Below the pieces are notes generated by a model. It saw only the letters and a list, made by a program, of their open reading frames with translations, had not been told where the DNA came from and searched no databases. Positions 1-64,000 of a stretch of 64,000 nucleotides of DNA are shown piece after piece. Within the stretch, counting starts at the first letter, position 1. Each line of letters begins with the position of its first letter. Both the position numbers and the translations under genes were made by a program. Source of the DNA: Symbiobacterium thermophilum IAM 14863 (GTDB lineage Bacteria; Bacillota; Sulfobacillia; Symbiobacteriales; Symbiobacteriaceae); assembly GCF_000009905.1 (NCBI RefSeq), contig NC_006177.1, positions 558,001 to 622,000 of the forward strand, given 5' to 3'.

Positions 1-772
1 CGTGCAGCTCAACGAGCCGGTCATCGAGCCGCTGGGCGAGGCGGTGCCCAACACCGAGCTCTTCCGCCGGCTGGCCCGGGCGATGGGGTTCACGGAGCCG
101 TGCTTCCAGGACAGCGACGAGGAGCTGATCCGGCAGGCGCTCTCCGGCGGCAGCCCCTTCCTGGAGGGGATCACCCTGGAGCGGCTGAGGCAGGAGCGGT
201 TCATCAAGGTCTCCCGGCCGGCGGCGCCGTTTGCCGAGGGTGGGTTCGCTACTCCGTCGGGGAAAGTGGAATTCTATTCCCAGGCCCTGGCGGACCTGGG
301 GCTGGACCCCGTGGTGGAGTACACGCCCCCGGCGGAGTCCGCCGACGGCTCGCCGGAGCTGGCAGCCCGGTACCCGATCGCCCTGATTACGCCGGCCGCC
401 CACCACTTCCTGAACTCCACCTTCGCCAACCTGCCGCGGATGCGGGAGCGGGAGGGGGCGCCCACCATCTTCCTCAACCCGGCGGACGCGGCCGCCCGGA
501 ACATCCGGAGCGGTGATTGGGTGCGGGTCTTCAACGACCGGGGTTCGGTGCGGCTGCAGGCTCAGGTCGGCGACTGGTCGCAGCCCGGTGTGGCCGTCTC
601 GCCCAGCATCTGGTGGTCCCGCCACATGCCCGACGGCGTCGGCATCAACGTGCTGACCACGGACCGGCCCACTGACATGGGCGGCGGCGCCTCCTTCCAC
701 ACCAACCTGGTGCAGGTGGAGCTCTGCGTTCCGCCGGACGGACAGGTCCGTGACGACGACCCATCCCGTTAA
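1..772 (+). CDS. Molybdopterin oxidoreductase, C-terminal part (5' end outside window)
   Basis: The reading frame is open from the first base and ends with TAA at 770-772, so about 256 C-terminal residues are visible. The last ~140 residues look like the molybdopterin-dinucleotide-binding fold of the DMSO-reductase family: 'PIALITPAAHHFLNSTF' is followed by 'FLNPADAAARNIRSGDWVRV', 'VSPSIWWSRH' and 'GVGINVLTTDRPTDMGGG'. In this family the segment holds the bis-MGD cofactor near the end of the large subunit. The iron-sulfur and catalytic parts lie outside the window, so the substrate cannot be named. It is followed 49 bp later by nfeD. I see no terminator between them. Confidence 0.85.
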   Translation, partial: VQLNEPVIEPLGEAVPNTELFRRLARAMGFTEPCFQDSDEELIRQALSGGSPFLEGITLERLRQERFIKVSRPAAPFAEGGFATPSGKVEFYSQALADLGLDPVVEYTPPAESADGSPELAARYPIALITPAAHHFLNSTFANLPRMREREGAPTIFLNPADAAARNIRSGDWVRVFNDRGSVRLQAQVGDWSQPGVAVSPSIWWSRHMPDGVGINVLTTDRPTDMGGGASFHTNLVQVELCVPPDGQVRDDDPSR

Positions 773-821
773 CCGCCGGGGTGACCCGCGGCCCCCGGCC
801 CACCACCTGGAGGTGATGCCC

Positions 822-2153
822 ATGCGCCAGCGAAAGGCTTTCTGGCCCGCCCTGGCCCTCTTGCTGGGCCTCGTGTTGACGCTTGCCGGGGCGCCCGGCG
901 CCCGTGCGGAGAATGGGTCCGGTAAGGTCTACGTCCTGCGCATCGACAACGGGCAGGTGATCGACCCGGGCCTGGCGCAGTTCGCCGACCGCGTCTTCGA
1001 CGAAGCGGGGGCGGATCCGGATGCCGTCGCGATCGCGGTGGTGCTGGACACGCCGGGGGGCTACGTGGAGAGCGCGGCCCGGATCAAGGACCGCCTGCTC
1101 CATCCTCCGAACGGCCTGAAGACCATCGCCTACGTCGAAAACGACGCCGTCTCGGCCGGCGCCCTGATCGCCACGGCCGCCGAGTACCTCTTCATGCATC
1201 CGGGCGCGGTGATCGGCGCCGCGGAGCCCCGCAACGCCCTGACCGGCGAGACCGCCGACTACAAGTCGCTCTCCGTGGTCGTCAACTACTTCACCTCGGC
1301 GGCGGAGTACCGGAAACGGGACCCGAACATCGCCCGGGCATTCGTGGACAAGGACCACCCCATGCCGTGGCAGACCGATGTGCTGCTCACGCTGGACTAC
1401 CAGAAGGCGGTGGCGACCGGTTACGCCAACGGCGTGGCCGACAGCCTGCACGACGCCATCCGCCAGGCGGGCATCGCCCAGTTCCAGCTGGTGGAGCCGC
1501 AGTGGACCTTCTCGGAGCAGGTGGGGCGGGTGCTGACGACGCCCTGGGTCGCCATCCTGCTGCTGGTGGTGGGCGTGATCGCCTTCGGCATCGAGTTCAT
1601 GCAGCCGGGCCTCACCGGGCCGGCCGCCCTGGGCATCGTCTGCCTCACGCTCTTCTTCCTGGGCAACGCCCTGGTGGGTACGGCGGGCTGGGTGGAGATC
1701 GCCCTCGCAATCAGCGGGCTGGTGCTGCTAGGGGTAGAGCTGTTCACGCCGGGCTTCGGCATCTTCGGGCTGGCGGGCATCGTCGCCTTCGGCGGCGCCA
1801 TCTTCCTGGCGGCCCCCTCGGCCGGTCTGGCCTGGCGGTACCTCACGTGGACGACCGTCGCCTCCGCCTTCGTGCTCTTCGCCGTGATCCGCGCCATCAG
1901 CCGGCGGGGGTTGGGCAAGGTGCTCACGCTGAAAGACACGGCGAAGGACTGGTCGGCTCAGGCTGAGGACCGGGCCCGGCTGGTGGGGCGGGAGGGCGTG
2001 AGCCTGACCGTGCTCCGGCCGGCGGGCACCGCCGTGTTCGACGACCAGCGGCTGGACGTGGTGACCGAGGGGGAATTTATCCCTGCCGGGGTGCCGGTGA
2101 AGATCGTCCGGGTCGAAGGAACCCGCATCGTCGTGCGGGCGATGGCCAAATAG
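822..2153 (+). CDS. nfeD: NfeD-family membrane-bound ClpP-class serine protease
   Basis: Long-form NfeD, a membrane protease usually paired with a flotillin/stomatin partner. I place the start at ATG 822 because GGAGG at 809-813 lies 8 nt upstream; it gives about 443 residues. The order seen is a signal-like N-terminus ending near 'GAPGARA', a ClpP-like protease domain, four or so membrane segments, and a C-terminal beta-rich NfeD (OB-like) domain ending 'VRVEGTRIVVRAMAK'. The motif 'NDAVSAGALIATAAEY' is where the catalytic serine of the family sits, and 'LDTPGGYVESAARIK' is the typical preceding strand and loop. floA begins 16 bp after the stop, as in many Firmicutes, which supports co-expression. 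An in-frame ATG at 816 is an alternative start but sits too close to the ribosome site. Confidence 0.9.
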   Translation: MRQRKAFWPALALLLGLVLTLAGAPGARAENGSGKVYVLRIDNGQVIDPGLAQFADRVFDEAGADPDAVAIAVVLDTPGGYVESAARIKDRLLHPPNGLKTIAYVENDAVSAGALIATAAEYLFMHPGAVIGAAEPRNALTGETADYKSLSVVVNYFTSAAEYRKRDPNIARAFVDKDHPMPWQTDVLLTLDYQKAVATGYANGVADSLHDAIRQAGIAQFQLVEPQWTFSEQVGRVLTTPWVAILLLVVGVIAFGIEFMQPGLTGPAALGIVCLTLFFLGNALVGTAGWVEIALAISGLVLLGVELFTPGFGIFGLAGIVAFGGAIFLAAPSAGLAWRYLTWTTVASAFVLFAVIRAISRRGLGKVLTLKDTAKDWSAQAEDRARLVGREGVSLTVLRPAGTAVFDDQRLDVVTEGEFIPAGVPVKIVRVEGTRIVVRAMAK

Positions 2154-2169
2154 GTGAGGAGGGTTGTCC

Positions 2170-3162
2170 ATGCCTGGACTCGGTTATCTGATCCTTACGT
2201 TTGTGGTTCTGCTGCTGCTCGTCCTGTTCTTCAGCTTCGTCCCCGTGGGCCTCTGGATCTCGGCCGCCGCAGCCGACGTGCGGGTCGGCATCTTCTACAT
2301 GATCGGCATGAAGCTGCGCCGGGTGCCGCCCCACCGCATCGTCAACGCCCTGATCAAGGCCGAGAAGGCCGGGCTCGAGATCAGCATCGACAAGCTCGAG
2401 GCGCACTATCTGGCCGGCGGCAACGTCGACCGGGTGATCGACGCCCTGATCGCGGCACAGCGGGCCGGGATCGACCTGGTCTTCGAGCGGGCGGCCGCGA
2501 TCGACCTCGCCGGGCGCAACGTGCTGGAGGCGGTGCAGATGTCGGTGAACCCGAAGGTCATTGAGACCCCCGTGGTGGCCGGCGTCGCCCAGGACGGCAT
2601 CGAGCTCCGGGCCAAGGCGCGGGTGACGGTGCGCGCCGACATCAACCGGCTGGTCGGCGGCGCCGGCGAGGACACGATCATCGCCCGGGTCGGCGAGGGC
2701 GTCGTCTCCACCATCGGTTCGGCCGCGAGCCACAAGGAGGTGCTGGAGAACCCGGACATGATCTCCCGCACCGTGCTGGCCAAGGGGCTGGACGCGGGCA
2801 CTGCGTTCGAGATCGTCTCCATCGACATCGCCGACGTGGACGTGGGCGCCAACATCGGCGCCCGGCTCCGGGCCGACCAGGCCGAGGCGGAGAAGGTCAT
2901 GGCGCAGGCCAAGGCCGAGGAGCGGCGGGCCATGGCGGTGGCGGAGGAGCAGGAGATGCGGGCCGAGACCCAGCGCATGCGGGCCAAGGTGGTCGAGGCC
3001 GAGGCCGAGGTGCCGCGGGCCCTGGCGCAGGCGCTCCGGGAGGGCCGGATCGGCGTGATGGAATACCTGATGATGCAGAACCTGCAGGCCGACACGGCCA
3101 TGCGGGAGGCCCTGGGCGGCGGCCAGCGCGGCGGGCAGCCGGGCGGCCAGGACCAGAAGTAG
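2170..3162 (+). CDS. floA: Flotillin-like protein FloA
   Basis: FloA organises membrane microdomains, where it is anchored by an N-terminal hydrophobic hairpin. About 330 residues, the usual family length (~330). The N-terminus '[20 protein letters not shown]' is the membrane insertion. It is followed by the PHB/SPFH-like domain ('[20 protein letters not shown]', '[20 protein letters not shown]') and a Glu/Ala-rich coiled coil ('[20 protein letters not shown]'). I chose ATG 2170 over TTG 2164 because AGGAGGG at 2157-2163 is correctly spaced only for the ATG. The tail is Gly/Gln-rich. It forms an operon with nfeD upstream and the repeat protein downstream. Confidence 0.95.
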
Positions 3163-3172
3163 GTGATGCGCC

Positions 3173-3787
3173 CTGGAAGATCTGCTGTGGCTCATCGTGC
3201 TCATGATCCTGGGCGGCGGCTGGGCGAAGGTGAAGGAGCGGTTGGAGGGCGGTTCTCCGTCTTCCCGGCGCGCCGCCCGGCGGCGGCACGAGCTTCCGGA
3301 CGCGGGGTTGCCTGATCGGCCGGGCCGGTCCGGCCGCGGGCCGGCGGCTTCCGACGTGGAGCGCCGCCTCCCGGCGCCGGCAGGCGCCGGACGCCCCCCT
3401 GCGCCGGAGGTCGCCCGGACCGAGGCCGCGGGCATGGAGGGCTTCCTGACGGAGGGTGTCCGAACGGAGGGCTTCGGAACCGAGGGCCTCCAGACCGAGG
3501 GTCTCCGGCAGGAGGGGTTCGAGTCCGAGGGCGTCGGGTCAGAGGGCGTCCCCCGGGAGGGGCTGCGCCCGACGGTTGCCCCCTCCGCCCTGCGGAGCTC
3601 CCTGCAGCGGTCTGCGGGCGGCGACGCCGGGGGAACGGCCCGGGCTCCCACCGGGGCGGATGCCGGTCCGGCGGTCGATCCGGGGGAGGCGGCGGCGCTG
3701 CTGTCCACCCGGGAGGGGCTGGCCCGGGCCGTGCTGCTGGCCGAGGTGCTGGGCAAACCCAGGGCCCTGCGGCCGTACGGAAGGTGA
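3173..3787 (+). CDS. Hypothetical protein with N-terminal membrane segment and pentapeptide repeats; probable CTG start
   Basis: Unrecognised protein of about 204 residues directly after floA. The first in-frame GTG is 3197, but the hydrophobic segment then starts abruptly. Reading from CTG at 3173 gives 'LEDLLWLIVLMILGGGWAKV', a short acidic head plus a membrane anchor, with AGGTGATG at 3161-3168 correctly placed as a ribosome site; an in-frame TGA at 3164-3166 blocks any earlier start. The middle (residues ~88-132) is nine copies of a five-residue motif [T/S/R/Q]-E-G-[F/V/L]-x. The rest is Arg/Pro/Ala-rich and probably disordered. The last ~30 residues ('AALLSTREGLARAVLLAEVL') look helical and conserved-like. 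The position suggests a role with NfeD-FloA at the membrane; function unknown. Confidence 0.65.
   Translation: MEDLLWLIVLMILGGGWAKVKERLEGGSPSSRRAARRRHELPDAGLPDRPGRSGRGPAASDVERRLPAPAGAGRPPAPEVARTEAAGMEGFLTEGVRTEGFGTEGLQTEGLRQEGFESEGVGSEGVPREGLRPTVAPSALRSSLQRSAGGDAGGTARAPTGADAGPAVDPGEAAALLSTREGLARAVLLAEVLGKPRALRPYGR
3434..3568 (+). repeat. Nine tandem 15-bp coding repeats
   Basis: Inside the gene after floA, 135 bp are built from nine imperfect 15-bp units encoding x-E-G-[FVL]-x. The GAGGG core recurs almost unchanged while the first and last codons vary. Such short coding repeats commonly change copy number by slippage. Confidence 0.85.
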
Positions 3788-3888
3788 TCGGGACTGGCGT
3801 GTGCGCGGGCGGGGCCCGGCCGAACTGCCGGGCCCTGCCCATTCTGCGCCAGTTCGATCCGTTGCGGCGCGGCGGTGGCGGCCGTGCC

Positions 3889-4941
3889 TCAGTGCACCAC
3901 CTCGGAGAGCACCGGTGCCAGGGCGTCCAGGAGCGCCCGGGTCCAGCCGGCAAGCCGGTCCGGCAGCCCCTCGCCGGCCAGGTCCGTCAGGGGGCGGGCG
4001 ACCTGCACCGCGGCGGTGTAGGCTTCCCAGTCCACGGCATGGATCCGGGAAGGGTCCAGGTCCCCGACGGGGATGTGCCGCTCATCCGCGGCGGACCAGA
4101 GCCGGAGCACCGGCGGCGGCGTCAGCCGGGCCAGCGCCCTGGACAGGCCGCCTTCCTCCGCCAGGGCAAGCTGCAGCCGACCGTGGGCCCCGCCGCCCGG
4201 CTCGAACCAGAGCGCGATCTGCAGCTCGCCAGCCCCCAGGTCCAGCGCCACGCGCAGGAAGTCGCCACCGCCGGAGCCGACCGCGTAGTCCCGGAACCAG
4301 TACCCCGCGAGCAGGTCCTCCGGGCGGGCCGTGCGTAGCAGGGGCCACGAGGCGGCGAACCCGGAGCCGACCTGTTCGAACAGCTCCCCGACCCGCCGGT
4401 GGAATGCGCTGAGCTCCCGGAAGGCCCGGGGCGCCCGGTCCAGCTCCTCGGCGTCGAATCCGCGGAACCAGGTGATGCCGGCCTCGGGCAGGTACGCGCG
4501 GAACTGGCGGATAAGGAAGCCGGTCCGGGTGTCGGGGTCGTGCACCGCCGCAGCCTCCTCGAGCCAGCGGTCCAGCCGCTCCCAGGAGAGCCGGCGCACC
4601 GGTTCGCCTTCCTCCGCCCCGGGAAGGCCGCCGGGACCCGCAGGTGCCGGGCCGCCGACCAGCAGCCCCTCCGCCGTTCCGGGCGGAAACTCCGGCGGCG
4701 GCTCGCCGGGGGCCACCGCCGCCACCCGGATGCGCCGGTCGCCCAGCCGGATCTCGCCCGCGCCCGGTGGACCGTCCGGCGCCGGGTAGTGAAACGACGC
4801 CTCCGCGCCCTCAGGCGGGCTCAGGCCCGCGAGGGCGAGGAACCCCTCCAGCACCGACCGGTCCGAGTGCTCCAGCAGCGCCAGGAGCGCCAGCGTCAAC
4901 GGCGCTCCGGGCCCGGCCCGGGCAGAAAAGAGGTTGACCAG
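3889..4941 (-). CDS. Uncharacterised protein, ~350 residues
   Basis: I do not recognise a family. Codon use and the long uninterrupted frame support a real gene. The longest frame starts at TTG 4992 without a ribosome site. A CTG at 4941 ('VNLFSARAGPGAPLTLALL' follows) has GGGGGG about 7 nt upstream and is my preferred start. Visible features are a hydrophobic helical N-terminus, a low-complexity Pro/Gly linker (~residues 80-120), and a long helical part with 'FLIRQFRAYLPEAG' and 'GYWFRDYAVG'. No signal peptide or clear catalytic motif is seen. It is divergent from the MFS gene, and the intergenic region holds a perfect palindrome at 4984-4999. Confidence 0.6.
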   Translation of the reverse strand: MVNLFSARAGPGAPLTLALLALLEHSDRSVLEGFLALAGLSPPEGAEASFHYPAPDGPPGAGEIRLGDRRIRVAAVAPGEPPPEFPPGTAEGLLVGGPAPAGPGGLPGAEEGEPVRRLSWERLDRWLEEAAAVHDPDTRTGFLIRQFRAYLPEAGITWFRGFDAEELDRAPRAFRELSAFHRRVGELFEQVGSGFAASWPLLRTARPEDLLAGYWFRDYAVGSGGGDFLRVALDLGAGELQIALWFEPGGGAHGRLQLALAEEGGLSRALARLTPPPVLRLWSAADERHIPVGDLDPSRIHAVDWEAYTAAVQVARPLTDLAGEGLPDRLAGWTRALLDALAPVLSEVVH

Positions 4942-4983
4942 AGAGACACCCCCCGGGCGTAGTCTGCCCGTCCGATGCCGGTG

Positions 4984-4999
4984 TCGTACCAACGTACGA
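4984..4999. promoter_or_regulatory. Perfect inverted repeat, possible operator
   Basis: TCGTAC-CAAC-GTACGA lies between two divergent genes, a usual place for a TetR/MarR-type operator controlling an exporter. No matching regulator is adjacent, so this is a structural observation only. Confidence 0.35.
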
Positions 5000-5088
5000 T
5001 CTCACTTGCTCCCGCATGGACGATTTGCGTGCCGCTGGTCCCCGGTACCATGAAGCCAGGAAACGGGGCCGGAAACGGAGAGGGAGTG

Positions 5089-6342
5089 GTGAGTGTGACC
5101 CGGTATCTGTCGCTGCTGCGGAACCGCAACTTCCTGCGCTACTGGCTGGCCGGCGCGCTGGCCCACGTCGGCGACTTCTTCAACACCCTTGCGCTGGTGA
5201 AGCTCTTCAGCCAGGATCCGGACCGGTTGGGCTTCTACACCTCGCTGGTGGTCGTCGGCAACATGCTGCCGACCTTGCTCCTGGGCCCTGTGGCAGGGGT
5301 GCTGGCAGACCGGCTGCCACGCAAGCTGATCATGGTGACCGCGGACCTGGTGCGCGCGGCACTGATGTTCAGCATGATGTTCGTGCACGATCCGCTGGCC
5401 CTGATCGGGATCGACTTTGCCGCCGCCGTGGCCGCCGCCTTCTTCGGCCCCGCCAGCTCGGCGCTCCTGCCCCGCCTGGTGCAGCGGGAGGAGCTGGCCA
5501 CCGCCGGCTCCCTCAACATCATGACCCAGCGGCTGGCCATGCTGTTCGGCAACGGCCTGGGCGCCGTGCTGCTGGGGCTGGTCGGGCCGGCCGGGGTGTT
5601 CGCCATCAACACCGGCCTCTTCCTGGCGTCCGGTCTGCTGCACGCCACCATGCGGGCGCCGGAAACCGCCCCGGCCGAGGCCGGATCCCGCCCGGCCGCC
5701 TCGCCCCTGGCCAAGCTGGTCCGGGACCTGCGGGAAGCCGCGGCCGTGGTCCGGGAGCGTCCGAACCTCCTCCACCTGCTGGCCGGCCTCTGCATCGCCA
5801 ACTTCGGCGACTCGGGCAGCAACGTGCTGCTGGTCACGTTCTTCACCGTCACGCTGGGCGTCGCGGCCGAGCAGCTGGGGTTCGTCATGGCGCTCTTCGG
5901 CGGTGCGGCGGTGCTCGGGGCGTTCGCGATCGGGGCCGTCGGCAACCGGGTTCACTGGCGGCACCTGTTCAGCCTCGGCTGCTGCTACGTCTGGTTCACC
6001 GCCACCGGGGCGGTGGTGGTCCGGAGCCTGATCCCCAGCTCCGCCTTCCTGCTGCTCCTGGGTCTGGGCAGCGGCGCCATCAACGTGGGGCTGCAGGTGG
6101 CCATCGCCGACCTGGTGCCGGACAACGTGCGCGGGCGGATCTTCGGCTCCTTCGGCACGATCAGCTCCCTCATCATGATCGTCGGCACCCTCCTGGCCGG
6201 CGTCCTGGCCGACCGCTTCGGGGCAGCCGCGACGATGCTGGGGTACGCCCTGTTCTACCTGGCGGCGGGGATCTACGGCTACCAGAAGCTGCGGCCGGAG
6301 CCGGCTCCGGCGGCCCAGGCGGCCAGCGCCCGGGCGGACTGA
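5089..6342 (+). CDS. MFS transporter (exporter type)
   Basis: About 417 residues with some 12 hydrophobic segments, typical of the major facilitator superfamily. 'FLRYWLAGALAHVGDFFNTLAL' at the N-terminus and 'GVLADRLPRKLIMV' (the loop 2-3 motif of the MFS) resemble Firmicute enterobactin-exporter-like and macrolide-efflux-like members. The substrate cannot be predicted. I place the start at GTG 5089 ('MSVTRYLSLLRNRNFLRYW') behind the purine-rich GGAGAGGG; GTG 5095 is also possible. The frame stays open back to 4975, but those extra residues are not hydrophobic and run through the palindrome at 4984. No terminator is evident before degV. Confidence 0.85.
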   Translation: MSVTRYLSLLRNRNFLRYWLAGALAHVGDFFNTLALVKLFSQDPDRLGFYTSLVVVGNMLPTLLLGPVAGVLADRLPRKLIMVTADLVRAALMFSMMFVHDPLALIGIDFAAAVAAAFFGPASSALLPRLVQREELATAGSLNIMTQRLAMLFGNGLGAVLLGLVGPAGVFAINTGLFLASGLLHATMRAPETAPAEAGSRPAASPLAKLVRDLREAAAVVRERPNLLHLLAGLCIANFGDSGSNVLLVTFFTVTLGVAAEQLGFVMALFGGAAVLGAFAIGAVGNRVHWRHLFSLGCCYVWFTATGAVVVRSLIPSSAFLLLLGLGSGAINVGLQVAIADLVPDNVRGRIFGSFGTISSLIMIVGTLLAGVLADRFGAAATMLGYALFYLAAGIYGYQKLRPEPAPAAQAASARAD

Positions 6343-6439
6343 TCGATTTCCGTCCGGGCAGGCGAACGGGACGCGCCGTTGTCCTTAAAGGTATGGTAAG
6401 ATTGATCATGTGAACCTGCTCGGACGGAGGTCGTAAGGC

Positions 6440-7297
6440 ATGCCTTCCATTCGCATCATGACCGACTCGACGGCAGACCTCTCCCCGGAACTGCTGCAGG
6501 CGCACGGCGTCCGGGTCGTGCCCCTGCTGGTGCAGTTCGGGGAAGAGACGTACCACGACGGCGTCGACATGGACACCGGGCGGCTGTTCCAGATGGTGAC
6601 CGAGCGGAACCAACTGCCCAAGACGGCCAGCCCCGGCCCCGGGCTTTTCCGCAGCCACTTTGAGGAGGCGACGGCAGACGGCAGCCAGGTGCTGTACATC
6701 AGCATCTCGGCCAAGTTCTCGGCGGCCCTGCAGAATGCCCGGATCGCCGCGGCCGACTTCCCCGGCCAGGTGCACGTGTTCGACTCCCGGAACCTTTCCA
6801 CCGGCATCGGCCTGCAGGTGCTGCACGCCTGTGACCTGGTCCGGCAGGGCAAGTCGGTGGAGGAGATCCTGGCCGACCTCGAGACCTATCAGGCAGGCGT
6901 GCGCTCATCGTTCGTCGTCGACACGATGGAGTATCTGCACAAGGGCGGCCGGTGCAGCGGCGTCGCGGCCCTGGTCGGCACCCTGCTGAAGATCCGGCCT
7001 GTCATCTCCGTCGTGGACGGCGGGATGATCGTTGCCGCCAAGGTCCGCGGGCCCCGCAAGAAGGCCCTGGACTGGATGTTGGAGCGGTTCGCCGAGGACG
7101 CCGCCCAGGGGCGGGTGCGCCCGGAGCGGGTCTTTGTTACCAGCCCGGACTCGCCGCACGAGGACGCGCCGTACATGGTGGCCGAGATCCGGCGCATCCT
7201 TCCGGAGGTCCAGGAGGTCCTCGTCACCCGGGCCGGCGCGGTCATCGGCAGCCACTGCGGGCCCGGCACCATCGGCATCCTGTACGCGACCCGGTAG
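6440..7297 (+). CDS. degV: DegV family fatty-acid-binding protein
   Basis: DegV/FakB proteins bind a fatty acid and present it to the kinase FakA for phosphorylation. 285 residues, the family length. The N-terminus 'RIMTDSTADLSPELLQAHGV' is the hallmark first strand and loop. 'KTASPGPGLFRSHFEEA' matches the TSQPSP-like motif with a conserved Ser/Thr, and 'YLHKGGRCSGVAALVGTLL' and 'SHCGPGTIGILYAT' are the later lipid-binding motifs. The ATG has GGAGG upstream. No fakA is in the window. A 7-bp G+C hairpin without a clear T-run (7309-7327) follows the stop. Confidence 0.92.
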   Translation: MPSIRIMTDSTADLSPELLQAHGVRVVPLLVQFGEETYHDGVDMDTGRLFQMVTERNQLPKTASPGPGLFRSHFEEATADGSQVLYISISAKFSAALQNARIAAADFPGQVHVFDSRNLSTGIGLQVLHACDLVRQGKSVEEILADLETYQAGVRSSFVVDTMEYLHKGGRCSGVAALVGTLLKIRPVISVVDGGMIVAAKVRGPRKKALDWMLERFAEDAAQGRVRPERVFVTSPDSPHEDAPYMVAEIRRILPEVQEVLVTRAGAVIGSHCGPGTIGILYATR

Positions 7298-7347
7298 CCA
7301 TGCGGCTGCGGCGGCATGACGCCGCCGGGGATTCCAGCTTCCGACCG

Positions 7348-7376
7348 TTGACAGTCGGCCCCGGACGGGGTAGTCT
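7348..7376 (+). promoter_or_regulatory. Sigma-A-type promoter for the lysS T-box transcript
   Basis: TTGACA at 7348-7353, a 17-nt spacer, and TAGTCT at 7371-7376. Transcription should start near 7383, just before the T-box leader. Confidence 0.8.
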
Positions 7377-7382
7377 AGCTTC

Positions 7383-7693
7383 CATATGGTGTAAGGCGAT
7401 GAAGGGGGCGGGGGATGCCCTCCGCTGCGCAGGTTGTCCCGGGCACAGAGAGCGGAACGGACGGTGCGAGTTCCGACCCGCGGAGACCTGCGCATAAGGC
7501 CCCGGAGCTGCCTCCCGAACCCCCGGCGCGCCGGGGCAGTAGACGAGGCCGGTTTCTCCCCCGATACCGGGAGCCAGGCGTTCTTCGTGCGGGAGCGCCG
7601 GGTGAGGTGGGCCGCGCGGGTTCTCCCGCGGCCAAGTTGGGTGGTACCGCGGAGCAGAGGCCTCCGTCCCGACGGCGGGACGGAGGCCTTGTC
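7383..7693 (+). promoter_or_regulatory. T-box riboswitch (lysine-tRNA responsive) for lysS
   Basis: A T-box leader binds uncharged tRNA and switches a terminator off. The conserved T-box core GGGTGGTACCGCGG lies around 7639-7652 and is followed by a terminator at 7658-7689. In stem I, TGCGCAGG (7426-7433) pairs with CCTGCGCA (7487-7494). The next unpaired triplet on the 3' side, AAG at 7496-7498, is where the specifier codon belongs and is a lysine codon, matching the gene downstream. The specifier assignment is from hand folding. Confidence 0.9.
7658..7693 (+). terminator. T-box attenuator terminator
   Basis: A 14-bp perfect stem AGGCCTCCGTCCCG / CGGGACGGAGGCCT with an ACGG loop, followed by a loosely T-rich stretch. 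Its 5' arm follows directly on the T-box core, so pairing with an antiterminator is expected. Confidence 0.85.
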
Positions 7694-7728
7694 ATGTTTT
7701 CCGACTGTGGAGGAGGAGGATTGGCTGT

Positions 7729-9216
7729 ATGCTGTCCCGAGAGGAGCAACTGCGGGAGGCGCGCCGGGCCAAGATGCGCACCCTGCGGGAAGCGGGGGTC
7801 GATCCCTTCGGCACCCGGTTCGGCGACCGGCGGCTGATGGGCGACCTGCGCCGCCAGTACGGGGAGGCGTCTGCCGAGGAGCTGGACGCCGCACGGATTC
7901 CCGCGCGGGTGGCGGGCCGGGTCGTCACCGTCCGGTCCCACGGCAAGATCGGGTTCGCCCACCTGCAGGATGGCTCCGGCCGGCTGCAGATCTACCTGCG
8001 GCTTCCGGAGCTGAGCGAACGGGAGCGCCTGGTCTGGGAGCACCTCGACCTGGGCGACATCGTCGGCGCGGAGGGGGTCCTGATGCGCACCCGCACCGGC
8101 GAGCTGACGGTGAAGGTGGAGTCGCTGACCATGCTGACCAAGGCGCTCAGACCGCTGCCGGACAAGCATGCCGGGTTGCGGGACGTGGAGCTCCGCTACC
8201 GGGAGCGCCACCTGGACCTGCTGGTCAACCCCGAGAGCCGGGCCGTCTTCGAGGCGCGGTCCCGCATCGTCGCCAGCCTGCGCCGCACGCTGGACGAGCT
8301 GGGCTTCATCGAGGTGGAGACCCCGGTGCTGGTGCCGCTGGCGGGCGGAGCGGCCGCCCGCCCCTTCCTGACCTACCACAACGCCCTGGACCGGCAGCTC
8401 TCCCTCCGCATCGCCACGGAGCTGCACCTGAAGCGGCTGGTGGTCGGCGGCATGGAGCGGGTCTACGAGATCGGCCGGGTCTTCCGCAATGAGGGGCTCT
8501 CCACCCGGCACAACCCGGAGTTCACCTCGCTGGAGGCCTATCAGGCCTACGCGGACTACCGGGACATGATGGACCTCACCGAGCGGCTGGTGCAGAACGC
8601 GGCCCGGGCCGTGAACGGCAGCCTCCGGGCCGGGGAGATCGACCTGACCGGCCCCTTCCGGCGCATCACGATGGCCGAGGCGGTGAAGGAGGCCACGGGC
8701 ATCGACGTCATGGCCCTCGGGTCGTCGGGGGACGAGCGGAGGGACGCGGAGGCGGTGCGGGCCGCCGCCGAGGCCGCCGGATACGAGGTGGAGGCTGCGA
8801 CCTGGGGCGGGCTGCTGGCCGAGCTGTTCGAGCGGTACGCCGAGGACCGGCTGGTTCAGCCCACCTTCGTCCTCGGGCACCCGGTGGAGACGTCCCCGCT
8901 GGCCAGGCGCGACCCCCGCGATCCACGGCTGACCGAGCGGTTCGAGCTGTACGTGCAGGGGCGGGAGATCGCCAACGCGTTCTCGGAGTTGAACGACCCG
9001 GAGGACCAGCGCCGGCGGTTCGAGGCGCAGCTGGCGCAGCGGCAGGCGGGCGACGAGGAGGCGCACCCGATGGACGAGGACTTCCTCGCCGCCCTGGAGG
9101 TGGGCCTGCCGCCGACGGGCGGCCTGGGCATCGGCGTGGACCGGCTGGTCATGCTGCTCACCGGGGCGCCGTCCATTCGCGATGTCATCCTGTTCCCGAC
9201 CATGCGGAACCGGTAG
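7729..9216 (+). CDS. lysS: Lysyl-tRNA synthetase, class II
   Basis: Charges tRNA-Lys with lysine using ATP in the cytoplasm. 495 residues. The N-terminal OB-fold anticodon-binding domain (~residues 60-150) is followed by the class II catalytic core. Motif 2 is visible as 'VYEIGRVFRNEGLSTRHNPE' and motif 3 as 'GGLGIGVDRLVMLLTG'. The family signature 'LNDPEDQRRRFEAQ' precedes motif 3. ATG 7729 is preceded by a strong AGGAGG. Expression is set by the T-box leader and promoter just upstream. It is convergent with capA, with only 19 bp between stops. Confidence 0.97.
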   Translation: MLSREEQLREARRAKMRTLREAGVDPFGTRFGDRRLMGDLRRQYGEASAEELDAARIPARVAGRVVTVRSHGKIGFAHLQDGSGRLQIYLRLPELSERERLVWEHLDLGDIVGAEGVLMRTRTGELTVKVESLTMLTKALRPLPDKHAGLRDVELRYRERHLDLLVNPESRAVFEARSRIVASLRRTLDELGFIEVETPVLVPLAGGAAARPFLTYHNALDRQLSLRIATELHLKRLVVGGMERVYEIGRVFRNEGLSTRHNPEFTSLEAYQAYADYRDMMDLTERLVQNAARAVNGSLRAGEIDLTGPFRRITMAEAVKEATGIDVMALGSSGDERRDAEAVRAAAEAAGYEVEAATWGGLLAELFERYAEDRLVQPTFVLGHPVETSPLARRDPRDPRLTERFELYVQGREIANAFSELNDPEDQRRRFEAQLAQRQAGDEEAHPMDEDFLAALEVGLPPTGGLGIGVDRLVMLLTGAPSIRDVILFPTMRNR

Positions 9217-9235
9217 AGGCCCGGGAGCCGCCGCC

Positions 9236-10786
9236 CTACCACCCCGAGATCTCCTGCATCTTCTGCCGCAGCCGGGCGGCTTCCTCGCCCTGCATGATGG
9301 AGGGCTGTTCGGCCTCGATCCAGACCGGGTGCACCTCCACCTGTTTCACGCCGTCCGGCCCGATGAGGAAGTCGAGGATCATCGACTCCCGGGCGAGGTC
9401 GGTGTCCTGCCGGTCCATGATGAAATTGCCCAGGCTGTAGGCGATGAACCCGCCGTTGTAGATCTCGAAGCCCTGGATGGCGTGGGGGTGAGAGCCCAGG
9501 ACCAGGTCGGCGCCCTGGTCCACGATGTAGCGGGCGAGCCGCCGCTGCTCCTCCGTGGGGGAGTTGACGAATTCGACCCCCCAGTGGAGCGCCACGGCGA
9601 CCACGTCCGCCACCTCCCGGGCCGCCCGGATGTCCTCGGCGAGCCAGTCCTCCCGGATGGCGGGAACACCGGGACGGTCCTCCGTGGCGGCGAAACTGCG
9701 GGGGTAGTCCCAGTCGAAGAAGAGGTCGGCGAACTCGCTGTAGCCCAGGAAGGCGATGCGGACGCCCCGGGCCTCCAGCACCAGCGGCCGGCGGGCCTCC
9801 GCGAGGTCCCGGCCGCCCCCGGTCCACGGGATGCCGGCCTCCGCCAGGAGGTCCAGCGTCTCGAGGAAGTTCTCTTCGTCGTAGTCCAGGATGTGGTTGT
9901 TGGCCACCGTGACCCCGTCCAGCCCCGCCGCTCGGAGGACCTCAACGGCCTCGGGCTCCGCCCGGAACCAGATCTGCTTGCCCGGCAGGGGGCGGCCCTT
10001 GACCCCGATGGGCGACTCCAGGTTGGCGAAGGCCAGGTCCGCGGCGGCGAGGTGTTCCCGCACCTTCTCAACGGGGTACAGCGTGCCGTTCTCCCGCATG
10101 GCCCGGGCCACGCCCCGGGCCAGCATCATATCGCCGACCACCGAGAGGGAGGCCCACTCCTGCGCCCCCAAGCCCCCGCCCGTCCCACCGGCGCCGAGGG
10201 CATCCCGGAGGGCAGCGCCGAGCGGTGCGACGCGGTCGGCATCCTCCGGCCTGAAGGCCAGCACCAGCCTGTCGGCCAGGGGGTACTCCCCCGACCGCAC
10301 GCTCTGGGGCGTCGGGGCGACCCCGTCCACGGGCACCGCCCGCCAGCCCGGCCGCAGGTCCGCGAGCCGGCCCGCGGCCAGCGCGCCCCTCCCCGGCTCG
10401 CCCGGCGGACCCAGCTCGGCCAGCAGGGCCTCGGCCTCCGCGCGCGTCAGCGCCATGGGCTCATCCAGCCAGCCCTGCATGATGATGCGTTCCACGGTCC
10501 GGAGCGGCAGCGCGGTCAGCGTCGGGGGCGGGTCGCCGCGCATCACCGCCGCGTCCGCCTCGCCCCTGGTCAGCGCCGCGGCCGGCTCGGGGGTGCGCAG
10601 CACGTCCACGCCGTCCAGCGCCGGGAGCGCCAGATCCTCGGGCGCCGCGACCACCAGGGCGGCCGCACCGGCGCCGTGGTCCGCGCCCGGCGCTGAGTTG
10701 CCCGGGCCGGGCCCGGGGCTGCGGCTGCACGCCGAGAGGAGGATGAGGAGAGCCAGAAGCAGCGAGGTGGGGGTTCTCCTGGGCAT
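9236..10786 (-). CDS. CapA-family lipoprotein with N-terminal substrate-binding-like domain
   Basis: About 516 residues. The N-terminus is a lipoprotein signal with lipobox 'LLSAC'. The C-terminal ~300 residues are the CapA/PgsA metallophosphatase-like fold of poly-gamma-glutamate synthesis proteins: 'SVVGDMMLARGVARAM', 'FANLESPIG', 'NNHILDYDEENFLETLDLL', 'ALHWGVEF', 'LVLGSHPHAIQG' and 'IAYSLGNFIMD'. The part before it contains 'VDGVAPTPQSVRSGEYPLAD', which looks like the end of a PstS-type phosphate-binding domain, so this seems to be a fusion or relic of one. ATG 10786 has GGAGG 7 nt upstream. No pgsBC genes are nearby, so a role in capsule is not assured. Confidence 0.85.
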   Translation of the reverse strand: MPRRTPTSLLLALLILLSACSRSPGPGPGNSAPGADHGAGAAALVVAAPEDLALPALDGVDVLRTPEPAAALTRGEADAAVMRGDPPPTLTALPLRTVERIIMQGWLDEPMALTRAEAEALLAELGPPGEPGRGALAAGRLADLRPGWRAVPVDGVAPTPQSVRSGEYPLADRLVLAFRPEDADRVAPLGAALRDALGAGGTGGGLGAQEWASLSVVGDMMLARGVARAMRENGTLYPVEKVREHLAAADLAFANLESPIGVKGRPLPGKQIWFRAEPEAVEVLRAAGLDGVTVANNHILDYDEENFLETLDLLAEAGIPWTGGGRDLAEARRPLVLEARGVRIAFLGYSEFADLFFDWDYPRSFAATEDRPGVPAIREDWLAEDIRAAREVADVVAVALHWGVEFVNSPTEEQRRLARYIVDQGADLVLGSHPHAIQGFEIYNGGFIAYSLGNFIMDRQDTDLARESMILDFLIGPDGVKQVEVHPVWIEAEQPSIMQGEEAARLRQKMQEISGW

Positions 10787-10928
10787 GATTCGGCCTCCCT
10801 TCGCGGGGAAGATGCGGCCAGGGGCCGGGGGCTGACTTCTTCCTCGGCTTCTAGACGCCGGGGCCTGACCGGGGGTTCCACCGCCGGGAGGGATGAGGCC
10901 GGTGCAGGCCACTTCTAGTTTCCCCTCC

Positions 10929-10945
10929 GGCAAGCATACCTTGCC
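10929..10945. promoter_or_regulatory. Inverted repeat between capA and yqfC
   Basis: GGCAAG-CATAC-CTTGCC is a perfect 6-bp inverted repeat in the divergent intergenic region. The embedded CATACCTT vaguely resembles a sporulation sigma-E -10 element, but I see no convincing -35. Confidence 0.3.
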
Positions 10946-10982
10946 AGTGGACTTGCCATCGCACAGGAAGGGGGGCAGCCCC

Positions 10983-11279
10983 TTGCAGCAGCGGCGGAGA
11001 ACCCTGGGGGAGCGGCTGGTCTCCCTTCTCGAGCTGCCGGGCGACGCGGTGCTGGACGTGCCGCGGGCCGTCCTGATCGGCAGCATGGAGCTGGTGGTGG
11101 AGAACCACCGGGGCCTGGTGGAGTACCGGCCGGAGCGGGTGGTGTTGCGGATGCCGGAGGGGAAGATGACCGTCGACGGCGCCGACCTGCGCATCGGCTT
11201 CCTGTCGCCGGATCAGGCGGTCATCCTGGGCCGGATCGACGGGCTGCGCTACGCCCCGCCGGAAGGGGGTGGGGCGTAG
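10983..11279 (+). CDS. yqfC: Sporulation protein YqfC
   Basis: Small sporulation protein, about 98 residues (family ~95). 'LLELPGDAVLDVPRAVLIGS' and 'VENHRGLVEYRPERVVLR' are characteristic. The frame is open back to 10893, but the likely start is TTG 10983, which has GGAAGGGGGG just upstream and gives the family length. It is the first gene of the run yqfC-yqfD-phoH-pgpH-ybeY-dgkA-cdd-era, with yqfD starting 2 bp after its stop. The homologue in Bacillus belongs to the mother-cell sigma-E programme. Confidence 0.9.
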   Translation: MQQRRRTLGERLVSLLELPGDAVLDVPRAVLIGSMELVVENHRGLVEYRPERVVLRMPEGKMTVDGADLRIGFLSPDQAVILGRIDGLRYAPPEGGGA

Positions 11280-11280
11280 C

Positions 11281-12534
11281 ATGCTGCGCCGGCTGGTCCG
11301 CTATCTGCTCGGCACCCTGCGCATCGAGGTGACCGGTGGGGACATCGAGCGGTTCCTCAACGGCTGCCTGGAAGAGGGCATCCTGCTGTGGGATCTGCGC
11401 AGGACGCCCGAGCGGCTGCATGCTACAATGATGCTGGCGGACTTCTTCCAGCTGCGCCCCGTCGCCCGGGCCGGCCGGTGCCGCGTGCGCATCCGCGCAC
11501 GGCACGGCCTGCCCTTCCTGACCCGGCGGCTCCGGCGGCGCCCCTTCCTCCTGGCCGGCGCCCTGGGCGGCCTGGCGGCCCTGGTGTGGGCGGGCAGCCA
11601 CCTCTGGGTGGTGGACGTGCGTATCAACGGTCCCGGTTACCTCGACCCGCGGGCCATCCTGGCCGTGGCCGCCGAGGCGGGGCTGCGCCAGGGCGCGTGG
11701 AAGGCGCGGATCGACCTGGACCATGTGACCCAGCACCTGAAGTCCCGGGTGGAGGAGCTCTCCTGGGCGGTGGTGCGGGTGGACGGCACGCGGGCGGTCA
11801 TTGAGGTGGTGGAGAAGGGGGCCGTCACGCCCCCCGACCAGGCGCAGTGCGTCCACCTGGTAGCCCGCAAGGCCGGGGTGGTGGAGCAGGTGATTCCGCT
11901 GCAGGGGGAGCCCCTGGTGAAGAAGGGGGATGTGGTGCAGCCAGGGGAGATGCTGGTGGAATGCGCCCTGCGCTACTGGGCCGGCGGACGCCCGGTGGTC
12001 ATTCCGGGTACGCCCCCGCCGCCGCGCACGGACCTGGCCCGGACGGTCGTCGCTCAGGCGGCGGTGAAGGCGCGGGTCGCCTACCGCCAGTACTACGAGT
12101 ACCCGGCGGTGGAGCAGGTGAAGGAGCCGACGGGCCGGCGGCACGTGCAGTGGGTTTTGAACTGGAACGGCCGGTCCATAATACTACGCGGGCGCGGCCC
12201 CGTGCCGTTTGCCGAGTACGAGGTCACCACCCGGACCCTCGCCCCGGGACAGTGGAGGAATTGGTCCCCACCTGTCGAAATCGTGATTCGTGAGGCCCTG
12301 GAGGTTTCGACACGGGCGGAGCCCGTACCGGTGGAGGTGCTGACGGAGCGGGCGCGTGCTGCCATGGAAAGGCGGCTGGCCTGGATTCTCGGGCCCAACG
12401 ATCGGGTGCTGACGCCGCTCAGGGCGGAAGTGGTCCAGCAGGACGGCGGTTACGTGGGCATTCTGGTCACGGTCGAGACGCTGGAGGAGGTCTCCGCTCC
12501 CCTGGAGGGGCCGATGCTTACCATGGGCAGGTGA
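11281..12534 (+). CDS. yqfD: Sporulation protein YqfD
   Basis: Membrane-anchored sporulation protein, 417 residues. The order is a cytoplasmic N-terminal part ('YLLGTLRIEVTGGDIERFLN'), an arginine-rich stretch, one membrane helix ('PFLLAGALGGLAALVWAGSHLW'), then an extracytoplasmic FtsQ/POTRA-like region ('VVDVRINGPGYLDPRAI') and 'VVEKGAVTPPDQAQCVHLVA', typical of YqfD. ATG 11281 follows the yqfC stop by one base, with GGGGGTGGGG as ribosome site. The last bases overlap phoH by 4 bp (GTGA), indicating translational coupling. Confidence 0.93.
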   Translation: MLRRLVRYLLGTLRIEVTGGDIERFLNGCLEEGILLWDLRRTPERLHATMMLADFFQLRPVARAGRCRVRIRARHGLPFLTRRLRRRPFLLAGALGGLAALVWAGSHLWVVDVRINGPGYLDPRAILAVAAEAGLRQGAWKARIDLDHVTQHLKSRVEELSWAVVRVDGTRAVIEVVEKGAVTPPDQAQCVHLVARKAGVVEQVIPLQGEPLVKKGDVVQPGEMLVECALRYWAGGRPVVIPGTPPPPRTDLARTVVAQAAVKARVAYRQYYEYPAVEQVKEPTGRRHVQWVLNWNGRSIILRGRGPVPFAEYEVTTRTLAPGQWRNWSPPVEIVIREALEVSTRAEPVPVEVLTERARAAMERRLAWILGPNDRVLTPLRAEVVQQDGGYVGILVTVETLEEVSAPLEGPMLTMGR

Positions 12535-13562
12535 CCGGGTTGGATGAGACCCAGGAAAGGCGGATACTGATCGCAGATAATGACCGCGCACGCGAGTTAT
12601 TCGGGTTGAACGACTCGCACCTGCGCTTCATCGAAGAGGGCTTCGACGTCACCATCGTGCCCCGGGGCAACGAGGTGATCATCAAGGGGCAGGAGGACGA
12701 GGTCGGCCGGGTGGTCCGGCTCTTCAACCGGCTGACGGCCATCCAGGAGCGCGGCGGGCGGGTGACCGAGCGCGACGTCCGCTACGCGGTGCGACTGGCC
12801 CGGGAGGGGGACGAGAAGCCCCTTGCCGACGCGCTCACGGACGTCATCGTCACGACGTACCGGGGAAAGCAGATCCGGCCCAAGACCATCGGGCAGAAGG
12901 AGTACGTTGACGCGATCCGGCGCAGTGGCGTAACATTTGGCATCGGACCCGCCGGCACGGGAAAGACCTACCTGGCCATGGCGGTGGCGGTGGCCGCCTT
13001 CAAGGCGAAGGAGGTTGCCCGCATCATCCTGACCCGGCCCGCGGTCGAGGCCGGCGAGAAGCTCGGCTTCCTGCCGGGCGACATGCAGCAGAAGGTGGAT
13101 CCGTATCTGCGCCCGCTCTACGACGCCCTGTTCGACATCATGGGCTCGGAAACGTTCGAGCGGCTGATGGACCGGGGGGTCATCGAGGTGGCCCCGCTGG
13201 CCTTCATGCGGGGGCGGACGCTGGACGACTCCTTCATCATCCTCGACGAGGCCCAGAACACCACCCCGGAGCAGATGAAGATGTTCCTGACCCGTATGGG
13301 CTTCGGCTCGAAGGTGGTGGTGACCGGCGACATCACGCAGATCGACCTGCCCGAGGGCACCCGGTCCGGGCTGGTGGATGTCCAGCGGGTCCTCCGCAAC
13401 GTGCCGGGTATATCCTTCTATTACCTTACGGAGCGAGATGTGGTGCGCAACGACCTGGTTCAGCTGATCATCAAGGCCTACGAGGCCGCAGGGGGCGGTG
13501 GGACTGGCTCGCATCCGCCCCGGCCCCGGGCCGGTCGGCCGAACGGGTCGGAGACCCAGTGA
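12531..13562 (+). CDS. phoH: PhoH-family ATPase (PhoL type)
   Basis: Cytoplasmic ATPase linked to RNA metabolism; in this cluster it lies beside the RNase YbeY. 343 residues. An N-terminal KH-like part (~1-100) is followed by a P-loop domain with Walker A 'GPAGTGKTYLAMA' and Walker B 'SFIILDEAQNTTPEQ'. The motif 'GFGSKVVVTGDITQIDLP' is a PhoH hallmark. The start is GTG 12531, overlapping the yqfD stop; TTG 12540 is an alternative. The last ~25 residues are Gly/Pro-rich. Confidence 0.95.
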   Translation: MTGLDETQERRILIADNDRARELFGLNDSHLRFIEEGFDVTIVPRGNEVIIKGQEDEVGRVVRLFNRLTAIQERGGRVTERDVRYAVRLAREGDEKPLADALTDVIVTTYRGKQIRPKTIGQKEYVDAIRRSGVTFGIGPAGTGKTYLAMAVAVAAFKAKEVARIILTRPAVEAGEKLGFLPGDMQQKVDPYLRPLYDALFDIMGSETFERLMDRGVIEVAPLAFMRGRTLDDSFIILDEAQNTTPEQMKMFLTRMGFGSKVVVTGDITQIDLPEGTRSGLVDVQRVLRNVPGISFYYLTERDVVRNDLVQLIIKAYEAAGGGGTGSHPPRPRAGRPNGSETQ

Positions 13563-13610
13563 GATGGGGGGTAGCGGGACGGTAAAGCCAGACCCTCCCA
13601 AGTCAGATCT

Positions 13611-15875
13611 ATGCGTATATGGCAGCAGCTTCGTGAACGCCTCGAGAGCCTGACCGGACAGAGCCGCTGGAAGAACTCCCGCCTCCGCAGGGTGATCTGG
13701 GGGGTTTTCTTCTTCGCGCTCTTGACGCTGGTCCTGGGCAACCAGACCGTGCCCGCCCGCCTGGACGTGAACGTGGGCGACGTGGCGCCGCGGGACGTGC
13801 GCGCGCCGCGGGCGGTGTTCAATGAGATCCTGACCAGACAGCGGCAGGAGGCCGCCGAGCAGGCCGTGACCCCCGTCTACAAGCGGGAGCCTGCGGTGCT
13901 GGAGAACGCCGAGAGATACGTGAAGGCGATCTTCACGGAAATCCGTCGGATCAGGGGCCAGGCCGCCATCGACCTGGGGACCCGAGCCCAGAACCTGGCC
14001 GACCGGATCCGGCTGGCCGTGCTGCCTGAGGAGGTCTATGAGGCGCTCCTGACGGCCGATGATGCGGCGATTGACCTGGTCGAGGAGCAGGCGCTCGCGC
14101 TCCTGCGTACAGCGCTGGGCGAGGACGTGTACGAGCGGGACGTGGCCCGCGTCAAGGTCGGCATCGACAGCGGCGCGGAGCCCTTCATCCTGGCCGTCGA
14201 GGACCCGAATCTCGCCCAGTTCGTGCGCGAGCTGGTGAAGAGCCGGATCGAGTCCAACATGGTGCAGGACCAGGAGCAGACCGACTGGCTGCGCACGCGG
14301 GCCGCGCAGGAGGTCCCCGAGGTTTGGTGGCAACCCGGCCAGCTGATCATTGAAAAGGGCAAGACCATCACTGAGGACCAGTACCAGGCCCTGGTCGACC
14401 TGGGGCTTGTGGGCCAGAAGGCCAGCTACCAGGGCTGGGCCGGCGCCGCCCTGATGTCGCTGGTGGCGGTGGCGGTCATGGCCGTCTCCATTTCCCGCTG
14501 GCGGCCGGAGCTTCTGGAGCGGGATTCCAAGCTGATGCTGCTGGGGCTCATCGGGTTCATCACGCTCTTCCTCTCCCTGGCGATGAACCTCTTCTCCGTG
14601 CAGCTGGGCGAGGGCGCGTCCTACCTCATGCCCATTGCCCTCAACGCCGTGCTGGCCGCCATCCTGCTGGATCCCCGGGTGGCCCTACTGCAGTCCGTGC
14701 TCCTCGCCGTGCTGCTGGGCATCTTCGCCTCGTCCGCCCAGGTGGGTGCCGTCGCCGTCGGGGTCGTGGGGTCGGCGGTGGGCGTCTACACCGTCGCCCG
14801 GGTGGAGAGCCGGAACGACCTGTACCGCTCGGGCCTGATGGTGGGCGTCGCCAACGCGGTGACGGTCCTGGCCCTGAACCTGCTGGAGTCGGCCCCGCTG
14901 CTCGACTGGCAGGTGTGGCGGGACGTCGCCCTGGGCGCGGGCAACGGCCTGCTGGTAGCGATCCTGGCCACCGGCGCCCTGCCGCTGTTTGAGACGCTGT
15001 TCGGCATCGTCACGCCGCTGAAGCTGCTGGAGCTCTCCAACCCCAACCACCCGCTGTTGAAGCGGTTGATGGTGGAGGCGCCGGGCTCCTACCACCACAC
15101 CATCCTCGTGGCCAACCTGTGCGAGGCGGCCGCAGAGGCCATCGGTGCCGACCCGGTCCTGGCCCGGGTCGGGGCATACTACCACGACATCGGCAAGATC
15201 AAGCGGCCGGCCTTCTTCGTGGAGAACCAGTTCGGCGGCGAGAACCCTCACGACAAGCTGCCGCCGAGCCTGTCCGCGATGATCATCACCAGCCACGTGA
15301 AGGAAGGGGTCGAGCTGGCCCGGGAGGCCGGCCTGCCCCAGGAGATTGTCGACTTCATCCCCGAGCACCACGGCACCATGCTGGTCAGCTACTTCTACCA
15401 CATGGCGTCGCAGAACAACCCATCCGAGTACGTGCTCGAAGAGGACTTCCGCTACGAGGGGCCCAAGCCCCGGAGCCGGGAGACGGCCATCTGCATGCTC
15501 GCGGATGGGTGTGAGGCCTCGGTCCGGGCCATGCGGCAGAAGGGCCACCTCTCCCACGATCAGATCGAGCAGCAGGTGCGCCGGATCATCAACGACCGGC
15601 TCCAGCAGGGGCAGCTGGACAACTGCGACCTGACCCTGAAGGAGCTGGACACCATCGCCCGGGTGTTCGTGAAGGTGCTGAGCGGCGTCCACCACGCCCG
15701 CATCGACTACCCCGGCCAGCAGAAGCCGTCCGAGGGCGCCGATCCGGCCCAGGCCGGCGCCGGCCAGGAGGGATCGACGGCCGCGCAGACCGGTGCGGGG
15801 CAGGCTGGGGCAGCCGCCGGGCCTGCCGGCGCCGCGGAGGATACGGAGGATACGACCGATGGAGATCTGGGTTAA
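13611..15875 (+). CDS. pgpH: 7TM-HD family cyclic-di-AMP phosphodiesterase PgpH/YqfF
   Basis: Membrane protein that hydrolyses the second messenger c-di-AMP with a C-terminal HD domain. 754 residues. One N-terminal helix, a long extracytoplasmic 7TMR-HDED domain (~residues 45-265), about seven helices (~270-460), then the HD domain with 'EAPGSYHHTILVANLCEAAA' and 'GAYYHDIGKIKRPAFFVENQ'. Beyond ~residue 705 there is an unusual Ala/Gly/Gln-rich tail. ATG 13611 lacks a good ribosome site; no better start is visible. ybeY begins inside its last codons. A c-di-AMP riboswitch lies ~32 kb away in the same window. Confidence 0.94.
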   Translation: MRIWQQLRERLESLTGQSRWKNSRLRRVIWGVFFFALLTLVLGNQTVPARLDVNVGDVAPRDVRAPRAVFNEILTRQRQEAAEQAVTPVYKREPAVLENAERYVKAIFTEIRRIRGQAAIDLGTRAQNLADRIRLAVLPEEVYEALLTADDAAIDLVEEQALALLRTALGEDVYERDVARVKVGIDSGAEPFILAVEDPNLAQFVRELVKSRIESNMVQDQEQTDWLRTRAAQEVPEVWWQPGQLIIEKGKTITEDQYQALVDLGLVGQKASYQGWAGAALMSLVAVAVMAVSISRWRPELLERDSKLMLLGLIGFITLFLSLAMNLFSVQLGEGASYLMPIALNAVLAAILLDPRVALLQSVLLAVLLGIFASSAQVGAVAVGVVGSAVGVYTVARVESRNDLYRSGLMVGVANAVTVLALNLLESAPLLDWQVWRDVALGAGNGLLVAILATGALPLFETLFGIVTPLKLLELSNPNHPLLKRLMVEAPGSYHHTILVANLCEAAAEAIGADPVLARVGAYYHDIGKIKRPAFFVENQFGGENPHDKLPPSLSAMIITSHVKEGVELAREAGLPQEIVDFIPEHHGTMLVSYFYHMASQNNPSEYVLEEDFRYEGPKPRSRETAICMLADGCEASVRAMRQKGHLSHDQIEQQVRRIINDRLQQGQLDNCDLTLKELDTIARVFVKVLSGVHHARIDYPGQQKPSEGADPAQAGAGQEGSTAAQTGAGQAGAAAGPAGAAEDTEDTTDGDLG

Positions 15876-16329
15876 CAACGACCAGGAGATCGTGGAGTTT
15901 ACAGAGGAGCACGAGGAGCTGATCCGCCGGGTCGCCGAGCGGGCCCTGGAGCTGGCCGGGGCCGGGCTCGGCTCCAACGTCTCCGTCTCCGTCACGCTCG
16001 TGGACGATGAGACCATCACCGATCTGAACCGGGACCACCGGGGGCTGGCCAGCCCCACCGACGTGCTCTCCTTCTCGCAGCTGGAAGGGGAGGACATGGG
16101 CGACCTGCCCGAGGGCGAACCCATGCCTCTGGGCGACATCGTCATCTCGCTGGAGCGCTGCGTCAGCCAGGCCGCCGAATACGGCCACTCGTTCGAGCGG
16201 GAGCTGGGCTTTCTCACGGCGCACGGCATGCTCCACCTGATGGGCTGGGACCACCAGACCCCGGAGGACGAGGCCAGGATGATGGCCAAGACGGAGGAGA
16301 TCCTGGCGGGACTGGGGCTGAGCCGATGA
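15859..16329 (+). CDS. ybeY: Endoribonuclease YbeY (rRNA maturation)
   Basis: Zinc-dependent RNase required for 16S rRNA 3'-end maturation and 70S ribosome quality control. 156 residues from ATG 15859, chosen because GGAGG lies 9 nt upstream; it overlaps the end of pgpH by 17 bp. The metal site HGxLHLxGxDH is seen as 'HGMLHLMGWDHQ', and 'SPTDVLSFSQ' is the conserved substrate-groove segment. The stop overlaps dgkA (ATGA). Confidence 0.96.
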   Translation: MEIWVNNDQEIVEFTEEHEELIRRVAERALELAGAGLGSNVSVSVTLVDDETITDLNRDHRGLASPTDVLSFSQLEGEDMGDLPEGEPMPLGDIVISLERCVSQAAEYGHSFERELGFLTAHGMLHLMGWDHQTPEDEARMMAKTEEILAGLGLSR

Positions 16330-16811
16330 GCGGGCGGCCTTTCCGGCACAAGGCGCTCCTCCCGCGCTTTCGCGATGCAGGCCGCGGGCTGGTGCGCGCG
16401 TACCGGGAAGAGCCGAACCTGCGGTTCCACGTGTTCGCCGGCACCTGCGCGGCGGTGGCCGCTTACGCGGTGGGCGTATCCGGCTGGGAGGTGGCCTACC
16501 TGGGCGGCACGATTGCGCTGGTGCTGTCTGCCGAGTTGGTGAATACGGCGGTGGAGCGGGCGACGGACCTGGCCGCCGGCGGGAGACGGCACCCCCTGGC
16601 CGGCGCGGCCAAGGAGGTGGCCGCCGGCGCCGTGCTGCTCACCGCGCTGCACGCCTTGTTTGCCGCGACGCTTCTTTTTGCGTTGCGGCGGGACCTGGCG
16701 GAGAGCGTGCAGGCGGTGTTCCGCCTTCTGATCCACCGGCCGCTGTGGCTGTTGCCGCCGGCCATAGCCGGGGTGCTGGGCCTCTTCGGGGGATCCCGGC
16801 ACGAGTCCTAA
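16326..16811 (+). CDS. dgkA: Diacylglycerol/undecaprenol kinase
   Basis: Small membrane kinase recycling undecaprenol (or diacylglycerol) with ATP. 161 residues, slightly longer than the ~120-130 typical of Firmicutes because of an extra C-terminal hydrophobic segment. 'RAYREEPNLRFHVFAG' is the amphipathic entry helix. The signature 'SAELVNTAVERATDL' carries the catalytic Glu and Asn. The ATG overlaps ybeY by 4 bp. Confidence 0.93.
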   Translation: MSGRPFRHKALLPRFRDAGRGLVRAYREEPNLRFHVFAGTCAAVAAYAVGVSGWEVAYLGGTIALVLSAELVNTAVERATDLAAGGRRHPLAGAAKEVAAGAVLLTALHALFAATLLFALRRDLAESVQAVFRLLIHRPLWLLPPAIAGVLGLFGGSRHES

Positions 16812-16825
16812 GGAGGGATGCGCCC

Positions 16826-17239
16826 ATGACCGATGCCGAACTGATCGCTGCCGCCCGAGATGCCCGCGACCGGGCCTACGTGCCTTACTCCCGCTTCGCT
16901 GTGGGGGCTGCGGTGCTGGCCGAAGACGGCACGCTCTACACCGGCTGCAACATCGAGAACGCGAGCTTCGGGCTGACCAACTGCGCGGAGCGCACCGCCA
17001 TCTTCAAGATGGTGAGCGAGGGGCGCCGCCGGTTCAAGGCCATCGCCGTCATCGCCGATACCGACGGGCCCTGCAGCCCCTGCGGCGCCTGTCGCCAGGT
17101 GATGAGCGAGTTCGGGCCCGACGCCCGGGTCATCCTGACCAACCTGAAGGGCGACACCTGGACCGGGTCTGTGCGGGATCTCCTCCCCGGGGCCTTTACG
17201 TCTGCCGATCTGCCCGGGGATGAGGAGGGGCGCACATGA
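16826..17239 (+). CDS. cdd: Cytidine deaminase
   Basis: Zinc enzyme that deaminates cytidine and deoxycytidine to uridine forms in pyrimidine salvage. 137 residues. Zinc and catalytic motifs are 'NCAERTAIFK' (Cys, catalytic Glu) and 'PCSPCGACRQV' (two Cys). 'YVPYSRFAVGAAV' and 'TGCNIENASFGLT' are the nucleoside-binding motifs. ATG 16826 has AGGAGGG upstream and is 14 bp from dgkA. It overlaps era by 4 bp. Confidence 0.97.
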   Translation: MTDAELIAAARDARDRAYVPYSRFAVGAAVLAEDGTLYTGCNIENASFGLTNCAERTAIFKMVSEGRRRFKAIAVIADTDGPCSPCGACRQVMSEFGPDARVILTNLKGDTWTGSVRDLLPGAFTSADLPGDEEGRT

Positions 17240-18186
17240 ACGGGGCCCCCTTCCGCTCCGGTTTCTGTTCCATCGTGGGCCGGCCCAACGTGGGCAAGTC
17301 CACTCTGCTCAACGCGTTCGTGGCGGCGAAGCTGGCCATCATGTCGGACAAGCCGCAGACCACCCGCAACCGCATCCTGGGCGTGTACAACCGGCCCGAC
17401 GCGCAGGTGGTCTTCCTGGACACGCCGGGCATCCACAAGCCGCGCCACCGGCTCGGGGAGTACATGAACAAGGTCGCCATCGGCACCATCCCCGAGGTGG
17501 ACGTGGTGCTCTTCGTCGTCGACGGCTCGGTGCCCGAGCCCGGCGAGGGCGACCGCTACGTCGCCGACGTCGTGGCCCGCTCGGGCCGACCGGCGATCCT
17601 GGTGGTCAACAAGATGGACCGGGTGAAGCGGGGCGACTGGTATGCGGTGATGGACGCGTACAAGGCCCTGGCTCAGCCGGAGGCCCGCAGCGAGAACCCC
17701 GACCCCGGGGCGCCCACCATCGAATGGATCGACATCGTGCCGGTGTCGGCGCTGGAGCACAAGAACATCGACGCGCTGCTGGACCTGATCGTGCAGCAGA
17801 TGGAGGAAGGGCCGAAGTACTACCCCGAAGACATGATCACGGACCAGCCGGAGCGCTTTGTGATCGCGGAGTTCATCCGGGAGAAGATCCTGCAGCTCAC
17901 CCGGGACGAGGTGCCGCACTCGGTGGCGGTGGAGGTGGAGGAGCTGCAGCGCCGCCCGACCGGCACCGTCTACGTCAGCGCCTCGATCTACGTGGAGCGC
18001 GAGAGCCAGAAGGGCATCATCATCGGCAAGCGCGGCGCCATGTTGAAGGAGATCGGCGCCCGGGCGCGGCAGGACATCGAGCAGATGCTGGGCTCCAAGA
18101 TCTACCTGGAGCTGTTCGTGAAGGTGAAGGAGGACTGGCGGAACAAGGAGTCGGTCCTGCGGAGCCTGGGGTACCGGGAGGAATAG
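17236..18186 (+). CDS. era: GTPase Era
   Basis: Essential GTPase that binds the 3' end of 16S rRNA during 30S assembly. 316 residues. G1 'GRPNVGKSTLLNAF', G3 'LDTPGIHKP', G4 'NKMD' and the following 'VSALEHKN' (G5) are clear. The C-terminal KH domain has 'IIIGKRGAMLKEIGARARQD'. It starts at the ATGA overlapping cdd. In many Firmicutes recO and glyQS follow here; in this genome they are 33 kb downstream, and the next gene is an alcohol dehydrogenase. The 185 bp after the stop show no clear terminator. Confidence 0.97.
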   Translation: MNGAPFRSGFCSIVGRPNVGKSTLLNAFVAAKLAIMSDKPQTTRNRILGVYNRPDAQVVFLDTPGIHKPRHRLGEYMNKVAIGTIPEVDVVLFVVDGSVPEPGEGDRYVADVVARSGRPAILVVNKMDRVKRGDWYAVMDAYKALAQPEARSENPDPGAPTIEWIDIVPVSALEHKNIDALLDLIVQQMEEGPKYYPEDMITDQPERFVIAEFIREKILQLTRDEVPHSVAVEVEELQRRPTGTVYVSASIYVERESQKGIIIGKRGAMLKEIGARARQDIEQMLGSKIYLELFVKVKEDWRNKESVLRSLGYREE

Positions 18187-18371
18187 CCGCGCGCGGGGCG
18201 ACGGGACGTGCGGAGGTCGCCTGATCCTGTGGGGAGGGCGGCCTCCGTTTGGTTGAGGCCGCAGCGCGGCGAACGCCGCCGGGCCGCCGGTTCCCTGACG
18301 CCGTGAGGACGGCTCGCATCGTGTGCGCACCAGTCTGCGAATCTTGACACCAGAGGAGAGGGTGACGCCCC

Positions 18372-19544
18372 ATGGAAAACTTCGTGTTCCACAATCCCAC
18401 CAGACTGATCTTCGGCCGCGGGCAGCTGAGCCGCCTGCGCGACGAGCTGGAACCCTACGGGAAGCGGGTGCTCCTGGTGTACGGCGGCGGCTCCATCAAG
18501 CGCACCGGCCTGTATGACGAGGTCATGGCCATCCTGCGGGAGGCCGGCCGCACGGTGTTCGAGCTGCCGGGGGTGGAGCCCAATCCCCGGCTCACCACCG
18601 TCCATCGGGGCGTGGAGATCTGCCGGCGGGAGCAGATCGACTTCATCCTCGCCGTCGGCGGCGGCAGCGTGCTCGACTGCGCCAAGGCCATTGCGGTGGG
18701 CGCCCGGTACGACGGCGACATGTGGGACATCGTCACCAGGAAGGCGGAGGCGACGGGCGCCCTGCCGTTCGGCGCGGTGCTCACGCTGGCGGCCACCGGG
18801 TCGGAGATGAACCCCACCTCGGTGATCACCAACTGGGAGACCCAGCAGAAGCTGGGATGGTCCGCCAGGCCCTACACCTTCCCCGCCTTCTCGATCCTGG
18901 ATCCCGTCTACACCTTCACGGTGCCCAGGGATCACACGGTGTACGGCATCGTGGACATGATGTCCCACGCGCTGGAGCAGTACTTCCACGCTGCGGACAA
19001 CGCGCCCCTGATCGACCGCTGGATCGAGGACCTGCTGCGGACGGTCATGGAGGCGGCGCCCAAGGCGGTGGCCAACCCGGAGGACTACGAGGCCCGGGAG
19101 ACCCTGCTGTTCTGCGGCACGATGGCCCTGAACGGCGTGCTCTCCATGGGCACCGACGGAGGCGACTGGGCCACCCACGCCATCGAGCACGCGATTTCGG
19201 CGGTGTACGATATCCCCCACGGCGGCGGGCTCGCCATCGTCCAGCCCAACTGGATGAAGTACTGCCTGGAGACCGACCCGGCTCGCTTTGCCCGCCTGGC
19301 GGTACGGGTCTTCGATGTGGCCCCGGCCGGCCGCACCGACCGGGAGGTGGGGCTCGAGGGCATCGAGCGGCTGCGGCAGTTCTGGAGCAGCCTCGGCGCA
19401 CCGGCGCGGCTGGCCGACTACGGCATCGGCGACGACCAGATCGACCGGATGGCCGTCCTGGCCATGAAGGGCGGCACGACGGTGGGCCGGTTCCGCCCGC
19501 TGACGCCGGAGGACGTGGCCGCGATCCTGCGCATGTCGCTTTAG
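18372..19544 (+). CDS. Iron-containing alcohol dehydrogenase (butanol dehydrogenase type)
   Basis: Cytoplasmic NAD(P)H-dependent group III alcohol dehydrogenase, most like BdhA/YugJ-type enzymes. 390 residues. The first residues '[20 protein letters not shown]' are diagnostic. The nucleotide-binding motif is '[20 protein letters not shown]'. Metal ligands are provided by '[12 protein letters not shown]' (His) and '[19 protein letters not shown]' (Asp/His). AGGAGAGGGTGA precedes the ATG. A strong hairpin terminator follows. Confidence 0.94.
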
Positions 19545-19644
19545 CTGCTGGGTCCGGACGCTTCTCATCCGCCGGGCTGGGGACCCGCCCCCGGGAGAGG
19601 CTCGGGGATGGGGGACTTCGTCCGCCATGAGACTCCAGAAACGA

Positions 19645-19675
19645 AGGCCGCCGGGAACCCCCCGGCGGCCTCTGC
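19645..19675. terminator. Bidirectional terminator hairpin
   Basis: An 11-bp perfect stem AGGCCGCCGGG / CCCGGCGGCCT with loop AACCC, between the convergent alcohol dehydrogenase and lipoprotein genes. Confidence 0.8.
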
Positions 19676-19679
19676 TGTA

Positions 19680-21242
19680 TCAGTCCGCCCACACCACGAT
19701 GCCTGTGGAGAGCGACACCCAGCCGTTCTCGCCCTGCTCCGTGCGGACCCACGCCCAGCAGTGCTGCTCGTCGCAGGTCCAGGCCTGGTTGAGCCTCACC
19801 GGCGCATCGGACAGGTCGGCGACGGCCAGCCGGGTGCCGGTGGGCAGGCACCGGATGATGCGGCCCTGCAGCGAGGGCTGCTCCCGCAGGTTCAGGCAGT
19901 CGCCCTGTGGGTCCTGCACGGCCAGCAGGTACGGGTCGGGGAAGGGAGGCTTCTGCACCGCGGCGGGCATGGGCAGCCCCCACTCGTTGCTGCTCTGGCC
20001 GATCAGCGGGTTGATGGTGAAGGCCACCTCCTGGCCGGAGGCGCCCCAGCGGGGGTTATCGATTCGCCAGTCGTCGCGCGCCGGCAGCTCGATGCGCCGG
20101 AGCACGGTGCCGGCGCCGTCCACGACGGCGAGGCCGGCGAGGAAGCGGTCGGGAGCGTCCGGGGACGGCTCCAGGCCGGCGCGCCAGACCAGCGGCGTGC
20201 CGGCGTGGGAAACCTCCGGCGCGGGCCGCAGGTCGCCGCCTTCCCGGGAGACCAGGAAGTTGCCGACCGCGGGGACCCGCAGGAGCAGGTCGGCGGCGTC
20301 CGCCGTCCATCCGCGGGCCCAGGCGTTCAGCACCCGGAAGAGCGGCCGGCCCGTGGCGAGGTCGGTCACCACGACGGCGTCCGCGAAGTGGCCCAGGTCG
20401 TCGTAGGATACGAGCAGCCGCCCGTCGGGTGAGGGCCTGGCCCCCTGCCCGGCCACCGGGTACTCCGCCAGCAGCTCTCCCTGCCACGAGTACAGGCGGA
20501 CGATGGAACTCGCCCATACGTGACCGGTCGGTTCCATGCCTTGGACCAGGTAGCTGACCACCAGCTGATCGGCATGGGGCTGCAGTTCGGCGGAGACGAC
20601 GGTCCCCTCCTCAGGCTCGGGCGGCCCGCCCAGGTCCCGGACCTTGCGGGTCGCCAGGTCCACCAGGTAGACCCGCACGTCGGCCGTGGTGTCCTCGATC
20701 TGGCCCTCGCGCGAGGTCGACAGCACCACCTGCGTCCCGTCCGGCGAGAAGGCCGCGCCGGCGGCCTGCTGCCCCCCGAGGTCTGCCGTGAGGGTCTGCA
20801 GCAGCCGGAACCGGCCGTCGGCCACGTGGAAGGTGAGCCGCTCCGCACGGTCCTGAACCGCCTCCAGCAGGAACCGGTCCGGCGCGGTCGCCCGCAGGCG
20901 GAGCTCGGCGGGCTGCCAGGAGAAGGCCTCGCCGGTCTCCCGGTTGACCCAGTAGATCCGACCGTCGCCCTGCAGCGTGATCCAGCGGCCGTCCTCGGAA
21001 AGCGCGTAATCGGTGTCTTCCGCCGCACGCCCCTTCAGCAGCCAGGTCTCGGCCCGGCCGGTGGACAGATCCACGATGTAGAATCCGGGGTTCGGAATCT
21101 CAAGGGTAGAGTCGTACATGCGGTGCTCGACCGCATCCGTCGCGCCCTCGACGGCCCACCGGGATGCTCTGTCCGCGCGCAGGGCGCAGCCCGTCACGGT
21201 CATCGCCGCCAGTACGGCCGCCGTCATCCGCCTCCAACCCAT
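19680..21242 (-). CDS. Lipoprotein with beta-propeller-like repeats and C-terminal SH3-like domain
   Basis: No specific function recognised. 520 residues. A lipobox 'TVTGC' near residue 19 predicts a lipid-anchored surface protein. The body has repeated TolB/WD40-like strands ('YALSEDGRWITLQGDGRIYW', 'AAFSPDGTQVVLSTSREG', 'GARPSPDGRLLVSYDD'). The last ~80 residues, starting 'DCLNLREQPSLQGRIIRCLP', match a bacterial SH3 domain. The intergenic region to yaaH carries a weak promoter-like pair on this strand (CTGACC, 17 nt, TTAAAT around 21320-21350). Confidence 0.75.
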   Translation of the reverse strand: MGWRRMTAAVLAAMTVTGCALRADRASRWAVEGATDAVEHRMYDSTLEIPNPGFYIVDLSTGRAETWLLKGRAAEDTDYALSEDGRWITLQGDGRIYWVNRETGEAFSWQPAELRLRATAPDRFLLEAVQDRAERLTFHVADGRFRLLQTLTADLGGQQAAGAAFSPDGTQVVLSTSREGQIEDTTADVRVYLVDLATRKVRDLGGPPEPEEGTVVSAELQPHADQLVVSYLVQGMEPTGHVWASSIVRLYSWQGELLAEYPVAGQGARPSPDGRLLVSYDDLGHFADAVVVTDLATGRPLFRVLNAWARGWTADAADLLLRVPAVGNFLVSREGGDLRPAPEVSHAGTPLVWRAGLEPSPDAPDRFLAGLAVVDGAGTVLRRIELPARDDWRIDNPRWGASGQEVAFTINPLIGQSSNEWGLPMPAAVQKPPFPDPYLLAVQDPQGDCLNLREQPSLQGRIIRCLPTGTRLAVADLSDAPVRLNQAWTCDEQHCWAWVRTEQGENGWVSLSTGIVVWAD

Positions 21243-21458
21243 GTGCGCATCCTCCCGGGAGCTGCGGCCGGGATAGTCCCGGCCGATGCATTGGCGTTTC
21301 CCCCGCTCGCTGAATTTAACGTAACTTTTTGACGACGGTCAGAGGTGTGGAGTTCCCGCGTGCGCCCCGGCGCGGGGCACGGGCTGAGGCGGGCTTCGAC
21401 CGCAGCCTGCCGGCATAGCATGATCGTATCCGGAATGCCCCACGGGAGGCGGAGCGCG

Positions 21459-22751
21459 ATGCAGATTCACGTGGTCGAGCCCGGGCAGTCTCTCTACGCC
21501 ATCGCCCGCATGTACAGCGTCACCCCCGAGTCCATCGCCCAGGCCAACCAGCTGAACGGCCTGCCCTACCTGGTGGTGGGCCAGGCCCTGGTCATCCCCA
21601 TCACCGGCCGGTACTACTGGGTCCAGCCCGGCGACTCCCTCTGGTCCGTCGGCCAGCGGTTCGGCCTCGACCCGTCGGAACTGGCCCGCATCAACGGCAT
21701 CCCCACCGGCGCCATGCTCCCCGTCGGCCTGCGGCTCTACATACCCCCCGCCCCGCGGCCGCGGACCGAGGTCAACGCCTACGTGGAGCCCTTCGGCGAG
21801 TCCGTCAGCGCGGGGCTGGTGGCCGCATCCCGGGAGGCCGCGCCCCACCTCACCTACCTGGCGCCCTTCAGCTTCCGGGTGCAGCAGGACGGGACGCTGC
21901 AGGCGCCGCCGCTGGACGATCTGCTGCAGATCGCCCGGGACGCGGGGGCTGTGCCCATGCTGGTGGTGACCAACCTGGAGGAGGGCGGCTTCAGCGACGA
22001 GCTGGGCCGGATCATTTTGAACGACCAGGCGGTGCAGGACCGGCTGCTGGGGGAGATCCAGCGGCTCATCCGGGAGATGGGCTTCCGGGACGTCCACTTC
22101 GACTTCGAGTTCCTGCGGCCCCAGGACCGGGAGGCGTACAACCGGTTCCTGCGGCGGGCGGCAGACCTGATCCACGGCGAAGGGGCCCTGATCTCCACCG
22201 CCCTGGCGCCGAAGGTGAGCGCCGGGCAGACGGGCCAGTGGTACGAGGCCCACGACTACGCCGCCCACGGGCAGACGGTGGACTTCGTCGTGCTGATGAC
22301 CTACGAATGGGGCTACAGCGGCGGGCCGCCCATGGCCGTGTCCCCCATCGACCAGGTGCGCCGGGTCCTGGAGTTCGCCGTCACCCAGATCCCGCGGGAG
22401 AAGATCATGATGGGGCAGAACCTGTACGGCTACGACTGGACCCTGCCCTACCGGCCGGCGGGCGAGTACGCCCGGGCCATCAGCCCGCAGGAGGCGATCC
22501 GGCAGGCGGCCCGGCGGGGCGCGGCCATCGAGTTCGACACCCGGGCGCAGGCGCCGTTCTACCGGTACGTGGACGAGCAGGGCCGGACCCACGAGGTCTG
22601 GTTCGAGGACGCCCGTTCGATCCAGGCCAAGTTCAACCTGCTGAAGGAGCTGGGGCTCCGGGGCATCAGCTACTGGAAGCTGGGCCTGGACTTCCCGCAG
22701 AACTGGCTGCTCCTGGAGGACAACTTCACCGTCGCCAAGCGGGCGGGGTGA
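21459..22751 (+). CDS. yaaH: LysM / glycosyl hydrolase family 18 spore-cortex enzyme, YaaH/SleL type
   Basis: Likely spore-associated N-acetylglucosaminidase acting on cortex peptidoglycan. 430 residues, close to YaaH (~427). Two LysM domains at the N-terminus ('HVVEPGQSLYAIARMYSVTP' and 'WVQPGDSLWSVGQRFGLDP') bind glycan. The GH18 barrel follows; its active-site strand reads 'FRDVHFDFEFLRPQDREAYN', carrying D-x-D/E-x-E-type acidic residues as in SleL homologues. ATG 21459 has GGGAGG upstream. It has no signal peptide, as usual for spore-coat-localised members. Confidence 0.92.
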   Translation: MQIHVVEPGQSLYAIARMYSVTPESIAQANQLNGLPYLVVGQALVIPITGRYYWVQPGDSLWSVGQRFGLDPSELARINGIPTGAMLPVGLRLYIPPAPRPRTEVNAYVEPFGESVSAGLVAASREAAPHLTYLAPFSFRVQQDGTLQAPPLDDLLQIARDAGAVPMLVVTNLEEGGFSDELGRIILNDQAVQDRLLGEIQRLIREMGFRDVHFDFEFLRPQDREAYNRFLRRAADLIHGEGALISTALAPKVSAGQTGQWYEAHDYAAHGQTVDFVVLMTYEWGYSGGPPMAVSPIDQVRRVLEFAVTQIPREKIMMGQNLYGYDWTLPYRPAGEYARAISPQEAIRQAARRGAAIEFDTRAQAPFYRYVDEQGRTHEVWFEDARSIQAKFNLLKELGLRGISYWKLGLDFPQNWLLLEDNFTVAKRAG

Positions 22752-22824
22752 CGCATCCGCCGCCCCGGCCGGGGAGACTAAAGGGAGGAGCCGATGGCAA
22801 TGGGCCACGGCGGGAGGTGCGTCG

Positions 22825-23556
22825 ATGCCTTCTCTTCCCACCCCGGCAGAGGGAACGCTCTGGTATGCCGAGTCCGGGCCGGCGGACGGCCGGCCCCTCT
22901 TGCTGCTGCATGCCGCGCTGCAGACCCACGAGTCCATGGCCCCCCTCGCGGAGGAGCTTGCGCCGCTGGGGCTCCGGCTGATCGCCGTCGACCTGCCCGG
23001 CCACGGCCGCTCCGCCCACGCCGGGCCGCTGACGATACGCACCATGGCTGACGCCGTCGCGGGCCTGATCGAGCGGCTCGGGTTGGACCGGCCGCTGGCG
23101 GCCGGATACAGCCTGGGCGGCATCGTGGGGATCGAGCTGGCCCTGCGCGGCCTGGTCTCGGGGCTCGTTGTCCTGGCGTCCCGGATCCAACCGGCCGGCG
23201 ATGCCCGCGCCACCTTCGCCCCTGAGGCGATCCGCCGGCGCTCGCCGCTCTGGGCGAGGCAGCTGGCGGAGAAGCACACCGTCACGCCCTGGGAAGCGCT
23301 GGCCGCCGCCCTCGGTGAGGAACTGGCCTCCTGGCCGGGCTTCGACCCGCAGGCCCTCGCGGCGCTTTCCGTTCCCGTGCTGGTGGTGCAGGGCGACCGG
23401 GACCAGATGGTGCCGTTGGAGCAGGGGCAGGAGCTGGCGCGGCTGGCGCCGCAGGGGCGGTTCTGCCTGGTGCCCCGTGCCGGCCATCCCGAGCTGCTCT
23501 ACCGGGCCGACGCCCGGGCGGCGGTGCGCGCATTTCTCGCGAATTTCCTGGCGTAG
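22825..23556 (+). CDS. Alpha/beta hydrolase
   Basis: 243 residues with the alpha/beta hydrolase fold. The first strand and oxyanion region is 'GRPLLLLHAALQTHESM', the nucleophile elbow is 'GYSLGGIVG' (Ser), the acid is near 'VVQGDRDQMVP' (Asp), and the His is in 'RAGHPELLYRAD'. Residues beyond the triad do not reveal the substrate; carboxylesterase or lactonase activities are possible. ATG 22825 has GGGAGG upstream. A promoter for the next transcript starts 4 bp after its stop. Confidence 0.88.
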   Translation: MPSLPTPAEGTLWYAESGPADGRPLLLLHAALQTHESMAPLAEELAPLGLRLIAVDLPGHGRSAHAGPLTIRTMADAVAGLIERLGLDRPLAAGYSLGGIVGIELALRGLVSGLVVLASRIQPAGDARATFAPEAIRRRSPLWARQLAEKHTVTPWEALAAALGEELASWPGFDPQALAALSVPVLVVQGDRDQMVPLEQGQELARLAPQGRFCLVPRAGHPELLYRADARAAVRAFLANFLA

Positions 23557-23560
23557 ATGG

Positions 23561-23589
23561 TTGCATCTGCCCGCCAAGGTGTTTACAAT
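23561..23589 (+). promoter_or_regulatory. Sigma-A-type promoter for the mgtE leader
   Basis: TTGCAT at 23561-23566, a 17-nt spacer, and TACAAT at 23584-23589. Predicted start near 23596, about 325 nt ahead of the mgtE start codon. Confidence 0.75.
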
Positions 23590-23610
23590 GCAAAAGGACG
23601 TTTCGGATGC

Positions 23611-23640
23611 GGGGCGCCCTGGCTGAAAGGGCGCCCCTTC
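23611..23640 (+). terminator. Hairpin at the very start of the mgtE leader
   Basis: A 10-bp perfect stem GGGGCGCCCT / AGGGCGCCCC with a 7-nt loop. It may terminate the hydrolase gene, or be the first stem of the mgtE leader RNA, since it begins only ~15 nt after the predicted start site. Only CTT follows, so intrinsic termination would be weak. Confidence 0.5.
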
Positions 23641-23919
23641 CAGTGAGCGCATCGATCGGAGGTGGTGAAGAGCATGGATGCCGGGCCAAGTCGGAGTCTG
23701 GATTGGCATGCTTTGCGGAATCCTGTAGGAGGCCCGCCCATACTCACAGCCCTCCGGTGCGAACCGCCGCTCAGGGGGAGGTCTGCCGCCGCGCGCCGGC
23801 GGTAGGCTTCGCCCGGTCCGGTTGTTCCTGCGCTTCGCCACGGCTGTGCGGGCCTCCGCATGGCCGTCTTCTCTTTTCGGGGGAGGCGGCAAGCTCCATA
23901 CGAAAGGGAGGCGAGGCCA
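23641..23919 (+). promoter_or_regulatory. Long structured leader of mgtE, class not identified
   Basis: About 280 nt between the first hairpin and mgtE, covered by no ordinary gene. It holds the upstream ORF and a strong hairpin with arms CTGCCGCCG / CGGCGGTAG near its stop. I could not match the M-box (ykoK) magnesium riboswitch consensus by eye. It could be an unrecognised metal-sensing leader or a translation-coupled attenuator. Confidence 0.4.
23674..23805 (+). CDS. Candidate upstream ORF (43 codons) in the mgtE leader
   Basis: ATG 23674 is preceded by GGAGGTGG with good spacing, one of the better ribosome sites in the region. The frame reads 43 codons to TAG 23803. The peptide begins 'MDAGPSRSLDWHALRNPVGG', is Pro- and Arg-rich, contains PP pairs at positions 21-22 and 31-32, and ends in several arginines. 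No homologue is known to me. Proline-rich leader peptides control magnesium-transporter genes in enterobacteria (mgtL, mgtP), so a sensing role is conceivable but inferred. Confidence 0.4.
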   Translation: MDAGPSRSLDWHALRNPVGGPPILTALRCEPPLRGRSAAARRR

Positions 23920-25281
23920 GTGAACCAGGAACTGATCGGAACCCTGGACCAGACCATCGTCCTGCTGCAGCAGCACCGGTTGGACGAGCTGCGGGAGCTG
24001 CTCTCGGAACTCCACCCGGCCGACCTCGCCGAGGTGCTGCAGGAGCTTGAGGAAGAGGACCGGACGGCCGTGGTGCAGCTGCTGGCCGGGCCCACCGCGG
24101 CCGAGGCCATCAGCGAGCTGGAGCCGGAGGAGCAGGCGGAGCTGGTCACCGCGCTGCCGCCCGCGCAGGCCAAGGCCATCCTGGACGAGATGTCCGCCGA
24201 CGACGCTGCGGACCTGTTCGCCGAGCTGGACCCCGAGAAGGCCGGCGCCCTGCTGGACCTGATGGCCCAGGAGGAGGCCACCGATGTCCGCGAGCTGCTC
24301 GGCTTCCGCGAGGACTCGGCCGGCGGCATCATGACCACCGAATTTGTGGCGGTGCAGGCGCACCGCACGGCCGCCGAGGCCATCGAGCAGCTCCGCCGGG
24401 AGGCGCCGTCGGCCGAGACGGCGTACTACGTCTACGTGATCGACGCGCAGGAGCGGCTGGTCGGCGTGCTCTCGCTGCGCGAGCTGATCGTCGCCCCGCC
24501 GGAGACCGAGGTGCGCGCGATCATGCGCACCAACCCCGTCTCGGTGCACGTCAACGAGGACCAGGAAGAGGTTGCCCGGGTCGTGCAGAAGTACAACCTG
24601 CTGGCCGTGCCCGTCGTCGACGACCAGGGGATCCTGCGGGGCATCGTCACGGTCGACGACGTCATCGACGTCCTGGAGGAGGAGGCCACGGAGGACATCT
24701 ACCGGGCCGGCGGCGTCTCCGAGGCGGAGTACGAGACCGACCTGGAAGGCGCGATCTGGCCGTCCGTCCGGGCCCGCCTGCCGTGGCTCCTGGGGCTGCT
24801 GTTCCTGAGCCTGCTCTCGGGCAAGGTGATCGAGACCTTCACCCCGCTCATCAACCAAGTTTCCGCCCTGGCCGTGTTCATCACCACGATGGCCGGCGGC
24901 TCGGGCAACGCCGCCACCCAGGCGCTGACGGTGATGGTGCGGGGCCTGGCCACCGGCGAGGTGGAGCGGGGCCAGCTGATCCGGGCAGTCTGGCGCGAGG
25001 CTCGCATCGGCCTGGTCACCGGGCTGATCTGCGGCCTGGTGCTGGGCGGGGCGGCCATGCTCTGGAACGGCTCGCCCTGGGTCGGCCTGATCGTCGGGCT
25101 GGCCCTCACCATCAACCTGATGCTGGCCAAGGCGGCCGGCTCGCTGGTGCCCGTCATCATCCAGCGGCTCGGGCTGGATCCGGCGGTGGCCTCCGGCCCC
25201 TTCATCGCCACCATCACGGACACCTTCTCCATGCTGGTGTACTTCACCATCGCCTCGCTGGTGCTCCACGCGGTGTTCTGA
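23920..25281 (+). CDS. mgtE: Magnesium transporter MgtE
   Basis: Mg2+-gated channel in the cell membrane. 453 residues from GTG 23920, chosen over the ATG at 23860 because GGGAGG precedes it and the family length (~450) fits. N domain with repeated 'LHPADLAEVLQELEEEDR' helices (~1-130), two CBS domains ('VYVIDAQERLVGVLSLRELI', 'VPVVDDQGILRGIVTVDDV'; ~135-260), then five membrane helices with the pore signature 'TTMAGGSGNAATQALTVMVRG'. It is transcribed from its own promoter through the long leader. Confidence 0.96.
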   Translation: MNQELIGTLDQTIVLLQQHRLDELRELLSELHPADLAEVLQELEEEDRTAVVQLLAGPTAAEAISELEPEEQAELVTALPPAQAKAILDEMSADDAADLFAELDPEKAGALLDLMAQEEATDVRELLGFREDSAGGIMTTEFVAVQAHRTAAEAIEQLRREAPSAETAYYVYVIDAQERLVGVLSLRELIVAPPETEVRAIMRTNPVSVHVNEDQEEVARVVQKYNLLAVPVVDDQGILRGIVTVDDVIDVLEEEATEDIYRAGGVSEAEYETDLEGAIWPSVRARLPWLLGLLFLSLLSGKVIETFTPLINQVSALAVFITTMAGGSGNAATQALTVMVRGLATGEVERGQLIRAVWREARIGLVTGLICGLVLGGAAMLWNGSPWVGLIVGLALTINLMLAKAAGSLVPVIIQRLGLDPAVASGPFIATITDTFSMLVYFTIASLVLHAVF

Positions 25282-25319
25282 ACGGACGGCTGCAATTCGG
25301 CGCGAGGAGGTTGGTACAG

Positions 25320-26369
25320 ATGGCCCACCTGTTCGATCCCTTCACGCAGAAGTCGGTCACCCTGCGCAACCGCATCGTCATGTCGCCCATGTGCATGTAC
25401 GTTGCGGGCGCCGACGGCGTCGCCACCGACTGGCACCTGGTCCACTACGGCACCCGGGCGGTGGGCGGTGCCGGCCTGATCATCACCGAGGCCACGGCCG
25501 TGGAGCCCCGGGGGCGCATCTCCGAGGGCGACCTGGGGCTGTGGAACGACCAGCAGGCCGAGGCTCTGGCCCGGATCGCCCGCTTCGTCCACGACCAGGG
25601 CGTCGCCTTCGCCATTCAGCTGGCCCACGCCGGCCGGAAGGCCTGGACCCCGTGCAAGGGCCAGGGGCCGGAGCCCGCGGTGGCGCCCAGCGCGCTCCCC
25701 TTCGACACGGACTGGGTAACGCCGCAGGCCCTGGATGCCGAGGGGATCGACCGGGTGGTGGCCGCCTTCGGGGCGGCGGCCCGGCGGGCGGGGGAGCTGG
25801 GCTGCGACCTGGTGGAGATCCACGCCGCCCACGGTTACCTGCTGCACGAGTTCCTCTCGCCGCTCACCAACCGGCGTACCGACGAGTACGGCGGCCCGCT
25901 GGTGAACCGGGCCCGCCTCCTGCGGCGGGTGTTCGAGGCCGTGCGGGAGGCATTCCCCGCCGACCGGCCGGTCTGGGTGCGCATCTCGGCCACCGACTGG
26001 GTGGAGGGCGGCTGGGACATCGCCGAGTCGGTGGAGCTGGCCCGGATGATGAAGGCATGGGGCGTGGACCTGGTGGACGTCTCCACGGGCGGCAATTCGC
26101 CCCTGCAGCGGATCCCTTCCATCGGTCCCGGCTACCAGGTGGCCTTCGCCGAGCGGATCCGGCGCGAGGCCGGGATCGCGACCGGCGCGGTGGGGCTGAT
26201 CACCACCCCCGAGCAGGCGGACTCCGTCGTGCGCACCGGTCAGGCGGACGTGGCGCTGCTGGGCCGGGAGCTGTTGCGCAACCCGTACTTCCCCCTGGCG
26301 GCGGCCCACCGGCTGGGACATGAGGTGACGTGGCCGGAGCCGTACGTGCGGGGCAAGTTCCGGCGGTGA
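25320..26369 (+). CDS. namA: NADPH dehydrogenase, old yellow enzyme family (NamA/YqjM-like)
   Basis: FMN enzyme reducing activated C=C bonds of enones. 349 residues (YqjM 338). N-terminus 'HLFDPFTQKSVTLRNRIVMS' and 'PMCMYVAGADG', with the YqjM-type Cys in 'MCMY', mark the thermophilic-like OYE subgroup. The catalytic pair lies in 'AIQLAHAGRK' and 'LVEIHAAHGYLLHEFLSPLTN'. AGGAGG precedes ATG 25320. It is 38 bp after mgtE and 16 bp before the fluoride channel pair, so co-transcription is likely. Confidence 0.94.
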   Translation: MAHLFDPFTQKSVTLRNRIVMSPMCMYVAGADGVATDWHLVHYGTRAVGGAGLIITEATAVEPRGRISEGDLGLWNDQQAEALARIARFVHDQGVAFAIQLAHAGRKAWTPCKGQGPEPAVAPSALPFDTDWVTPQALDAEGIDRVVAAFGAAARRAGELGCDLVEIHAAHGYLLHEFLSPLTNRRTDEYGGPLVNRARLLRRVFEAVREAFPADRPVWVRISATDWVEGGWDIAESVELARMMKAWGVDLVDVSTGGNSPLQRIPSIGPGYQVAFAERIRREAGIATGAVGLITTPEQADSVVRTGQADVALLGRELLRNPYFPLAAAHRLGHEVTWPEPYVRGKFRR

Positions 26370-26385
26370 GACGGGAGGTTCGAAG

Positions 26386-26760
26386 GTGAGCTGGGTACTG
26401 ATTGGTGTGGCGGGCGCCGCAGGTGCGGTGGCCCGCCTCCTCGTCGGCGCGTGGATCGATGGCCGGCCGGGTGGCCGGGCGTTTCCCTGGGGCACCTTCG
26501 CCGTCAACATCGCCGGTTCGCTGCTGCTGGGGCTTCTCACAGGCCTCGTCGTGGGACGCGGCTGGCTCGCGCCTGAGGTGAAGGTCGTGCTCGGAGCGGG
26601 ATTTCTCGGTGCGTTTACCACGTTCTCGACCTGGCTGCTTGACCTGCACGAGGCCTTGAGGCGGGGTGACCACCGGGCCGCATTCGTGAACGCTGCGCTG
26701 AGCACCGGGTTGGGCCTCCTGGCTGCGTGGTTGGGCCTGGCCCTGGGGTGGGGGCGATGA
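26386..26760 (+). CDS. crcB1: Fluoride channel subunit Fluc/CrcB (first of pair)
   Basis: Four-helix fluoride export channel. 124 residues with 'VAGAAGAVARLLVGAW', 'WGTFAVNIAGSLLLGLLTG' (the N of the conserved GTxxxN) and 'GFLGAFTTFSTWLLD' (conserved FTTFST phenylalanine box). GTG start. It overlaps the next crcB by 4 bp (ATGA), as in Firmicutes with two different Fluc genes that form heterodimers or separate homodimers. Confidence 0.95.
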   Translation: MSWVLIGVAGAAGAVARLLVGAWIDGRPGGRAFPWGTFAVNIAGSLLLGLLTGLVVGRGWLAPEVKVVLGAGFLGAFTTFSTWLLDLHEALRRGDHRAAFVNAALSTGLGLLAAWLGLALGWGR

Positions 26761-27143
26761 ACCGCCTTGCCGTGGCCGGTGTTGCTGCAGGGGGCGCCCT
26801 GGGGGCCTGGGCCCGCCACGGGCTGGGTAGCTGGCTGACGGCGCTTTTGCCCTCGACTTTCCCCTTGCCAACGCTCATGATCAACGTACTCGGCGCCCTG
26901 TTGCTGGGCTTCGTGGCCGGATACGGCATCGAGCGGGGGCGTCTGCCAGAGGCGTGGCGCCTGCCCGTGACTGTCGGCTTCATCGGCTCGTTCACCACGT
27001 TCTCCACCTGGTCTGTCGACACGGTGCTCCTTCTTGATGCCGGCCGCTGGCCGCTGGCCTTGGCCAATGTGGGCATTAGCCTGGCCGTGGGGCTGGCGGC
27101 GGTCTGGGTCGGGCGCAGGCTGGCTTTCCGATGGCGCGTATGA
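26757..27143 (+). CDS. crcB2: Fluoride channel subunit Fluc/CrcB (second of pair)
   Basis: 128 residues, paralogous to the preceding gene: 'AAGGALGAWARHGLGSWL', 'LPTLMINVLGALLLGF' and 'GFIGSFTTFSTWSVD'. The first copy keeps a GT ahead of the conserved Asn region while this copy has 'PTLMIN', so the two are distinct subfamilies. The ATG overlaps the upstream stop. A strong intrinsic terminator begins at its stop codon. No fluoride riboswitch precedes the pair. Confidence 0.95.
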   Translation: MNRLAVAGVAAGGALGAWARHGLGSWLTALLPSTFPLPTLMINVLGALLLGFVAGYGIERGRLPEAWRLPVTVGFIGSFTTFSTWSVDTVLLLDAGRWPLALANVGISLAVGLAAVWVGRRLAFRWRV

Positions 27144-27172
27144 GGTTGGGACCTGCGGGTCCCAACCTTTTT
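27143..27172 (+). terminator. Intrinsic terminator after the crcB pair
   Basis: An 11-bp perfect stem AGGTTGGGACC / GGTCCCAACCT, loop TGCG, and a TTTTT run: the most canonical terminator in the window. Confidence 0.93.
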
Positions 27173-27241
27173 CACGCCTGGTGCGTCTTACATAGAGAGC
27201 CCGGGTGCAGAGCCCGGGCAGCGCCATGGAGGAGGGGTGCC

Positions 27242-28696
27242 ATGCGCACGACCTATACTGAGCGGCTGATTCGCTTCGGACTTGGTCTGGCCGCCGCCGC
27301 CCTGCTGCTCTGGCTCCTGCGTGAGAGCTTGCCCGGGGGGATGCCAGGCGATGGCCTGTCTCTTCGAACTGGTCAGCCCGTGGGCGAGTTGATCGCGCCC
27401 GCCCTGGGAACCACCCTGGGGAATGCAGCCGCGGCACTGCTGTTCGCACTGCCCGCAGCGCTGCTTCTGGGCGTCCCGGCCGGCTTCAGGCCACATAGTG
27501 TGATCGACCGGGTGCTTCAGGCGCCGGCGGTGGCCGTCATGGGCGTGCCGGCCTTCACGGCGGCCATCCTGGGGGTCTGGCTGATCATGTCGGGCCCTCT
27601 CGATCACCTTCGGCTCGCGGGCGCGGCTCACGGGGCCCTGACCGTGCTGCTGGCCGGTTGGCTGGCCAGGGCCATCCGCGACGGGCTGGCCGGCACCCGC
27701 GGGGAGGGCGTTCCCCTGGCTCCCGTCCGTGCTGTGGCGGCCGTGCTGGGCCGCATCCTGCAGCAGACGGGCAACATCCTGCTGTTCACGATGGTGGTGG
27801 AAGTCGTGGCACGGGGCTCCGGGGCGGGTGTCTGGGGCCAGGTGACAACGGCCGTCCTCAACCGGGATTTCCCGGTGTTCCACGCGGGGCTGTGGGTGTT
27901 GATTGCCCTAGTCCTGGTGGGGCATCTGCTGGGCGACCTGCTGGTGACGGCAGCCGGCGGGACGCGGCCGGCGGGCCGGCTTTCCAGGGGCTGGCTGGTC
28001 ATCGGCTGTCTGCTGTTCGTGCTGCTCCTGGCGGCACCACTGCTGGGCGATGCGTCGGCTGCTCTTTCCGCAGATCTGAGCCTCCGGTTACTTCCGCCGG
28101 GCAGTGAAGGTCACGCCCTGGGGACGGACCATATGGGCCGTGACGTGCTCTCTCGCATCGGGGCGGGTGCACGCACCTCGCTCGCCATCGCCGGTGGTGC
28201 CATGCTGGTCGCGGCCCTCGGCGGCGCCGTGCTGGCCGGAATCGGCCTGGCGACGGGCCGCGTGGGCTCCGCAGTGCTCACGCCGCGGGTGGCCGTTCCC
28301 GGGCTCGTGGGGCCCGTGGTCGCGGGCCTCGCAGGCGCGCTAATCTGGCGGCCCGGCATCATCACCCTCATCGTCACCCTGGGGGTGGCCTCGATCCCGG
28401 CGATGGGCTGGGCATTCCGCCGGTTCGGGATGTCGAAGGGGCAACAGGGGGCAGCCCTGCTGGGCCTCGTCCTCCTCGCCTTCGCCCAGATCCTGCTGGC
28501 CGAGTTCATCCTGGGCTTGTTCGGGTTTGGGGTTATGCCGCCCTCAGCGTCGCTGGGCAGCCTGGTCAGAGATGCCATGCCTCACCTGCGGCAAGCACCG
28601 CATCTGCTCTGGAGCGCGTTGCCCGGGGCTGCCGGGGTGATGGGCCTCTTCCTCGCGGGCCACGCCCTGTTGGATGCAGCGCCGGGGGAGGAGTAG
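27242..28696 (+). CDS. Single-chain fusion of DppB-like and DppC-like permeases
   Basis: 484 residues with about twelve hydrophobic segments. The C-terminal half has the DppC hallmark 'LGTDHMGRDVLSRIGAGA' (near residue 300) and the N-terminal half resembles a DppB-type permease, so both permease units of a peptide/nickel ABC importer appear to be in one chain. The coupling (EAA) loops are degenerate; I do not see the normal 'REDFIRTARAKG'. No binding protein or ATPase is adjacent. I place the start at ATG 27242, within a GGAGG-preceded context after the terminator. The partner ATPase, if any, must be elsewhere. Confidence 0.75.
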   Translation: MRTTYTERLIRFGLGLAAAALLLWLLRESLPGGMPGDGLSLRTGQPVGELIAPALGTTLGNAAAALLFALPAALLLGVPAGFRPHSVIDRVLQAPAVAVMGVPAFTAAILGVWLIMSGPLDHLRLAGAAHGALTVLLAGWLARAIRDGLAGTRGEGVPLAPVRAVAAVLGRILQQTGNILLFTMVVEVVARGSGAGVWGQVTTAVLNRDFPVFHAGLWVLIALVLVGHLLGDLLVTAAGGTRPAGRLSRGWLVIGCLLFVLLLAAPLLGDASAALSADLSLRLLPPGSEGHALGTDHMGRDVLSRIGAGARTSLAIAGGAMLVAALGGAVLAGIGLATGRVGSAVLTPRVAVPGLVGPVVAGLAGALIWRPGIITLIVTLGVASIPAMGWAFRRFGMSKGQQGAALLGLVLLAFAQILLAEFILGLFGFGVMPPSASLGSLVRDAMPHLRQAPHLLWSALPGAAGVMGLFLAGHALLDAAPGEE

Positions 28697-28802
28697 ATCT
28701 TTGGTAGCGTTCCCTGCCATCTGGCAGGAGGGTGGTCGGCTCACGTGGAAATGGTAGGGCGACCTGGGGAATCAACCCGGTCAGACCAAGGAGGCGATCA
28801 CC

Positions 28803-29288
28803 GTGAACAAGGCAATGGAGGCAGCCCTGAACGAGCAGATCAAGCTCGAACTCCACTCGGCGTATACCTACCTCGGCATGGCGGCCTACTGCGAGTCCAC
28901 CAACCTTCCGGGCATGGCGCACTGGCTGGAACTCCAGGCGAAGGAAGAGCTGGAGCACGCGATGAAGATCTACGGCCACGTCAACGACCGCGGGGGCCGG
29001 GTGGCCCTGAAGGCAATCCCCGAGCCTGTTCTGGACTACGCCTCGCCGCTGGCCGTGTTTGAGGCGGTGCTGGCCCATGAGCAGAAGGTCACGGCCTCCA
29101 TCCACAAGCTGTATGCCCTGGCGGTGGAGGAGAAGGACTACGCCTCACTGCCCCTGCTCCAGTGGTTCATCGAGGAGCAGGTGGAAGAGGAGTCGAGCGC
29201 AGACGAGGTGCTGCAGAAGATCCGCCTCGCCGGCGACAGCAAGAGCGCCTTGCTCTTCCTCGACAGCCAGCTGGGTTCCCGGGAGTAG
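28803..29288 (+). CDS. ftnA: Ferritin (FtnA type)
   Basis: Iron-storage ferritin forming 24-mers. 161 residues. Ferroxidase ligands are visible in 'ALNEQIKLELHSAYTYLGMA' (Glu) and 'WLELQAKEELEHAMKIYGHV' (Glu, Glu-x-x-His), then 'AVFEAVLAHEQKV' and 'WFIEEQVEEESSADEVL'. The GTG start at 28803 has AAGGAGG upstream. Two large hairpins follow the gene. Confidence 0.96.
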   Translation: MNKAMEAALNEQIKLELHSAYTYLGMAAYCESTNLPGMAHWLELQAKEELEHAMKIYGHVNDRGGRVALKAIPEPVLDYASPLAVFEAVLAHEQKVTASIHKLYALAVEEKDYASLPLLQWFIEEQVEEESSADEVLQKIRLAGDSKSALLFLDSQLGSRE

Positions 29289-29311
29289 CGATTTACCTCA
29301 TCAACGACAGC

Positions 29312-29354
29312 CGGGCTGTTCCGCAGTCACCGTGAGTGACTACGGGACAGCCCG
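29312..29354. repeat. Long imperfect palindrome after ferritin
   Basis: Outer arms CGGGCTGT / ACAGCCCG continue through TCCG/CGGG to inner arms AGTCA / TGACT, with one mismatch in ~17 bp. The outer arms resemble those of the terminator after glyS (62162-62205). It may be a terminator or a dispersed palindromic element. Confidence 0.7.
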
Positions 29355-29369
29355 ACGCATTTCCGCAGA

Positions 29370-29412
29370 AACGGGGCTGCCCCAGCAGAGATGCTTTGGG
29401 GAGAGCCCCGTT
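29370..29412. terminator. Second hairpin between convergent ferritin and glycosyltransferase-like genes
   Basis: Arms AACGGGGCT / AGCCCCGTT enclose a further partial stem (CCCCAGCA against TGCTTTGGGG). It can serve either strand, but lacks a long T-run. Confidence 0.6.
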
Positions 29413-29435
29413 CCGTATTTGCGGCGGCGGCAGCG

Positions 29436-30368
29436 TCAGAGCCAGGGGCCGGCCACCGCCAGCAGGTGCTCCACGTAGTGTCCGATGTCGAACCAGCGGC
29501 ACTCCACCGCAACCGGCACCCGCTGCTCCACCATCTCGATGGCCTGGCGGGGGTTCAGGGCGTCGTAGCGGGGGTGGTACACCTCCGTCCAGGGCGGCAG
29601 GTCCGGGCGGCCCGCCGGGGCGATGGGCGTCGCCCCGAGCAGGTACGCCTCGTAGAGGGCCAGGGTGAGGCTGCCGCCGGTGGTGACGGAGATGGCCGCC
29701 TGCGCCCGGGCCAGCAGCCGGTAGTAGTCCTCATGGGGGAGCCGGCCCACCTCGATGCCCATCTGCCGCCACAGCTCCACCGGATAGTAGGAGAGCGGGT
29801 CCACCGGCGAGGCGATGAAGACCCGGTAGCCCCGGTCCATCAGCTCGAAGGCCATCCGCACCGACAGGTAGGGCTGGTAGAACTCGTTGAGCCGGCCGGG
29901 GAAGACCACCAGCCTCTCGCGATCCGGGCCGGGCTTCAGCTCGGCGATCACCCGGTTGATCAGGGTGTGGTCGTAGGGGAAGCCGGCGGCGACCACCTGG
30001 GCGCGCGACCCCGCGGGCAGGTACCGCTCGCCCCAGGGGACCATGGACGGGTTGGTGACCAGGATCGCCGCCAGGGAGGGGTGGCTGTAGATCCAGAGGT
30101 CGGCGGGGTCGTAGGCGTTGGTGAAGGGGTTCCAGATGTCGTGCTCGTGGATGATGACGTGCTCCGGCGGCTCGGCCGCCTCCAGCAGCTGTTTCTGCAC
30201 GGTGTAGCGGGTGAAGAAGACCGGGCCCCGGGGCCGCTCGGGCATGCGGGGCGAGTAGTCGTAGGGCACCCCGGCCTCGTCCAGCCCCATGCGGAGGCCG
30301 GCGAGGAAGTTGGGGTACCAGGCGGTGGGATCGTGGGGATCGTAGACCACGTGTAGCACGGTCATCAT
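29436..30368 (-). CDS. Glycosyltransferase-like protein (GT-B fold suspected)
   Basis: 310 residues, no exact family recognised. 'VLHVVYDPHDPTAWYPNFLA' at the N-terminus, 'VVAAGFPYDHTLINRVI' and 'VFPGRLNEFYQPYLSVRMAF' in the middle, and 'LALYEAYLLGATPIAPAGRP' near the end resemble the second Rossmann domain of group-1 glycosyltransferases, where a Glu in a 'G..l.e.....g.P' context contacts the nucleotide sugar. It begins 18 bp after the ABC-2 permease and is probably its last operon partner. The start could be 30368 or 30365 (adjacent ATGs); GGAAAGG is upstream. Confidence 0.65.
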   Translation of the reverse strand: MMTVLHVVYDPHDPTAWYPNFLAGLRMGLDEAGVPYDYSPRMPERPRGPVFFTRYTVQKQLLEAAEPPEHVIIHEHDIWNPFTNAYDPADLWIYSHPSLAAILVTNPSMVPWGERYLPAGSRAQVVAAGFPYDHTLINRVIAELKPGPDRERLVVFPGRLNEFYQPYLSVRMAFELMDRGYRVFIASPVDPLSYYPVELWRQMGIEVGRLPHEDYYRLLARAQAAISVTTGGSLTLALYEAYLLGATPIAPAGRPDLPPWTEVYHPRYDALNPRQAIEMVEQRVPVAVECRWFDIGHYVEHLLAVAGPWL

Positions 30369-30386
30369 CCTTTCCGAGACGGTTCG

Positions 30387-31079
30387 TCACCTGGTGGTTG
30401 CCTGGCGCCTCAGGATGCGGGCGTCGACCGCGAGCAGCAGCGCGGTGTAAGCCAGCATCACCGCGGCGTGCTGCGCCACCGGCACCGGCGCACCGGTCCA
30501 GCCGCCCCACATCAGCTCCTGGACCGGCCGGGTGGGGAGCCACCGCATCACCTCTGCGACGGCCAGGCCGGAGTCCTGCCAGGGGATGACGGTTCCGCCG
30601 ACCAGCACGGCCAGCACCGGCGTCCGGTAGAGGGAGGAGGTCTTCAGGTCCCGGGCCACGATGCCCACCAGGGCGCCGGACGCGGTGGCGAAGCCGATGG
30701 CGAGGGCGATGCCCAGCAGGAGCACCAGCGGCGCTCCGGGCGGCCGCCGGAAGACGAGCAGGATCAGGACGCTCATCGAGGCGGCCAGCGCCACGCCCAC
30801 GAACGCCTTGGCGCCGATGATCTCCAGGGGCCGGACCGGGGTGACCAGCAGGGCCTCGAGGGTGCGCCGTTCTTTCTCCTCCACCAGGGAGTTGACCGTC
30901 ATCTGCCAGATGCCGGAGTAGATGGAGACGATCAGGACCACGGGGAGGAAGTCGGCCGTACCCTCCCCATCGAGGGCGTAGATGGCCGCCATGCCCAGCA
31001 TCATCGCCAGGAACATCAGGATGCGGCGGTTGCGCTTCAGCGCCCACAGCTCGCCGCGGACCAACCAGACAAAGCGCAT
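30387..31079 (-). CDS. ABC-2 type transporter permease
   Basis: 230 residues, about six membrane helices. 'SGIWQMTVNSLVEEKERRTLEALLVTP' carries the ABC-2 coupling motif (EKE-RRTLE) found in NatB and YxlG-like permeases. It pairs with the ATPase immediately upstream (stop and start share a base near 31079). An export role for a drug, sodium, lipid or surface compound is typical of this class; the substrate is unknown. Confidence 0.9.
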   Translation of the reverse strand: MRFVWLVRGELWALKRNRRILMFLAMMLGMAAIYALDGEGTADFLPVVLIVSIYSGIWQMTVNSLVEEKERRTLEALLVTPVRPLEIIGAKAFVGVALAASMSVLILLVFRRPPGAPLVLLLGIALAIGFATASGALVGIVARDLKTSSLYRTPVLAVLVGGTVIPWQDSGLAVAEVMRWLPTRPVQELMWGGWTGAPVPVAQHAAVMLAYTALLLAVDARILRRQATTR

Positions 31080-31786
31080 CAGCAGCCCCTCCTCGTCAAC
31101 TGGATGAAGGCGTCGGTCAGGGAGGGGCCGTGCCGTGCCTTCAGCTCGGCGGGGGTCCCGCAGGCGATCATCCGCCCCCGCTGCAGGATGCAGACCCGGT
31201 CGCAGAGGGCCTCCACCTCGGCCATGTCGTGGCTGCTCAGCAGGATCGTGATCCCCTGGCCGCGCAGGTTGCCGATCAGCCGGTGCAGATCGTCGGTCGC
31301 CAGCGGGTCGAGGCCCGACGTGGGCTCGTCCAGGTACAGCAGCCGGGGCCCGTGCAGGAGGGCCCGGGCCAGGGCCACCCGCTGGCGCTGCCCCTTGGAG
31401 AGCCGGCCGGCCAGCCGGTCCCGCAGGTCGGCGATGTCCATCTGAACCATCGCGTCGCGCACCGCCTGCTCCCGGACGCCGAAGAGGCCTGCGAAGAGCA
31501 ACAGGTTTTCCCGGACGGTGAGGCTGTCGTAGAGCAAGCCGCCGTCCAGGACCACCCCCATCTGCCGGCGGACCGGCTCGCCGCGCTGCCAGGGATCCAG
31601 CCCGGCCACCCGCACCTGGCCCTGGGTGGGTCTGGCCAGGCCCGCCACCAGCCGGAGGGTGGTCGTCTTGCCGGCGCCGTTGGGGCCCAGCAGCCCGAAG
31701 ATCTCGCCCTCGTGAACCTCCAGGGTCAGGTCCTCCAGAGCCGTCACCGGGCCATAGCGTTTGGTCACGTGAAGCAGTTCGATCAC
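31079..31786 (-). CDS. ABC-2 transporter ATP-binding protein
   Basis: About 235 residues from GTG 31786, preceded by GAGGTGAG; the frame is open upstream to 31960 but that part is Pro/Arg/His-rich and overlaps the direct repeats, so I exclude it. All ABC motifs are intact: Walker A 'GPNGAGKTTTLRL', signature 'LSKGQRQRVALARAL', Walker B 'LLYLDEPTSGLD', and H-loop 'LLSSHDM'. This contrasts with the degenerate ATPase of the upstream regulator. It forms an operon with the permease and probably the glycosyltransferase-like gene. Confidence 0.95.
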   Translation of the reverse strand: MIELLHVTKRYGPVTALEDLTLEVHEGEIFGLLGPNGAGKTTTLRLVAGLARPTQGQVRVAGLDPWQRGEPVRRQMGVVLDGGLLYDSLTVRENLLLFAGLFGVREQAVRDAMVQMDIADLRDRLAGRLSKGQRQRVALARALLHGPRLLYLDEPTSGLDPLATDDLHRLIGNLRGQGITILLSSHDMAEVEALCDRVCILQRGRMIACGTPAELKARHGPSLTDAFIQLTRRGC

Positions 31787-31842
31787 GCCTCTCACCTCGG
31801 CCCCATTTTGCCGGAGCGCGGGAGGCGCATCACTCTTTGGAC

Positions 31843-31916
31843 GACGACCGGTACGGCGCCAGGACCAGTGGTGCCGCGGCGGGGACGAGTGGTGCAGGCA
31901 GGCGGACGACCGGTGC
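31843..31916 (-). promoter_or_regulatory. Four phased direct repeats, candidate LytTR operator
   Basis: Read on the plus strand, four related 12-mers occur at 31843 (GACGACCGGTAC), 31863 (GACCAGTGGTGC), 31884 (GACGAGTGGTGC) and 31905 (GACGACCGGTGC), spaced 20, 21 and 21 bp, i.e. two helical turns. On the transcribed strand the outer copies contain CCGGTCGTC, one base from the known AlgR site CCGTTCGTC. They sit between the LytTR regulator gene and the ABC operon. Confidence 0.75.
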
Positions 31917-31953
31917 ACGGCCGGGGCAGGCGGGGCGGCCGACGGCGGCGCGT

Positions 31954-33018
31954 TCACCATCCCAGCAGTTCTTTCAGCTCCGCCACGCGGTGCTTGCTCA
32001 GCGGGACGTCGCTGCCGTCCTTCATCCGTAGGGAGAAGCTGCTGCGGGTCCAGGGGATGATCTCCTTCACGTGCGCGAGATTGACGAGGTAACCGCGGTG
32101 GGCCCGGAAGAAGCCGTGCGGGGCCAGCCGCGCCTCCAGCTCGGCGAGCGTGAAGGAGGCGGTCCAGTCTCCCTCATCCGTGTGCAGGTAGACGCCCTTG
32201 TCCTGGGCGTAGGCGTACAGGATCTCCGCCGGCGAGAACAGTACCACACGCTCGTCGCGGCGGGCGGCGATCTGCGCCACGCGGGGCGGGACTTGCCCGG
32301 CGTCCGGAACGCGACCGGTCACGTCGGCCCGGTCCGAGCCGTCCCGGGCTGCGCCGCGGCGCTCCGCATCGGGCGCCGCCGGGGATTGGCCGGCGCCGAC
32401 GAGCCGGCCGCGCTCCAGGTAGCAGACGCGGGTCGCGGCGCGCACGGTGCGGGGATGGCCGAACGTGGTGAGCAGGATGCCCTTGCCCTCTTCGGCCAGG
32501 GCGCTGAGCGCGGCCTGGATGATCTCGGCGCTCTCCAGGTCGCTGTCTCCCAGCGGTTCGTCGAGGACGAGGAGGGCAGGGTCGTGCAGCAGCGCCCGGG
32601 CGATGCGCAGCCGGGCCGCCTCGCCCGGCGACAGGTCGGCACACAGCCGGTGAGCGACCGGTGCCAGCTCCAGCGCCGCGGTCACCTCCTCCGCGCGCCG
32701 CCGGGGCAGCGACCAGAGGCCCGCAGAGAGCGCCAGCGTCTCCCACACGGTGTGGTATGGGCTGAGCCCCCAGGTTGCCCCTGCGAAGCCCACCTTCGCC
32801 CGGGCCTCGGGGGTGTCCGGACGGCAGCCGCAGATGCGGACGTGGCCGCGGGAGGGAGACTCCTTCCCCGCCAGCAGCCGCAGCAGGGGATCCTTGCCGT
32901 TGCCGTGACTGCCCACCAGGGCCAGCGACTCGCCGGCGGATACGGTCAGGCTGAGGCCGTGCAGTCCGTCCGGGTGGTGCAGGTCGGCGATTTCCAGCAG
33001 TGTCGTCAACATTATCAC
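31954..33018 (-). CDS. Fusion of a degenerate ABC ATPase domain with a LytTR DNA-binding domain
   Basis: About 354 residues from GTG 33018 (AAGGA 8 nt upstream). Residues ~5-210 are an ABC ATPase fold, but key motifs are altered: Walker A reads 'GSHGNGKDP' (Asp for Ser/Thr), the signature reads 'LSPGEAARLRIARAL', the Q-loop Gln is not seen, and the H-loop position reads 'LLTTFGHP'. Walker B 'LLVLDEPLG' is intact. After a Pro/Ala/Arg linker, residues ~255-354 are a LytTR domain: 'ILYAYAQDKGVYLHT', 'FFRAHRGYLVNLAHVKEI' and 'PLSKHRVAELKELLGW'. There is no receiver domain, so the ATPase domain may be the sensor. It is upstream of, and probably controls, the ABC-2 operon. Confidence 0.88.
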   Translation of the reverse strand: MIMLTTLLEIADLHHPDGLHGLSLTVSAGESLALVGSHGNGKDPLLRLLAGKESPSRGHVRICGCRPDTPEARAKVGFAGATWGLSPYHTVWETLALSAGLWSLPRRRAEEVTAALELAPVAHRLCADLSPGEAARLRIARALLHDPALLVLDEPLGDSDLESAEIIQAALSALAEEGKGILLTTFGHPRTVRAATRVCYLERGRLVGAGQSPAAPDAERRGAARDGSDRADVTGRVPDAGQVPPRVAQIAARRDERVVLFSPAEILYAYAQDKGVYLHTDEGDWTASFTLAELEARLAPHGFFRAHRGYLVNLAHVKEIIPWTRSSFSLRMKDGSDVPLSKHRVAELKELLGW

Positions 33019-33160
33019 CCGTGCATTCCTTCGCTTCCCCGGAGCCGTTTCCTCCACCGGTCCGGCCATACCGCGAGGGGGTATACCGGCGTCTCTAGAG
33101 CAGGAGACTAGTCCACCAGCCGGCCCTGCGGCCGGACGGGAGAGAAGGAGGGAACGGCCT

Positions 33161-33487
33161 ATGCAGCGGCTGACCGCAGAGACCTTCGATGAGGCCGTGC
33201 GGGAGCACCCGCACCTGATCGTGAACTTCACCGCCGACTGGTGTCCGGACTGCCGGCGGATCAAGGACGCCTATGCCGGCTTCCCGGAGCGGTTCCCGGA
33301 GATCGCGTTCGCGGTGGTCGACACCGAGGAGAGCCCGGACCTGGCCGAGCGGTTCGACGTGCGGGGCATCCCGTCGCTGTTGGTCTTCCGCGACGGCGAG
33401 CTCATCGACCGGCTCTACAGCCGGGACGCCAAGACCGTGCAGCAGGTGGAGGCGTTCGTGACCCGGCAGCTGCCGGTGTCCTCCTAG
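33161..33487 (+). CDS. Thioredoxin-like protein
   Basis: 108 residues with the thioredoxin fold. The active site is WCPDC in 'LIVNFTADWCPDCRRIK', not the WCGPC of housekeeping thioredoxin, so the redox potential and partner probably differ. The cis-proline loop is 'VRGIPSLLVFRDG'. No signal peptide, so cytoplasmic. AGGAGGG precedes the ATG. It is divergent from the LytTR fusion gene. Confidence 0.93.
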   Translation: MQRLTAETFDEAVREHPHLIVNFTADWCPDCRRIKDAYAGFPERFPEIAFAVVDTEESPDLAERFDVRGIPSLLVFRDGELIDRLYSRDAKTVQQVEAFVTRQLPVSS

Positions 33488-33590
33488 CCGGAGCCGGGGG
33501 GCACCGCGGCGCTTTCCGCAGGAGCAGCATACATAGACCTGGTGGGCGCGCCGACGGGCGGGCCCCTGGGGGCGGACAGGGGATGAGGCC

Positions 33591-34634
33591 GTGGAACTGG
33601 GTATCTACACCTTCGTGGAGACGACACCGGATCCCGTGACCGGCGCGCGCCTGAGCCCGGAGCAGCGGATCCGCGACCTGCTGGAGGAGATCGAGCTGGC
33701 CGACCAGGTGGGGCTGGACGTCTTCGGCATCGGCGAGCACCACCGCCCCGAGTACGTCTCCTCGGCCCCCGCGGTGATCCTGGCGGCCGCGGCGGCCCGC
33801 ACCAAGCGCATCCGGCTGACCAGCGCGGTCACCGTGCTCAGCTCCGACGACCCGGTGCGGGTCTTTCAGCAGTTTGCCACGCTGGACCTGATCTCAGGCG
33901 GGCGGGCCGAGATCATGGTGGGGCGCGGCTCCTTCATCGAGTCGTTCCCGCTCTTCGGCTGCGACCTGAACGACTACGACGCGCTCTTCGCCGAGAAGCT
34001 GGACCTGCTGCTGCGGCTGCGGGAGTCCGAGCACGTCACGTGGGAGGGCCGGTTCCGGCCTCCGCTAACGGGCCAGGGGGTCTATCCCCGGCCGGTGCAG
34101 CAGAAGATCCCCGTCTGGGTGGCGGTGGGGGGCACCCAGTACTCGGCCGCGCGGGCCGGCGCCCTGGGCCTGCCCATGGCCCTGGCGATCATCGGCGGGC
34201 TGCCGGAGCGGTTCAGGCCGCTGGCGGAGCTGCACCGGAAGGCGGCGGTGATGAACGGCCACGAGCCGCCCGCGCTCAGCATCAACTCCCACGGCTTCAT
34301 CGCCGACCGGTCGCAGGACGCGGCGGACCTGGCCTTCCCGGCGTTCAAGGCCGTGATGGACCAGCTGGGCCGTGAGCGGGGCTGGCCGCCGATGACCCGG
34401 GCGCAGTTCGAGGCGTCCCGCAGCCTGCGGGGGGCCGACTTCGTCGGCAGCCCTCAGGAGGTGGCGGAGAAGATTCTGTACCAGCACGAGCTCTTCGGGC
34501 ACCAGCGGTTCCTGCTGCAGCTGACGGTCGGGAGCCTGCCGCACGACAAGGTGCTGCGGGCGATCGAGCTGTTCGGCACGCAGGTCGCTCCCGTGGTGCG
34601 GAAGGCGGTTGCCCGGAAGCAGGGGAAAGCATAG
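33591..34634 (+). CDS. LLM class flavin-dependent oxidoreductase (luciferase-like)
   Basis: 347 residues in a single barrel typical of bacterial-luciferase-family monooxygenases. '[15 protein letters not shown]' at the N-terminus, '[20 protein letters not shown]', '[20 protein letters not shown]' and '[20 protein letters not shown]' are family motifs for FMN binding. The substrate is unknown. The GTG start at 33591 has a purine-rich GGGGATGAGG upstream. A terminator follows. Confidence 0.92.
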
Positions 34635-34646
34635 GCAATCAACGAC

Positions 34647-34676
34647 CGGGCCCTGCGGCGCCGTCCGCAGGGCCCG
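34647..34676. terminator. Terminator between convergent LLM and secreted-protein genes
   Basis: A 12-bp perfect stem CGGGCCCTGCGG / CCGCAGGGCCCG with a 6-nt loop. Confidence 0.8.
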
Positions 34677-34679
34677 TGG

Positions 34680-35210
34680 CTACTTGGGGCTGATGCGGTA
34701 CCAGATGCGCTTCAGGAACCCCCGGGCGTCGGGGGCGTCCACCTGGCGCACAATGGTCGGCCGGCTGCCCGTGCACCGCCACTGGTACACGGTGGCCCGG
34801 CCCGTCACGACGGCCGGGATCGAATCGGCCCCCGGGTTCGCGCGGCAGAACCGCCACATGGCGGCCCTCGGGATCCGGCGGGTGTCCGCCTTCTCCTGGC
34901 AGGGCAGGTTGGCGCCGACGAAGCAGGCGTACACGTGGCCGCCCATGCACCGCCAGAAGGTGGACCGGCGGAGCGGGTCCCGGGGCGCGTCCTCGGGCAG
35001 GCCCGCGGCCCGGATGAGCCCCTCGATCACCGCGTCGGGCACCGGCGGCCCCGTCCAGCGGTGGTCGGGCCGGTCGACCGTGCCCACCGCGGCGCAGTAG
35101 GCGAAGGGGTCGGCCTCCTGCGCCGCCGCAGGGCGGCCGGGCCGGACGAGCAGGAGGGGGATGAGGAGGAGAAGGGTGACGACGGTGCGCACCCGCGTGC
35201 TCTGATTCAT
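34680..35210 (-). CDS. Small secreted cysteine-containing protein, uncharacterised
   Basis: 176 residues from ATG 35210 (GGGAGGTGG upstream). The N-terminus 'VVTLLLLIPLLLVRPGRPAAAQ' is a signal peptide. The mature part has five cysteines in 'FAYCAAVGTVDRPDHRW', 'FWRCMGGHVYACFVGANLPC', 'FCRANPGA' and 'YQWRCTGSRP', probably forming disulfides. I recall similar uncharacterised exported proteins in other bacteria, but no function. The frame is open far upstream (to 35771), which overlaps the mutase gene and is a shadow. Confidence 0.8.
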   Translation of the reverse strand: MNQSTRVRTVVTLLLLIPLLLVRPGRPAAAQEADPFAYCAAVGTVDRPDHRWTGPPVPDAVIEGLIRAAGLPEDAPRDPLRRSTFWRCMGGHVYACFVGANLPCQEKADTRRIPRAAMWRFCRANPGADSIPAVVTGRATVYQWRCTGSRPTIVRQVDAPDARGFLKRIWYRISPK

Positions 35211-35275
35211 GACCAACCACCTCCCTTTCATTCTTCCCCCTGCGCCCGCGCGGTACGCGCGGCGCGGAGCACAGG

Positions 35276-35309
35276 GGCGCCCCGCCAGTCCCGGGACTGG
35301 CGGGGCGCC
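35276..35309 (-). terminator. 34-nt perfect palindrome downstream of the yhf-like operon
   Basis: GGCGCCCCGCCAGTCCC and its exact complement, with no loop. It lies 18 bp after the yhfW-like stop codon. The core CCCCGCCAGTC / GACTGGCGGGG is repeated in the hairpin at 45186-45225. Confidence 0.8.
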
Positions 35310-35326
35310 GCCGCGTGCAGAGACCA

Positions 35327-36547
35327 TCACTTTTCCGTCAGCAGGCCGAGGAAGCTGGTGCCGAACTCCGGCGCCGGGGCGCCCAGGTGCTCGCACACCG
35401 TGGCCGCCACGTCGGCCATGGTGTCCCGGACCCCGAGGGCGGCCGGGCGGAAGCCGGGGCCGAAGGCCAGAAGCGGCACCTGCTCCCGGGTGTGCAGGGA
35501 GTGGCCGATCAGCGGGTCGTTGCCGTGATCCGCCAGGATGATCAGCAGGTCCCCGGGGCGCAGGCGGTCCAGCAGCCGGGCGATGCCGCGGTCGGCCCGG
35601 GCCAGGACCTCCGCGTAGCGGACCGGGTCCTGCTCGTGGCCCATGAGGTCGGTCTCCTGCACCGTCGCGGCGATGTAGCCGCCGTCGGGCATCTGCTCCA
35701 GCTGCTCCAGCACCTGCTCCAGCACGGCTTCGGTGTCCACCACCGGGTCCCGCCAGCGGGCGGAGGGGCACTCCACCACGTCGGCCATCTTGCCGATCAT
35801 CGCCACGGGGAGCCCGGTGGACGCCACAAGTTCCGGCGCCTGGACGGCGGGATCGATGCCGTAGCCCAGGTGGCGCACCCGGTAGTGCTCGTTGTAGATG
35901 TGCAGCTCCGGCGTGACCACGCCGGTCTGACCGGCCGGGGTGATGCGCGTGTGGGCCAGGATGTCCTCCACGGTGATGCCGACGCCGCCCAGGGCGATCA
36001 CCCGGCTCACCTGCACCACCTGGCGGACCCGCCGGCCCACCTCCAGGATCCGCTCGAAGGGCACCGTGTCCAGCGGACCGGTCACGTTGTAGATGCGGCC
36101 GGGGTCGGTCTCCAGGTTGTCCCCCACCAGGATCTGCCCGTCCACCAGGAGGGCGGAGCCTCCCGGCAGGGCGTCCTCGACCCGGTGTCCGGCCTGCTCC
36201 AGGTGGGCCCGGACCTGGCCGGCCACCGTGGAGAACAGGGAGATCACGGGCCGGAGGGGCCGGTTTCCCTGGATCTCGTTGTGGCCGGCAAAGGTGTCAG
36301 CGCCCCAGTGGGCCAGGTTGCAGCGGCCCCACGCGGCCAGCGGCGGGCCCGCCGGCTCCAGCCCCGCCTCGGGGGCGATGTGGGGCAGCCCCAGCCGCAC
36401 CAGGCTGGGAATCCGCAGGGCGCCCTGGGACCTGACCAGGCTGGCCAGGGTGTGGGCGCCCGCGTCCCGGGGCTGCACCTGCTCCACGTCCGCCATGGCC
36501 CCGACGCCGAAGCCGTCAAGCACCAGTACAATCGCTCGCTTTGCCAT
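35327..36547 (-). CDS. yhfW: YhfW-like phosphopentomutase-family enzyme
   Basis: About 406 residues from ATG 36547. A member of the alkaline-phosphatase superfamily related to DeoB phosphopentomutase. Metal and catalytic residues: 'VLVLDGFGVGAM' (Asp), 'GADTFAGHNEIQG' (the Thr that is phosphorylated in DeoB), 'QETDLMGHEQDP', 'ILADHGNDPLIGHSLHTREQ'. It likely moves or removes a phosphate on a sugar-like substrate; the true substrate is unknown. It is the last gene of the yhf-like operon, 18 bp after the yhfX-like gene. Confidence 0.88.
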   Translation of the reverse strand: MAKRAIVLVLDGFGVGAMADVEQVQPRDAGAHTLASLVRSQGALRIPSLVRLGLPHIAPEAGLEPAGPPLAAWGRCNLAHWGADTFAGHNEIQGNRPLRPVISLFSTVAGQVRAHLEQAGHRVEDALPGGSALLVDGQILVGDNLETDPGRIYNVTGPLDTVPFERILEVGRRVRQVVQVSRVIALGGVGITVEDILAHTRITPAGQTGVVTPELHIYNEHYRVRHLGYGIDPAVQAPELVASTGLPVAMIGKMADVVECPSARWRDPVVDTEAVLEQVLEQLEQMPDGGYIAATVQETDLMGHEQDPVRYAEVLARADRGIARLLDRLRPGDLLIILADHGNDPLIGHSLHTREQVPLLAFGPGFRPAALGVRDTMADVAATVCEHLGAPAPEFGTSFLGLLTEK

Positions 36548-36565
36548 ACCGACACCTCGTTTCAT

Positions 36566-37717
36566 CTAGATCGTGAGGTCGAGAGGTCGGTTCGCCCGGT
36601 CGTACAGGCCGGCGAGCCGCGGGGCGCCCTGCTGGACACCCTCCACCAGGGCGAGGTTGGCCCGGGCGGTGAACGCCTGCGTGCGGAACGCGGCGACGAC
36701 GGGCTCTCCCTCCCGGGCCAGGGGATCGTCCAGCGTCAGGTAGTAATCGATGTTCTCGGCGGCGGGGCGGTGCAGGGGGGCCCGGCGCAGGGCAGTCCCC
36801 ACCAGCGCGTTCTGCATGTGGCCCCGCGGGTAGCTGCCGCCGCCGTAGACGTAGGCCCGGCCGCCGTAGGTGTGCGAGACCTCGGTGAGGTAGACCATGG
36901 CCGGGAGCTCCGGCTGGTCGGAGACGGCGTGCAGCGGGGTGGTGCCGGTGATGGCGTGGCCCGGCTCGCCGTGGGTCGCCCCTGCCTGCCGCAGGAGCGC
37001 CAGCGTGGCGGCGCAGGTGAGGGAGGGGGCGTTCACCTGGGCGATCTCCATCCCCAGCTCGTCCCGCAGCAAGGCGGCGGCCCGGGTCACTGCCTCCAGG
37101 TTGGGGGTGGCAACGGGCCGGCCGTCCTCCGCCACCAGGCAGGGGAAGGCGGTGACCCCCGCCACCCGCACCCCGGGCAACCGGCTGATCGCCAGGGCCA
37201 CCGCGGGCAGCTCCCCGAGGGGGATTCCCCCTTCCTGGCCAGGGTACAGGCAGCCGGAGGCCACCCGGAGCAGCACATCCTGCCGGAGCCCCAGCCCGAC
37301 AGCCGCATCGCTCACCGCCCTGGCCTGGGCGAGGCCGAAAACCGTCATCACCTCCGGCCGCCAGGAGAGCACCTGCGGCAGGAAAGCCCGGGGGATCTGA
37401 ACCAGGTGGCCCACGTGGCCGAGCGCGACGCCCGCCTCGCGGAACGCCCTTGCGTCGTCGATGTCCACCGCCACGCCCCGGGGAATCCCGGCCTCGGCCA
37501 CCGCGGCGATCACCTGCGGGTTGCGGTTGAGCTGCTTGGACATGAAGTAGAGCTGAATCCCTTCCCGCCGGGCCGCTTCGGCCAGCGTGCGGGCGTTGTT
37601 CCGAATGGCATCCAGATCGAGTACATAGGTGTTGGGCGGCAGCCGCCCCTCGGCGTGGAAACGCAGGGCCGCGTCGATCAGCCGGGGGTTGCGGCGCGCG
37701 GTGACCTCGAGGAACAT
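36566..37717 (-). CDS. yhfX: YhfX-like PLP enzyme (alanine racemase fold, type III)
   Basis: 383 residues. N-terminal alanine-racemase-like barrel: 'TYVLDLDAIRNNARTLAEAA' then 'QLYFMSKQLNRNPQVIAAVA', where the Lys in 'MSKQ' should bind pyridoxal phosphate. 'GEPGHAITGTTPLHA' and 'TYGGRAYVYGGGSYPRG' are typical of YhfX. In fold-type III enzymes the reaction may be racemisation, decarboxylation or lyase chemistry on an amino acid. AGAGGAG precedes the ATG. Confidence 0.9.
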   Translation of the reverse strand: MFLEVTARRNPRLIDAALRFHAEGRLPPNTYVLDLDAIRNNARTLAEAARREGIQLYFMSKQLNRNPQVIAAVAEAGIPRGVAVDIDDARAFREAGVALGHVGHLVQIPRAFLPQVLSWRPEVMTVFGLAQARAVSDAAVGLGLRQDVLLRVASGCLYPGQEGGIPLGELPAVALAISRLPGVRVAGVTAFPCLVAEDGRPVATPNLEAVTRAAALLRDELGMEIAQVNAPSLTCAATLALLRQAGATHGEPGHAITGTTPLHAVSDQPELPAMVYLTEVSHTYGGRAYVYGGGSYPRGHMQNALVGTALRRAPLHRPAAENIDYYLTLDDPLAREGEPVVAAFRTQAFTARANLALVEGVQQGAPRLAGLYDRANRPLDLTI

Positions 37718-37743
37718 CGACTTCTCTCCTCTCGGGCCGAACC

Positions 37744-38658
37744 TCAGGCGACGGTCAGGATCCGCCGCGGGTTCAGCACCAGCATCTGTTCCAGCTCGGC
37801 CTCGCTGACGCCGGCGGCCCGGAGCGCGGGCACCAGCCGGTCGAAGAGGTAGCTGTAGCCGTACCCCCCGTTGGCCTTCAGGTGGGAGCGCCGGGTCACG
37901 TCCATGGAGAGGACCACCCGGTCGGCCAGGCCCCTCTCCAGCATGCCGGTGATCAGGCGGACCCGGACGGCGTCCGGCATGTAACTCTCCTTGCCGGCGG
38001 TGTCATAAGCCACCGTGGCGCCCCGCCGGGCCAGGGCGACGTGGGTCTCCAGGTCGTCGGTCAGGTCCTGGTGGCCGATCACCACCCGGGCCGGGTCGAC
38101 CCCCAGGGACTCCAACAGGTCCAGCTGCTCCAGCCCCATGGTCCCCAGGGTGCAGTGGGTGGAGATGGGCAGGCCGGTCCACTTGTGCACCAGGGCCACG
38201 GCCCGGAAGACCTTGGCCTCGTCCGGCCGGATCTCGCCCTTCGAGGTGCCGATCTCGGCCAGGATCCCCGGCTTGACGTCGGTGCCGTCCATCCCCTCCT
38301 GGATGTCCCGCATCAGCAGTTCCGCGAGCTCCTCCGCGGAGCGTTCGGCCACGTAGGGCGGGTGGTAGGCCTGCTGGTAGAAGCCGGTGGCGGCCACGAC
38401 CTGCAGCCCGGTCCGGCGGGCGACCTCCCGGAGCAGTTCCGGCCGGCGCCCCATGCCGTGGCAGGTGACCTCCACCAGCGCCCGGCCACCGGCCCGCTGC
38501 AGGTGCGCCACCTCCTCACAGGCCAGGTCCAGGTCGTCCAGCACGGTGTCCGGATCCTTCTTCCGCCCGGAGAGGTCGATGAACAGGTGCTCGTGCATCA
38601 GCGTGGGACCGAGTTCCTTCGGGTCCAGGGGGCCGAGAACGGTCATGATATGGGCCAT
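37744..38658 (-). CDS. php: Phosphotriesterase homology protein (Php-like amidohydrolase)
   Basis: 304 residues, TIM-barrel amidohydrolase. Metal ligands: H-x-H in 'LMHEHLFIDLSG', the bridging acidic position in 'ILAEIGTSKGEIRP' (Glu, as in E. coli Php, instead of the carbamylated Lys of true phosphotriesterase), His in 'PISTHCTLG' and 'VVIGHQDLTDD', and Asp in 'VLSMDVTRRSH'. Relatives hydrolyse lactones or phosphorylated sugar lactones, so a lactonase or amidohydrolase step in the island is plausible. GGGGAGG precedes the ATG. Confidence 0.93.
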   Translation of the reverse strand: MAHIMTVLGPLDPKELGPTLMHEHLFIDLSGRKKDPDTVLDDLDLACEEVAHLQRAGGRALVEVTCHGMGRRPELLREVARRTGLQVVAATGFYQQAYHPPYVAERSAEELAELLMRDIQEGMDGTDVKPGILAEIGTSKGEIRPDEAKVFRAVALVHKWTGLPISTHCTLGTMGLEQLDLLESLGVDPARVVIGHQDLTDDLETHVALARRGATVAYDTAGKESYMPDAVRVRLITGMLERGLADRVVLSMDVTRRSHLKANGGYGYSYLFDRLVPALRAAGVSEAELEQMLVLNPRRILTVA

Positions 38659-38690
38659 GCGGCAAACCTCCCCGGTGTTGGTGTTCGCGG

Positions 38691-39740
38691 TCAGGGAAGC
38701 TGAAAGAAGTAACGCTCAAAGAGCGGGGGCATTCGCAGGGATGGGGCCAGCAGGTCCGCCGCGGCCAGGGCGCGGGCGGCGCCCACGGGGCCGGGCGGGC
38801 CGGCCAGGATCAGGCCCGAGGAAAGGCGGGGAACCGGCAGGGCAATGCCCGTGCAGCCCACGAGGTTCAGTGCCCGCAACAGGTACTTGCCGCCCCGCGC
38901 CTGCAGCGCAGCGCCGGGCGGGCCCAGCGAGCCCACCACGGAATCCCCCAGGCCGAACAGGTCCACGGGCCCTTCCAGCGTGACGGCCAGGTCGGCCGTG
39001 GCCCAGATCTCCCGCAGCAGGGCCATGGCGCGCTCCCTCGCCGCAATGCCCGTCATGTCCACGGCGACCGGTTCCGCCCCGGCCGCCCAGAGGGGACGGA
39101 GGTAAGGTTCCAGTTCCGCCGCCATGTCCGCCCCGTCGGGCAGGGTCACGGAGCCCGGGCGGGGCAACGCAACCCGCAGTCCCGCGAGCGATGCCGCAGG
39201 CGGCTCCGCGGCACCGGAGGCCCGCAGCAGGGCGCGGAAGCCCGTGCGGGCGGTGGGCCAGTCCCGGGCGATGACGCCCAGGGCGGGCCGAAACGCAAAG
39301 CCGTCCGTGGAGACGCGTTCCACCGGACAGGTGAGGCCGAGGCCGGAACCGATGATGCCGGCCAGGCCGGTGGCGGCGGCAGGGCCCAGCACCGAGCCTC
39401 CGCCGTCGGTACCCACACACAGGTCGATGATGCCGAGCAGGATGTTGACCGGGCCGCCGCTGGTGGACCCGGTCATGGGCCTGCCGGTGAGCGGGTTGAG
39501 CAGGCCGGTGTCGACCGCCCTCCCGCCCGGCGCCGCCCGGTCCACCGTCAGCCACGCCAGGCCGGGTTCGGCGGCCAGCCGCCGGCGCAGCTCATCGCCG
39601 ATGGCGGGGGTGTCCTTGATGCCGAGGCGGAGAACCTCATTCCCCGGATCGGTCGCATCCGCGCCGGGCGCCAGCGCGGCGACGGAGCGCCCCAGATTGG
39701 CGCGGGCGGCCGCCAGCGACCGGCGCCACCGGGTGATCAC
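38691..39740 (-). CDS. Amidase-signature-family protein, extra gene in the yhf-like island
   Basis: About 349 residues from GTG 39740, overlapping the yhfY-like stop (GTGA). It resembles the Ser-Ser-Lys amidase family: Lys in 'LGIKDTPAI', then 'GSTSGGPVNILL' and 'CVGTDGGGSVLGPAAATGL', which place the nucleophile-type Ser. The first Ser of the usual GGSSGG is Thr here and the protein is shorter than most amidases (~450), so activity should be tested. I do not recall this gene in the E. coli yhf operon. It suggests hydrolysis of an amide in the pathway. Confidence 0.75.
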   Translation of the reverse strand: MITRWRRSLAAARANLGRSVAALAPGADATDPGNEVLRLGIKDTPAIGDELRRRLAAEPGLAWLTVDRAAPGGRAVDTGLLNPLTGRPMTGSTSGGPVNILLGIIDLCVGTDGGGSVLGPAAATGLAGIIGSGLGLTCPVERVSTDGFAFRPALGVIARDWPTARTGFRALLRASGAAEPPAASLAGLRVALPRPGSVTLPDGADMAAELEPYLRPLWAAGAEPVAVDMTGIAARERAMALLREIWATADLAVTLEGPVDLFGLGDSVVGSLGPPGAALQARGGKYLLRALNLVGCTGIALPVPRLSSGLILAGPPGPVGAARALAAADLLAPSLRMPPLFERYFFQLP

Positions 39741-40114
39741 AGCCCATCCGGCCGGACCAGCGTGATCAGGTGCGCGGTGAGGTAGCCGACCTCGGCCTCC
39801 GGCACCCTGGCGCCCAGCCGGCGCCCGGCCTCCCCGGCCACGACCTCGTTGACGAACGCCCACTCCTCGGGGTAGGCCTTCACCTCGGCCAGCCCTTCCG
39901 ACACCATCTCATCGATGGCCTGGCCCGAGCGCAACCGCTCCAGGGCCACCGCCAGGTGGGTGGTGAACATGGCGCCGTTCTCCTCGGTCACGGTCATGTC
40001 GTAACGCTCTTCCACCCGCTTCAGGATCCATCGGGTCAGTTCCGCAACCTCCGGGCTGATCTGCCCGCTCTCCTGCAGCAGACGGAGCCGCATTTCCAAC
40101 GACAACGGACTCAC
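39737..40114 (-). CDS. yhfY: YhfY-like PRD-domain protein
   Basis: 125 residues matching one PRD-type regulatory domain: 'LTRWILKRVEERYDMTVTEE', 'GAMFTTHLAVALERLRSG' and 'EVGYLTAHLITLV', with conserved His residues. It has no DNA-binding part of its own and presumably works with the YhfZ-like regulator just upstream. The frame opens at GTG 40114; TTG 40105 is better spaced from AGGGAG. Confidence 0.85.
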   Translation of the reverse strand: MSPLSLEMRLRLLQESGQISPEVAELTRWILKRVEERYDMTVTEENGAMFTTHLAVALERLRSGQAIDEMVSEGLAEVKAYPEEWAFVNEVVAGEAGRRLGARVPEAEVGYLTAHLITLVRPDGL

Positions 40115-40144
40115 TCCCTGGTCTTCCGGCCTGCAGGCCGCTAG

Positions 40145-41080
40145 CTAGTATGAGGGTATTCGCTTGCCCTCCAGCACCTCGTCCTGGACGCGGCGCACGA
40201 GGGCGGGGTCGATGATCTCCGGCAGGAGCCGCTCCAGATCGGGCCGGTTGGCGTCGATCACCAGGACGGCCTCCGACGAGGACTCGGCGATCCGGCGGGC
40301 CTCCGGGCTCTGCAGCGGCCGGGAGTAGATCTCCATCGTGCCCGAGGAAAGCTCGTCGAGGTTCCAGATGGCGGCGTCGATCTGCCCCTCCCGGAGCCGC
40401 TGGAGCAGGTGGGAGTAGGGGATCTCCACCAACTCCACCTGCCTGCCCCGGCACTCCGCGGCGGTCAGCCACGCCTGGTCCAGGGTCTGCGGGTCGATGC
40501 CCACCCGCATCCCGTCGGTGATGCCCGTGTACTCGGGGCGGGCCAGCAGGATGCCGTGCTGGGAGACGAAGGTCTGCGGCCCCAGCCCCATGACGATGAC
40601 GACGCCGCCCTCCGCCACCGCCAACTCGGCCGACAGGCGGGAGAGCACCGCGAAGTCGGCCTGCCCGCGGTGCAGGGCGGCGATCCGGTTGCGGGCGCCC
40701 CGCATGTAGCCGATGCTGAAGGGCAGGTCGCTCTGCCGCACCGCCTCGTACAGGCCGGAAGCCAGCCCTTCGTAGCGCCGGGTGTAGGGAAGGGGCATGA
40801 GCCCCAGCAGCGAGGCGAGGCCCGCGATCTCCCGGAGCTTGCGGTAGTCAGCCTGGACCAGGAACGTGCCCTTGTGGCCCCGGGCCTCCACCTGCACCGC
40901 GCCGGCCTCGATGAGCGAGCGCAGGGCGTTCTGCACCGTGCCGTTGCCCGTCTCACACCGCCGGGCGTAGTCCTGCACGCGCGGGATGCGGTCTCCGGGC
41001 CGCAGCGCCAGCAGATCGGCGGCGATCTGCATGGCGACCCGGCCGTACTTTCGGTACAGGTCCGACTGCCACCGGTTCAT
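40145..41080 (-). CDS. yhfZ: YhfZ-like GntR-type regulator with substrate-binding-like domain
   Basis: 311 residues. An N-terminal winged helix (~1-75: 'IPRVQDYARRCETGNGTVQNALRSL') is followed by a periplasmic-binding-protein-like effector domain ('RIAALHRGQADFAVLSRLSA', 'VGIDPQTLDQAWLTAAECRG'). It likely binds the island's operator and senses its substrate. ATG 41080 has GGGGGGAG upstream. It lies after a G+C hairpin that separates it from yhfU-S-T. Confidence 0.9.
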   Translation of the reverse strand: MNRWQSDLYRKYGRVAMQIAADLLALRPGDRIPRVQDYARRCETGNGTVQNALRSLIEAGAVQVEARGHKGTFLVQADYRKLREIAGLASLLGLMPLPYTRRYEGLASGLYEAVRQSDLPFSIGYMRGARNRIAALHRGQADFAVLSRLSAELAVAEGGVVIVMGLGPQTFVSQHGILLARPEYTGITDGMRVGIDPQTLDQAWLTAAECRGRQVELVEIPYSHLLQRLREGQIDAAIWNLDELSSGTMEIYSRPLQSPEARRIAESSSEAVLVIDANRPDLERLLPEIIDPALVRRVQDEVLEGKRIPSY

Positions 41081-41099
41081 GCACAGCTCCCCCCTCAGT

Positions 41100-41130
41100 G
41101 AGGGGGCGGGGGTTGAGCCCCGCCCCCCTC
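41100..41130 (-). terminator. Hairpin inside the yhf-like operon
   Basis: GAGGGGGCGGGG and GCCCCGCCCCCCTC pair with one bulge around GTTGA, between the yhfT stop and the yhfZ start. It lacks a T-run on the minus strand, so partial termination or mRNA stabilisation is more likely than a complete stop. Confidence 0.5.
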
Positions 41131-41164
41131 ATTGTGGCATACGGCGCACCCCTGCGCGAGCCGG

Positions 41165-42436
41165 TTAGGAGAAGAGGGTGAGCACCTTCAGGATGTTGAC
41201 CAGGATGCCGGTGAGGATCGCGGCCACAGGGCCGATGGCCAGCCGGTTCACCGGCAGCCCGGCCGCCTCGTTCAGCACGACGATCGCCGCGACGATGAAG
41301 TAACCCAGGCCCGGGGCCATGGCGTTGCCGGCGATCATGCCGCCCACCAGCAGCGCGATCTCCAGCACCTTGGTCATGGCGGTACGGATGTGCTCGCCGG
41401 CGGCCCGGACGCCCGGGAACCGGTCCAGGAACCGGGCGATGACGTCGAGGAGCATGACCTCCAGGAAGACGATGACGGCGCCGAGGATGGCGGCCACGAT
41501 CCAGTGCGGGGAGAAGAAGCCCGCCGCGAAGACGAAGGTCATGCCGACGGGGCCGTAGACGCCGGTCGCAACGGCGGTGGTGGCGACCAGGGGCACGAAG
41601 CCGATGCCGCGGGCCAGGGCCGCGATGCCGGCGTCGACGATGTTCCCCTCGGCGGCCAGGCCCAGGCTGATCGGGTCGCCGGCCACCACGCCCAGGTTGG
41701 CGGCGGCGGCCACCAGGGCGCCCATGATCGAGAGCACCAGGACGTTCTTCTTGATCCGCTGCACCCGGTCGGAGAAGACGGCCGCGAGGCTGGCGTCAGC
41801 GGTGACCTCGGCCTTCTCACGGGCCGCAAACACCAGCAGCAGGATCATACCGATGACCAGGGCCGTGCCTTCCGCGTTCAGGTTGATGCTCGCGGTGCCG
41901 AACTGGATGGGATTGACACGCACCACGATCTGCCGGGCCAGCATCTGCAGGGCGAAGGTGATCGCACCCTTCTTCCAGCCGTGGTGCAGGGCCACCGCGA
42001 GGGCGGGGAAGACCGCGAAGGCGGCGGTGATCGGGGAGCTGACCTGGCCCAGGGCGTCCAGGAAGTTCACGGGCAGCAGTGCGAAGAGGTCGACCAGCGC
42101 CTGCAGGCCGATGGTCAGGAGCACGCCCCAGGCGGCGCCCAGGCCGGCTGCCAGCCACTTGTTGGGGGACGAGGTGCCGATGATGTCGGTGGCGAGGAAC
42201 ACGCTGTGGATCAGGATGATCTGGCTGGTGAGGGAGAAGGGAATGCCAAAACCGATGACCAGGCCGAAGCAGAGCGCGAAGGAGGTGAGCGCCAGTTCAC
42301 GGCGGTTCATCCGCCCTTCGAGGAACTCGGGCAGCAGCGGACGCAGGCCGTCGTTGAAGACGGCGATTCCCTGCTGAGCCAGGAAGGCGGCCAGGCCGCC
42401 CATGAGAGCCGCGACCACAAGCTGGAGCGTCTCCAC
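41165..42436 (-). CDS. yhfT: YhfT-like membrane transporter
   Basis: 423 residues with roughly ten or more hydrophobic helices. The N-terminus is 'METLQLVVAALMGGLAAFLA' from GTG 42436 with AAAGGAGAG upstream. 'FNDGLRPLLPEFLEGRMNRREL' and 'GTSSPNKWLAAGLGAAWG' are characteristic of the YhfT family. Probably imports the substrate of the island; specificity is unknown. Confidence 0.9.
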   Translation of the reverse strand: METLQLVVAALMGGLAAFLAQQGIAVFNDGLRPLLPEFLEGRMNRRELALTSFALCFGLVIGFGIPFSLTSQIILIHSVFLATDIIGTSSPNKWLAAGLGAAWGVLLTIGLQALVDLFALLPVNFLDALGQVSSPITAAFAVFPALAVALHHGWKKGAITFALQMLARQIVVRVNPIQFGTASINLNAEGTALVIGMILLLVFAAREKAEVTADASLAAVFSDRVQRIKKNVLVLSIMGALVAAAANLGVVAGDPISLGLAAEGNIVDAGIAALARGIGFVPLVATTAVATGVYGPVGMTFVFAAGFFSPHWIVAAILGAVIVFLEVMLLDVIARFLDRFPGVRAAGEHIRTAMTKVLEIALLVGGMIAGNAMAPGLGYFIVAAIVVLNEAAGLPVNRLAIGPVAAILTGILVNILKVLTLFS

Positions 42437-42451
42437 GCGACATCTCTCCTT

Positions 42452-43552
42452 TTACGGCTTTACTGCAGCTTCCACAGACATCCGGAGCACTCGGATCACC
42501 GTGTCGGCGCCCGCCCGCATCGGGTTGATCCGCAGCAGGAACGGGGCCAGGTCGGGCCGGTCGGCGAGCATCGTGCCCGAGGCGCGGTAGAACATGGCCG
42601 CGACCTCGTAGCGGGATTCGGCGCCCACCGGATGGGGTGCGGCCCCGAACCGCGGCGCGACCTCCAGCACCCGGTCGGCGATGGGCTCGCACAGCTGCAC
42701 CAGGGCGACCCGCGACTGGGCGTTGGCCACCGCCGCACAGGCCACCCCCGGCACCTCGCCGGCGTTGAGTCGGTCAACCACCTCCTGTACCACTTGTGCC
42801 TGCAGCGCCAGGGCCACGGGGGCGTAGACCAGCGACCGGAGGGCGTCCATCGCCTCGGGCCCCTGCACCTGGAGCCCGCCGGAGTAGGCGGCGCGGTGGA
42901 TGCGCTCGACCACGTCGGCAGCGCCGACGACGCACCCCACGCCCTCGGGGCCCAGCAGCTTGAAGAGCGAGAAGGTCGAGGCCGTGGCTCCCAATTGGAC
43001 GCCGATCGCGGGCACCTTGCAGACCGCGTAGTTGTCGTCGGTGATGATGGGCAGCCCCGGCGCCGCCTTGCGCAGGGTCCGGATGACCTCCCCGAGGGCG
43101 TACCGGTCGTCCAGCCGCTGCCGCGCGTGCTGGACCAGGGCCAGGTCGGCCTCCCGCGCCTTCCGGGACAGCTCCTCCGGATCGTGGAAGTCGGCCTGGA
43201 GCACGTCCAGCCCCATGGCTTCGATGGTGCTGCGGGTGGTGGAGTAAATGGGCGCCCGGTGCACCAGGATGCGCCGTACCCCGGGGATCGCCTGCAGGGC
43301 CGCCCGGATCGCCCCGGTTCCCGCCCCCCGCACCAGGGCGGCCGCTTCCCCGCCGAAGAAATCGGCGAGGACGCGCTCCACCCGGGCTGTCGTCCGGGGC
43401 CTCCCGAGCCCGGGCACCACACCCAGGTCGCCGGCCTGCAGGATCTCATGGCCGTCGAAGTGGGTGTGGATCAGGTCGACCAGCCGCCACTGGAGGGTTG
43501 CCGCCTCCGCGGGGGAGAGGGCGGGGAGCGGGTGCGTCACCAGGGACATCAC
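42452..43552 (-). CDS. yhfS: YhfS-like PLP-dependent transferase/lyase
   Basis: 366 residues, fold-type I PLP enzyme related to selenocysteine-synthase-like and Cys/Met-metabolism enzymes. The likely Schiff-base lysine is in 'TFSLFKLLGPEGVGCVVG', and 'LPIITDDNYAVCKVPAIGV' precedes it with the cofactor-binding Asp. Two different PLP enzymes (YhfS, YhfX) in one island point to amino-acid-type chemistry. The GTG start overlaps the yhfU stop; the adjacent ATG 43549 is an alternative. Confidence 0.9.
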   Translation of the reverse strand: MMSLVTHPLPALSPAEAATLQWRLVDLIHTHFDGHEILQAGDLGVVPGLGRPRTTARVERVLADFFGGEAAALVRGAGTGAIRAALQAIPGVRRILVHRAPIYSTTRSTIEAMGLDVLQADFHDPEELSRKAREADLALVQHARQRLDDRYALGEVIRTLRKAAPGLPIITDDNYAVCKVPAIGVQLGATASTFSLFKLLGPEGVGCVVGAADVVERIHRAAYSGGLQVQGPEAMDALRSLVYAPVALALQAQVVQEVVDRLNAGEVPGVACAAVANAQSRVALVQLCEPIADRVLEVAPRFGAAPHPVGAESRYEVAAMFYRASGTMLADRPDLAPFLLRINPMRAGADTVIRVLRMSVEAAVKP

Positions 43553-43917
43553 GCCTGACCCCTCTCAAGAATGGCGCGGACGATCATGGACACCGCCTGC
43601 TCGGCGTGGTCGGCCGTGAAGGCGAAGGCCTTCACCCCGTCGGCCACGGCCTTGCGGATCTCTTCCTCCTTCGGCGGACGGCCCGGCATGGAGACGGTGA
43701 GACACCGCGCCTTGCCCAGCATGGCGATGGCCATGGCAAGGCCGCCGCCGCCGGTGTGGCAGGCGCCGATGTAGTAGTCGGCCTTGCCGTTCTTCACCTG
43801 CATGGCCGCCTCCAGATCGCTGTGCTCCGTGACCTGGACCGCACTTCCGCCGACCTTTCGCACCAGATCGGCAACCTTCTTCTTGTCGACCTGGCCGCCT
43901 ACGGCGAAGCGAATCAT
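43549..43917 (-). CDS. yhfU: YhfU-like small protein (DUF2620)
   Basis: 122 residues. 'GKADYYIGACHTGGGGLAMA' and 'AFTADHAEQAVSMIVRAI' identify the YhfU family; the function is unknown. First gene of the operon, starting about 30 nt after the predicted transcription start. ATG 43917 is chosen over longer frames because those run through the promoter. Confidence 0.9.
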   Translation of the reverse strand: MIRFAVGGQVDKKKVADLVRKVGGSAVQVTEHSDLEAAMQVKNGKADYYIGACHTGGGGLAMAIAMLGKARCLTVSMPGRPPKEEEIRKAVADGVKAFAFTADHAEQAVSMIVRAILERGQA

Positions 43918-43938
43918 CCCAATCCACCCCTTCCAATC

Positions 43939-43962
43939 TACAGTTTCCTGTATATTATACAG
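43939..43962. promoter_or_regulatory. Operator-like palindromes at the yhf-like promoter
   Basis: CTGTATATTATACAG (43948-43962) is a perfect 15-bp palindrome, and a second TACAG half-site at 43939-43943 forms TACAG-TTTC-CTGTA with the first arm. The sites cover the -10 box and start point, the classic place for a repressor such as the GntR-type YhfZ. Confidence 0.75.
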
Positions 43963-43983
43963 CCCGCCTCTGAACAGGGTCAA
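43954..43983 (-). promoter_or_regulatory. Promoter of the yhf-like operon
   Basis: On the minus strand TTGACC (43983-43978), an 18-nt spacer, and a perfect TATAAT (43959-43954). Predicted start near 43947. Confidence 0.85.
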
Positions 43984-44184
43984 CCGGTCTTCGGCGTCAG
44001 CCCCATTGTGCGCAGGCAGGGTAGGCCTATACCAAAGTCTAGTCCCGGGATGCCCGAAAGGGCTGACATCGCGACCGGCCTCGTTCGCGGCCGGACGTAC
44101 CGAAGAGAAGGGGTCGGGCCGGAGGGGGAGAATCGGATAGGATAGTCCCATACCGGCGCGACTGCGCGAGAGGAGTTCTGTGGC

Positions 44185-45168
44185 ATGATCTACCTGGAGA
44201 CAGGCAGCACGGACCCCTACTTTAACCTGGCCTTCGAGGAGTACGTCTTCGAGAAGCTGGATCCCACCAAGTCCTACTTCATCCTCTGGCAGAACGAGAA
44301 CACCGTCGTCGTCGGCCGGCACCAGAACACGTACGAGGAGATCAACCAGCGGTACGTGGAGGAGCACGGCATCCGCGTCGTCCGTCGGCTCTCCGGAGGC
44401 GGGGCGGTCTACCACGACAACGGCAACCTGAACTACACGTTCATCGTGGACAAGGACGCCGCCCCCGATTTCAACTTCGCCGTCTTCACCGTGCCGGTCA
44501 TCAAGACCCTGGAGCGGCTGGGCGTGAAGGCGGAGTTCACCGGCCGCAACGACCTGACCATCGACGGGAGGAAGTTCTGCGGGAACGCCCAGTACGTCCG
44601 GCGGGGGCGCATCATGCACCACGGCTGCATCATGCTGGACTCCAACCTGGAGGTGGTGGTCAACGCCCTGAAGGTGCGGGAGGCCAAGTTCCAGTCCAAG
44701 GGTGTGAAGTCGGTGCGCAGCCGGGTGACCACCATCAACGCCCACGCCCCCCGGCCCATCGCCATGGAGGAGTTCAAGTCCCTGCTGAAGGGCTACATCC
44801 TGGAGGCGGAGGGCCTGGAGACCATGGCGCTCACCCCCGAGCAGCTGGACGAGGTCCGGCGGCTGCGGGACGAGAAGTACGCCACGTGGGAGTGGAACTA
44901 CGGTGCCTCCCCCGCCTACGACGTGCGGCTGGAGGAGCGGTTCGACTTCGGCCTGGTCACCGTCTACCTCCAGGCGGACCGGGGGCGGATCCAGGCGGTG
45001 AAGATCTACGGCGACTTCTTCGGCAGCGGCGAACTGGCGGAGCTGGAAGCCGCCCTGGTGGGGCTGCCCCTGGACGGGAACCTGGAGGCGGCCCTGGAGC
45101 CGCTGGACGTCGGCCGGTACATCCAGGGCATGACCGCGCGGGACCTGGCCAGGCTGCTCAAGGGTTGA
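44185..45168 (+). CDS. lplA: Lipoate-protein ligase A
   Basis: Attaches free lipoate (via lipoyl-AMP) to E2 and GcvH proteins. 327 residues. 'TDPYFNLAFEEYVFEKLDP', 'YFILWQNENTVVVGRHQN', 'VRRLSGGGAVYHDNGNLNYTF' (the RRxSGGGxVxHD motif) and 'GRNDLTIDGRKFCGNAQY' (catalytic Lys) are all present. A C-terminal accessory domain (~250-327) is included. AGGAG precedes ATG 44185. It is divergent from the yhf-like operon. Confidence 0.96.
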   Translation: MIYLETGSTDPYFNLAFEEYVFEKLDPTKSYFILWQNENTVVVGRHQNTYEEINQRYVEEHGIRVVRRLSGGGAVYHDNGNLNYTFIVDKDAAPDFNFAVFTVPVIKTLERLGVKAEFTGRNDLTIDGRKFCGNAQYVRRGRIMHHGCIMLDSNLEVVVNALKVREAKFQSKGVKSVRSRVTTINAHAPRPIAMEEFKSLLKGYILEAEGLETMALTPEQLDEVRRLRDEKYATWEWNYGASPAYDVRLEERFDFGLVTVYLQADRGRIQAVKIYGDFFGSGELAELEAALVGLPLDGNLEAALEPLDVGRYIQGMTARDLARLLKG

Positions 45169-45185
45169 CCGTTGCTGCCACGCAA

Positions 45186-45225
45186 GGCGAACCCCCGCCA
45201 GTCGGAGGACTGGCGGGGGTTCGCC
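45186..45225. terminator. 18-bp perfect hairpin between lplA and agaS
   Basis: Arms GGCGAACCCCCGCCAGTC and GACTGGCGGGGGTTCGCC with loop GGAG, between convergent genes. It shares its core with the palindrome at 35276-35309. Confidence 0.85.
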
Positions 45226-45276
45226 ACTGTCACGGGTCGGGCTGCCAGATCGACGGCCGGATGCGGTCGCCTGCCT

Positions 45277-46437
45277 TCACCCGTGTTGCGGGAACTCGTG
45301 GATCGTCACGCCCTTCACGACGCGGTTCACCGTGCCCCTGGGGTTGGGCGTGTCGGGCGTGTTGCCCAGCTTCACCGCGGTGTGCAGCGCCAGGATCTGG
45401 CCGAAGAGGGCGAAGGGCAGGGCCAGGTACCCGTCCGGCAGCGCCGCGTACGCCGCAGGGAACCCGAACGTGGGCGCCGCCGGTCCGTCTCCGTCGTCTG
45501 CCAGCACGCCGCAGGCCAGCCGGGCGATGCCGTCGTCGTGCAGCTCCCGCAGCATGTCCAGGTCGTACTTGCGGGTGTACGGATCGTTGGAAATGAGCAC
45601 GAAGACCAGCGTCTGCTCGTCCACGAACGACTTGGGGCCGTGCCGGAACCCCAGCGACGTGTCGAACAGGGTGGCGATCCTGCCTGCGGTCAGCTCCAGG
45701 ATCTTCAGCTGCACCTCGCGGGCGATGCCCGCCAGCGGGCCGGAGCCCAGGTAGACGATCCGCCCGAAGTCGAGGCCGGCCAGCGCCGCGATCTCGGCTT
45801 CGCGTTCGATCACGCTCCGTCCCAGCGCGCAGATCTGGCTGACGTACCGTTCCTTTTCCGCCAGCGGGCGCCGGTCGAAGAGGAGCAGGGCCGCCAGCAC
45901 CATGCACGTGAAGCTGCCGGTCATCGCGAAGGCCTGGTCGTTGGCGCGCTGGGGCATCAGCCAGAGCAGGCTGCGCTCGTCGCCGTCGGCCTGCCGTGCC
46001 AGGTTGCCGTCCGGCGCGCAGGTGATGATGATCTGGTAGAGATCGGGGACCAGCTGCTTCGCCAGGTGGACCGTCGCCACGCTCTCCGGGCTGTTGCCGC
46101 TGCGGGCGAAGCTCACCAGCAGGGTCGGCTGATCGGCCCGCAGGTAGCTGGTCGGATCGGCCACGAGACTGGTCGTCGGGGTGACCTGGAATTCGAAGGC
46201 GTGTTCGTCGCCGTGCCGCTTCACGAACGGCAGGACCGTCTCGCCCACGTAAGCCGAGCTGCCGGCACCGGCGAACAGCACCCGCACCCGCCCGTGCCGC
46301 TCCCGGATGGTCTGCAGGAACCCTTCGAAGCGCGCCTGCTCCCTTCGGTACGTGGCGAACGTCTCGGCCCAGAGCTCCGGCTGCTGGGCGATCTCCCGCG
46401 CCGTGAGCGCCGCACCCAACCGCTTCAGTTCCTCCAC
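45277..46437 (-). CDS. agaS: SIS-domain amino-sugar isomerase/deaminase, AgaS type
   Basis: Likely converts an amino-sugar phosphate (galactosamine- or glucosamine-6-phosphate) to a ketose phosphate plus ammonia. 386 residues from GTG 46437, close to AgaS (~384). Two SIS domains: 'RVLFAGAGSSAYVGETVLPF' with 'LVSFARSGNSPESVATVHLA', and 'RIVYLGSGPLAGIAREVQLK' with 'TSLGFRHGPKSFVDEQTLV'. The tail 'NPRGTVNRVVKGVTIHEF' is typical of AgaS. The GTG has no ribosome site; an in-frame ATT at 46452 does (AGGAGG 8 nt upstream) and may be the true start. It is downstream of a GntR gene, probably one operon. Confidence 0.9.
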   Translation of the reverse strand: MEELKRLGAALTAREIAQQPELWAETFATYRREQARFEGFLQTIRERHGRVRVLFAGAGSSAYVGETVLPFVKRHGDEHAFEFQVTPTTSLVADPTSYLRADQPTLLVSFARSGNSPESVATVHLAKQLVPDLYQIIITCAPDGNLARQADGDERSLLWLMPQRANDQAFAMTGSFTCMVLAALLLFDRRPLAEKERYVSQICALGRSVIEREAEIAALAGLDFGRIVYLGSGPLAGIAREVQLKILELTAGRIATLFDTSLGFRHGPKSFVDEQTLVFVLISNDPYTRKYDLDMLRELHDDGIARLACGVLADDGDGPAAPTFGFPAAYAALPDGYLALPFALFGQILALHTAVKLGNTPDTPNPRGTVNRVVKGVTIHEFPQHG

Positions 46438-46500
46438 CGATGCTGTAAGAATGGGAATCTCCTCCTGACGTGGTGTTTGGTGTCGATCAAGTGCATCCGG

Positions 46501-47229
46501 CTACCTCCGCCGGTGCCGGATCTTGTAGACAAACTGGTCTGCCCGGGCGGCGCTGAGGGTGAACTCGATCACCCGGTTGTCCAGGTTGCAGGTGGTGCGC
46601 ACCAGCCTGAGGCACGGGGAACCCACCGGCACGCCGAGCAGCTCGGCTTCCTTGTCCTGGACGAGGGAGGCGTAGAACTCCTCGTCCGCGTACCGGATCT
46701 CCTGGTTGAACCGCCTGGAGTAGAGGTCGTACAGCGGCATGCTCTGCAGCATCTCCAGGGTCAGCCCGGGAAACAGGTGGACCGGGATGAAGGTCAGTTC
46801 CAGCATCATCGGCAGGCCGTCGGCCAGGCGCAGCCTGCGCAGCCGGTAGATGGCGGAGCCTTCGCCGATCTTCATCCGCTCGGCCGTGGGGCGGTTGGCC
46901 ACCCCCGTCTCGAAGGAGAGGATCCGGGTCTCCGGTTTCATCCCGAGCTGCCTCATGTGCTCCGTGAAGCTGTAGAACTCGGAGAGGTTCTTCATCTCCT
47001 TCCATAGCGCGGAGACGTAGGTGCCCTTGCCGTGGCGGCGGTAGATGTACCCGAGGTCCTCCAGTTCGCTCAGCGCCGCGCGGACCGTGGTCCGGCTGAC
47101 GCCGTACTTCTCGCAGATCTCCCGCTCGGAGGGCAGCGGGTCGTCGGGTTTCATCGACGTCTGGATGGTCCGAATGAGGAGGTCCACCAACTGGTTGTAC
47201 AGGGGGGTGGGGCTCTGCTTGTCCAGCAT
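46501..47229 (-). CDS. GntR/HutC-family regulator with UTRA domain
   Basis: 242 residues. Winged-helix 'PLPSEREICEKYGVSRTTVRAALSEL' (~30-70), with 'LGYIYRRHGKGTYVS' completing it, then a UTRA effector domain (~90-235: 'YRLRRLRLADGLPMMLELTF', 'ADEEFYASLVQDKEAELLGV'). Such proteins (NagR/YvoA, DasR) sense amino-sugar phosphates, fitting the AgaS gene downstream. A palindrome just after its own promoter is a likely autoregulatory site. AGGTGAG precedes ATG 47229. Confidence 0.93.
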   Translation of the reverse strand: MLDKQSPTPLYNQLVDLLIRTIQTSMKPDDPLPSEREICEKYGVSRTTVRAALSELEDLGYIYRRHGKGTYVSALWKEMKNLSEFYSFTEHMRQLGMKPETRILSFETGVANRPTAERMKIGEGSAIYRLRRLRLADGLPMMLELTFIPVHLFPGLTLEMLQSMPLYDLYSRRFNQEIRYADEEFYASLVQDKEAELLGVPVGSPCLRLVRTTCNLDNRVIEFTLSAARADQFVYKIRHRRR

Positions 47230-47289
47230 GCAGACTCACCTGTCTCTCGCGATCAACGTTGGGGCATGTCAGCCGGGAAAGTGGTCACT

Positions 47290-47305
47290 ACTTGTCATTA
47301 CCAGT
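47290..47305. promoter_or_regulatory. Candidate operator of the GntR/HutC regulator
   Basis: On the minus strand ACTGGTAATGACAAGT, a near-palindrome (ACTkGT-N4-ACmAGT) that resembles NagR/DasR-type sites (ACTGGTCTAGACCAGT). It lies immediately downstream of the predicted start site, where binding would block transcription. Confidence 0.6.
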
Positions 47306-47314
47306 TCATCTTTC

Positions 47315-47343
47315 ATGCTAATCCTGTCCGTGAAGTCCGTCAA
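47315..47343 (-). promoter_or_regulatory. Promoter of the gntR-agaS operon
   Basis: On the minus strand TTGACG (47343-47338), a 17-nt spacer, and TAGCAT (47320-47315). Confidence 0.7.
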
Positions 47344-47495
47344 TCGCCCGAGAGGGCCAGAGCGGTCTATTTTGGGACCAGGCGAAAGCTACTGAACTGA
47401 ACGAAGGCACAGTACGGCTCCTGTTCGGTGGACCCTACCGGTGCCAGATCGGCCAGTCCAACCCGGCCGCGGATCATCCCGGGACGGGGCAAGAG

Positions 47496-47528
47496 GAAAA
47501 ACCCCCGCCGCATGTGCGGCAGGGGTCT
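47496..47528 (-). terminator. Terminator of the CAP-domain gene
   Basis: On the minus strand ACCCCTGCCGCA / TGCGGCGGGGGT pair with one bulge and are followed by TTTTT, just after the stop of the CAP protein gene. Confidence 0.85.
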
Positions 47529-47540
47529 GCCTGTCGTGGG

Positions 47541-48278
47541 TTACCGACCGACGAACATCTGCGTGAACATCATCCCGTACGGACCGCCTTCGACGATGCC
47601 GATGCCCACGTGGGTGTAGTTGGCGTTCAGGATGTTGGCCCGGTGGCCGGACGAGTTCATCAGCGCGGTGTGCGCCGCCTGGACCGACTGGTTGCCGGCG
47701 ATGTTCTCGCCCGCGGTCCGGTAGGAGACGCCGTAGGCCTTCATCATGTCAAACGGCGAGCCGTAGGTGGGGGAGTTGTGGCTGAAGTAACCCTTGTTGA
47801 TCATGTCCTGGCTCTTCATCCGGGCCAGCTTCGTCAGCTGGGCGTCCGCCTGCAGCGGCTTCAGGCCCGCCTTGGCCCGCTCCTGGTTGACCAGGTTCAG
47901 CATCTGCTGCTCGGCGGCGGTGAGGCCGGCGGAGGTGGTCTGGGTCTGCGGCGTCGTCTGCTGCGTCGGCGTCGAGGTCTGCGGCGTGCTCGTCTGGGTC
48001 GTGGTCGGCTTGGACGGCGACGGCTGCGTCTGGATGGAGGTCGTCTGCTTCCACGTCGTCTGCTGGGTCGGCACGGTCTGCTTCACGGTGGTCTGGCCAC
48101 TGGACCAGCGCACGGTGACAAGCGTGACGTAGCGGTTCAGCAGGTTCGAGGTGGTGTAACGCACGGGCGTCTGGTAGGTGACGTAAATGGTGGCCGCGGA
48201 GGCCGGGGCCGAGAAAGTGAGTGCAGAGGCGGCGACGGCCAGAGCAATCGCAAGCCCCTTGATCTTGTTGATCCGCAT
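47541..48278 (-). CDS. Secreted CAP-domain (YkwD-like) protein
   Basis: 245 residues from ATG 48278 (AGGAGG upstream). Signal peptide 'IKGLAIALAVAASALTFSAP' ending in ASA, then a Thr/Gln/Ser/Pro-rich linker (~65-125), then a CAP/SCP domain: 'LNLVNQERAKAGLKPLQAD', 'DMINKGYFSHNSPTYGSPFD', 'AGENIAGNQSVQ' and 'HRANILNANYTHVGIGIVEG'. CAP proteins of this type occur in the cell wall or around spores. It is the output of a c-di-AMP riboswitch, as are several wall-active proteins in Firmicutes. Confidence 0.93.
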   Translation of the reverse strand: MRINKIKGLAIALAVAASALTFSAPASAATIYVTYQTPVRYTTSNLLNRYVTLVTVRWSSGQTTVKQTVPTQQTTWKQTTSIQTQPSPSKPTTTQTSTPQTSTPTQQTTPQTQTTSAGLTAAEQQMLNLVNQERAKAGLKPLQADAQLTKLARMKSQDMINKGYFSHNSPTYGSPFDMMKAYGVSYRTAGENIAGNQSVQAAHTALMNSSGHRANILNANYTHVGIGIVEGGPYGMMFTQMFVGR

Positions 48279-48324
48279 GCTTTCTCCTCCTTTTCCGGAT
48301 GTGACCCGGCGATGCCCCAAGACG

Positions 48325-48472
48325 GAGGAGATGGTCTCCCCCTGCGACGCTTACGGGGTTAGCTGACGGGCGCGGACGGCAGGAGTGTCGCCCGGGCAGT
48401 GAAGCCACTGCGCTTGGCCCCTGGTGGATTCTGGGTCCCCCGTTTCCTGGTGGGAATTCAGCGTTTGTGGAC
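48325..48472 (-). promoter_or_regulatory. Cyclic-di-AMP riboswitch (ydaO/yuaA class)
   Basis: Read on the minus strand, the conserved blocks appear in order: CGGGGGACCCA, then GGGGCCAAG, and finally CCGTCAGCTAACCCCGTAAGC followed by GGGGGAGA. These are the signature elements of the ydaO class, which turns expression off when c-di-AMP is high. It ends ~45 nt before the CAP-domain gene start. The same window encodes the c-di-AMP phosphodiesterase PgpH. Confidence 0.93.
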
Positions 48473-48688
48473 GTCCGAAGTCGTATCTAGGGTAACGTAC
48501 CTTGCTTAAATAGGTCTATGCATAATGTATGGCTGAACTGTTAGCGATACCCGGCATGGCCCCTGAGATTTCCAGCCCCGGCACCCCGATGCAGGGGATC
48601 ATTGGTGCGCCAGCGAATCACACCAACGATCAAGGAACACTACGCAGCAGAGACCTGCCGCCCGCAAATGATGGAGGAGGTAGTCGCC
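48473..48688. other. Intergenic region between the riboswitch and deoC
   Basis: An A/T-richer stretch at 48485-48535 should hold the divergent promoters. On the plus strand TTGCTT and CATAAT/TAATGT are visible but their spacing (13-15 nt) is too short to call. Nothing else is seen. Confidence 0.4.
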
Positions 48689-49366
48689 ATGGACGCCAGG
48701 CAGATGACGCGCCGAGAGTTGGCCCGAATGATCGACCACACCCTGCTGAAGCCCGACGCGACCGAGGCGCAGATCCGCCAGCTCTGCGCAGAGGGACGGG
48801 AGCACGGGTTCATGTCCGTCTGCGTGAACCCCTACTGGGTGCCGCTGTGTGCGGAGCTGCTCAGCGGGACGGAGGTGAAGGTGTGCACCACCATCGGCTT
48901 CCCGCTGGGCGCCAACCGCAGCGAGATCAAGGCGGTGGAGGCGGAGGACGCGGTCGCCCGCGGCGCCCGGGAAGTGGATATGGTGATCAACGTCGGCGCA
49001 CTCAAGTCCGGCCGGCGCGACGTCGTCCTGAACGACATCCGCGCGGTGGTCTCGGCCGTGGCGGGCGAGGCGCTGGTGAAGGTGATCATCGAGACCGGCC
49101 TGCTGACGGACGAGGAGAAGGTGATCGCCTGCCAGCTGGCTCAGGAGGCCGGCGCCGACTTCGTCAAGACCTCCACCGGCTTCGGGACCGGCGGCGCAAC
49201 CGTGCACGACATCGCGCTCATGCGCCGCACCGTCGGGGCCGGGATGGGCGTGAAGGCCTCCGGCGGCGTCCGGGACCTGGAGACCGCCCTCGCGATGATC
49301 GGCGCGGGAGCCAACCGGATCGGTGCCAGCGCCGGCGTGGCGATCCTGGCCGGACTGGAGGCATAG
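48689..49366 (+). CDS. deoC: Deoxyribose-phosphate aldolase
   Basis: Cleaves 2-deoxyribose-5-phosphate to glyceraldehyde-3-phosphate and acetaldehyde. 225 residues from ATG 48689 (GGAGGAGG upstream); in-frame starts further up lack a ribosome site. '[19 protein letters not shown]', '[13 protein letters not shown]' (Asp), '[15 protein letters not shown]' (Schiff-base Lys) and '[12 protein letters not shown]' (second Lys) are intact. The acetaldehyde product could feed the alcohol dehydrogenase, but they are 30 kb apart. Confidence 0.96.
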
Positions 49367-49381
49367 GCCGCACAAGAACGG

Positions 49382-49423
49382 GGGGCCGTCCCGGGAGCAG
49401 ATGACTCTGCCCGGGACGGCCCC
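49382..49423. terminator. Terminator between deoC and the diguanylate cyclase gene
   Basis: A 14-bp perfect stem GGGGCCGTCCCGGG / CCCGGGACGGCCCC; the loop can form a further small AGCAGA/TCTGC pairing. Confidence 0.8.
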
Positions 49424-49443
49424 GCCTGTGTCCGTCCGCCGTA

Positions 49444-50505
49444 TCAGGAGCCCACTACCACCCGGTTCCGGCCGGACTCCTTGGCCCGGTACATCGCCGC
49501 GTCGGCCCGGCTGACCCAGGAGGAGACGGTGTCGCCGGGGCGGTAGGGCGCCACGCCGAGGCTGATGGTCACGATCGGGAAGTGCTCGCTCAGTTTCTGG
49601 TGGACGGCCTCGCCGACCCGCTGGGCGAGCTGGTACGCCTGTGCGGTCTCGTTCACCCGGACCAGGATGATGAACTCGTCGCCGCCCCACCGCCCCACGT
49701 GGTCAGTGGCGCGCAGCGCCTGCCGCACCGTGGTTGCGACCGCGCGCAGGGCGGCATCGCCCGCCTCGTGCCCGTACATGTCGTTGATCTGCTTGAAGCG
49801 GTCCACGTCGAACATGATCATCGTGGCGGGCTGCCCGCCCTCCTCCGCGCAGCGGATCTCCTGCTCGATCAGCAGCTCCATCTGCCGCCGGTTGGGGATG
49901 CCCAGCAGGGGATCGGTGTGCGCCAGGCTGGCCATGGACCGGGCGATCTGCCGGGTCCGGGCGTACTGCCGCTGCAGTTCGGACCAGGCGTGCATCAGCC
50001 AGAGCAGCACCGCGTTGGCCAGGTAGAAATGGGCCAGCGGCCCGAAGAGGGCCTCGCGCGTCGGCTGGGGGCCCGCCCGGAACAGGCGGACCAGACCCAG
50101 CGCCAGCAGCCCCAGGTAGACGGCCGTGCCGATCCAGACCGACCTACGGGTCCCGCTGATCACGAGCAGGCCTGCCAGTGCGACCGAGACCCACGGGCTC
50201 AGCCGGGCGAACCGCTCCAGGGACAGGGAATCGGCGGAGAACAGGCCCAGGTAGAGGAACACGAAGAGCCCCACGGCGATGCCGGCCGTCAGGACGGTTT
50301 CCACGAAGCGCAGGCTTCGCCTACGCCGCCAGAGCAGGAGGGCCAGCAAGAGCGCAAACGCCGCACCGGCCAGGAGCAGGGGCGATGGTGCCTGGCCGCT
50401 GCGGCGGAGGAGCGCCCACTCAAACAAGGCCGCCGCCGAGGCGATGGGAAGCGCGACGAGCAGAAGACGGCGCTTCTGTTGTTCCAGCGGGCCGTTCCGT
50501 GCCAC
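49444..50505 (-). CDS. Membrane-bound diguanylate cyclase (GGDEF)
   Basis: About 353 residues from GTG 50505 (AGGGAG 7 nt upstream). Six or so hydrophobic segments fill residues ~15-180 without a recognised sensor family. The GGDEF domain follows: 'AHTDPLLGIPNRRQMELLIE', 'MFDVDRFKQINDMYGHEAGD' and 'RWGGDEFIILV'. The active site is intact. An inhibitory I-site RxxD ('RATD') sits five residues before it. It should therefore make c-di-GMP with feedback control. Confidence 0.93.
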   Translation of the reverse strand: MARNGPLEQQKRRLLLVALPIASAAALFEWALLRRSGQAPSPLLLAGAAFALLLALLLWRRRRSLRFVETVLTAGIAVGLFVFLYLGLFSADSLSLERFARLSPWVSVALAGLLVISGTRRSVWIGTAVYLGLLALGLVRLFRAGPQPTREALFGPLAHFYLANAVLLWLMHAWSELQRQYARTRQIARSMASLAHTDPLLGIPNRRQMELLIEQEIRCAEEGGQPATMIMFDVDRFKQINDMYGHEAGDAALRAVATTVRQALRATDHVGRWGGDEFIILVRVNETAQAYQLAQRVGEAVHQKLSEHFPIVTISLGVAPYRPGDTVSSWVSRADAAMYRAKESGRNRVVVGS

Positions 50506-50594
50506 CGTCTCACTCCCTTCGCCCCAGGGCGAGAACACGACGAACGAGGCGGGTACAAGGGCCCACCCCATAAAACGCTACATCTTTACCTCTC

Positions 50595-50623
50595 CTTATA
50601 GCATGACAGTCACCTATATGCAA
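50595..50623 (-). promoter_or_regulatory. Promoter of the diguanylate cyclase gene
   Basis: On the minus strand TTGCAT (50623-50618), a 17-nt spacer, and TATAAG (50600-50595). An AAGGAGAGG followed by ATGTAG (start codon then stop) lies just downstream, before the real start. Confidence 0.75.
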
Positions 50624-50633
50624 CAGCGCATAT

Positions 50634-50654
50634 TTCGTTAAGTACCTTAACGAA
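50634..50654. repeat. Perfect AT-rich palindrome over a stop codon
   Basis: TTCGTTAAG-TAC-CTTAACGAA spans the stop codon of the NnrS-like gene. It could be a weak terminator or a protein-binding site upstream of the GGDEF promoter. Confidence 0.6.
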
Positions 50655-51732
50655 GTTGGGCGGGCTTCCGGCGTACCGACCGCACGGTGTTGAGCAGGAA
50701 GAGCAGCACGGCCGCAACGTTGAGGACAACCGCCCACTGCCGCCCGGGCAGCCACTCGGCCAGCCCCGCGCCCACCCGCAGCAGGACAGAGAGGTGCAGC
50801 AGGACGAGGTGGCTGTAGAACCGGGGAGTGAACGCCATGCGCACCCCCAGGACTGCCGGGAAGATCACCGGTGCGTGGCCGAAGATCATGCTGAAGACGA
50901 AGCCGAGGAAGACCGCGTGCAGGGCCGCGTCGTAGATGCCCCCATAGATGAATCCGTACCGCAGGGGGATGAGCCCGCCGACCAGCAGCCAGAAGTAGCC
51001 CGGCAGCATGCAGAGGGCGATGAACCGGGTCAGCCCCCGAGTGCGCACGGTGCGCCGGGCGATGTCGTACCGCAGCAGCCACAGGGAGAGCGCGGCCAGG
51101 CCGAGTCCGGTGACCCGCCATCCCAGGCTGTAGTGGAACGGGGTGAGAGCCGCCCCCGCCACCACGACCGCGAGGACGGCAAGGAACGCGGCGGTGCCGC
51201 CCCGGGAGATGCGGACGAGGCGGGCCAGCTCCAGCCGCTCGCCGGCAATGGTGAGCACCAGGAACCCCGCCCACGCGGGGACGACGTGCGTAATGGGCGT
51301 GCCGAAGAGCCAGGAGAGGTTGCCGCCCAGCCAGACCGCCGCCGCCAGGGTCAGCACGTAGTTGAACAGCGTGGGCTGAACCCTGACGATCCGGGTGAAG
51401 AGCAGGATGAGGGCGGCGCTGCTCAGGGCCATGCTCAGGGCCCCCGCCGCGGCCGGCGCCCCGCAGAGGATCAGCAGACCGCCCGCGGCCGCGAGGGCGG
51501 GGGCGGCGAACATCCAGGGGCGGCCCATCGCGACCGCCCGCTCCAGGCCGATGACGGTGCCCAGGAAGCCCGAGATCATCAGCGGGCCGTGACCGCCCGA
51601 CAGCGTGGGGCTCAGGGAGGGCAGCGCCAGGCCGATGCGCAGCATGCCCGCCCACAGCGCGGCGAGCAGGGTGAGGATGCCCAGCAGGAGCAGGGGGAAG
51701 CGGACCGGGTTGGGCCGCGCGGGCGAGTTCAT
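50647..51732 (-). CDS. NnrS-like multi-helix membrane protein
   Basis: 361 residues with about twelve hydrophobic helices. Histidines at helix ends fit NnrS-like proteins, which bind haem and copper and are linked to nitric-oxide stress: 'LSGGHGPLMISGFLG', 'TPITHVVPAW', 'HAVFLGFVFSMIFGHAPVI' and 'FYSHLVLLHLSVLLR'. Assignment to the family is by motif layout. ATG 51732 has GGAGGGGG upstream. A CRP/FNR-type site sits exactly 41.5 bp before its predicted start. Confidence 0.72.
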   Translation of the reverse strand: MNSPARPNPVRFPLLLLGILTLLAALWAGMLRIGLALPSLSPTLSGGHGPLMISGFLGTVIGLERAVAMGRPWMFAAPALAAAGGLLILCGAPAAAGALSMALSSAALILLFTRIVRVQPTLFNYVLTLAAAVWLGGNLSWLFGTPITHVVPAWAGFLVLTIAGERLELARLVRISRGGTAAFLAVLAVVVAGAALTPFHYSLGWRVTGLGLAALSLWLLRYDIARRTVRTRGLTRFIALCMLPGYFWLLVGGLIPLRYGFIYGGIYDAALHAVFLGFVFSMIFGHAPVIFPAVLGVRMAFTPRFYSHLVLLHLSVLLRVGAGLAEWLPGRQWAVVLNVAAVLLFLLNTVRSVRRKPAQLR

Positions 51733-51767
51733 GGTGACCCCCTCCAGTGACGGTGAGATTTATTTTC

Positions 51768-51810
51768 AGTATCTCCTGTCCTTCCGAGAGGTGAAGTGAT
51801 CCGGGTCACA
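51768..51810 (-). promoter_or_regulatory. CRP/FNR-type activator site with -10 box for the NnrS-like gene
   Basis: On the minus strand TGTGACCCGGATCACT (51810-51795) matches the CRP consensus TGTGA-N6-TCACA in 9 of 10 half-site bases. A -10-like GATACT lies at 51773-51768. With +1 at 51761 the site is centred at -41.5, the class II activator position. Confidence 0.55.
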
Positions 51811-51852
51811 GCTCCTGTGTTATGATGAGTGCAGAACGGCGGAGGTGGCTAC

Positions 51853-52614
51853 GTGGCACTCTACAACGTGGACGGCATCGTCATCCGGGTGCGCAACTTC
51901 CAGGATGCGGACAAGATCGTGGTGCTCCTCACCCGGGAGGAGGGGAAGGTGGAGGCGGTGGCCCGGGGAGCCCGCCGGCCCCGCAACCGGTTCGCGGCGG
52001 CGACGCAGCTCTTTTCGCACGTGCGGGCCCAGCTCTTCTCCGGCCGCAGCCTCGACACCCTGAGCCAGGTGGAGATCGTGGAATCGTTCCGCCAGCTGCG
52101 GGAGGACTTGGTGCGCATGGCCTACGCCACGTACGCCTGCGAGCTGGTGGACGCGCTGCTGCCCGAGCGGCAACGGCAGGAGGCGCCTTACCTGCTGCTG
52201 CTCACCAGCCTTCACCTGTGGGGGGAGCCCGACCGGGATCCCGAGCCGCTGCTCAGGGCCTTTGAGCTGAAGCTCCTCTCCATGCTCGGGTTCCGCCCGA
52301 GCCTGGCGGCGTGCGTCGGCTGCGGTTCCGAGGCGGTGCAGCAGAACGGCGGCGTGCGGTTTGCCCCGGTCCTGGGAGGGGTCCTCTGCCCCCAGTGCAC
52401 CGACGAGGGGGAGGGGGCCCTCAGGCTCTCGCTGGGGGCCCTGGAGACCATGAAGCGGCTGCTGGACGGCGACATCCGCCGCGCGCACATGGTCCGCCTC
52501 TCGGGCGAGCTGGCCGCCGAAATCGACCGGGCGCTCTCCGCGTACATCCTGGCGCGCACCGAGCGGCGGTTGAAATCGAAGGAGTTTCTGGACACGCTGC
52601 GATCCGCCCGCTGA
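51853..52614 (+). CDS. recO: DNA repair protein RecO
   Basis: Loads RecA with RecR on SSB-coated DNA. About 253 residues from GTG 51853 (GGAGGTGG just upstream). N-terminal OB fold ('NVDGIVIRVRNFQDADKIVV', 'GARRPRNRFAAATQLFSH'), helical middle, and a four-Cys zinc site with 'CVGCGSEA' and 'LCPQCTDEG'. Usually next to era in Firmicutes but separated here by 33 kb. TATGAT at 51821 may be its -10. Confidence 0.95.
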   Translation: MALYNVDGIVIRVRNFQDADKIVVLLTREEGKVEAVARGARRPRNRFAAATQLFSHVRAQLFSGRSLDTLSQVEIVESFRQLREDLVRMAYATYACELVDALLPERQRQEAPYLLLLTSLHLWGEPDRDPEPLLRAFELKLLSMLGFRPSLAACVGCGSEAVQQNGGVRFAPVLGGVLCPQCTDEGEGALRLSLGALETMKRLLDGDIRRAHMVRLSGELAAEIDRALSAYILARTERRLKSKEFLDTLRSAR

Positions 52615-52638
52615 GGCGGCTGAATGGTGCCAGAGGCG

Positions 52639-52671
52639 AAGGGTCCCGGCTGCAAGGATGCCGGGACCCTT
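52639..52671 (+). terminator. Terminator after recO
   Basis: A 12-bp perfect stem AAGGGTCCCGGC / GCCGGGACCCTT with a 9-nt loop. Confidence 0.82.
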
Positions 52672-52786
52672 GAAGTATGTCATGGTACGTCAATTCAAGT
52701 GATTACATTTATATCGAACGCTGGTCAGCCAGCGGTCGTCCTATGGAGCAAATAGCCGGCTCCCCCGGGGCCGGGAGGTGGTGCAT

Positions 52787-53785
52787 ATGCGACCGCTGGT
52801 GCGCCTCTGGCTCAGCCGTCTCGCGATGATGCTGGCCTCCTGGCTGCTCGTGATCGGCCTGACCTGGCTGCCCGCCGGCGTCTTCTGGGTCGAAGAGGGC
52901 GACCTGCCGGTGGGGGTGGTGTGGGGCGTGCGGACGGAGTCCATGCAGCCCTTCATCCTCGAGCCCGAACCGGTGGCGCGAAAGCCCCGCGCACACTGGT
53001 CGGTCTCCCAGTACGGGCAGGCGGTCGTGACGTACGTGCGTGAACTGGTCACCGGTCAGGTGACCGATTACAGCCATCGGTGGACCGAATCGGGGCCGGT
53101 CCAGATTCCGGAACCCGTGCTGCCCCAGGTGCGCGAGCGGATGGTGGTTTCGCTGCGCCTGCTCTCCCGGGCGCTGGTGCTCGGGATGGCCGCCGGGTTT
53201 GCGCTGGGCGTGCTGAGCCTGCGGCGCGGGGCCGCCCGGGGGTTTTCGCTGGGCATCTCGGTGGCCGGCATGGCGCTGCCGGAGTTCGTGGTTGTGCTCC
53301 TGCTCCAGATGCTGACCATCTTCACCTACCGGGAGTTCGGCATCCGGCTCTACTCCGTGCTGGGCCCCTCCGGGGGAGAGCGCGGGTGGCTGGTGCCCCT
53401 GCTGGCCCTCAGCCTGGGGCCGATGGCCTATACCGCCCGGCTGGTGGCCGGCGGCCTCGACGAGGTGATGCGCGAGGACTTCATCCGCACCGCCCGGGCC
53501 AAGGGGCTGTCGGAGGCGCGGGTGGTGATGAAGCACGGGCTTCGCCACGTGCTGGGGCGCGTGCTGGGCGGTTTCCCGACCATCATGGGGAACGCGCTCT
53601 CCAGCATGGTCATCATCGAGGTCCTCGCGAATGTAAACGGCCTGGCGGGCGGACTGATGGCGAACTGGTCGAGCCGGATGGTGGCCACCACCGGGCTGGT
53701 GTTCTGCCTGTGGTTCGGCCTGCTGGATGCGCTGGCCAACACCCTGCGGATCCTGGCCAATCCGCGCCTGAGGGAGGGGGCGTGA
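52787..53785 (+). CDS. DppB-like ABC permease, first pair
   Basis: About 332 residues from ATG 52787 (GGGAGG upstream). One N-terminal helix is followed by a ~100-residue extracytoplasmic stretch, then five helices. The coupling loop is canonical: 'DEVMREDFIRTARAKGLSEA', so an ATPase partner is expected. 'GLAGGLMANWSSRMVATTGL' near the end fits the DppB/OppB family. No ATPase or binding protein adjoins. It overlaps the next permease by one base (TGATG). Confidence 0.88.
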   Translation: MRPLVRLWLSRLAMMLASWLLVIGLTWLPAGVFWVEEGDLPVGVVWGVRTESMQPFILEPEPVARKPRAHWSVSQYGQAVVTYVRELVTGQVTDYSHRWTESGPVQIPEPVLPQVRERMVVSLRLLSRALVLGMAAGFALGVLSLRRGAARGFSLGISVAGMALPEFVVVLLLQMLTIFTYREFGIRLYSVLGPSGGERGWLVPLLALSLGPMAYTARLVAGGLDEVMREDFIRTARAKGLSEARVVMKHGLRHVLGRVLGGFPTIMGNALSSMVIIEVLANVNGLAGGLMANWSSRMVATTGLVFCLWFGLLDALANTLRILANPRLREGA

Positions 53786-54684
53786 TGCGGCGCATTCCCC
53801 TTTCGCTGATCATCGGCCTCGTGCTGCTCGGCGGCCTCGGAGTGGTGCTGTTGCTTCCCTTCCTCTGCGACCTGCCGCACCCGCAGCAGGGCGTGTTGCT
53901 GCAGATGGAGGGACGGCGCCTGGTGGCTCCGCCCTACCAGCCGGGGCAGCTGGGGTACGTGCTGGGCTCTGACTTCCTGGGCCGGGACTACTGGTCCCGC
54001 CTGGTCTACGGCGCCCGGATCACGGTGGGTCTGGCCTTGATGATCAACCTCATCCGTTTCGCGCTGGCCCTGCCTGTCGGGCTGCAGGCCGGGTGGCGGC
54101 GCGGCTGGCTGGCACGGGCGGAGCAGGCCGCGGCGGCCGGCTTTGGATCGCTTCCGGCGCTGGTCCTGGTCTACATCGTGCTGCGGGGCCTGTGGCCGTT
54201 CTTCCTCGGCGGCAACGCGTGGATGGTCGCCTACGTGCTGGTGCTGGGCCTCGCAGGCGCCCCCCGCATCGCGGAGCAGGTGCGCCGCCGGACCGAGGAG
54301 ATCGCCCTGATGCCGCACGTGGAGGCTGCGCAGGCGCTGGGCGCCCGCCCGGCGCGCATCCTGCGGCGCCACGTGCTGCCCATCATGCGGGCGGACCTGC
54401 TGGTCATGGCGCCGTCCGAGATGGCCTGGGTGCTGATGATCATGGCGCAGCTGGCCGTGTTCGGCGTCCATCCCGGCGGAGCCGTCCAGGTGGAGACGAT
54501 CAGCGGCAACATCGCCGTCGCGGAGTACCTGCCCGAGTGGGGCCAGATGCTGGGCACCAACATCCCCTACCTCCTCAGCTACCCCTGGCTGCCGTTCTAC
54601 CCGGGCCTCGCGATCGGCCTCACGGCGGCCGGCTTCCACCTCCTGGCCGAGGGGCTCCGCGAGCGGGATCTGATGGTCAGGTAG
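53785..54684 (+). CDS. DppC-like ABC permease, first pair
   Basis: 299 residues. 'LGSDFLGRDYWSRLVYGARI' is the DppC hallmark (GTDxxGRDxxSR). The coupling loop is 'VEAAQALGARPARILRRHVL'. Residues ~30-55 ('HPQQGVLLQMEGRRLVAPPY') form a short extracytoplasmic segment. It is paired with the preceding DppB-like protein and 60 bp ahead of a second such pair. Confidence 0.88.
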   Translation: MRRIPLSLIIGLVLLGGLGVVLLLPFLCDLPHPQQGVLLQMEGRRLVAPPYQPGQLGYVLGSDFLGRDYWSRLVYGARITVGLALMINLIRFALALPVGLQAGWRRGWLARAEQAAAAGFGSLPALVLVYIVLRGLWPFFLGGNAWMVAYVLVLGLAGAPRIAEQVRRRTEEIALMPHVEAAQALGARPARILRRHVLPIMRADLLVMAPSEMAWVLMIMAQLAVFGVHPGGAVQVETISGNIAVAEYLPEWGQMLGTNIPYLLSYPWLPFYPGLAIGLTAAGFHLLAEGLRERDLMVR

Positions 54685-54744
54685 TTGGTCTTGCCGCGGT
54701 TGAACCGGACTTGTGGAATGGGAAAAGCAGGTGAGACGGAACCG

Positions 54745-55755
54745 ATGGGTCTGTGGTCGACGGTGTTGCGAAGCTGGGCGGTGCGGGTCGGGCTTCTCGC
54801 CCTCTCCGCCGTGATTGTTGTGCTGGTGGCCATGCTGCCGGAGGGGGTGGAGGTGACCGGTGAGGCCGCCGCGCCGGGCACGCTGGGGGAGGTGCGGACC
54901 GACGCCACCCGGAAGTACCGGATCGAGCCGCTGCAGGACGCGGGGGCTCAGTTCAGCTACACCTGGTCCGCGGCCAAGTACGGCGCCGGGGTCCGGAACT
55001 ACCTGGTCGGGCTGTTCGAGGGGACGCTCACCGTGGAAAGGTGGTACGGCACGGCGCAGAGCCGCCTTCCGCTGCTTCCCCTGCTCCGGGATACCTGGTG
55101 GCTCTCCTTCCAGCTGTTCGCCGTCGCCCTGGCGGCGGGCATCGCAGCGGGGCTGCTGCTGGGCGGGCTGGTGCTGGGCAGCCGCGGCGCGCGCATCTTC
55201 TCTGTAGGCCTCTCCATCCTGGGTGTCTCCATCCCGGACTTCCTGCTGATCCTGCTGGGTCAGATGCTCACCATCTGGTCCTACCGAAACTTCGGCGTGC
55301 GCCTCTGGTCGGTCCTGGGCGTGCAGGGCGGCGAGCGGGGGTGGATCCTGCCGCTGCTGGCCCTGTCGATCATCCCGATGGCCTATACGGCCCGGCTGAT
55401 CTCCACCGCCCTCGATGAGGCGATGCGGGAGGACTACATCCGCACCGCCCGGGCCAAGGGGGTGCCCGAGGTGCTGGTGGTGCTGAAGCACGCCATGCGC
55501 AACGCGCTCCCCCGGGCCCTCAACGGCATGCCGGCCATGCTCAACGTGACCCTTTCGAGCCAGCTGGTGGTGGAGGTGCTGACCAACCACTACGGCATCG
55601 GCTCCGGGCTGATGCGGGGACTCAGCTACGGCCAGCCGGCCGTGGTGGCCAGCATCGGGCTGATCTTCTGCACGTGGTTCGTCGTCATGGACGGGCTGGC
55701 CGTCACCCTGCGCGCCCTGGCCAACCCCCTGCTGAAGGGAGGGGGCACCGTATGA
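54745..55755 (+). CDS. DppB-like ABC permease, second pair
   Basis: About 336 residues from ATG 54745 (AGGTGAG upstream); starts at 54685 and 54718 lack a ribosome site. It is a paralogue of the 52787 protein: coupling loop 'DEAMREDYIRTARAKGVPEV', and matching 'MLTIWSYRNFGVRLWSVLG' against 'MLTIFTYREFGIRLYSVLG'. The extracytoplasmic part after helix 1 differs most, consistent with divergence after duplication. It overlaps the next gene by 4 bp. Confidence 0.87.
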   Translation: MGLWSTVLRSWAVRVGLLALSAVIVVLVAMLPEGVEVTGEAAAPGTLGEVRTDATRKYRIEPLQDAGAQFSYTWSAAKYGAGVRNYLVGLFEGTLTVERWYGTAQSRLPLLPLLRDTWWLSFQLFAVALAAGIAAGLLLGGLVLGSRGARIFSVGLSILGVSIPDFLLILLGQMLTIWSYRNFGVRLWSVLGVQGGERGWILPLLALSIIPMAYTARLISTALDEAMREDYIRTARAKGVPEVLVVLKHAMRNALPRALNGMPAMLNVTLSSQLVVEVLTNHYGIGSGLMRGLSYGQPAVVASIGLIFCTWFVVMDGLAVTLRALANPLLKGGGTV

Positions 55756-56645
55756 GGCGGCTGAACGCTCCGCTCGTGGTCGGACTCGTCCTGACGGCCG
55801 GTCTGGTCGCGCTCCTCGTGCTGCCGGAGGTGGTCTCCCTCCCGGACCCGCACCTGGGGGTCCACGTGCAGATGGAGGGCCGGAAGCTGCGCCTGGCGCC
55901 CTTCGCTCCCGGGGAGTTCGGCTACGTGCTGGGCTCGGACATGGTGGGGCGGGACCTGCTCTCGCGCGTGATCTACGGCGCCCGCTACACCCTGGGCCTG
56001 GCGGCGGCGGTGATCGTCCTGCGGGCGGTCATCGCGCTGCCGGCGGGCCTGCGGGCCGGGTGGACCGGCGGCCGTGCGGCCCGGATCGTCCAGGCCATGG
56101 CCGTGGGGTTCGGCTCCATCCCGGCCCTGGCGCTGGTCGCCATGACCCTGGGCGGACTGCGCTGGCTGGTGCCGGGGCAGAAGGGCTGGCTGGCGACCTA
56201 CGTGGCCATGCTGGTGCTCTCCGGCGCCCCGCGCATGGCGGAGCAGGTGCGGCGGCGGGCCGAGGAGATCGTGGTGCCCCACGTGGAGGCCGCCCGGGCG
56301 CTGGGCGCGACGCCATGGCGGATCCTGCGGCGCCACGTGCTGCCGCTCATGCGCGCCGACCTGGCGGTGATGTTCTCCTCGGAGATGGCCTGGGTGCTGC
56401 TCCTCATGGGGCAACTGGCCGTCTTCGGCATCTACGTGGGCGGCACGGTGGCCGTGCGCGGCGACGGGTGGATCCGTTACATCGAGTACCTGCCCGAGTG
56501 GGGGCAGATGCTGGGGGCGAACCGCACGGCCATCCTGGGCTCTCCCTGGATCCCCTTCTTCCCCGGCCTGGCGCTGGGCGTCTCGGCGGCGGCCTTCCAC
56601 CTGCTGGCCGAGGGATTCCGGCTCCAGGGGCTGCGGCAGGGATAG
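55752..56645 (+). CDS. DppC-like ABC permease, second pair
   Basis: 297 residues. Hallmark 'LGSDMVGRDLLSRVIYGARY', coupling loop 'VEAARALGATPWRILRRHVL', nearly the same as the first DppC-like protein. 'HLGVHVQMEGRKLRLAPF' parallels 'GVLLQMEGRRLVAPP' of that paralogue, an unusual shared extracytoplasmic motif. A terminator follows, ending the four-gene set. Confidence 0.87.
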   Translation: MRRLNAPLVVGLVLTAGLVALLVLPEVVSLPDPHLGVHVQMEGRKLRLAPFAPGEFGYVLGSDMVGRDLLSRVIYGARYTLGLAAAVIVLRAVIALPAGLRAGWTGGRAARIVQAMAVGFGSIPALALVAMTLGGLRWLVPGQKGWLATYVAMLVLSGAPRMAEQVRRRAEEIVVPHVEAARALGATPWRILRRHVLPLMRADLAVMFSSEMAWVLLLMGQLAVFGIYVGGTVAVRGDGWIRYIEYLPEWGQMLGANRTAILGSPWIPFFPGLALGVSAAAFHLLAEGFRLQGLRQG

Positions 56646-56670
56646 TCAGGAGAGTGCCGAAAGCGAAGAA

Positions 56671-56703
56671 GCGGCCGGAACCCCGGGATGGGGCTCCGGC
56701 CGC
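56671..56703. terminator. Terminator between the permease operon and the GH26-like gene
   Basis: A 14-nt stem GCGGCCGGAACCCC against GGGGCTCCGGCCGC (one mismatch) with a 5-nt loop between convergent genes. Confidence 0.8.
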
Positions 56704-56738
56704 TGGCATGATCGCCCGGCCAGCGGCGCAGCCTCGGG

Positions 56739-58670
56739 CTACGGCGACTCGATGAGCACGGTCCGGGTCAGGCCGTCCCAGTCGACCTTCATGCCGAAGG
56801 CCTCGGCGAAGACCCGGGCGGGGACCATGGTGTGCCCCCCCACGTTGCGGGCCGGCGCCTGGAGCGGGTCCAGCCGTTTGCCGTTCAGGACGGGCACGGG
56901 GTCGTCGATGGTGAGGCGGAGCTCGGTGCCGCCCTTCCGGGCGATGGCCGTGCGGGTCTGCGCATTCCACTGCACGTCGGCGCCCAGCGCCTCGGCGATG
57001 GCCCGGAACGGGACGAGGATCCGGCCGTTTTCGTTCACCGGCTGCTTGGCGAAGTCCAGCACCCGGCCGTCCAGCTTCACCTTCACGGCGGAGGCGTCGA
57101 AGGTGTAGCTGCGCTCGGCGGCCAGCCGGCCCGACTTGTCGTACGCCTGGACCGTGAGCACATGCTCGCCGGTGAGGCCGGTCAGGTCAACGTCGGCGAC
57201 GTACGGCACCTTGTGGCTGGTGGCCACCAGCCGGCCGTCCAGCCGGTACTCCACCTTGCCGAGCCCCCGGTCGCCCAGCCAGACGTAGCTGGCCACGCGG
57301 GTCTTTCCGTGCAGGGTGGCCTGCTCGATGGGATGCCAGTAGTTCTCCGGAACCTGATCCAGGCTGGAGAGGTACCAGTCGTCGGCGATGGCCTCGCGGA
57401 CCGCGTTCAGGAGCGTGCGGTTCTGCGACATGGTGTACGCGGCCTTGTCACCGGTGCGCGGGTTGTTGAAGTGACCGACCATCTTGATGCGCGGGTAGAC
57501 CATGGGCAGGTAGGCGTACACGTAGCGCGCCGTCTGCGCCGCCCATTCGGAGGCGTCGTAGATGGGCAGGCCGAGCCTGCGGGCCTCGGGCGTGTCGTTG
57601 GAGTAGTTGTACCCCGTCTCCGCGATCATGATGGGCTTGCGATCTGCGAACCGCTCGTAGATCTCCTTGAACTTGTCCAGCGGATTCGCCTTCTGGCCCT
57701 GGTAGTACAGGCCGTTCGTCATGTCGCTCTGGTTCACGTCCGCGAGGAAGTAGGCGTCGTGGTACGCGCTCACGCCCACCCAGTCGACCCATTCATCGCC
57801 CGGGTAGTACTGCATGTAGTCGGCGCCCACGTAGTTGGGGGCCCAGACCATCGCCACGTTGGGCGCCTCCTCGCGCATGATGCGGGCCACCAGCCGGAAC
57901 TTCTCCTTGTACAGTTCCGGGTTGCCGTACCACGGCACCCAGTTGCCGTTCATCTCGTTGCCGAACCGAAGGTAGACCGGCTGGCCGTACTCGGCCAGCT
58001 TCCGGGCGTACGCCCGCACCACGGGCTCGGTCACCGACTGGAGCCCGCGGGTGGGCTGCCAGGCGATCTGCAGGGGGACGCCCTTCTCCAGGACCAAGCT
58101 GGAGACATTGAGGTAGTCGTACTCGGCCACCGAGTTGTAGACCATCACCATGCCGTAGGGCTTGCCGTAGGTGGCCGCTGCCCGGTCCAGGTCGTCGTAG
58201 ACCGCGGGGTCGTGATCGACGGTGCCCCCGTAGAGCGCGCCGAATGCGGGCTCGTGCTTGGCCAGATCCCCGGGCTTCACGCCGGCCGTGGGGCGTGCGA
58301 CGAACACTTCCAGCCGAGGCTTCAGCTGCTCGATGCGGAGGATGTCCCACCTCATCTGCTCGTCGGGGACCCCGGTCTCCCGGTAGAACTGGACCTTCAT
58401 CTCATAATAAGGAAGCGCCTCTTCGGAACGGCCCAGCTCGTCCAGGGTGTAGGCCACCTGCTGCGCGTAGTAGCCCGCCATCCGCTTGTTGCCGTCGGCG
58501 ATGATCATCGGGATGGCCTGGAGCCAGTAGGGCAGGGCTTCCTCGGCCTTTCCTGCCTCGGCCAGCCGGTTGCCCTCTTCCACCAGCTGCCAGTAGGTGG
58601 CGGCCTCTGCCCGCGGGAAGGAGGCCAGCGCAACGAACGCGGCAAGTACGAAGGCGATAAAACGACGCAA
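56739..58670 (-). CDS. Secreted GH26-like glycosidase with C-terminal copper-amine-oxidase-type stalk domains
   Basis: About 643 residues from TTG 58670 (GGAGG 7 nt upstream). Signal peptide 'RRFIAFVLAAFVALASFPRA'; a TPR-like part ('GNRLAEAGKAEEALPYWLQA', 'GRSEEALPYYEMKVQFYRE'); a TIM barrel (~140-430) with the GH26-like acid 'YLRFGNEMNGNWVPWYG' and nucleophile 'KPIMIAETGYNYSND'; an Ig-like segment; and two stalk repeats ('ILVPFRAIAEALGADVQWN', 'TMVPARVFAEAFGMKVDWD') that attach to the cell surface. It probably hydrolyses a mannan-like or exopolysaccharide substrate; the polymer is not certain. Confidence 0.85.
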   Translation of the reverse strand: MRRFIAFVLAAFVALASFPRAEAATYWQLVEEGNRLAEAGKAEEALPYWLQAIPMIIADGNKRMAGYYAQQVAYTLDELGRSEEALPYYEMKVQFYRETGVPDEQMRWDILRIEQLKPRLEVFVARPTAGVKPGDLAKHEPAFGALYGGTVDHDPAVYDDLDRAAATYGKPYGMVMVYNSVAEYDYLNVSSLVLEKGVPLQIAWQPTRGLQSVTEPVVRAYARKLAEYGQPVYLRFGNEMNGNWVPWYGNPELYKEKFRLVARIMREEAPNVAMVWAPNYVGADYMQYYPGDEWVDWVGVSAYHDAYFLADVNQSDMTNGLYYQGQKANPLDKFKEIYERFADRKPIMIAETGYNYSNDTPEARRLGLPIYDASEWAAQTARYVYAYLPMVYPRIKMVGHFNNPRTGDKAAYTMSQNRTLLNAVREAIADDWYLSSLDQVPENYWHPIEQATLHGKTRVASYVWLGDRGLGKVEYRLDGRLVATSHKVPYVADVDLTGLTGEHVLTVQAYDKSGRLAAERSYTFDASAVKVKLDGRVLDFAKQPVNENGRILVPFRAIAEALGADVQWNAQTRTAIARKGGTELRLTIDDPVPVLNGKRLDPLQAPARNVGGHTMVPARVFAEAFGMKVDWDGLTRTVLIESP

Positions 58671-58775
58671 TGATAACCCTCCGATCCCCTCAGTTTTCGA
58701 ATGGAATATAGATTCATCATTGATGGTTAGGTTCCTTCGCTTAGATGTCCTGATCATGGTGCCGCTTTCCACCCC

Positions 58776-58804
58776 TTGACACGCCAGTCCCGACTTGCTA
58801 GCAT
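58776..58804 (+). promoter_or_regulatory. Promoter for the glyQS T-box transcript
   Basis: TTGACA (58776-58781), a 17-nt spacer, and TAGCAT (58799-58804). Start predicted near 58811. Confidence 0.85.
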
Positions 58805-58810
58805 CCATTG

Positions 58811-59036
58811 CTAGCGAGGAACGGGAGGAGTACCCGCCAGCCGGCTCTGGCAGAGAGCCCTGCACCCGGTGCGAGCAGGGCGGGCAGGCACGGGGAACGG
58901 CGCCCGGGAGCGAGAATCGCATCACGGCAGAGGTGGGCGTCCCCAGGGGGCGCCAATCAGGGTGGAACCGCGGGAGCACTCACAGGCTCTCGTCCCTGGC
59001 CACATCATCGGGTGGCCCGGGGCGAGAGCCTTTCGC
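58811..59036 (+). promoter_or_regulatory. T-box riboswitch (glycine-tRNA responsive) for glyQS
   Basis: The T-box core AGGGTGGAACCGCG is at 58959-58972, just ahead of the terminator. In the hand-folded stem I a GGC triplet at 58887-58889 is a candidate glycine specifier. The leader is shorter than the lysS one, as is usual for glyQS. Confidence 0.9.
58984..59035 (+). terminator. T-box attenuator terminator of glyQS
   Basis: Arms AGGCTCTCG / CGAGAGCCT with an inner TGGCCAC / GTGGCCC pairing, followed by TTT. Confidence 0.85.
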
Positions 59037-59069
59037 ATCGGACCCCCGCTGGCAGAAGGAGGACCGCGC

Positions 59070-60038
59070 ATGTACTTTCAGGATCTCGTTCTGACCCTGG
59101 ACAAGTTCTGGGCCGAACAGGGGTGCATCATCCGGCACCCGTACGACGTGGAGAAGGGCGCCGGCACCTTCAACCCCGAGACGTTCTTCCGCGCCCTGGG
59201 GCCGGAGCCCTGGAACGTGGCCTACATCGAGCCGTGCCGGCGGCCGGCGGACGGCCGCTACGCCCAGAACCCGAACCGCATGCAGCACTACTTCCAGTAC
59301 CAGGTGATCATGAAGCCGTCGCCGGAGAACATCCAGGAGATCTACCTGGAGATGCTGGAGCGCATCGGCATCGACCCGAAGAAGCACGATATCCGCTTCG
59401 TGGAGGACAACTGGGAGGCGCCGAGCCAGGGCGCCTGGGGCCTGGGCTGGGAGGTCTGGTGCGACGGCATGGAGATCACCCAGTTCACCTATTTCCAGCA
59501 GGTGGGCGGCTTTGAGTGCAAGCCGGTCTCGGTGGAGATCACGCTGGGCCTGGAGCGGCTGGCCTCCTATATCCAGGGCGTGGACAACGTCTGGGACATC
59601 ATGTACAACGAGCACCTGCGCTACGGCGACGTGTTCGAGCGCTTCGAGTGGGAGCACTCCGTGTACAACTTCGAGCAGTCGGACACCCAGATGCTGTTCC
59701 AGCTCTACAACATGTACGAGGCCGAGGCGAAGCGGCTGCTCAGCCTGGACCCGCCGCTGGTCTACCCGGCCTACGACTACATCCTGAAGTGCTCGCACAC
59801 GTTCAACCTGCTGGACGCGCGCGGCGCCATTGCCGTCAGCGAGCGGCAGGGGTACATCCTCCGGGTGCGCAACCTCGCCCGGGCGGCCGCGAAGGCCTAC
59901 ATCGAGATGCGGGAGGCGCTGGGCTTCCCGCTGCTGAAGCCGCTGGCGGAGCGGCCTACCTGGGCGGCGCGCTACGGCGCCGGCGGACGGGGCCACGGGA
60001 CCCCTGACCAGACCCGGACCGCGGAAGGAGGGAACTAG
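59070..60038 (+). CDS. glyQ: Glycyl-tRNA synthetase alpha subunit
   Basis: Catalytic subunit of the bacterial alpha2beta2 glycine enzyme. 322 residues. '[20 protein letters not shown]', '[20 protein letters not shown]', '[19 protein letters not shown]', '[20 protein letters not shown]' and '[16 protein letters not shown]' are highly conserved. The last ~25 residues are Gly/Thr-rich and longer than usual (family ~290-300). AGAAGGAGGA precedes ATG 59070. glyS follows after 2 bp. Confidence 0.98.
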
Positions 60039-60040
60039 CC

Positions 60041-62143
60041 ATGGCGGAGACGCGCAACCTCATTCTCGAGATCGGCACCGAGGAGATTCCCGCCCGGTTC
60101 TGCGCCCCGGCCCTGGAGCAGCTGAAGGAGAACGCCGCGAAGGCCCTGGCGGAGGCCCGGCTGGACTACGAGCTGGTGGACGTCTTCGGCACCCCCCGCC
60201 GGCTGGTGCTCTATGTCCGGAACCTGGCCCTGCGGCAGCGGGACGTCGAGGTGGAGGTGAAGGGGCCTCCCAGGAAGATCGCCTTCGACGCCGAGGGCAA
60301 CTTCACCGTGCCCGCCCGGAAGTTTGCCGAAGGGCAGGGGGTGGCCCTCGAGGAGCTGGAGGTCCGGCCCGACGAGAAGGGCGGCGAGTACCTCTGGGCC
60401 CGCAAGCGCATCCAGGGCGAATCGGTGGAGACGGTGCTGCCGCCGCTGCTGGCGGGGCTGGTCACCTCGATCCACTGGCCCAAGGCGATGCGCTGGGCCG
60501 ACCGGGAGCTCCGCTACGCCCGGCCGATCAAGTGGATTCTGGCCCTGCTGGGCGACTGGCGGGTGCCGTTTGACGTGGACGGCATCGAGACGGTGAGCAC
60601 CACCCGCGGCCATCGGGTCCTGGGGCCGGCTGAGCCGATTGCGGTGAGCGACGCCGACGACTACTTCGCCAAGGTTGCCGGCGGGTACGTGATGGTCGAC
60701 CAGGCCGTGCGCAAGCAGGTGATCTGGCAGCAGGTGACCGCCGAGGCGGCCCGGGTGGGCGGCTTCGTGCGGCGAGACGAGGACCTGCTCGAGGAGCTGA
60801 CCTGGCTGGTGGAGCAGCCCACCGCCTTCGCCGGCTCCTTCGATCCCGCCTTCCTCGAGGTCCCCGCCGAGGTGCTGGTGACCACCATGAAGGACAACCA
60901 GCGCTACTTCCCGGTGTACAAGGCCGAGGGCTCCGAGGAGCTCCTGCCCTACTTCATCGGCGTCCGCAACGGCGGCCACGAGCATCTGGACATCGTCCGG
61001 GCCGGCAATGAGAAGGTGCTGGCCGCGCGCCTCAGCGACGCCCGGTTCTTCTGGGACGAGGACCGGCGGCAGCCCCTGGAGTCCTTCAACGCCAGGCTGA
61101 AGGAGGCCGTCTTCCAGGAGAAGCTGGGCACGCAGTTCGAGCGCGTGGAGCGGCTGGTCAGCCTGTCCCGCCCCATCGCCCAGGCGCTGGGCCTGTCCCC
61201 GGAGCAAGAGGAGCAGGCCGCCAGGGCCGCCTGGCTCTGCAAGGCCGACCTGATGACCCGCATGGTCTTCGAGTTCCCCGAGGTTCAGGGGTACATGGGC
61301 AAGCAGTACCTGCTCCACCAGGGCGGCGATCCCGCCGTGGCCGAGGCCATCTACGAGCACTACCTGCCCCGGGGCGCCGGCGACGACCTGCCCCGGACGG
61401 GCCCGGGGATCGTGGTCGCGCTGGCGGACAAGCTGGATACCCTGGCCGGCTATTTCTCCATCGGCCTGATCCCCACCGGGTCGCAGGATCCCTTCGCCCT
61501 GCGGCGCGCCGCCCAGGGCGTGGTGCAGACCCTGGTGGAGAACGGCCTGCGGGTTGACCTGGCGGCCCTGGTCTCGCGGGCCATCGAGCAGTACAGGCTC
61601 CCGGGCGAGGCGGCGGTCAAGACCCACAGCGATCTCATGGAGTTCTTCCGTGCCCGGGTCAAGGTGCTCATGGAGCAGAGGGAGATCCGCTACGACGTGA
61701 TCGACGCCGTGCTGGCGGCCGGCTTCCGGGACGTCACCGACGCCGTGAACCGGGCCGAGGCCCTGGCCGCCGTGATGGCCGAGCCGGAGTTCGCCGCGGT
61801 GACGGGCGCGTTCAAGCGGGTCGCCAACCTGGCCGGCAAGGCCAACGAGGCGGGCGCGGTGAGCGCGGAGATCGACCCGGAGCTCTTCACCGAGCCCGCG
61901 GAGCGGGACCTGTACGGCGCCTTCGTCGACCTGCGACCGGAGATGAAGCGGGCCTACGAGGCGGGCGACTACCGGACCTTCTACCACCTGGCAACTCGGC
62001 TCAAGGCGCCCGTGGACGCGTTCCTCGACACCGTCCGGGTCAACGTCGAGGACGAGAAGGTGCGGGCGAACCGCTATGCCCTGCTCCAGGCCCTGGGCGG
62101 CCTCCTGTCGGCGCCGGCCGATCTGAGCAAGCTCGCGGGGTAG
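60041..62143 (+). CDS. glyS: Glycyl-tRNA synthetase beta subunit
   Basis: tRNA-recognition subunit, 700 residues (family ~690). 'LILEIGTEEIPARFCAPALE' at the N-terminus, 'FGTPRRLVLYVRNLALRQ', 'KAMRWADRELRYARPIKWIL', 'VLVTTMKDNQRYFPVYKAEG' and 'DARFFWDEDRRQPLESFNARL' are family motifs. The HD-like region 'ADLMTRMVFEFPEVQGYMGK' and the C-terminal anticodon-binding part ('VNVEDEKVRANRYALLQAL') are present. Co-transcribed with glyQ under T-box control. Confidence 0.98.
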   Translation: MAETRNLILEIGTEEIPARFCAPALEQLKENAAKALAEARLDYELVDVFGTPRRLVLYVRNLALRQRDVEVEVKGPPRKIAFDAEGNFTVPARKFAEGQGVALEELEVRPDEKGGEYLWARKRIQGESVETVLPPLLAGLVTSIHWPKAMRWADRELRYARPIKWILALLGDWRVPFDVDGIETVSTTRGHRVLGPAEPIAVSDADDYFAKVAGGYVMVDQAVRKQVIWQQVTAEAARVGGFVRRDEDLLEELTWLVEQPTAFAGSFDPAFLEVPAEVLVTTMKDNQRYFPVYKAEGSEELLPYFIGVRNGGHEHLDIVRAGNEKVLAARLSDARFFWDEDRRQPLESFNARLKEAVFQEKLGTQFERVERLVSLSRPIAQALGLSPEQEEQAARAAWLCKADLMTRMVFEFPEVQGYMGKQYLLHQGGDPAVAEAIYEHYLPRGAGDDLPRTGPGIVVALADKLDTLAGYFSIGLIPTGSQDPFALRRAAQGVVQTLVENGLRVDLAALVSRAIEQYRLPGEAAVKTHSDLMEFFRARVKVLMEQREIRYDVIDAVLAAGFRDVTDAVNRAEALAAVMAEPEFAAVTGAFKRVANLAGKANEAGAVSAEIDPELFTEPAERDLYGAFVDLRPEMKRAYEAGDYRTFYHLATRLKAPVDAFLDTVRVNVEDEKVRANRYALLQALGGLLSAPADLSKLAG

Positions 62144-62161
62144 ACCCGGACGCGCACGCCA

Positions 62162-62210
62162 GGGGCTGTTCCACACGTCGTCAAGGACGACGTTGGAACA
62201 GCCCCGTTTC
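62162..62210 (+). terminator. Terminator after glyS
   Basis: GGGGCTGTTCCA / TGGAACAGCCCC outer arms and CGTCGTC / GACGACG inner arms, followed by GTTTCTT. The outer arms match those of the palindrome after ferritin. Confidence 0.88.
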
Positions 62211-62382
62211 TTGCTGTAGTGGCGCGGGAGTCGACCTGATCCTAGCACGTTCTGGTTCTCGGCGGCCTGCGTACGGGTCCCGGGGTGGACCCGCGGGCAC
62301 CTCGGGGCCGGTGAGTGGGTGCGGAGCCAGCGGAACGGCCGGGGGCCGACTGCAGACCGAGTACAGGGCGGCGTGCACGGGA

Positions 62383-62930
62383 GGGCTGTTCGAGGCGGAA
62401 TGTGCATGGTGTTTCGGGTACCGAAGGTATTTTCCGCCTCGAACCGGGGGGAGCGGGGCCAGATGGTGGTGTGAGGCCTGCGGGGTAGGCGCAGGGGTGG
62501 GCTGTTCGAGGCGGAATGTGCATGGTGCTTCGGGCACCGAAGGTATATTCCGCCTCGAACCGGGGGGGAGCGGGGCCGAATGGTAGTGTGAGGACTGTGG
62601 GAGGAGGCGCAGGGGTGGGCTGTTCGAGGCGGAATGTGCATGGTGCTTCGGGCACCGAAGGTATTTTCCGCCTCGAACCGGGTGGGAGAGAGGCTGGATG
62701 GTGGTGTGAGGACTGCGGGGGAGGCGCACGGGAGGGCTGTTCGAGGCGGAATGTGCATGGTGTTTCGGGTACCGAAGGTATTTTCCGCCTCGAACCGGGG
62801 GGAGCGGGGCCGGATGGTGGTGTGAGGACTGCGGGGGAGGCGCACGGGGTGAGCTGTTCGAGGCGAAATGTGCACGGTGCTTCGGGAGCCGAATGTATAT
62901 TTCGCCTCGAACCGAATGGGAAACGGGTCG
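62383..62930. repeat. Five tandem ~117-bp units, each holding a 55-bp palindromic hairpin core
   Basis: Units begin (GGGCTGTTCG or GAGCTGTTCG) at 62383, 62499, 62617, 62734 and 62851, spaced 116, 118, 117 and 117 bp. Each core has 12-bp arms TTCGAGGCGGAA / TTCCGCCTCGAA around an inner TTCGG-NNN-CCGAA hairpin. In unit 5 both arms change together (TTCGAGGCGAAA / TTTCGCCTCGAA), preserving pairing. The last unit is truncated after its core. The spacings do not keep one reading frame, so the array is not coding. Confidence 0.93.
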
Positions 62931-63133
62931 GCCCGACAGATTAGGGTGGGGTGCCAGAGCACGGGTCCGTCGGCGATTCGGGCGCACGGCGTCTGCGATG
63001 GACCGCGGGGCAGGAGCCGGGTTCCGCGGCGGAGAAGCCACGACCGAGAAGGGTTCCGCCACGCCCATGACCCCGGCCGGGTCGGCGGCTCGTGGAGCCT
63101 GAACCCCACCATACCCGGAAGGGGGCTTCCGTC
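62931..63133. other. Intergenic region after the repeat array
   Basis: About 200 bp with no gene or clear promoter. It should contain the promoter of the GyrI-like gene, but I see no convincing -35/-10 pair. Confidence 0.5.
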
Positions 63134-63736
63134 ATGACCCAGCCTGCCGGCTTCGCACCGGTACTGTTCAAGGCCCGGAAGGATCCTGAGATCGTGGAGG
63201 TTCCCGACACCTGGTGCCTGACCCTGAGCGGTGTCGGCGCGCCCGAGAGCCCGGCGTTTCAGCAGGCGGTCGAGGCGCTCTACGGACTGGCTTACACCCT
63301 GAAGTTCCAGCAGAAGGCCGCCGGGCAGGACTTCAAGGTCCCGCCCCTGGAGGGGCTGTGGTGGTCCGAGCCACCGGAGGCGTTCGCCCGGACGCCGCGG
63401 GAAGAATGGCGCTGGCAGCTGCTGATCCGGATGCCTGAGGGGATCACCGCGGAACAGGTGGCCGCCACCCGCGGCCAGGCGGCGGCCAAGAAGAAGAACC
63501 CACGGATCCTGGACGTGGCGTTCGAGCGCTTCGCCGGGGGTACGGCCGCGCAGGTGCTCCACGTGGGCCCCTTCTCCGAAGAGGGACCGGTGATCGAGCA
63601 GCTGCACGCCTTCATCGCCGCGCAGGGATACCGGCTCCGGGGCCGCCACCACGAGGTCTACCTCTCCGACTTCCGGCGCACCCCGCCGGAGAAGCTGAAG
63701 ACCATCCTGCGGCAACCGGTGGAGCCTGCCACCTAG
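63134..63736 (+). CDS. GyrI-like small-molecule-binding-domain protein
   Basis: 200 residues. The order 'VEVPDTWCLTLSGVGAPESP' then 'LEGLWWSEPPEAFARTPREE', 'WRWQLLIRMPEGITAEQV' and 'QVLHVGPFSEEGPVIEQLHA' matches stand-alone GyrI/SOUL-like proteins, which bind or hydrolyse hydrophobic small molecules; the Trp pair in 'GLWWSE' is typical. ATG 63134 has GGAAGGGGG upstream. Its last 4 bp overlap the convergent SDR gene. Confidence 0.88.
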   Translation: MTQPAGFAPVLFKARKDPEIVEVPDTWCLTLSGVGAPESPAFQQAVEALYGLAYTLKFQQKAAGQDFKVPPLEGLWWSEPPEAFARTPREEWRWQLLIRMPEGITAEQVAATRGQAAAKKKNPRILDVAFERFAGGTAAQVLHVGPFSEEGPVIEQLHAFIAAQGYRLRGRHHEVYLSDFRRTPPEKLKTILRQPVEPAT

Positions 63737-64000
63737 TTCATCACCCGGCCGCCGTCCACCACGACCGTCTGCCCGGTGACGAACGCCGCTGCCGGCGAGA
63801 GCAGCCAGGCCACGACCTCGGCCACCTCGCCGAAGGTGCCCAGGCGGCGGAGGGGGGTCTGGGCCTTCATCGCCTCCAGCGCCGGCGTCGGCAGCGCTCG
63901 GGCGAGGGGCGAGTCGATGGGCCCCGGCGCCACGCAGTTGACGCGGATGCCCAGCGGCCCCCACTCTCGGGCGGCCGACCGGGTGAGCCCTACCAGCCCC
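63733..64000 (-). CDS. Short-chain dehydrogenase/reductase, C-terminal part (5' end outside window)
   Basis: About 88 C-terminal residues of an SDR: 'VAPGPIDSPLARALPTPALE' (the PG motif after the active site), 'LRRLGTFGEVAEVVAWLLSP' and 'AAFVTGQTVVVDGGRVMN' (family ending). The Tyr-x-x-x-Lys site and cofactor motif lie outside the window. It is convergent with, and overlaps, the GyrI-like gene by 4 bp. Confidence 0.9.
   Translation of the reverse strand, partial: GLVGLTRSAAREWGPLGIRVNCVAPGPIDSPLARALPTPALEAMKAQTPLRRLGTFGEVAEVVAWLLSPAAAFVTGQTVVVDGGRVMN

Follow-up and report, generated by a model that had tools for sequence, protein, structure and literature searches.

A four-site LytTR-type repeat array as the probable operator of an ABC exporter operon next to an ABC-LytTR fusion regulator gene in Symbiobacterium thermophilum

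AlgR/AgrA-type response regulators possess an N-terminal receiver domain and a LytTR domain that acts on direct-repeat sites, the consensus half-site of AlgR being ACCGTTCGTC. In the BceABS-type bacitracin transporters with flux sensing, it is the transporter that signals to transcription, via a histidine kinase. Closest to the locus described here are the LytTR Regulatory Systems, in which the regulator is paired with a membrane inhibitor and two 9-bp direct repeats with a period of 21 bp are located upstream of the regulator; the S. mutans systems HdrRM, BrsRM and SMU_433/434 are linked to ABC genes (PMC6193735). The repeats of these systems display a strong bias to a position 10 bp upstream of the -35, and the S. 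pneumoniae sites read ACCACTTAC-12-ACCACTTGC with a 21-bp period (PMC6193735). Three-repeat operators belong to the haem-based CO sensor RcoM (PMC9670170) and to CoxC, which has an MHYT sensor domain and acts as a repressor, its three repeats overlapping the -35 (PMC11347149). LytTR operators with two and with three repeats are already known (PMC6193735, PMC11347149).

The window considered here is the whole stretch of 64,000 nucleotides that was analysed from the genome of S. thermophilum IAM 14863, a single contig of 3,566,135 bp. All genes around the gap that carries the repeats are on the minus strand. In operon direction the features are as follows, with G001, G002 and G003 denoting related genomes of the Symbiobacteriaceae:

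31954-33012, minus strand: gene for an ABC-LytTR fusion regulator of 352 aa, with ABC_tran at residues 17-154 and LytTR at 255-350 (Pfam)
31905-31916, minus strand: LytTR half-site 1 (promoter-distal), GCACCGGTCGTC, its position conserved in G002
31884-31895, minus strand: LytTR half-site 2, GCACCACTCGTC, its 10-mer identical in G002 and G001
31863-31874, minus strand: LytTR half-site 3, GCACCACTGGTC, from the repeat scan and orthologue comparison
31843-31854, minus strand: LytTR half-site 4 (promoter-proximal), GTACCGGTCGTC, 20 bp from site 3
31828-31833, minus strand: predicted -35 position GTGATG (3/6 against TTGACA), which a 17-bp spacer would place 10 bp past the last 9-mer
31805-31810, minus strand: -10-like hexamer CAAAAT (4/6), 33 nt past the last half-site
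31791-31798, minus strand: ribosome-binding site GAGGTGAG of the exporter ATPase gene, recognized from the sequence and conserved in orthologues
31079-31786, minus strand: gene for a DrrA-like ABC exporter ATPase with GTG start at 31786 and intact Walker A (ORF and domain matches)
30387-31079, minus strand: gene for an ABC-2 type permease (domain match)
29436-30368, minus strand: gene for a 310-aa protein without Pfam match, the last of the exporter operon (ORF)

ORFs of 308 codons, similar in size to the 310-aa gene, come after the permease in both orthologous operons. By eye, the 310-aa protein is glycosyltransferase-like.

The array consists of four 12-bp direct repeats (31843-31916), which start at 31843, 31863, 31884 and 31905, follow each other in operon direction as GCACCGGTCGTC, GCACCACTCGTC, GCACCACTGGTC and GTACCGGTCGTC with start-to-start steps of 20/21/21 bp (counted from the lowest coordinate), and each occur once in the 64 kb. 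A preliminary description of this DNA had already placed four repeats in this spacing on one helical face, and both statements hold, as the exact 12-mers were located in the window and the repeat offsets lie within 0.1 turn at 10.5 bp per turn. When the window was scanned for sets of four 12-mers in steps of 20-22 bp, the top periodic score of the gap, 58 of 72, was the best anywhere, and 3000 dinucleotide-preserving shuffles of the gap never equalled it (highest 48). While the units share 8-11 of 12 positions pairwise, the 8-9-nt spacers between them show no comparable mutual similarity, which rejects a simple tandem duplication and indicates separately maintained sites rather than a young duplication.

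Read on the minus strand, the half-sites conform to ACC[AG][CG]T[CG]GTC, close to LytTR/AlgR sites. Against the AlgR consensus, half-sites 1 to 4 score 9, 8, 7 and 9 matches in ten, which leaves the outer ones with one mismatch in ten bases; the label 'AlgR-type' given to them earlier is thus loosely right, with the correction that the ABC-LytTR fusion, rather than a response regulator like AlgR, is the likely binder. The two middle half-sites begin with ACCACT, the same six bases as the S. pneumoniae sites (PMC6193735). Both the arrangement, direct half-sites of 9-10 bp about two helical turns apart, and the resemblance to the known LytTR consensus are those of a LytTR operator.

The gene preceding the array codes for a regulator in which a LytTR domain (E 1.6e-25) is fused to an N-terminal ABC ATPase domain. 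The DNA-contact motif FFRAHR (FxRxHR) is preserved, and both R303 and H305 are invariant across the 32 homologues, the contact role of motif and residues being taken from earlier work (PMC4227749). Pfam recognizes only ABC_tran and LytTR and hence no N-terminal receiver domain; the protein shares the LytTR domain and the direct-repeat sites with the AlgR/AgrA-type response regulators, but an ABC-like domain replaces their receiver. The structure model has high confidence except in the linker (mean pLDDT 89), and the modelled ABC domain matches solved ABC ATPases including LptB, MacB and BceA. Its Walker A is degenerate (GSHGNGKD versus GxxGxGK[ST]) and not that of an active ATPase. Among the 32 homologues Walker A is intact in four and absent or broken in 28, and Walker B is mostly EE, not DE, in the Bacilli group; judged from these motifs, the domain probably serves as a sensor or scaffold and not as a motor, which suggests a pseudo-ATPase sensor. 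Within the genome, Walker A is degenerate in the regulator of the operon in the window (operon A) and intact in that of the paralogous operon B, a pair that is a within-genome series towards a pseudo-ATPase.

Three LytTR genes are present in the genome, namely the neighbour of the array, the paralogous ABC-LytTR gene (B) and a gene for a LytR-type response regulator beside a LytS-like kinase, and both ABC-LytTR genes each come with an array. A genome-wide motif scan, as had been proposed, located three matches of the strict pair pattern in the 3.57 Mb, all inside 31843-31916 and nowhere outside the array, and no match in the genome for the reversed pattern as a control. The relaxed pattern CCVSTYRTC-N10-13-CCVSTYRTC occurs at three places in the genome (this array, the gap after the paralogous B gene and one other), with likewise three genome matches for its reversed control. 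In three relatives, eight of nine matches of the relaxed pattern fall within ABC-LytTR gaps, a specificity test that is supportive rather than fully blind, as the pattern was devised after the arrays were seen; with the Bacilli genome pattern, five of seven matches do so. Upstream of the regulator gene in the window the relaxed pattern has no pair match, the arrays being located after the regulator gene.

Orthologous gaps of three related genomes possess three to five LytTR-type sites: four in G002 (steps 21/21/20), five in G001 (20/21/21/20, the outer ones decayed) and three in G003 (21/20). The gaps of the paralogous operon B (L055:2343-2375) have three half-sites at steps of 10/11 bp instead of 21, so that the outer two are 21 bp apart, an arrangement conserved across three species. 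Half-sites are not the same in the A and B arrays (ACC..TCGTC versus GCCAGTTGTC), and the LytTR domains differ likewise (RAHRG versus RSHKA).

The array lies about 10 bp upstream of the predicted -35 with 33 nt to the -10, and the orthologues are alike; for a promoter that is itself a prediction, this distance from array to -10 is the one seen where LytTR proteins activate. The best -10-like hexamer of each of the seven Symbiobacteriaceae gaps stands past the last half-site by 33 nt in the A group and by 34 nt in the B group and G003, although one B gap has an equally good hexamer at 31 nt. Directly after the hexamer come the ribosome-binding site and start codon of the exporter ATPase gene. 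The weak -35 and the -10 with only four of six matches are points against activation; a weak -35 is, on the other hand, what an activator-dependent promoter would show.

Beyond the family, a profile search detected ABC-LytTR proteins in 60 of the 299 genomes sampled from one order of Bacillota. Of the 24 loci from a genome scan, only L041 was such a fusion. An ABC ATPase gene comes next after nearly all ABC-LytTR genes examined. In 32 distant gaps, mostly from Bacilli, repeated 8-mers counted without any motif are in excess at lag 21 (43 versus 3.7 +/- 2.9), with further excesses at lags 20 (17) and 42 (25). A Gibbs search of the distant gaps retrieved the motif CTCCATTCAC at 20/21-bp steps, with a median best-pair score of 20.7 in the gaps versus 3.1 upstream of the regulator, 2.4 at the regulator end and 1.0 in the ABC gene; as this motif was trained on the gaps themselves, the lag count is the independent test. 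A -10-like hexamer stands at exactly 33 nt in 21 of 30 distant gaps, and the half-site core CCA-TC is common to these gaps and the array in the window. The motif CTCCATTCAC does not rank the array among the best places of the window by score, and a sequence motif across the classes was dropped for this reason; it is position, period and promoter distance that are conserved across classes, not the exact sequence. With 2-5 sites in each homologous gap, four is one value of a variable number and not a special state; the preliminary description had suggested that four sites might mean cooperative binding or two overlapping control states.

Past the last repeat of the distant gaps (L078-L107), by about 6 nt and upstream of the -10 at 33 nt, a conserved TTTAATGC-like box is seen, which matches TATAAT in at least four of six positions in 24 of 31 gaps and may be a second promoter or an unusual -35 region. 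The closely related L089 and L090 are the only loci with a good half-site pair also upstream of the regulator, which suggests autoregulation in that lineage only.

Considering these observations, the array is very probably the switch by which the ABC-LytTR fusion controls the exporter, and most likely the fusion binds the adjacent four sites and activates its own exporter operon. Strong support for the earlier proposal that the ABC operon is under the control of LytTR half-sites comes from the adjacent LytTR gene, the specificity in the genome, the conservation in orthologues and paralogues and the promoter geometry. According to this model, which is built on sequence comparison, the protein would occupy the tandem half-sites on one face of the DNA, the bound array would end 10 bp before the weak -35 and 33 nt before the -10, and the regulator so placed would recruit RNA polymerase to the gap promoter, whereby the exporter operon would be switched on. 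We infer that the protein binds directly, that it activates, that it uses more than two sites cooperatively and that it senses via its ABC-like domain. Possible, if rather doubtful, is a transporter-sensing switch, in which the pseudo-ABC/LytTR fusion pairs with the real ATPase of the exporter or binds nucleotide or drug, and exporter activity would thereby set the occupancy of the multi-site array from which the exporter operon is driven. This shares with BceABS the idea of a transporter that signals to transcription, BceA being among the structural matches of the ABC domain, but where BceABS signals via a histidine kinase, the ABC-like domain is here covalently joined to the DNA-binding domain.

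Since the three LytTR repeats that overlap the -35 serve CoxC for repression (PMC11347149), the main rival to activation is that the same array is an operator where the ABC-LytTR protein represses the exporter promoter until released by a signal. The TATAAT-like box 6 nt past the last repeat in most distant gaps would put the last repeats over the promoter, but the array in the window ends 10 bp upstream of the -35 position, which is activator geometry (PMC6193735), and the weak -35 fits an activated promoter, so that repression appears unlikely. A LytTR protein other than the neighbour might also occupy the array, either the paralogous ABC-LytTR protein or the response regulator of LytS/LytR type; both are present in the genome, and the response regulator adjoins a LytS-like kinase. 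Against such a binder, which we consider very improbable, stand the arrays that accompany ABC-LytTR genes across lineages and the half-site differences between A and B that parallel those of the LytTR domains.

Two further readings dispense with an operator altogether. The frame of the exporter ATPase stays open across the gap in the window (ORF 31079-31960) and in G002, as if the repeats were an N-terminal coding extension of the ABC gene, but the orthologous ORF of G001 begins downstream of the repeats, 20-nt steps break the frame, and ribosome-binding site and GTG come only after the array; the extension was rejected on the G001 orthologue and the 20-nt step and is hardly credible, and the gap is, as had been stated earlier, without a gene of its own. 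Located between two genes of one likely transcription unit, the repeats could act in the RNA as a leader structure or attenuator, yet the predicted fold of the gap is less stable than that of shuffled versions (z +2.5), none of the 200 shuffles doing worse than the gap itself, and a hairpin is not what direct repeats separated by unrelated spacers would lead one to expect. An RNA structure was rejected for this low stability, and such a role is extremely implausible.

With activation by the ABC-LytTR fusion as the preferred reading, the locus resembles the LytTR Regulatory Systems in its 9-bp direct repeats, the period of 21, the position about 10 bp upstream of the -35 and the frequent linkage to ABC transporters. 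It differs in that an ABC ATPase domain is part of the regulator itself, where those systems pair the regulator with a membrane inhibitor; the genes next to the regulator gene code for an ABC ATPase and an ABC-2 permease and none for such an inhibitor. It further differs in having three to five sites, not two, and in an array that stands between regulator gene and exporter, whereas the repeats of those systems precede the operon of the regulator. With the three-repeat operators of RcoM and CoxC it has more than two direct repeats at two-helical-turn spacing in common (PMC11347149), while their sensor domains and half-site sequence differ and CoxC represses.

A search of the open-access literature gave no account of ABC-LytTR fusion regulators; a description elsewhere is possible. 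Nor did the literature searched describe an array with three to five sites that accompanies such a fusion and is situated between regulator and exporter. If real, the one-protein transporter-sensing switch of ABC-LytTR type would be widespread and apparently undescribed. Sequence evidence would now tie this little-studied regulator class to a concrete DNA target, and the conserved geometry predicts ABC-LytTR regulon and promoter. It becomes testable whether a dead transporter ATPase domain can sense for a transcription factor controlling an exporter.

With respect to the region on the other side of the regulator gene, an inverted repeat ATACC-N7-GGTAT (33068-33084) is located upstream of the ABC-LytTR gene, before a divergent thioredoxin gene. 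It is kept in both orthologues (CATACC...GGTATG) and looks like a candidate operator of another regulator. The same divergent intergenic region holds a second inverted repeat, GTCTC-N8-GAGAC (33091-33108), which is largely kept in G002.
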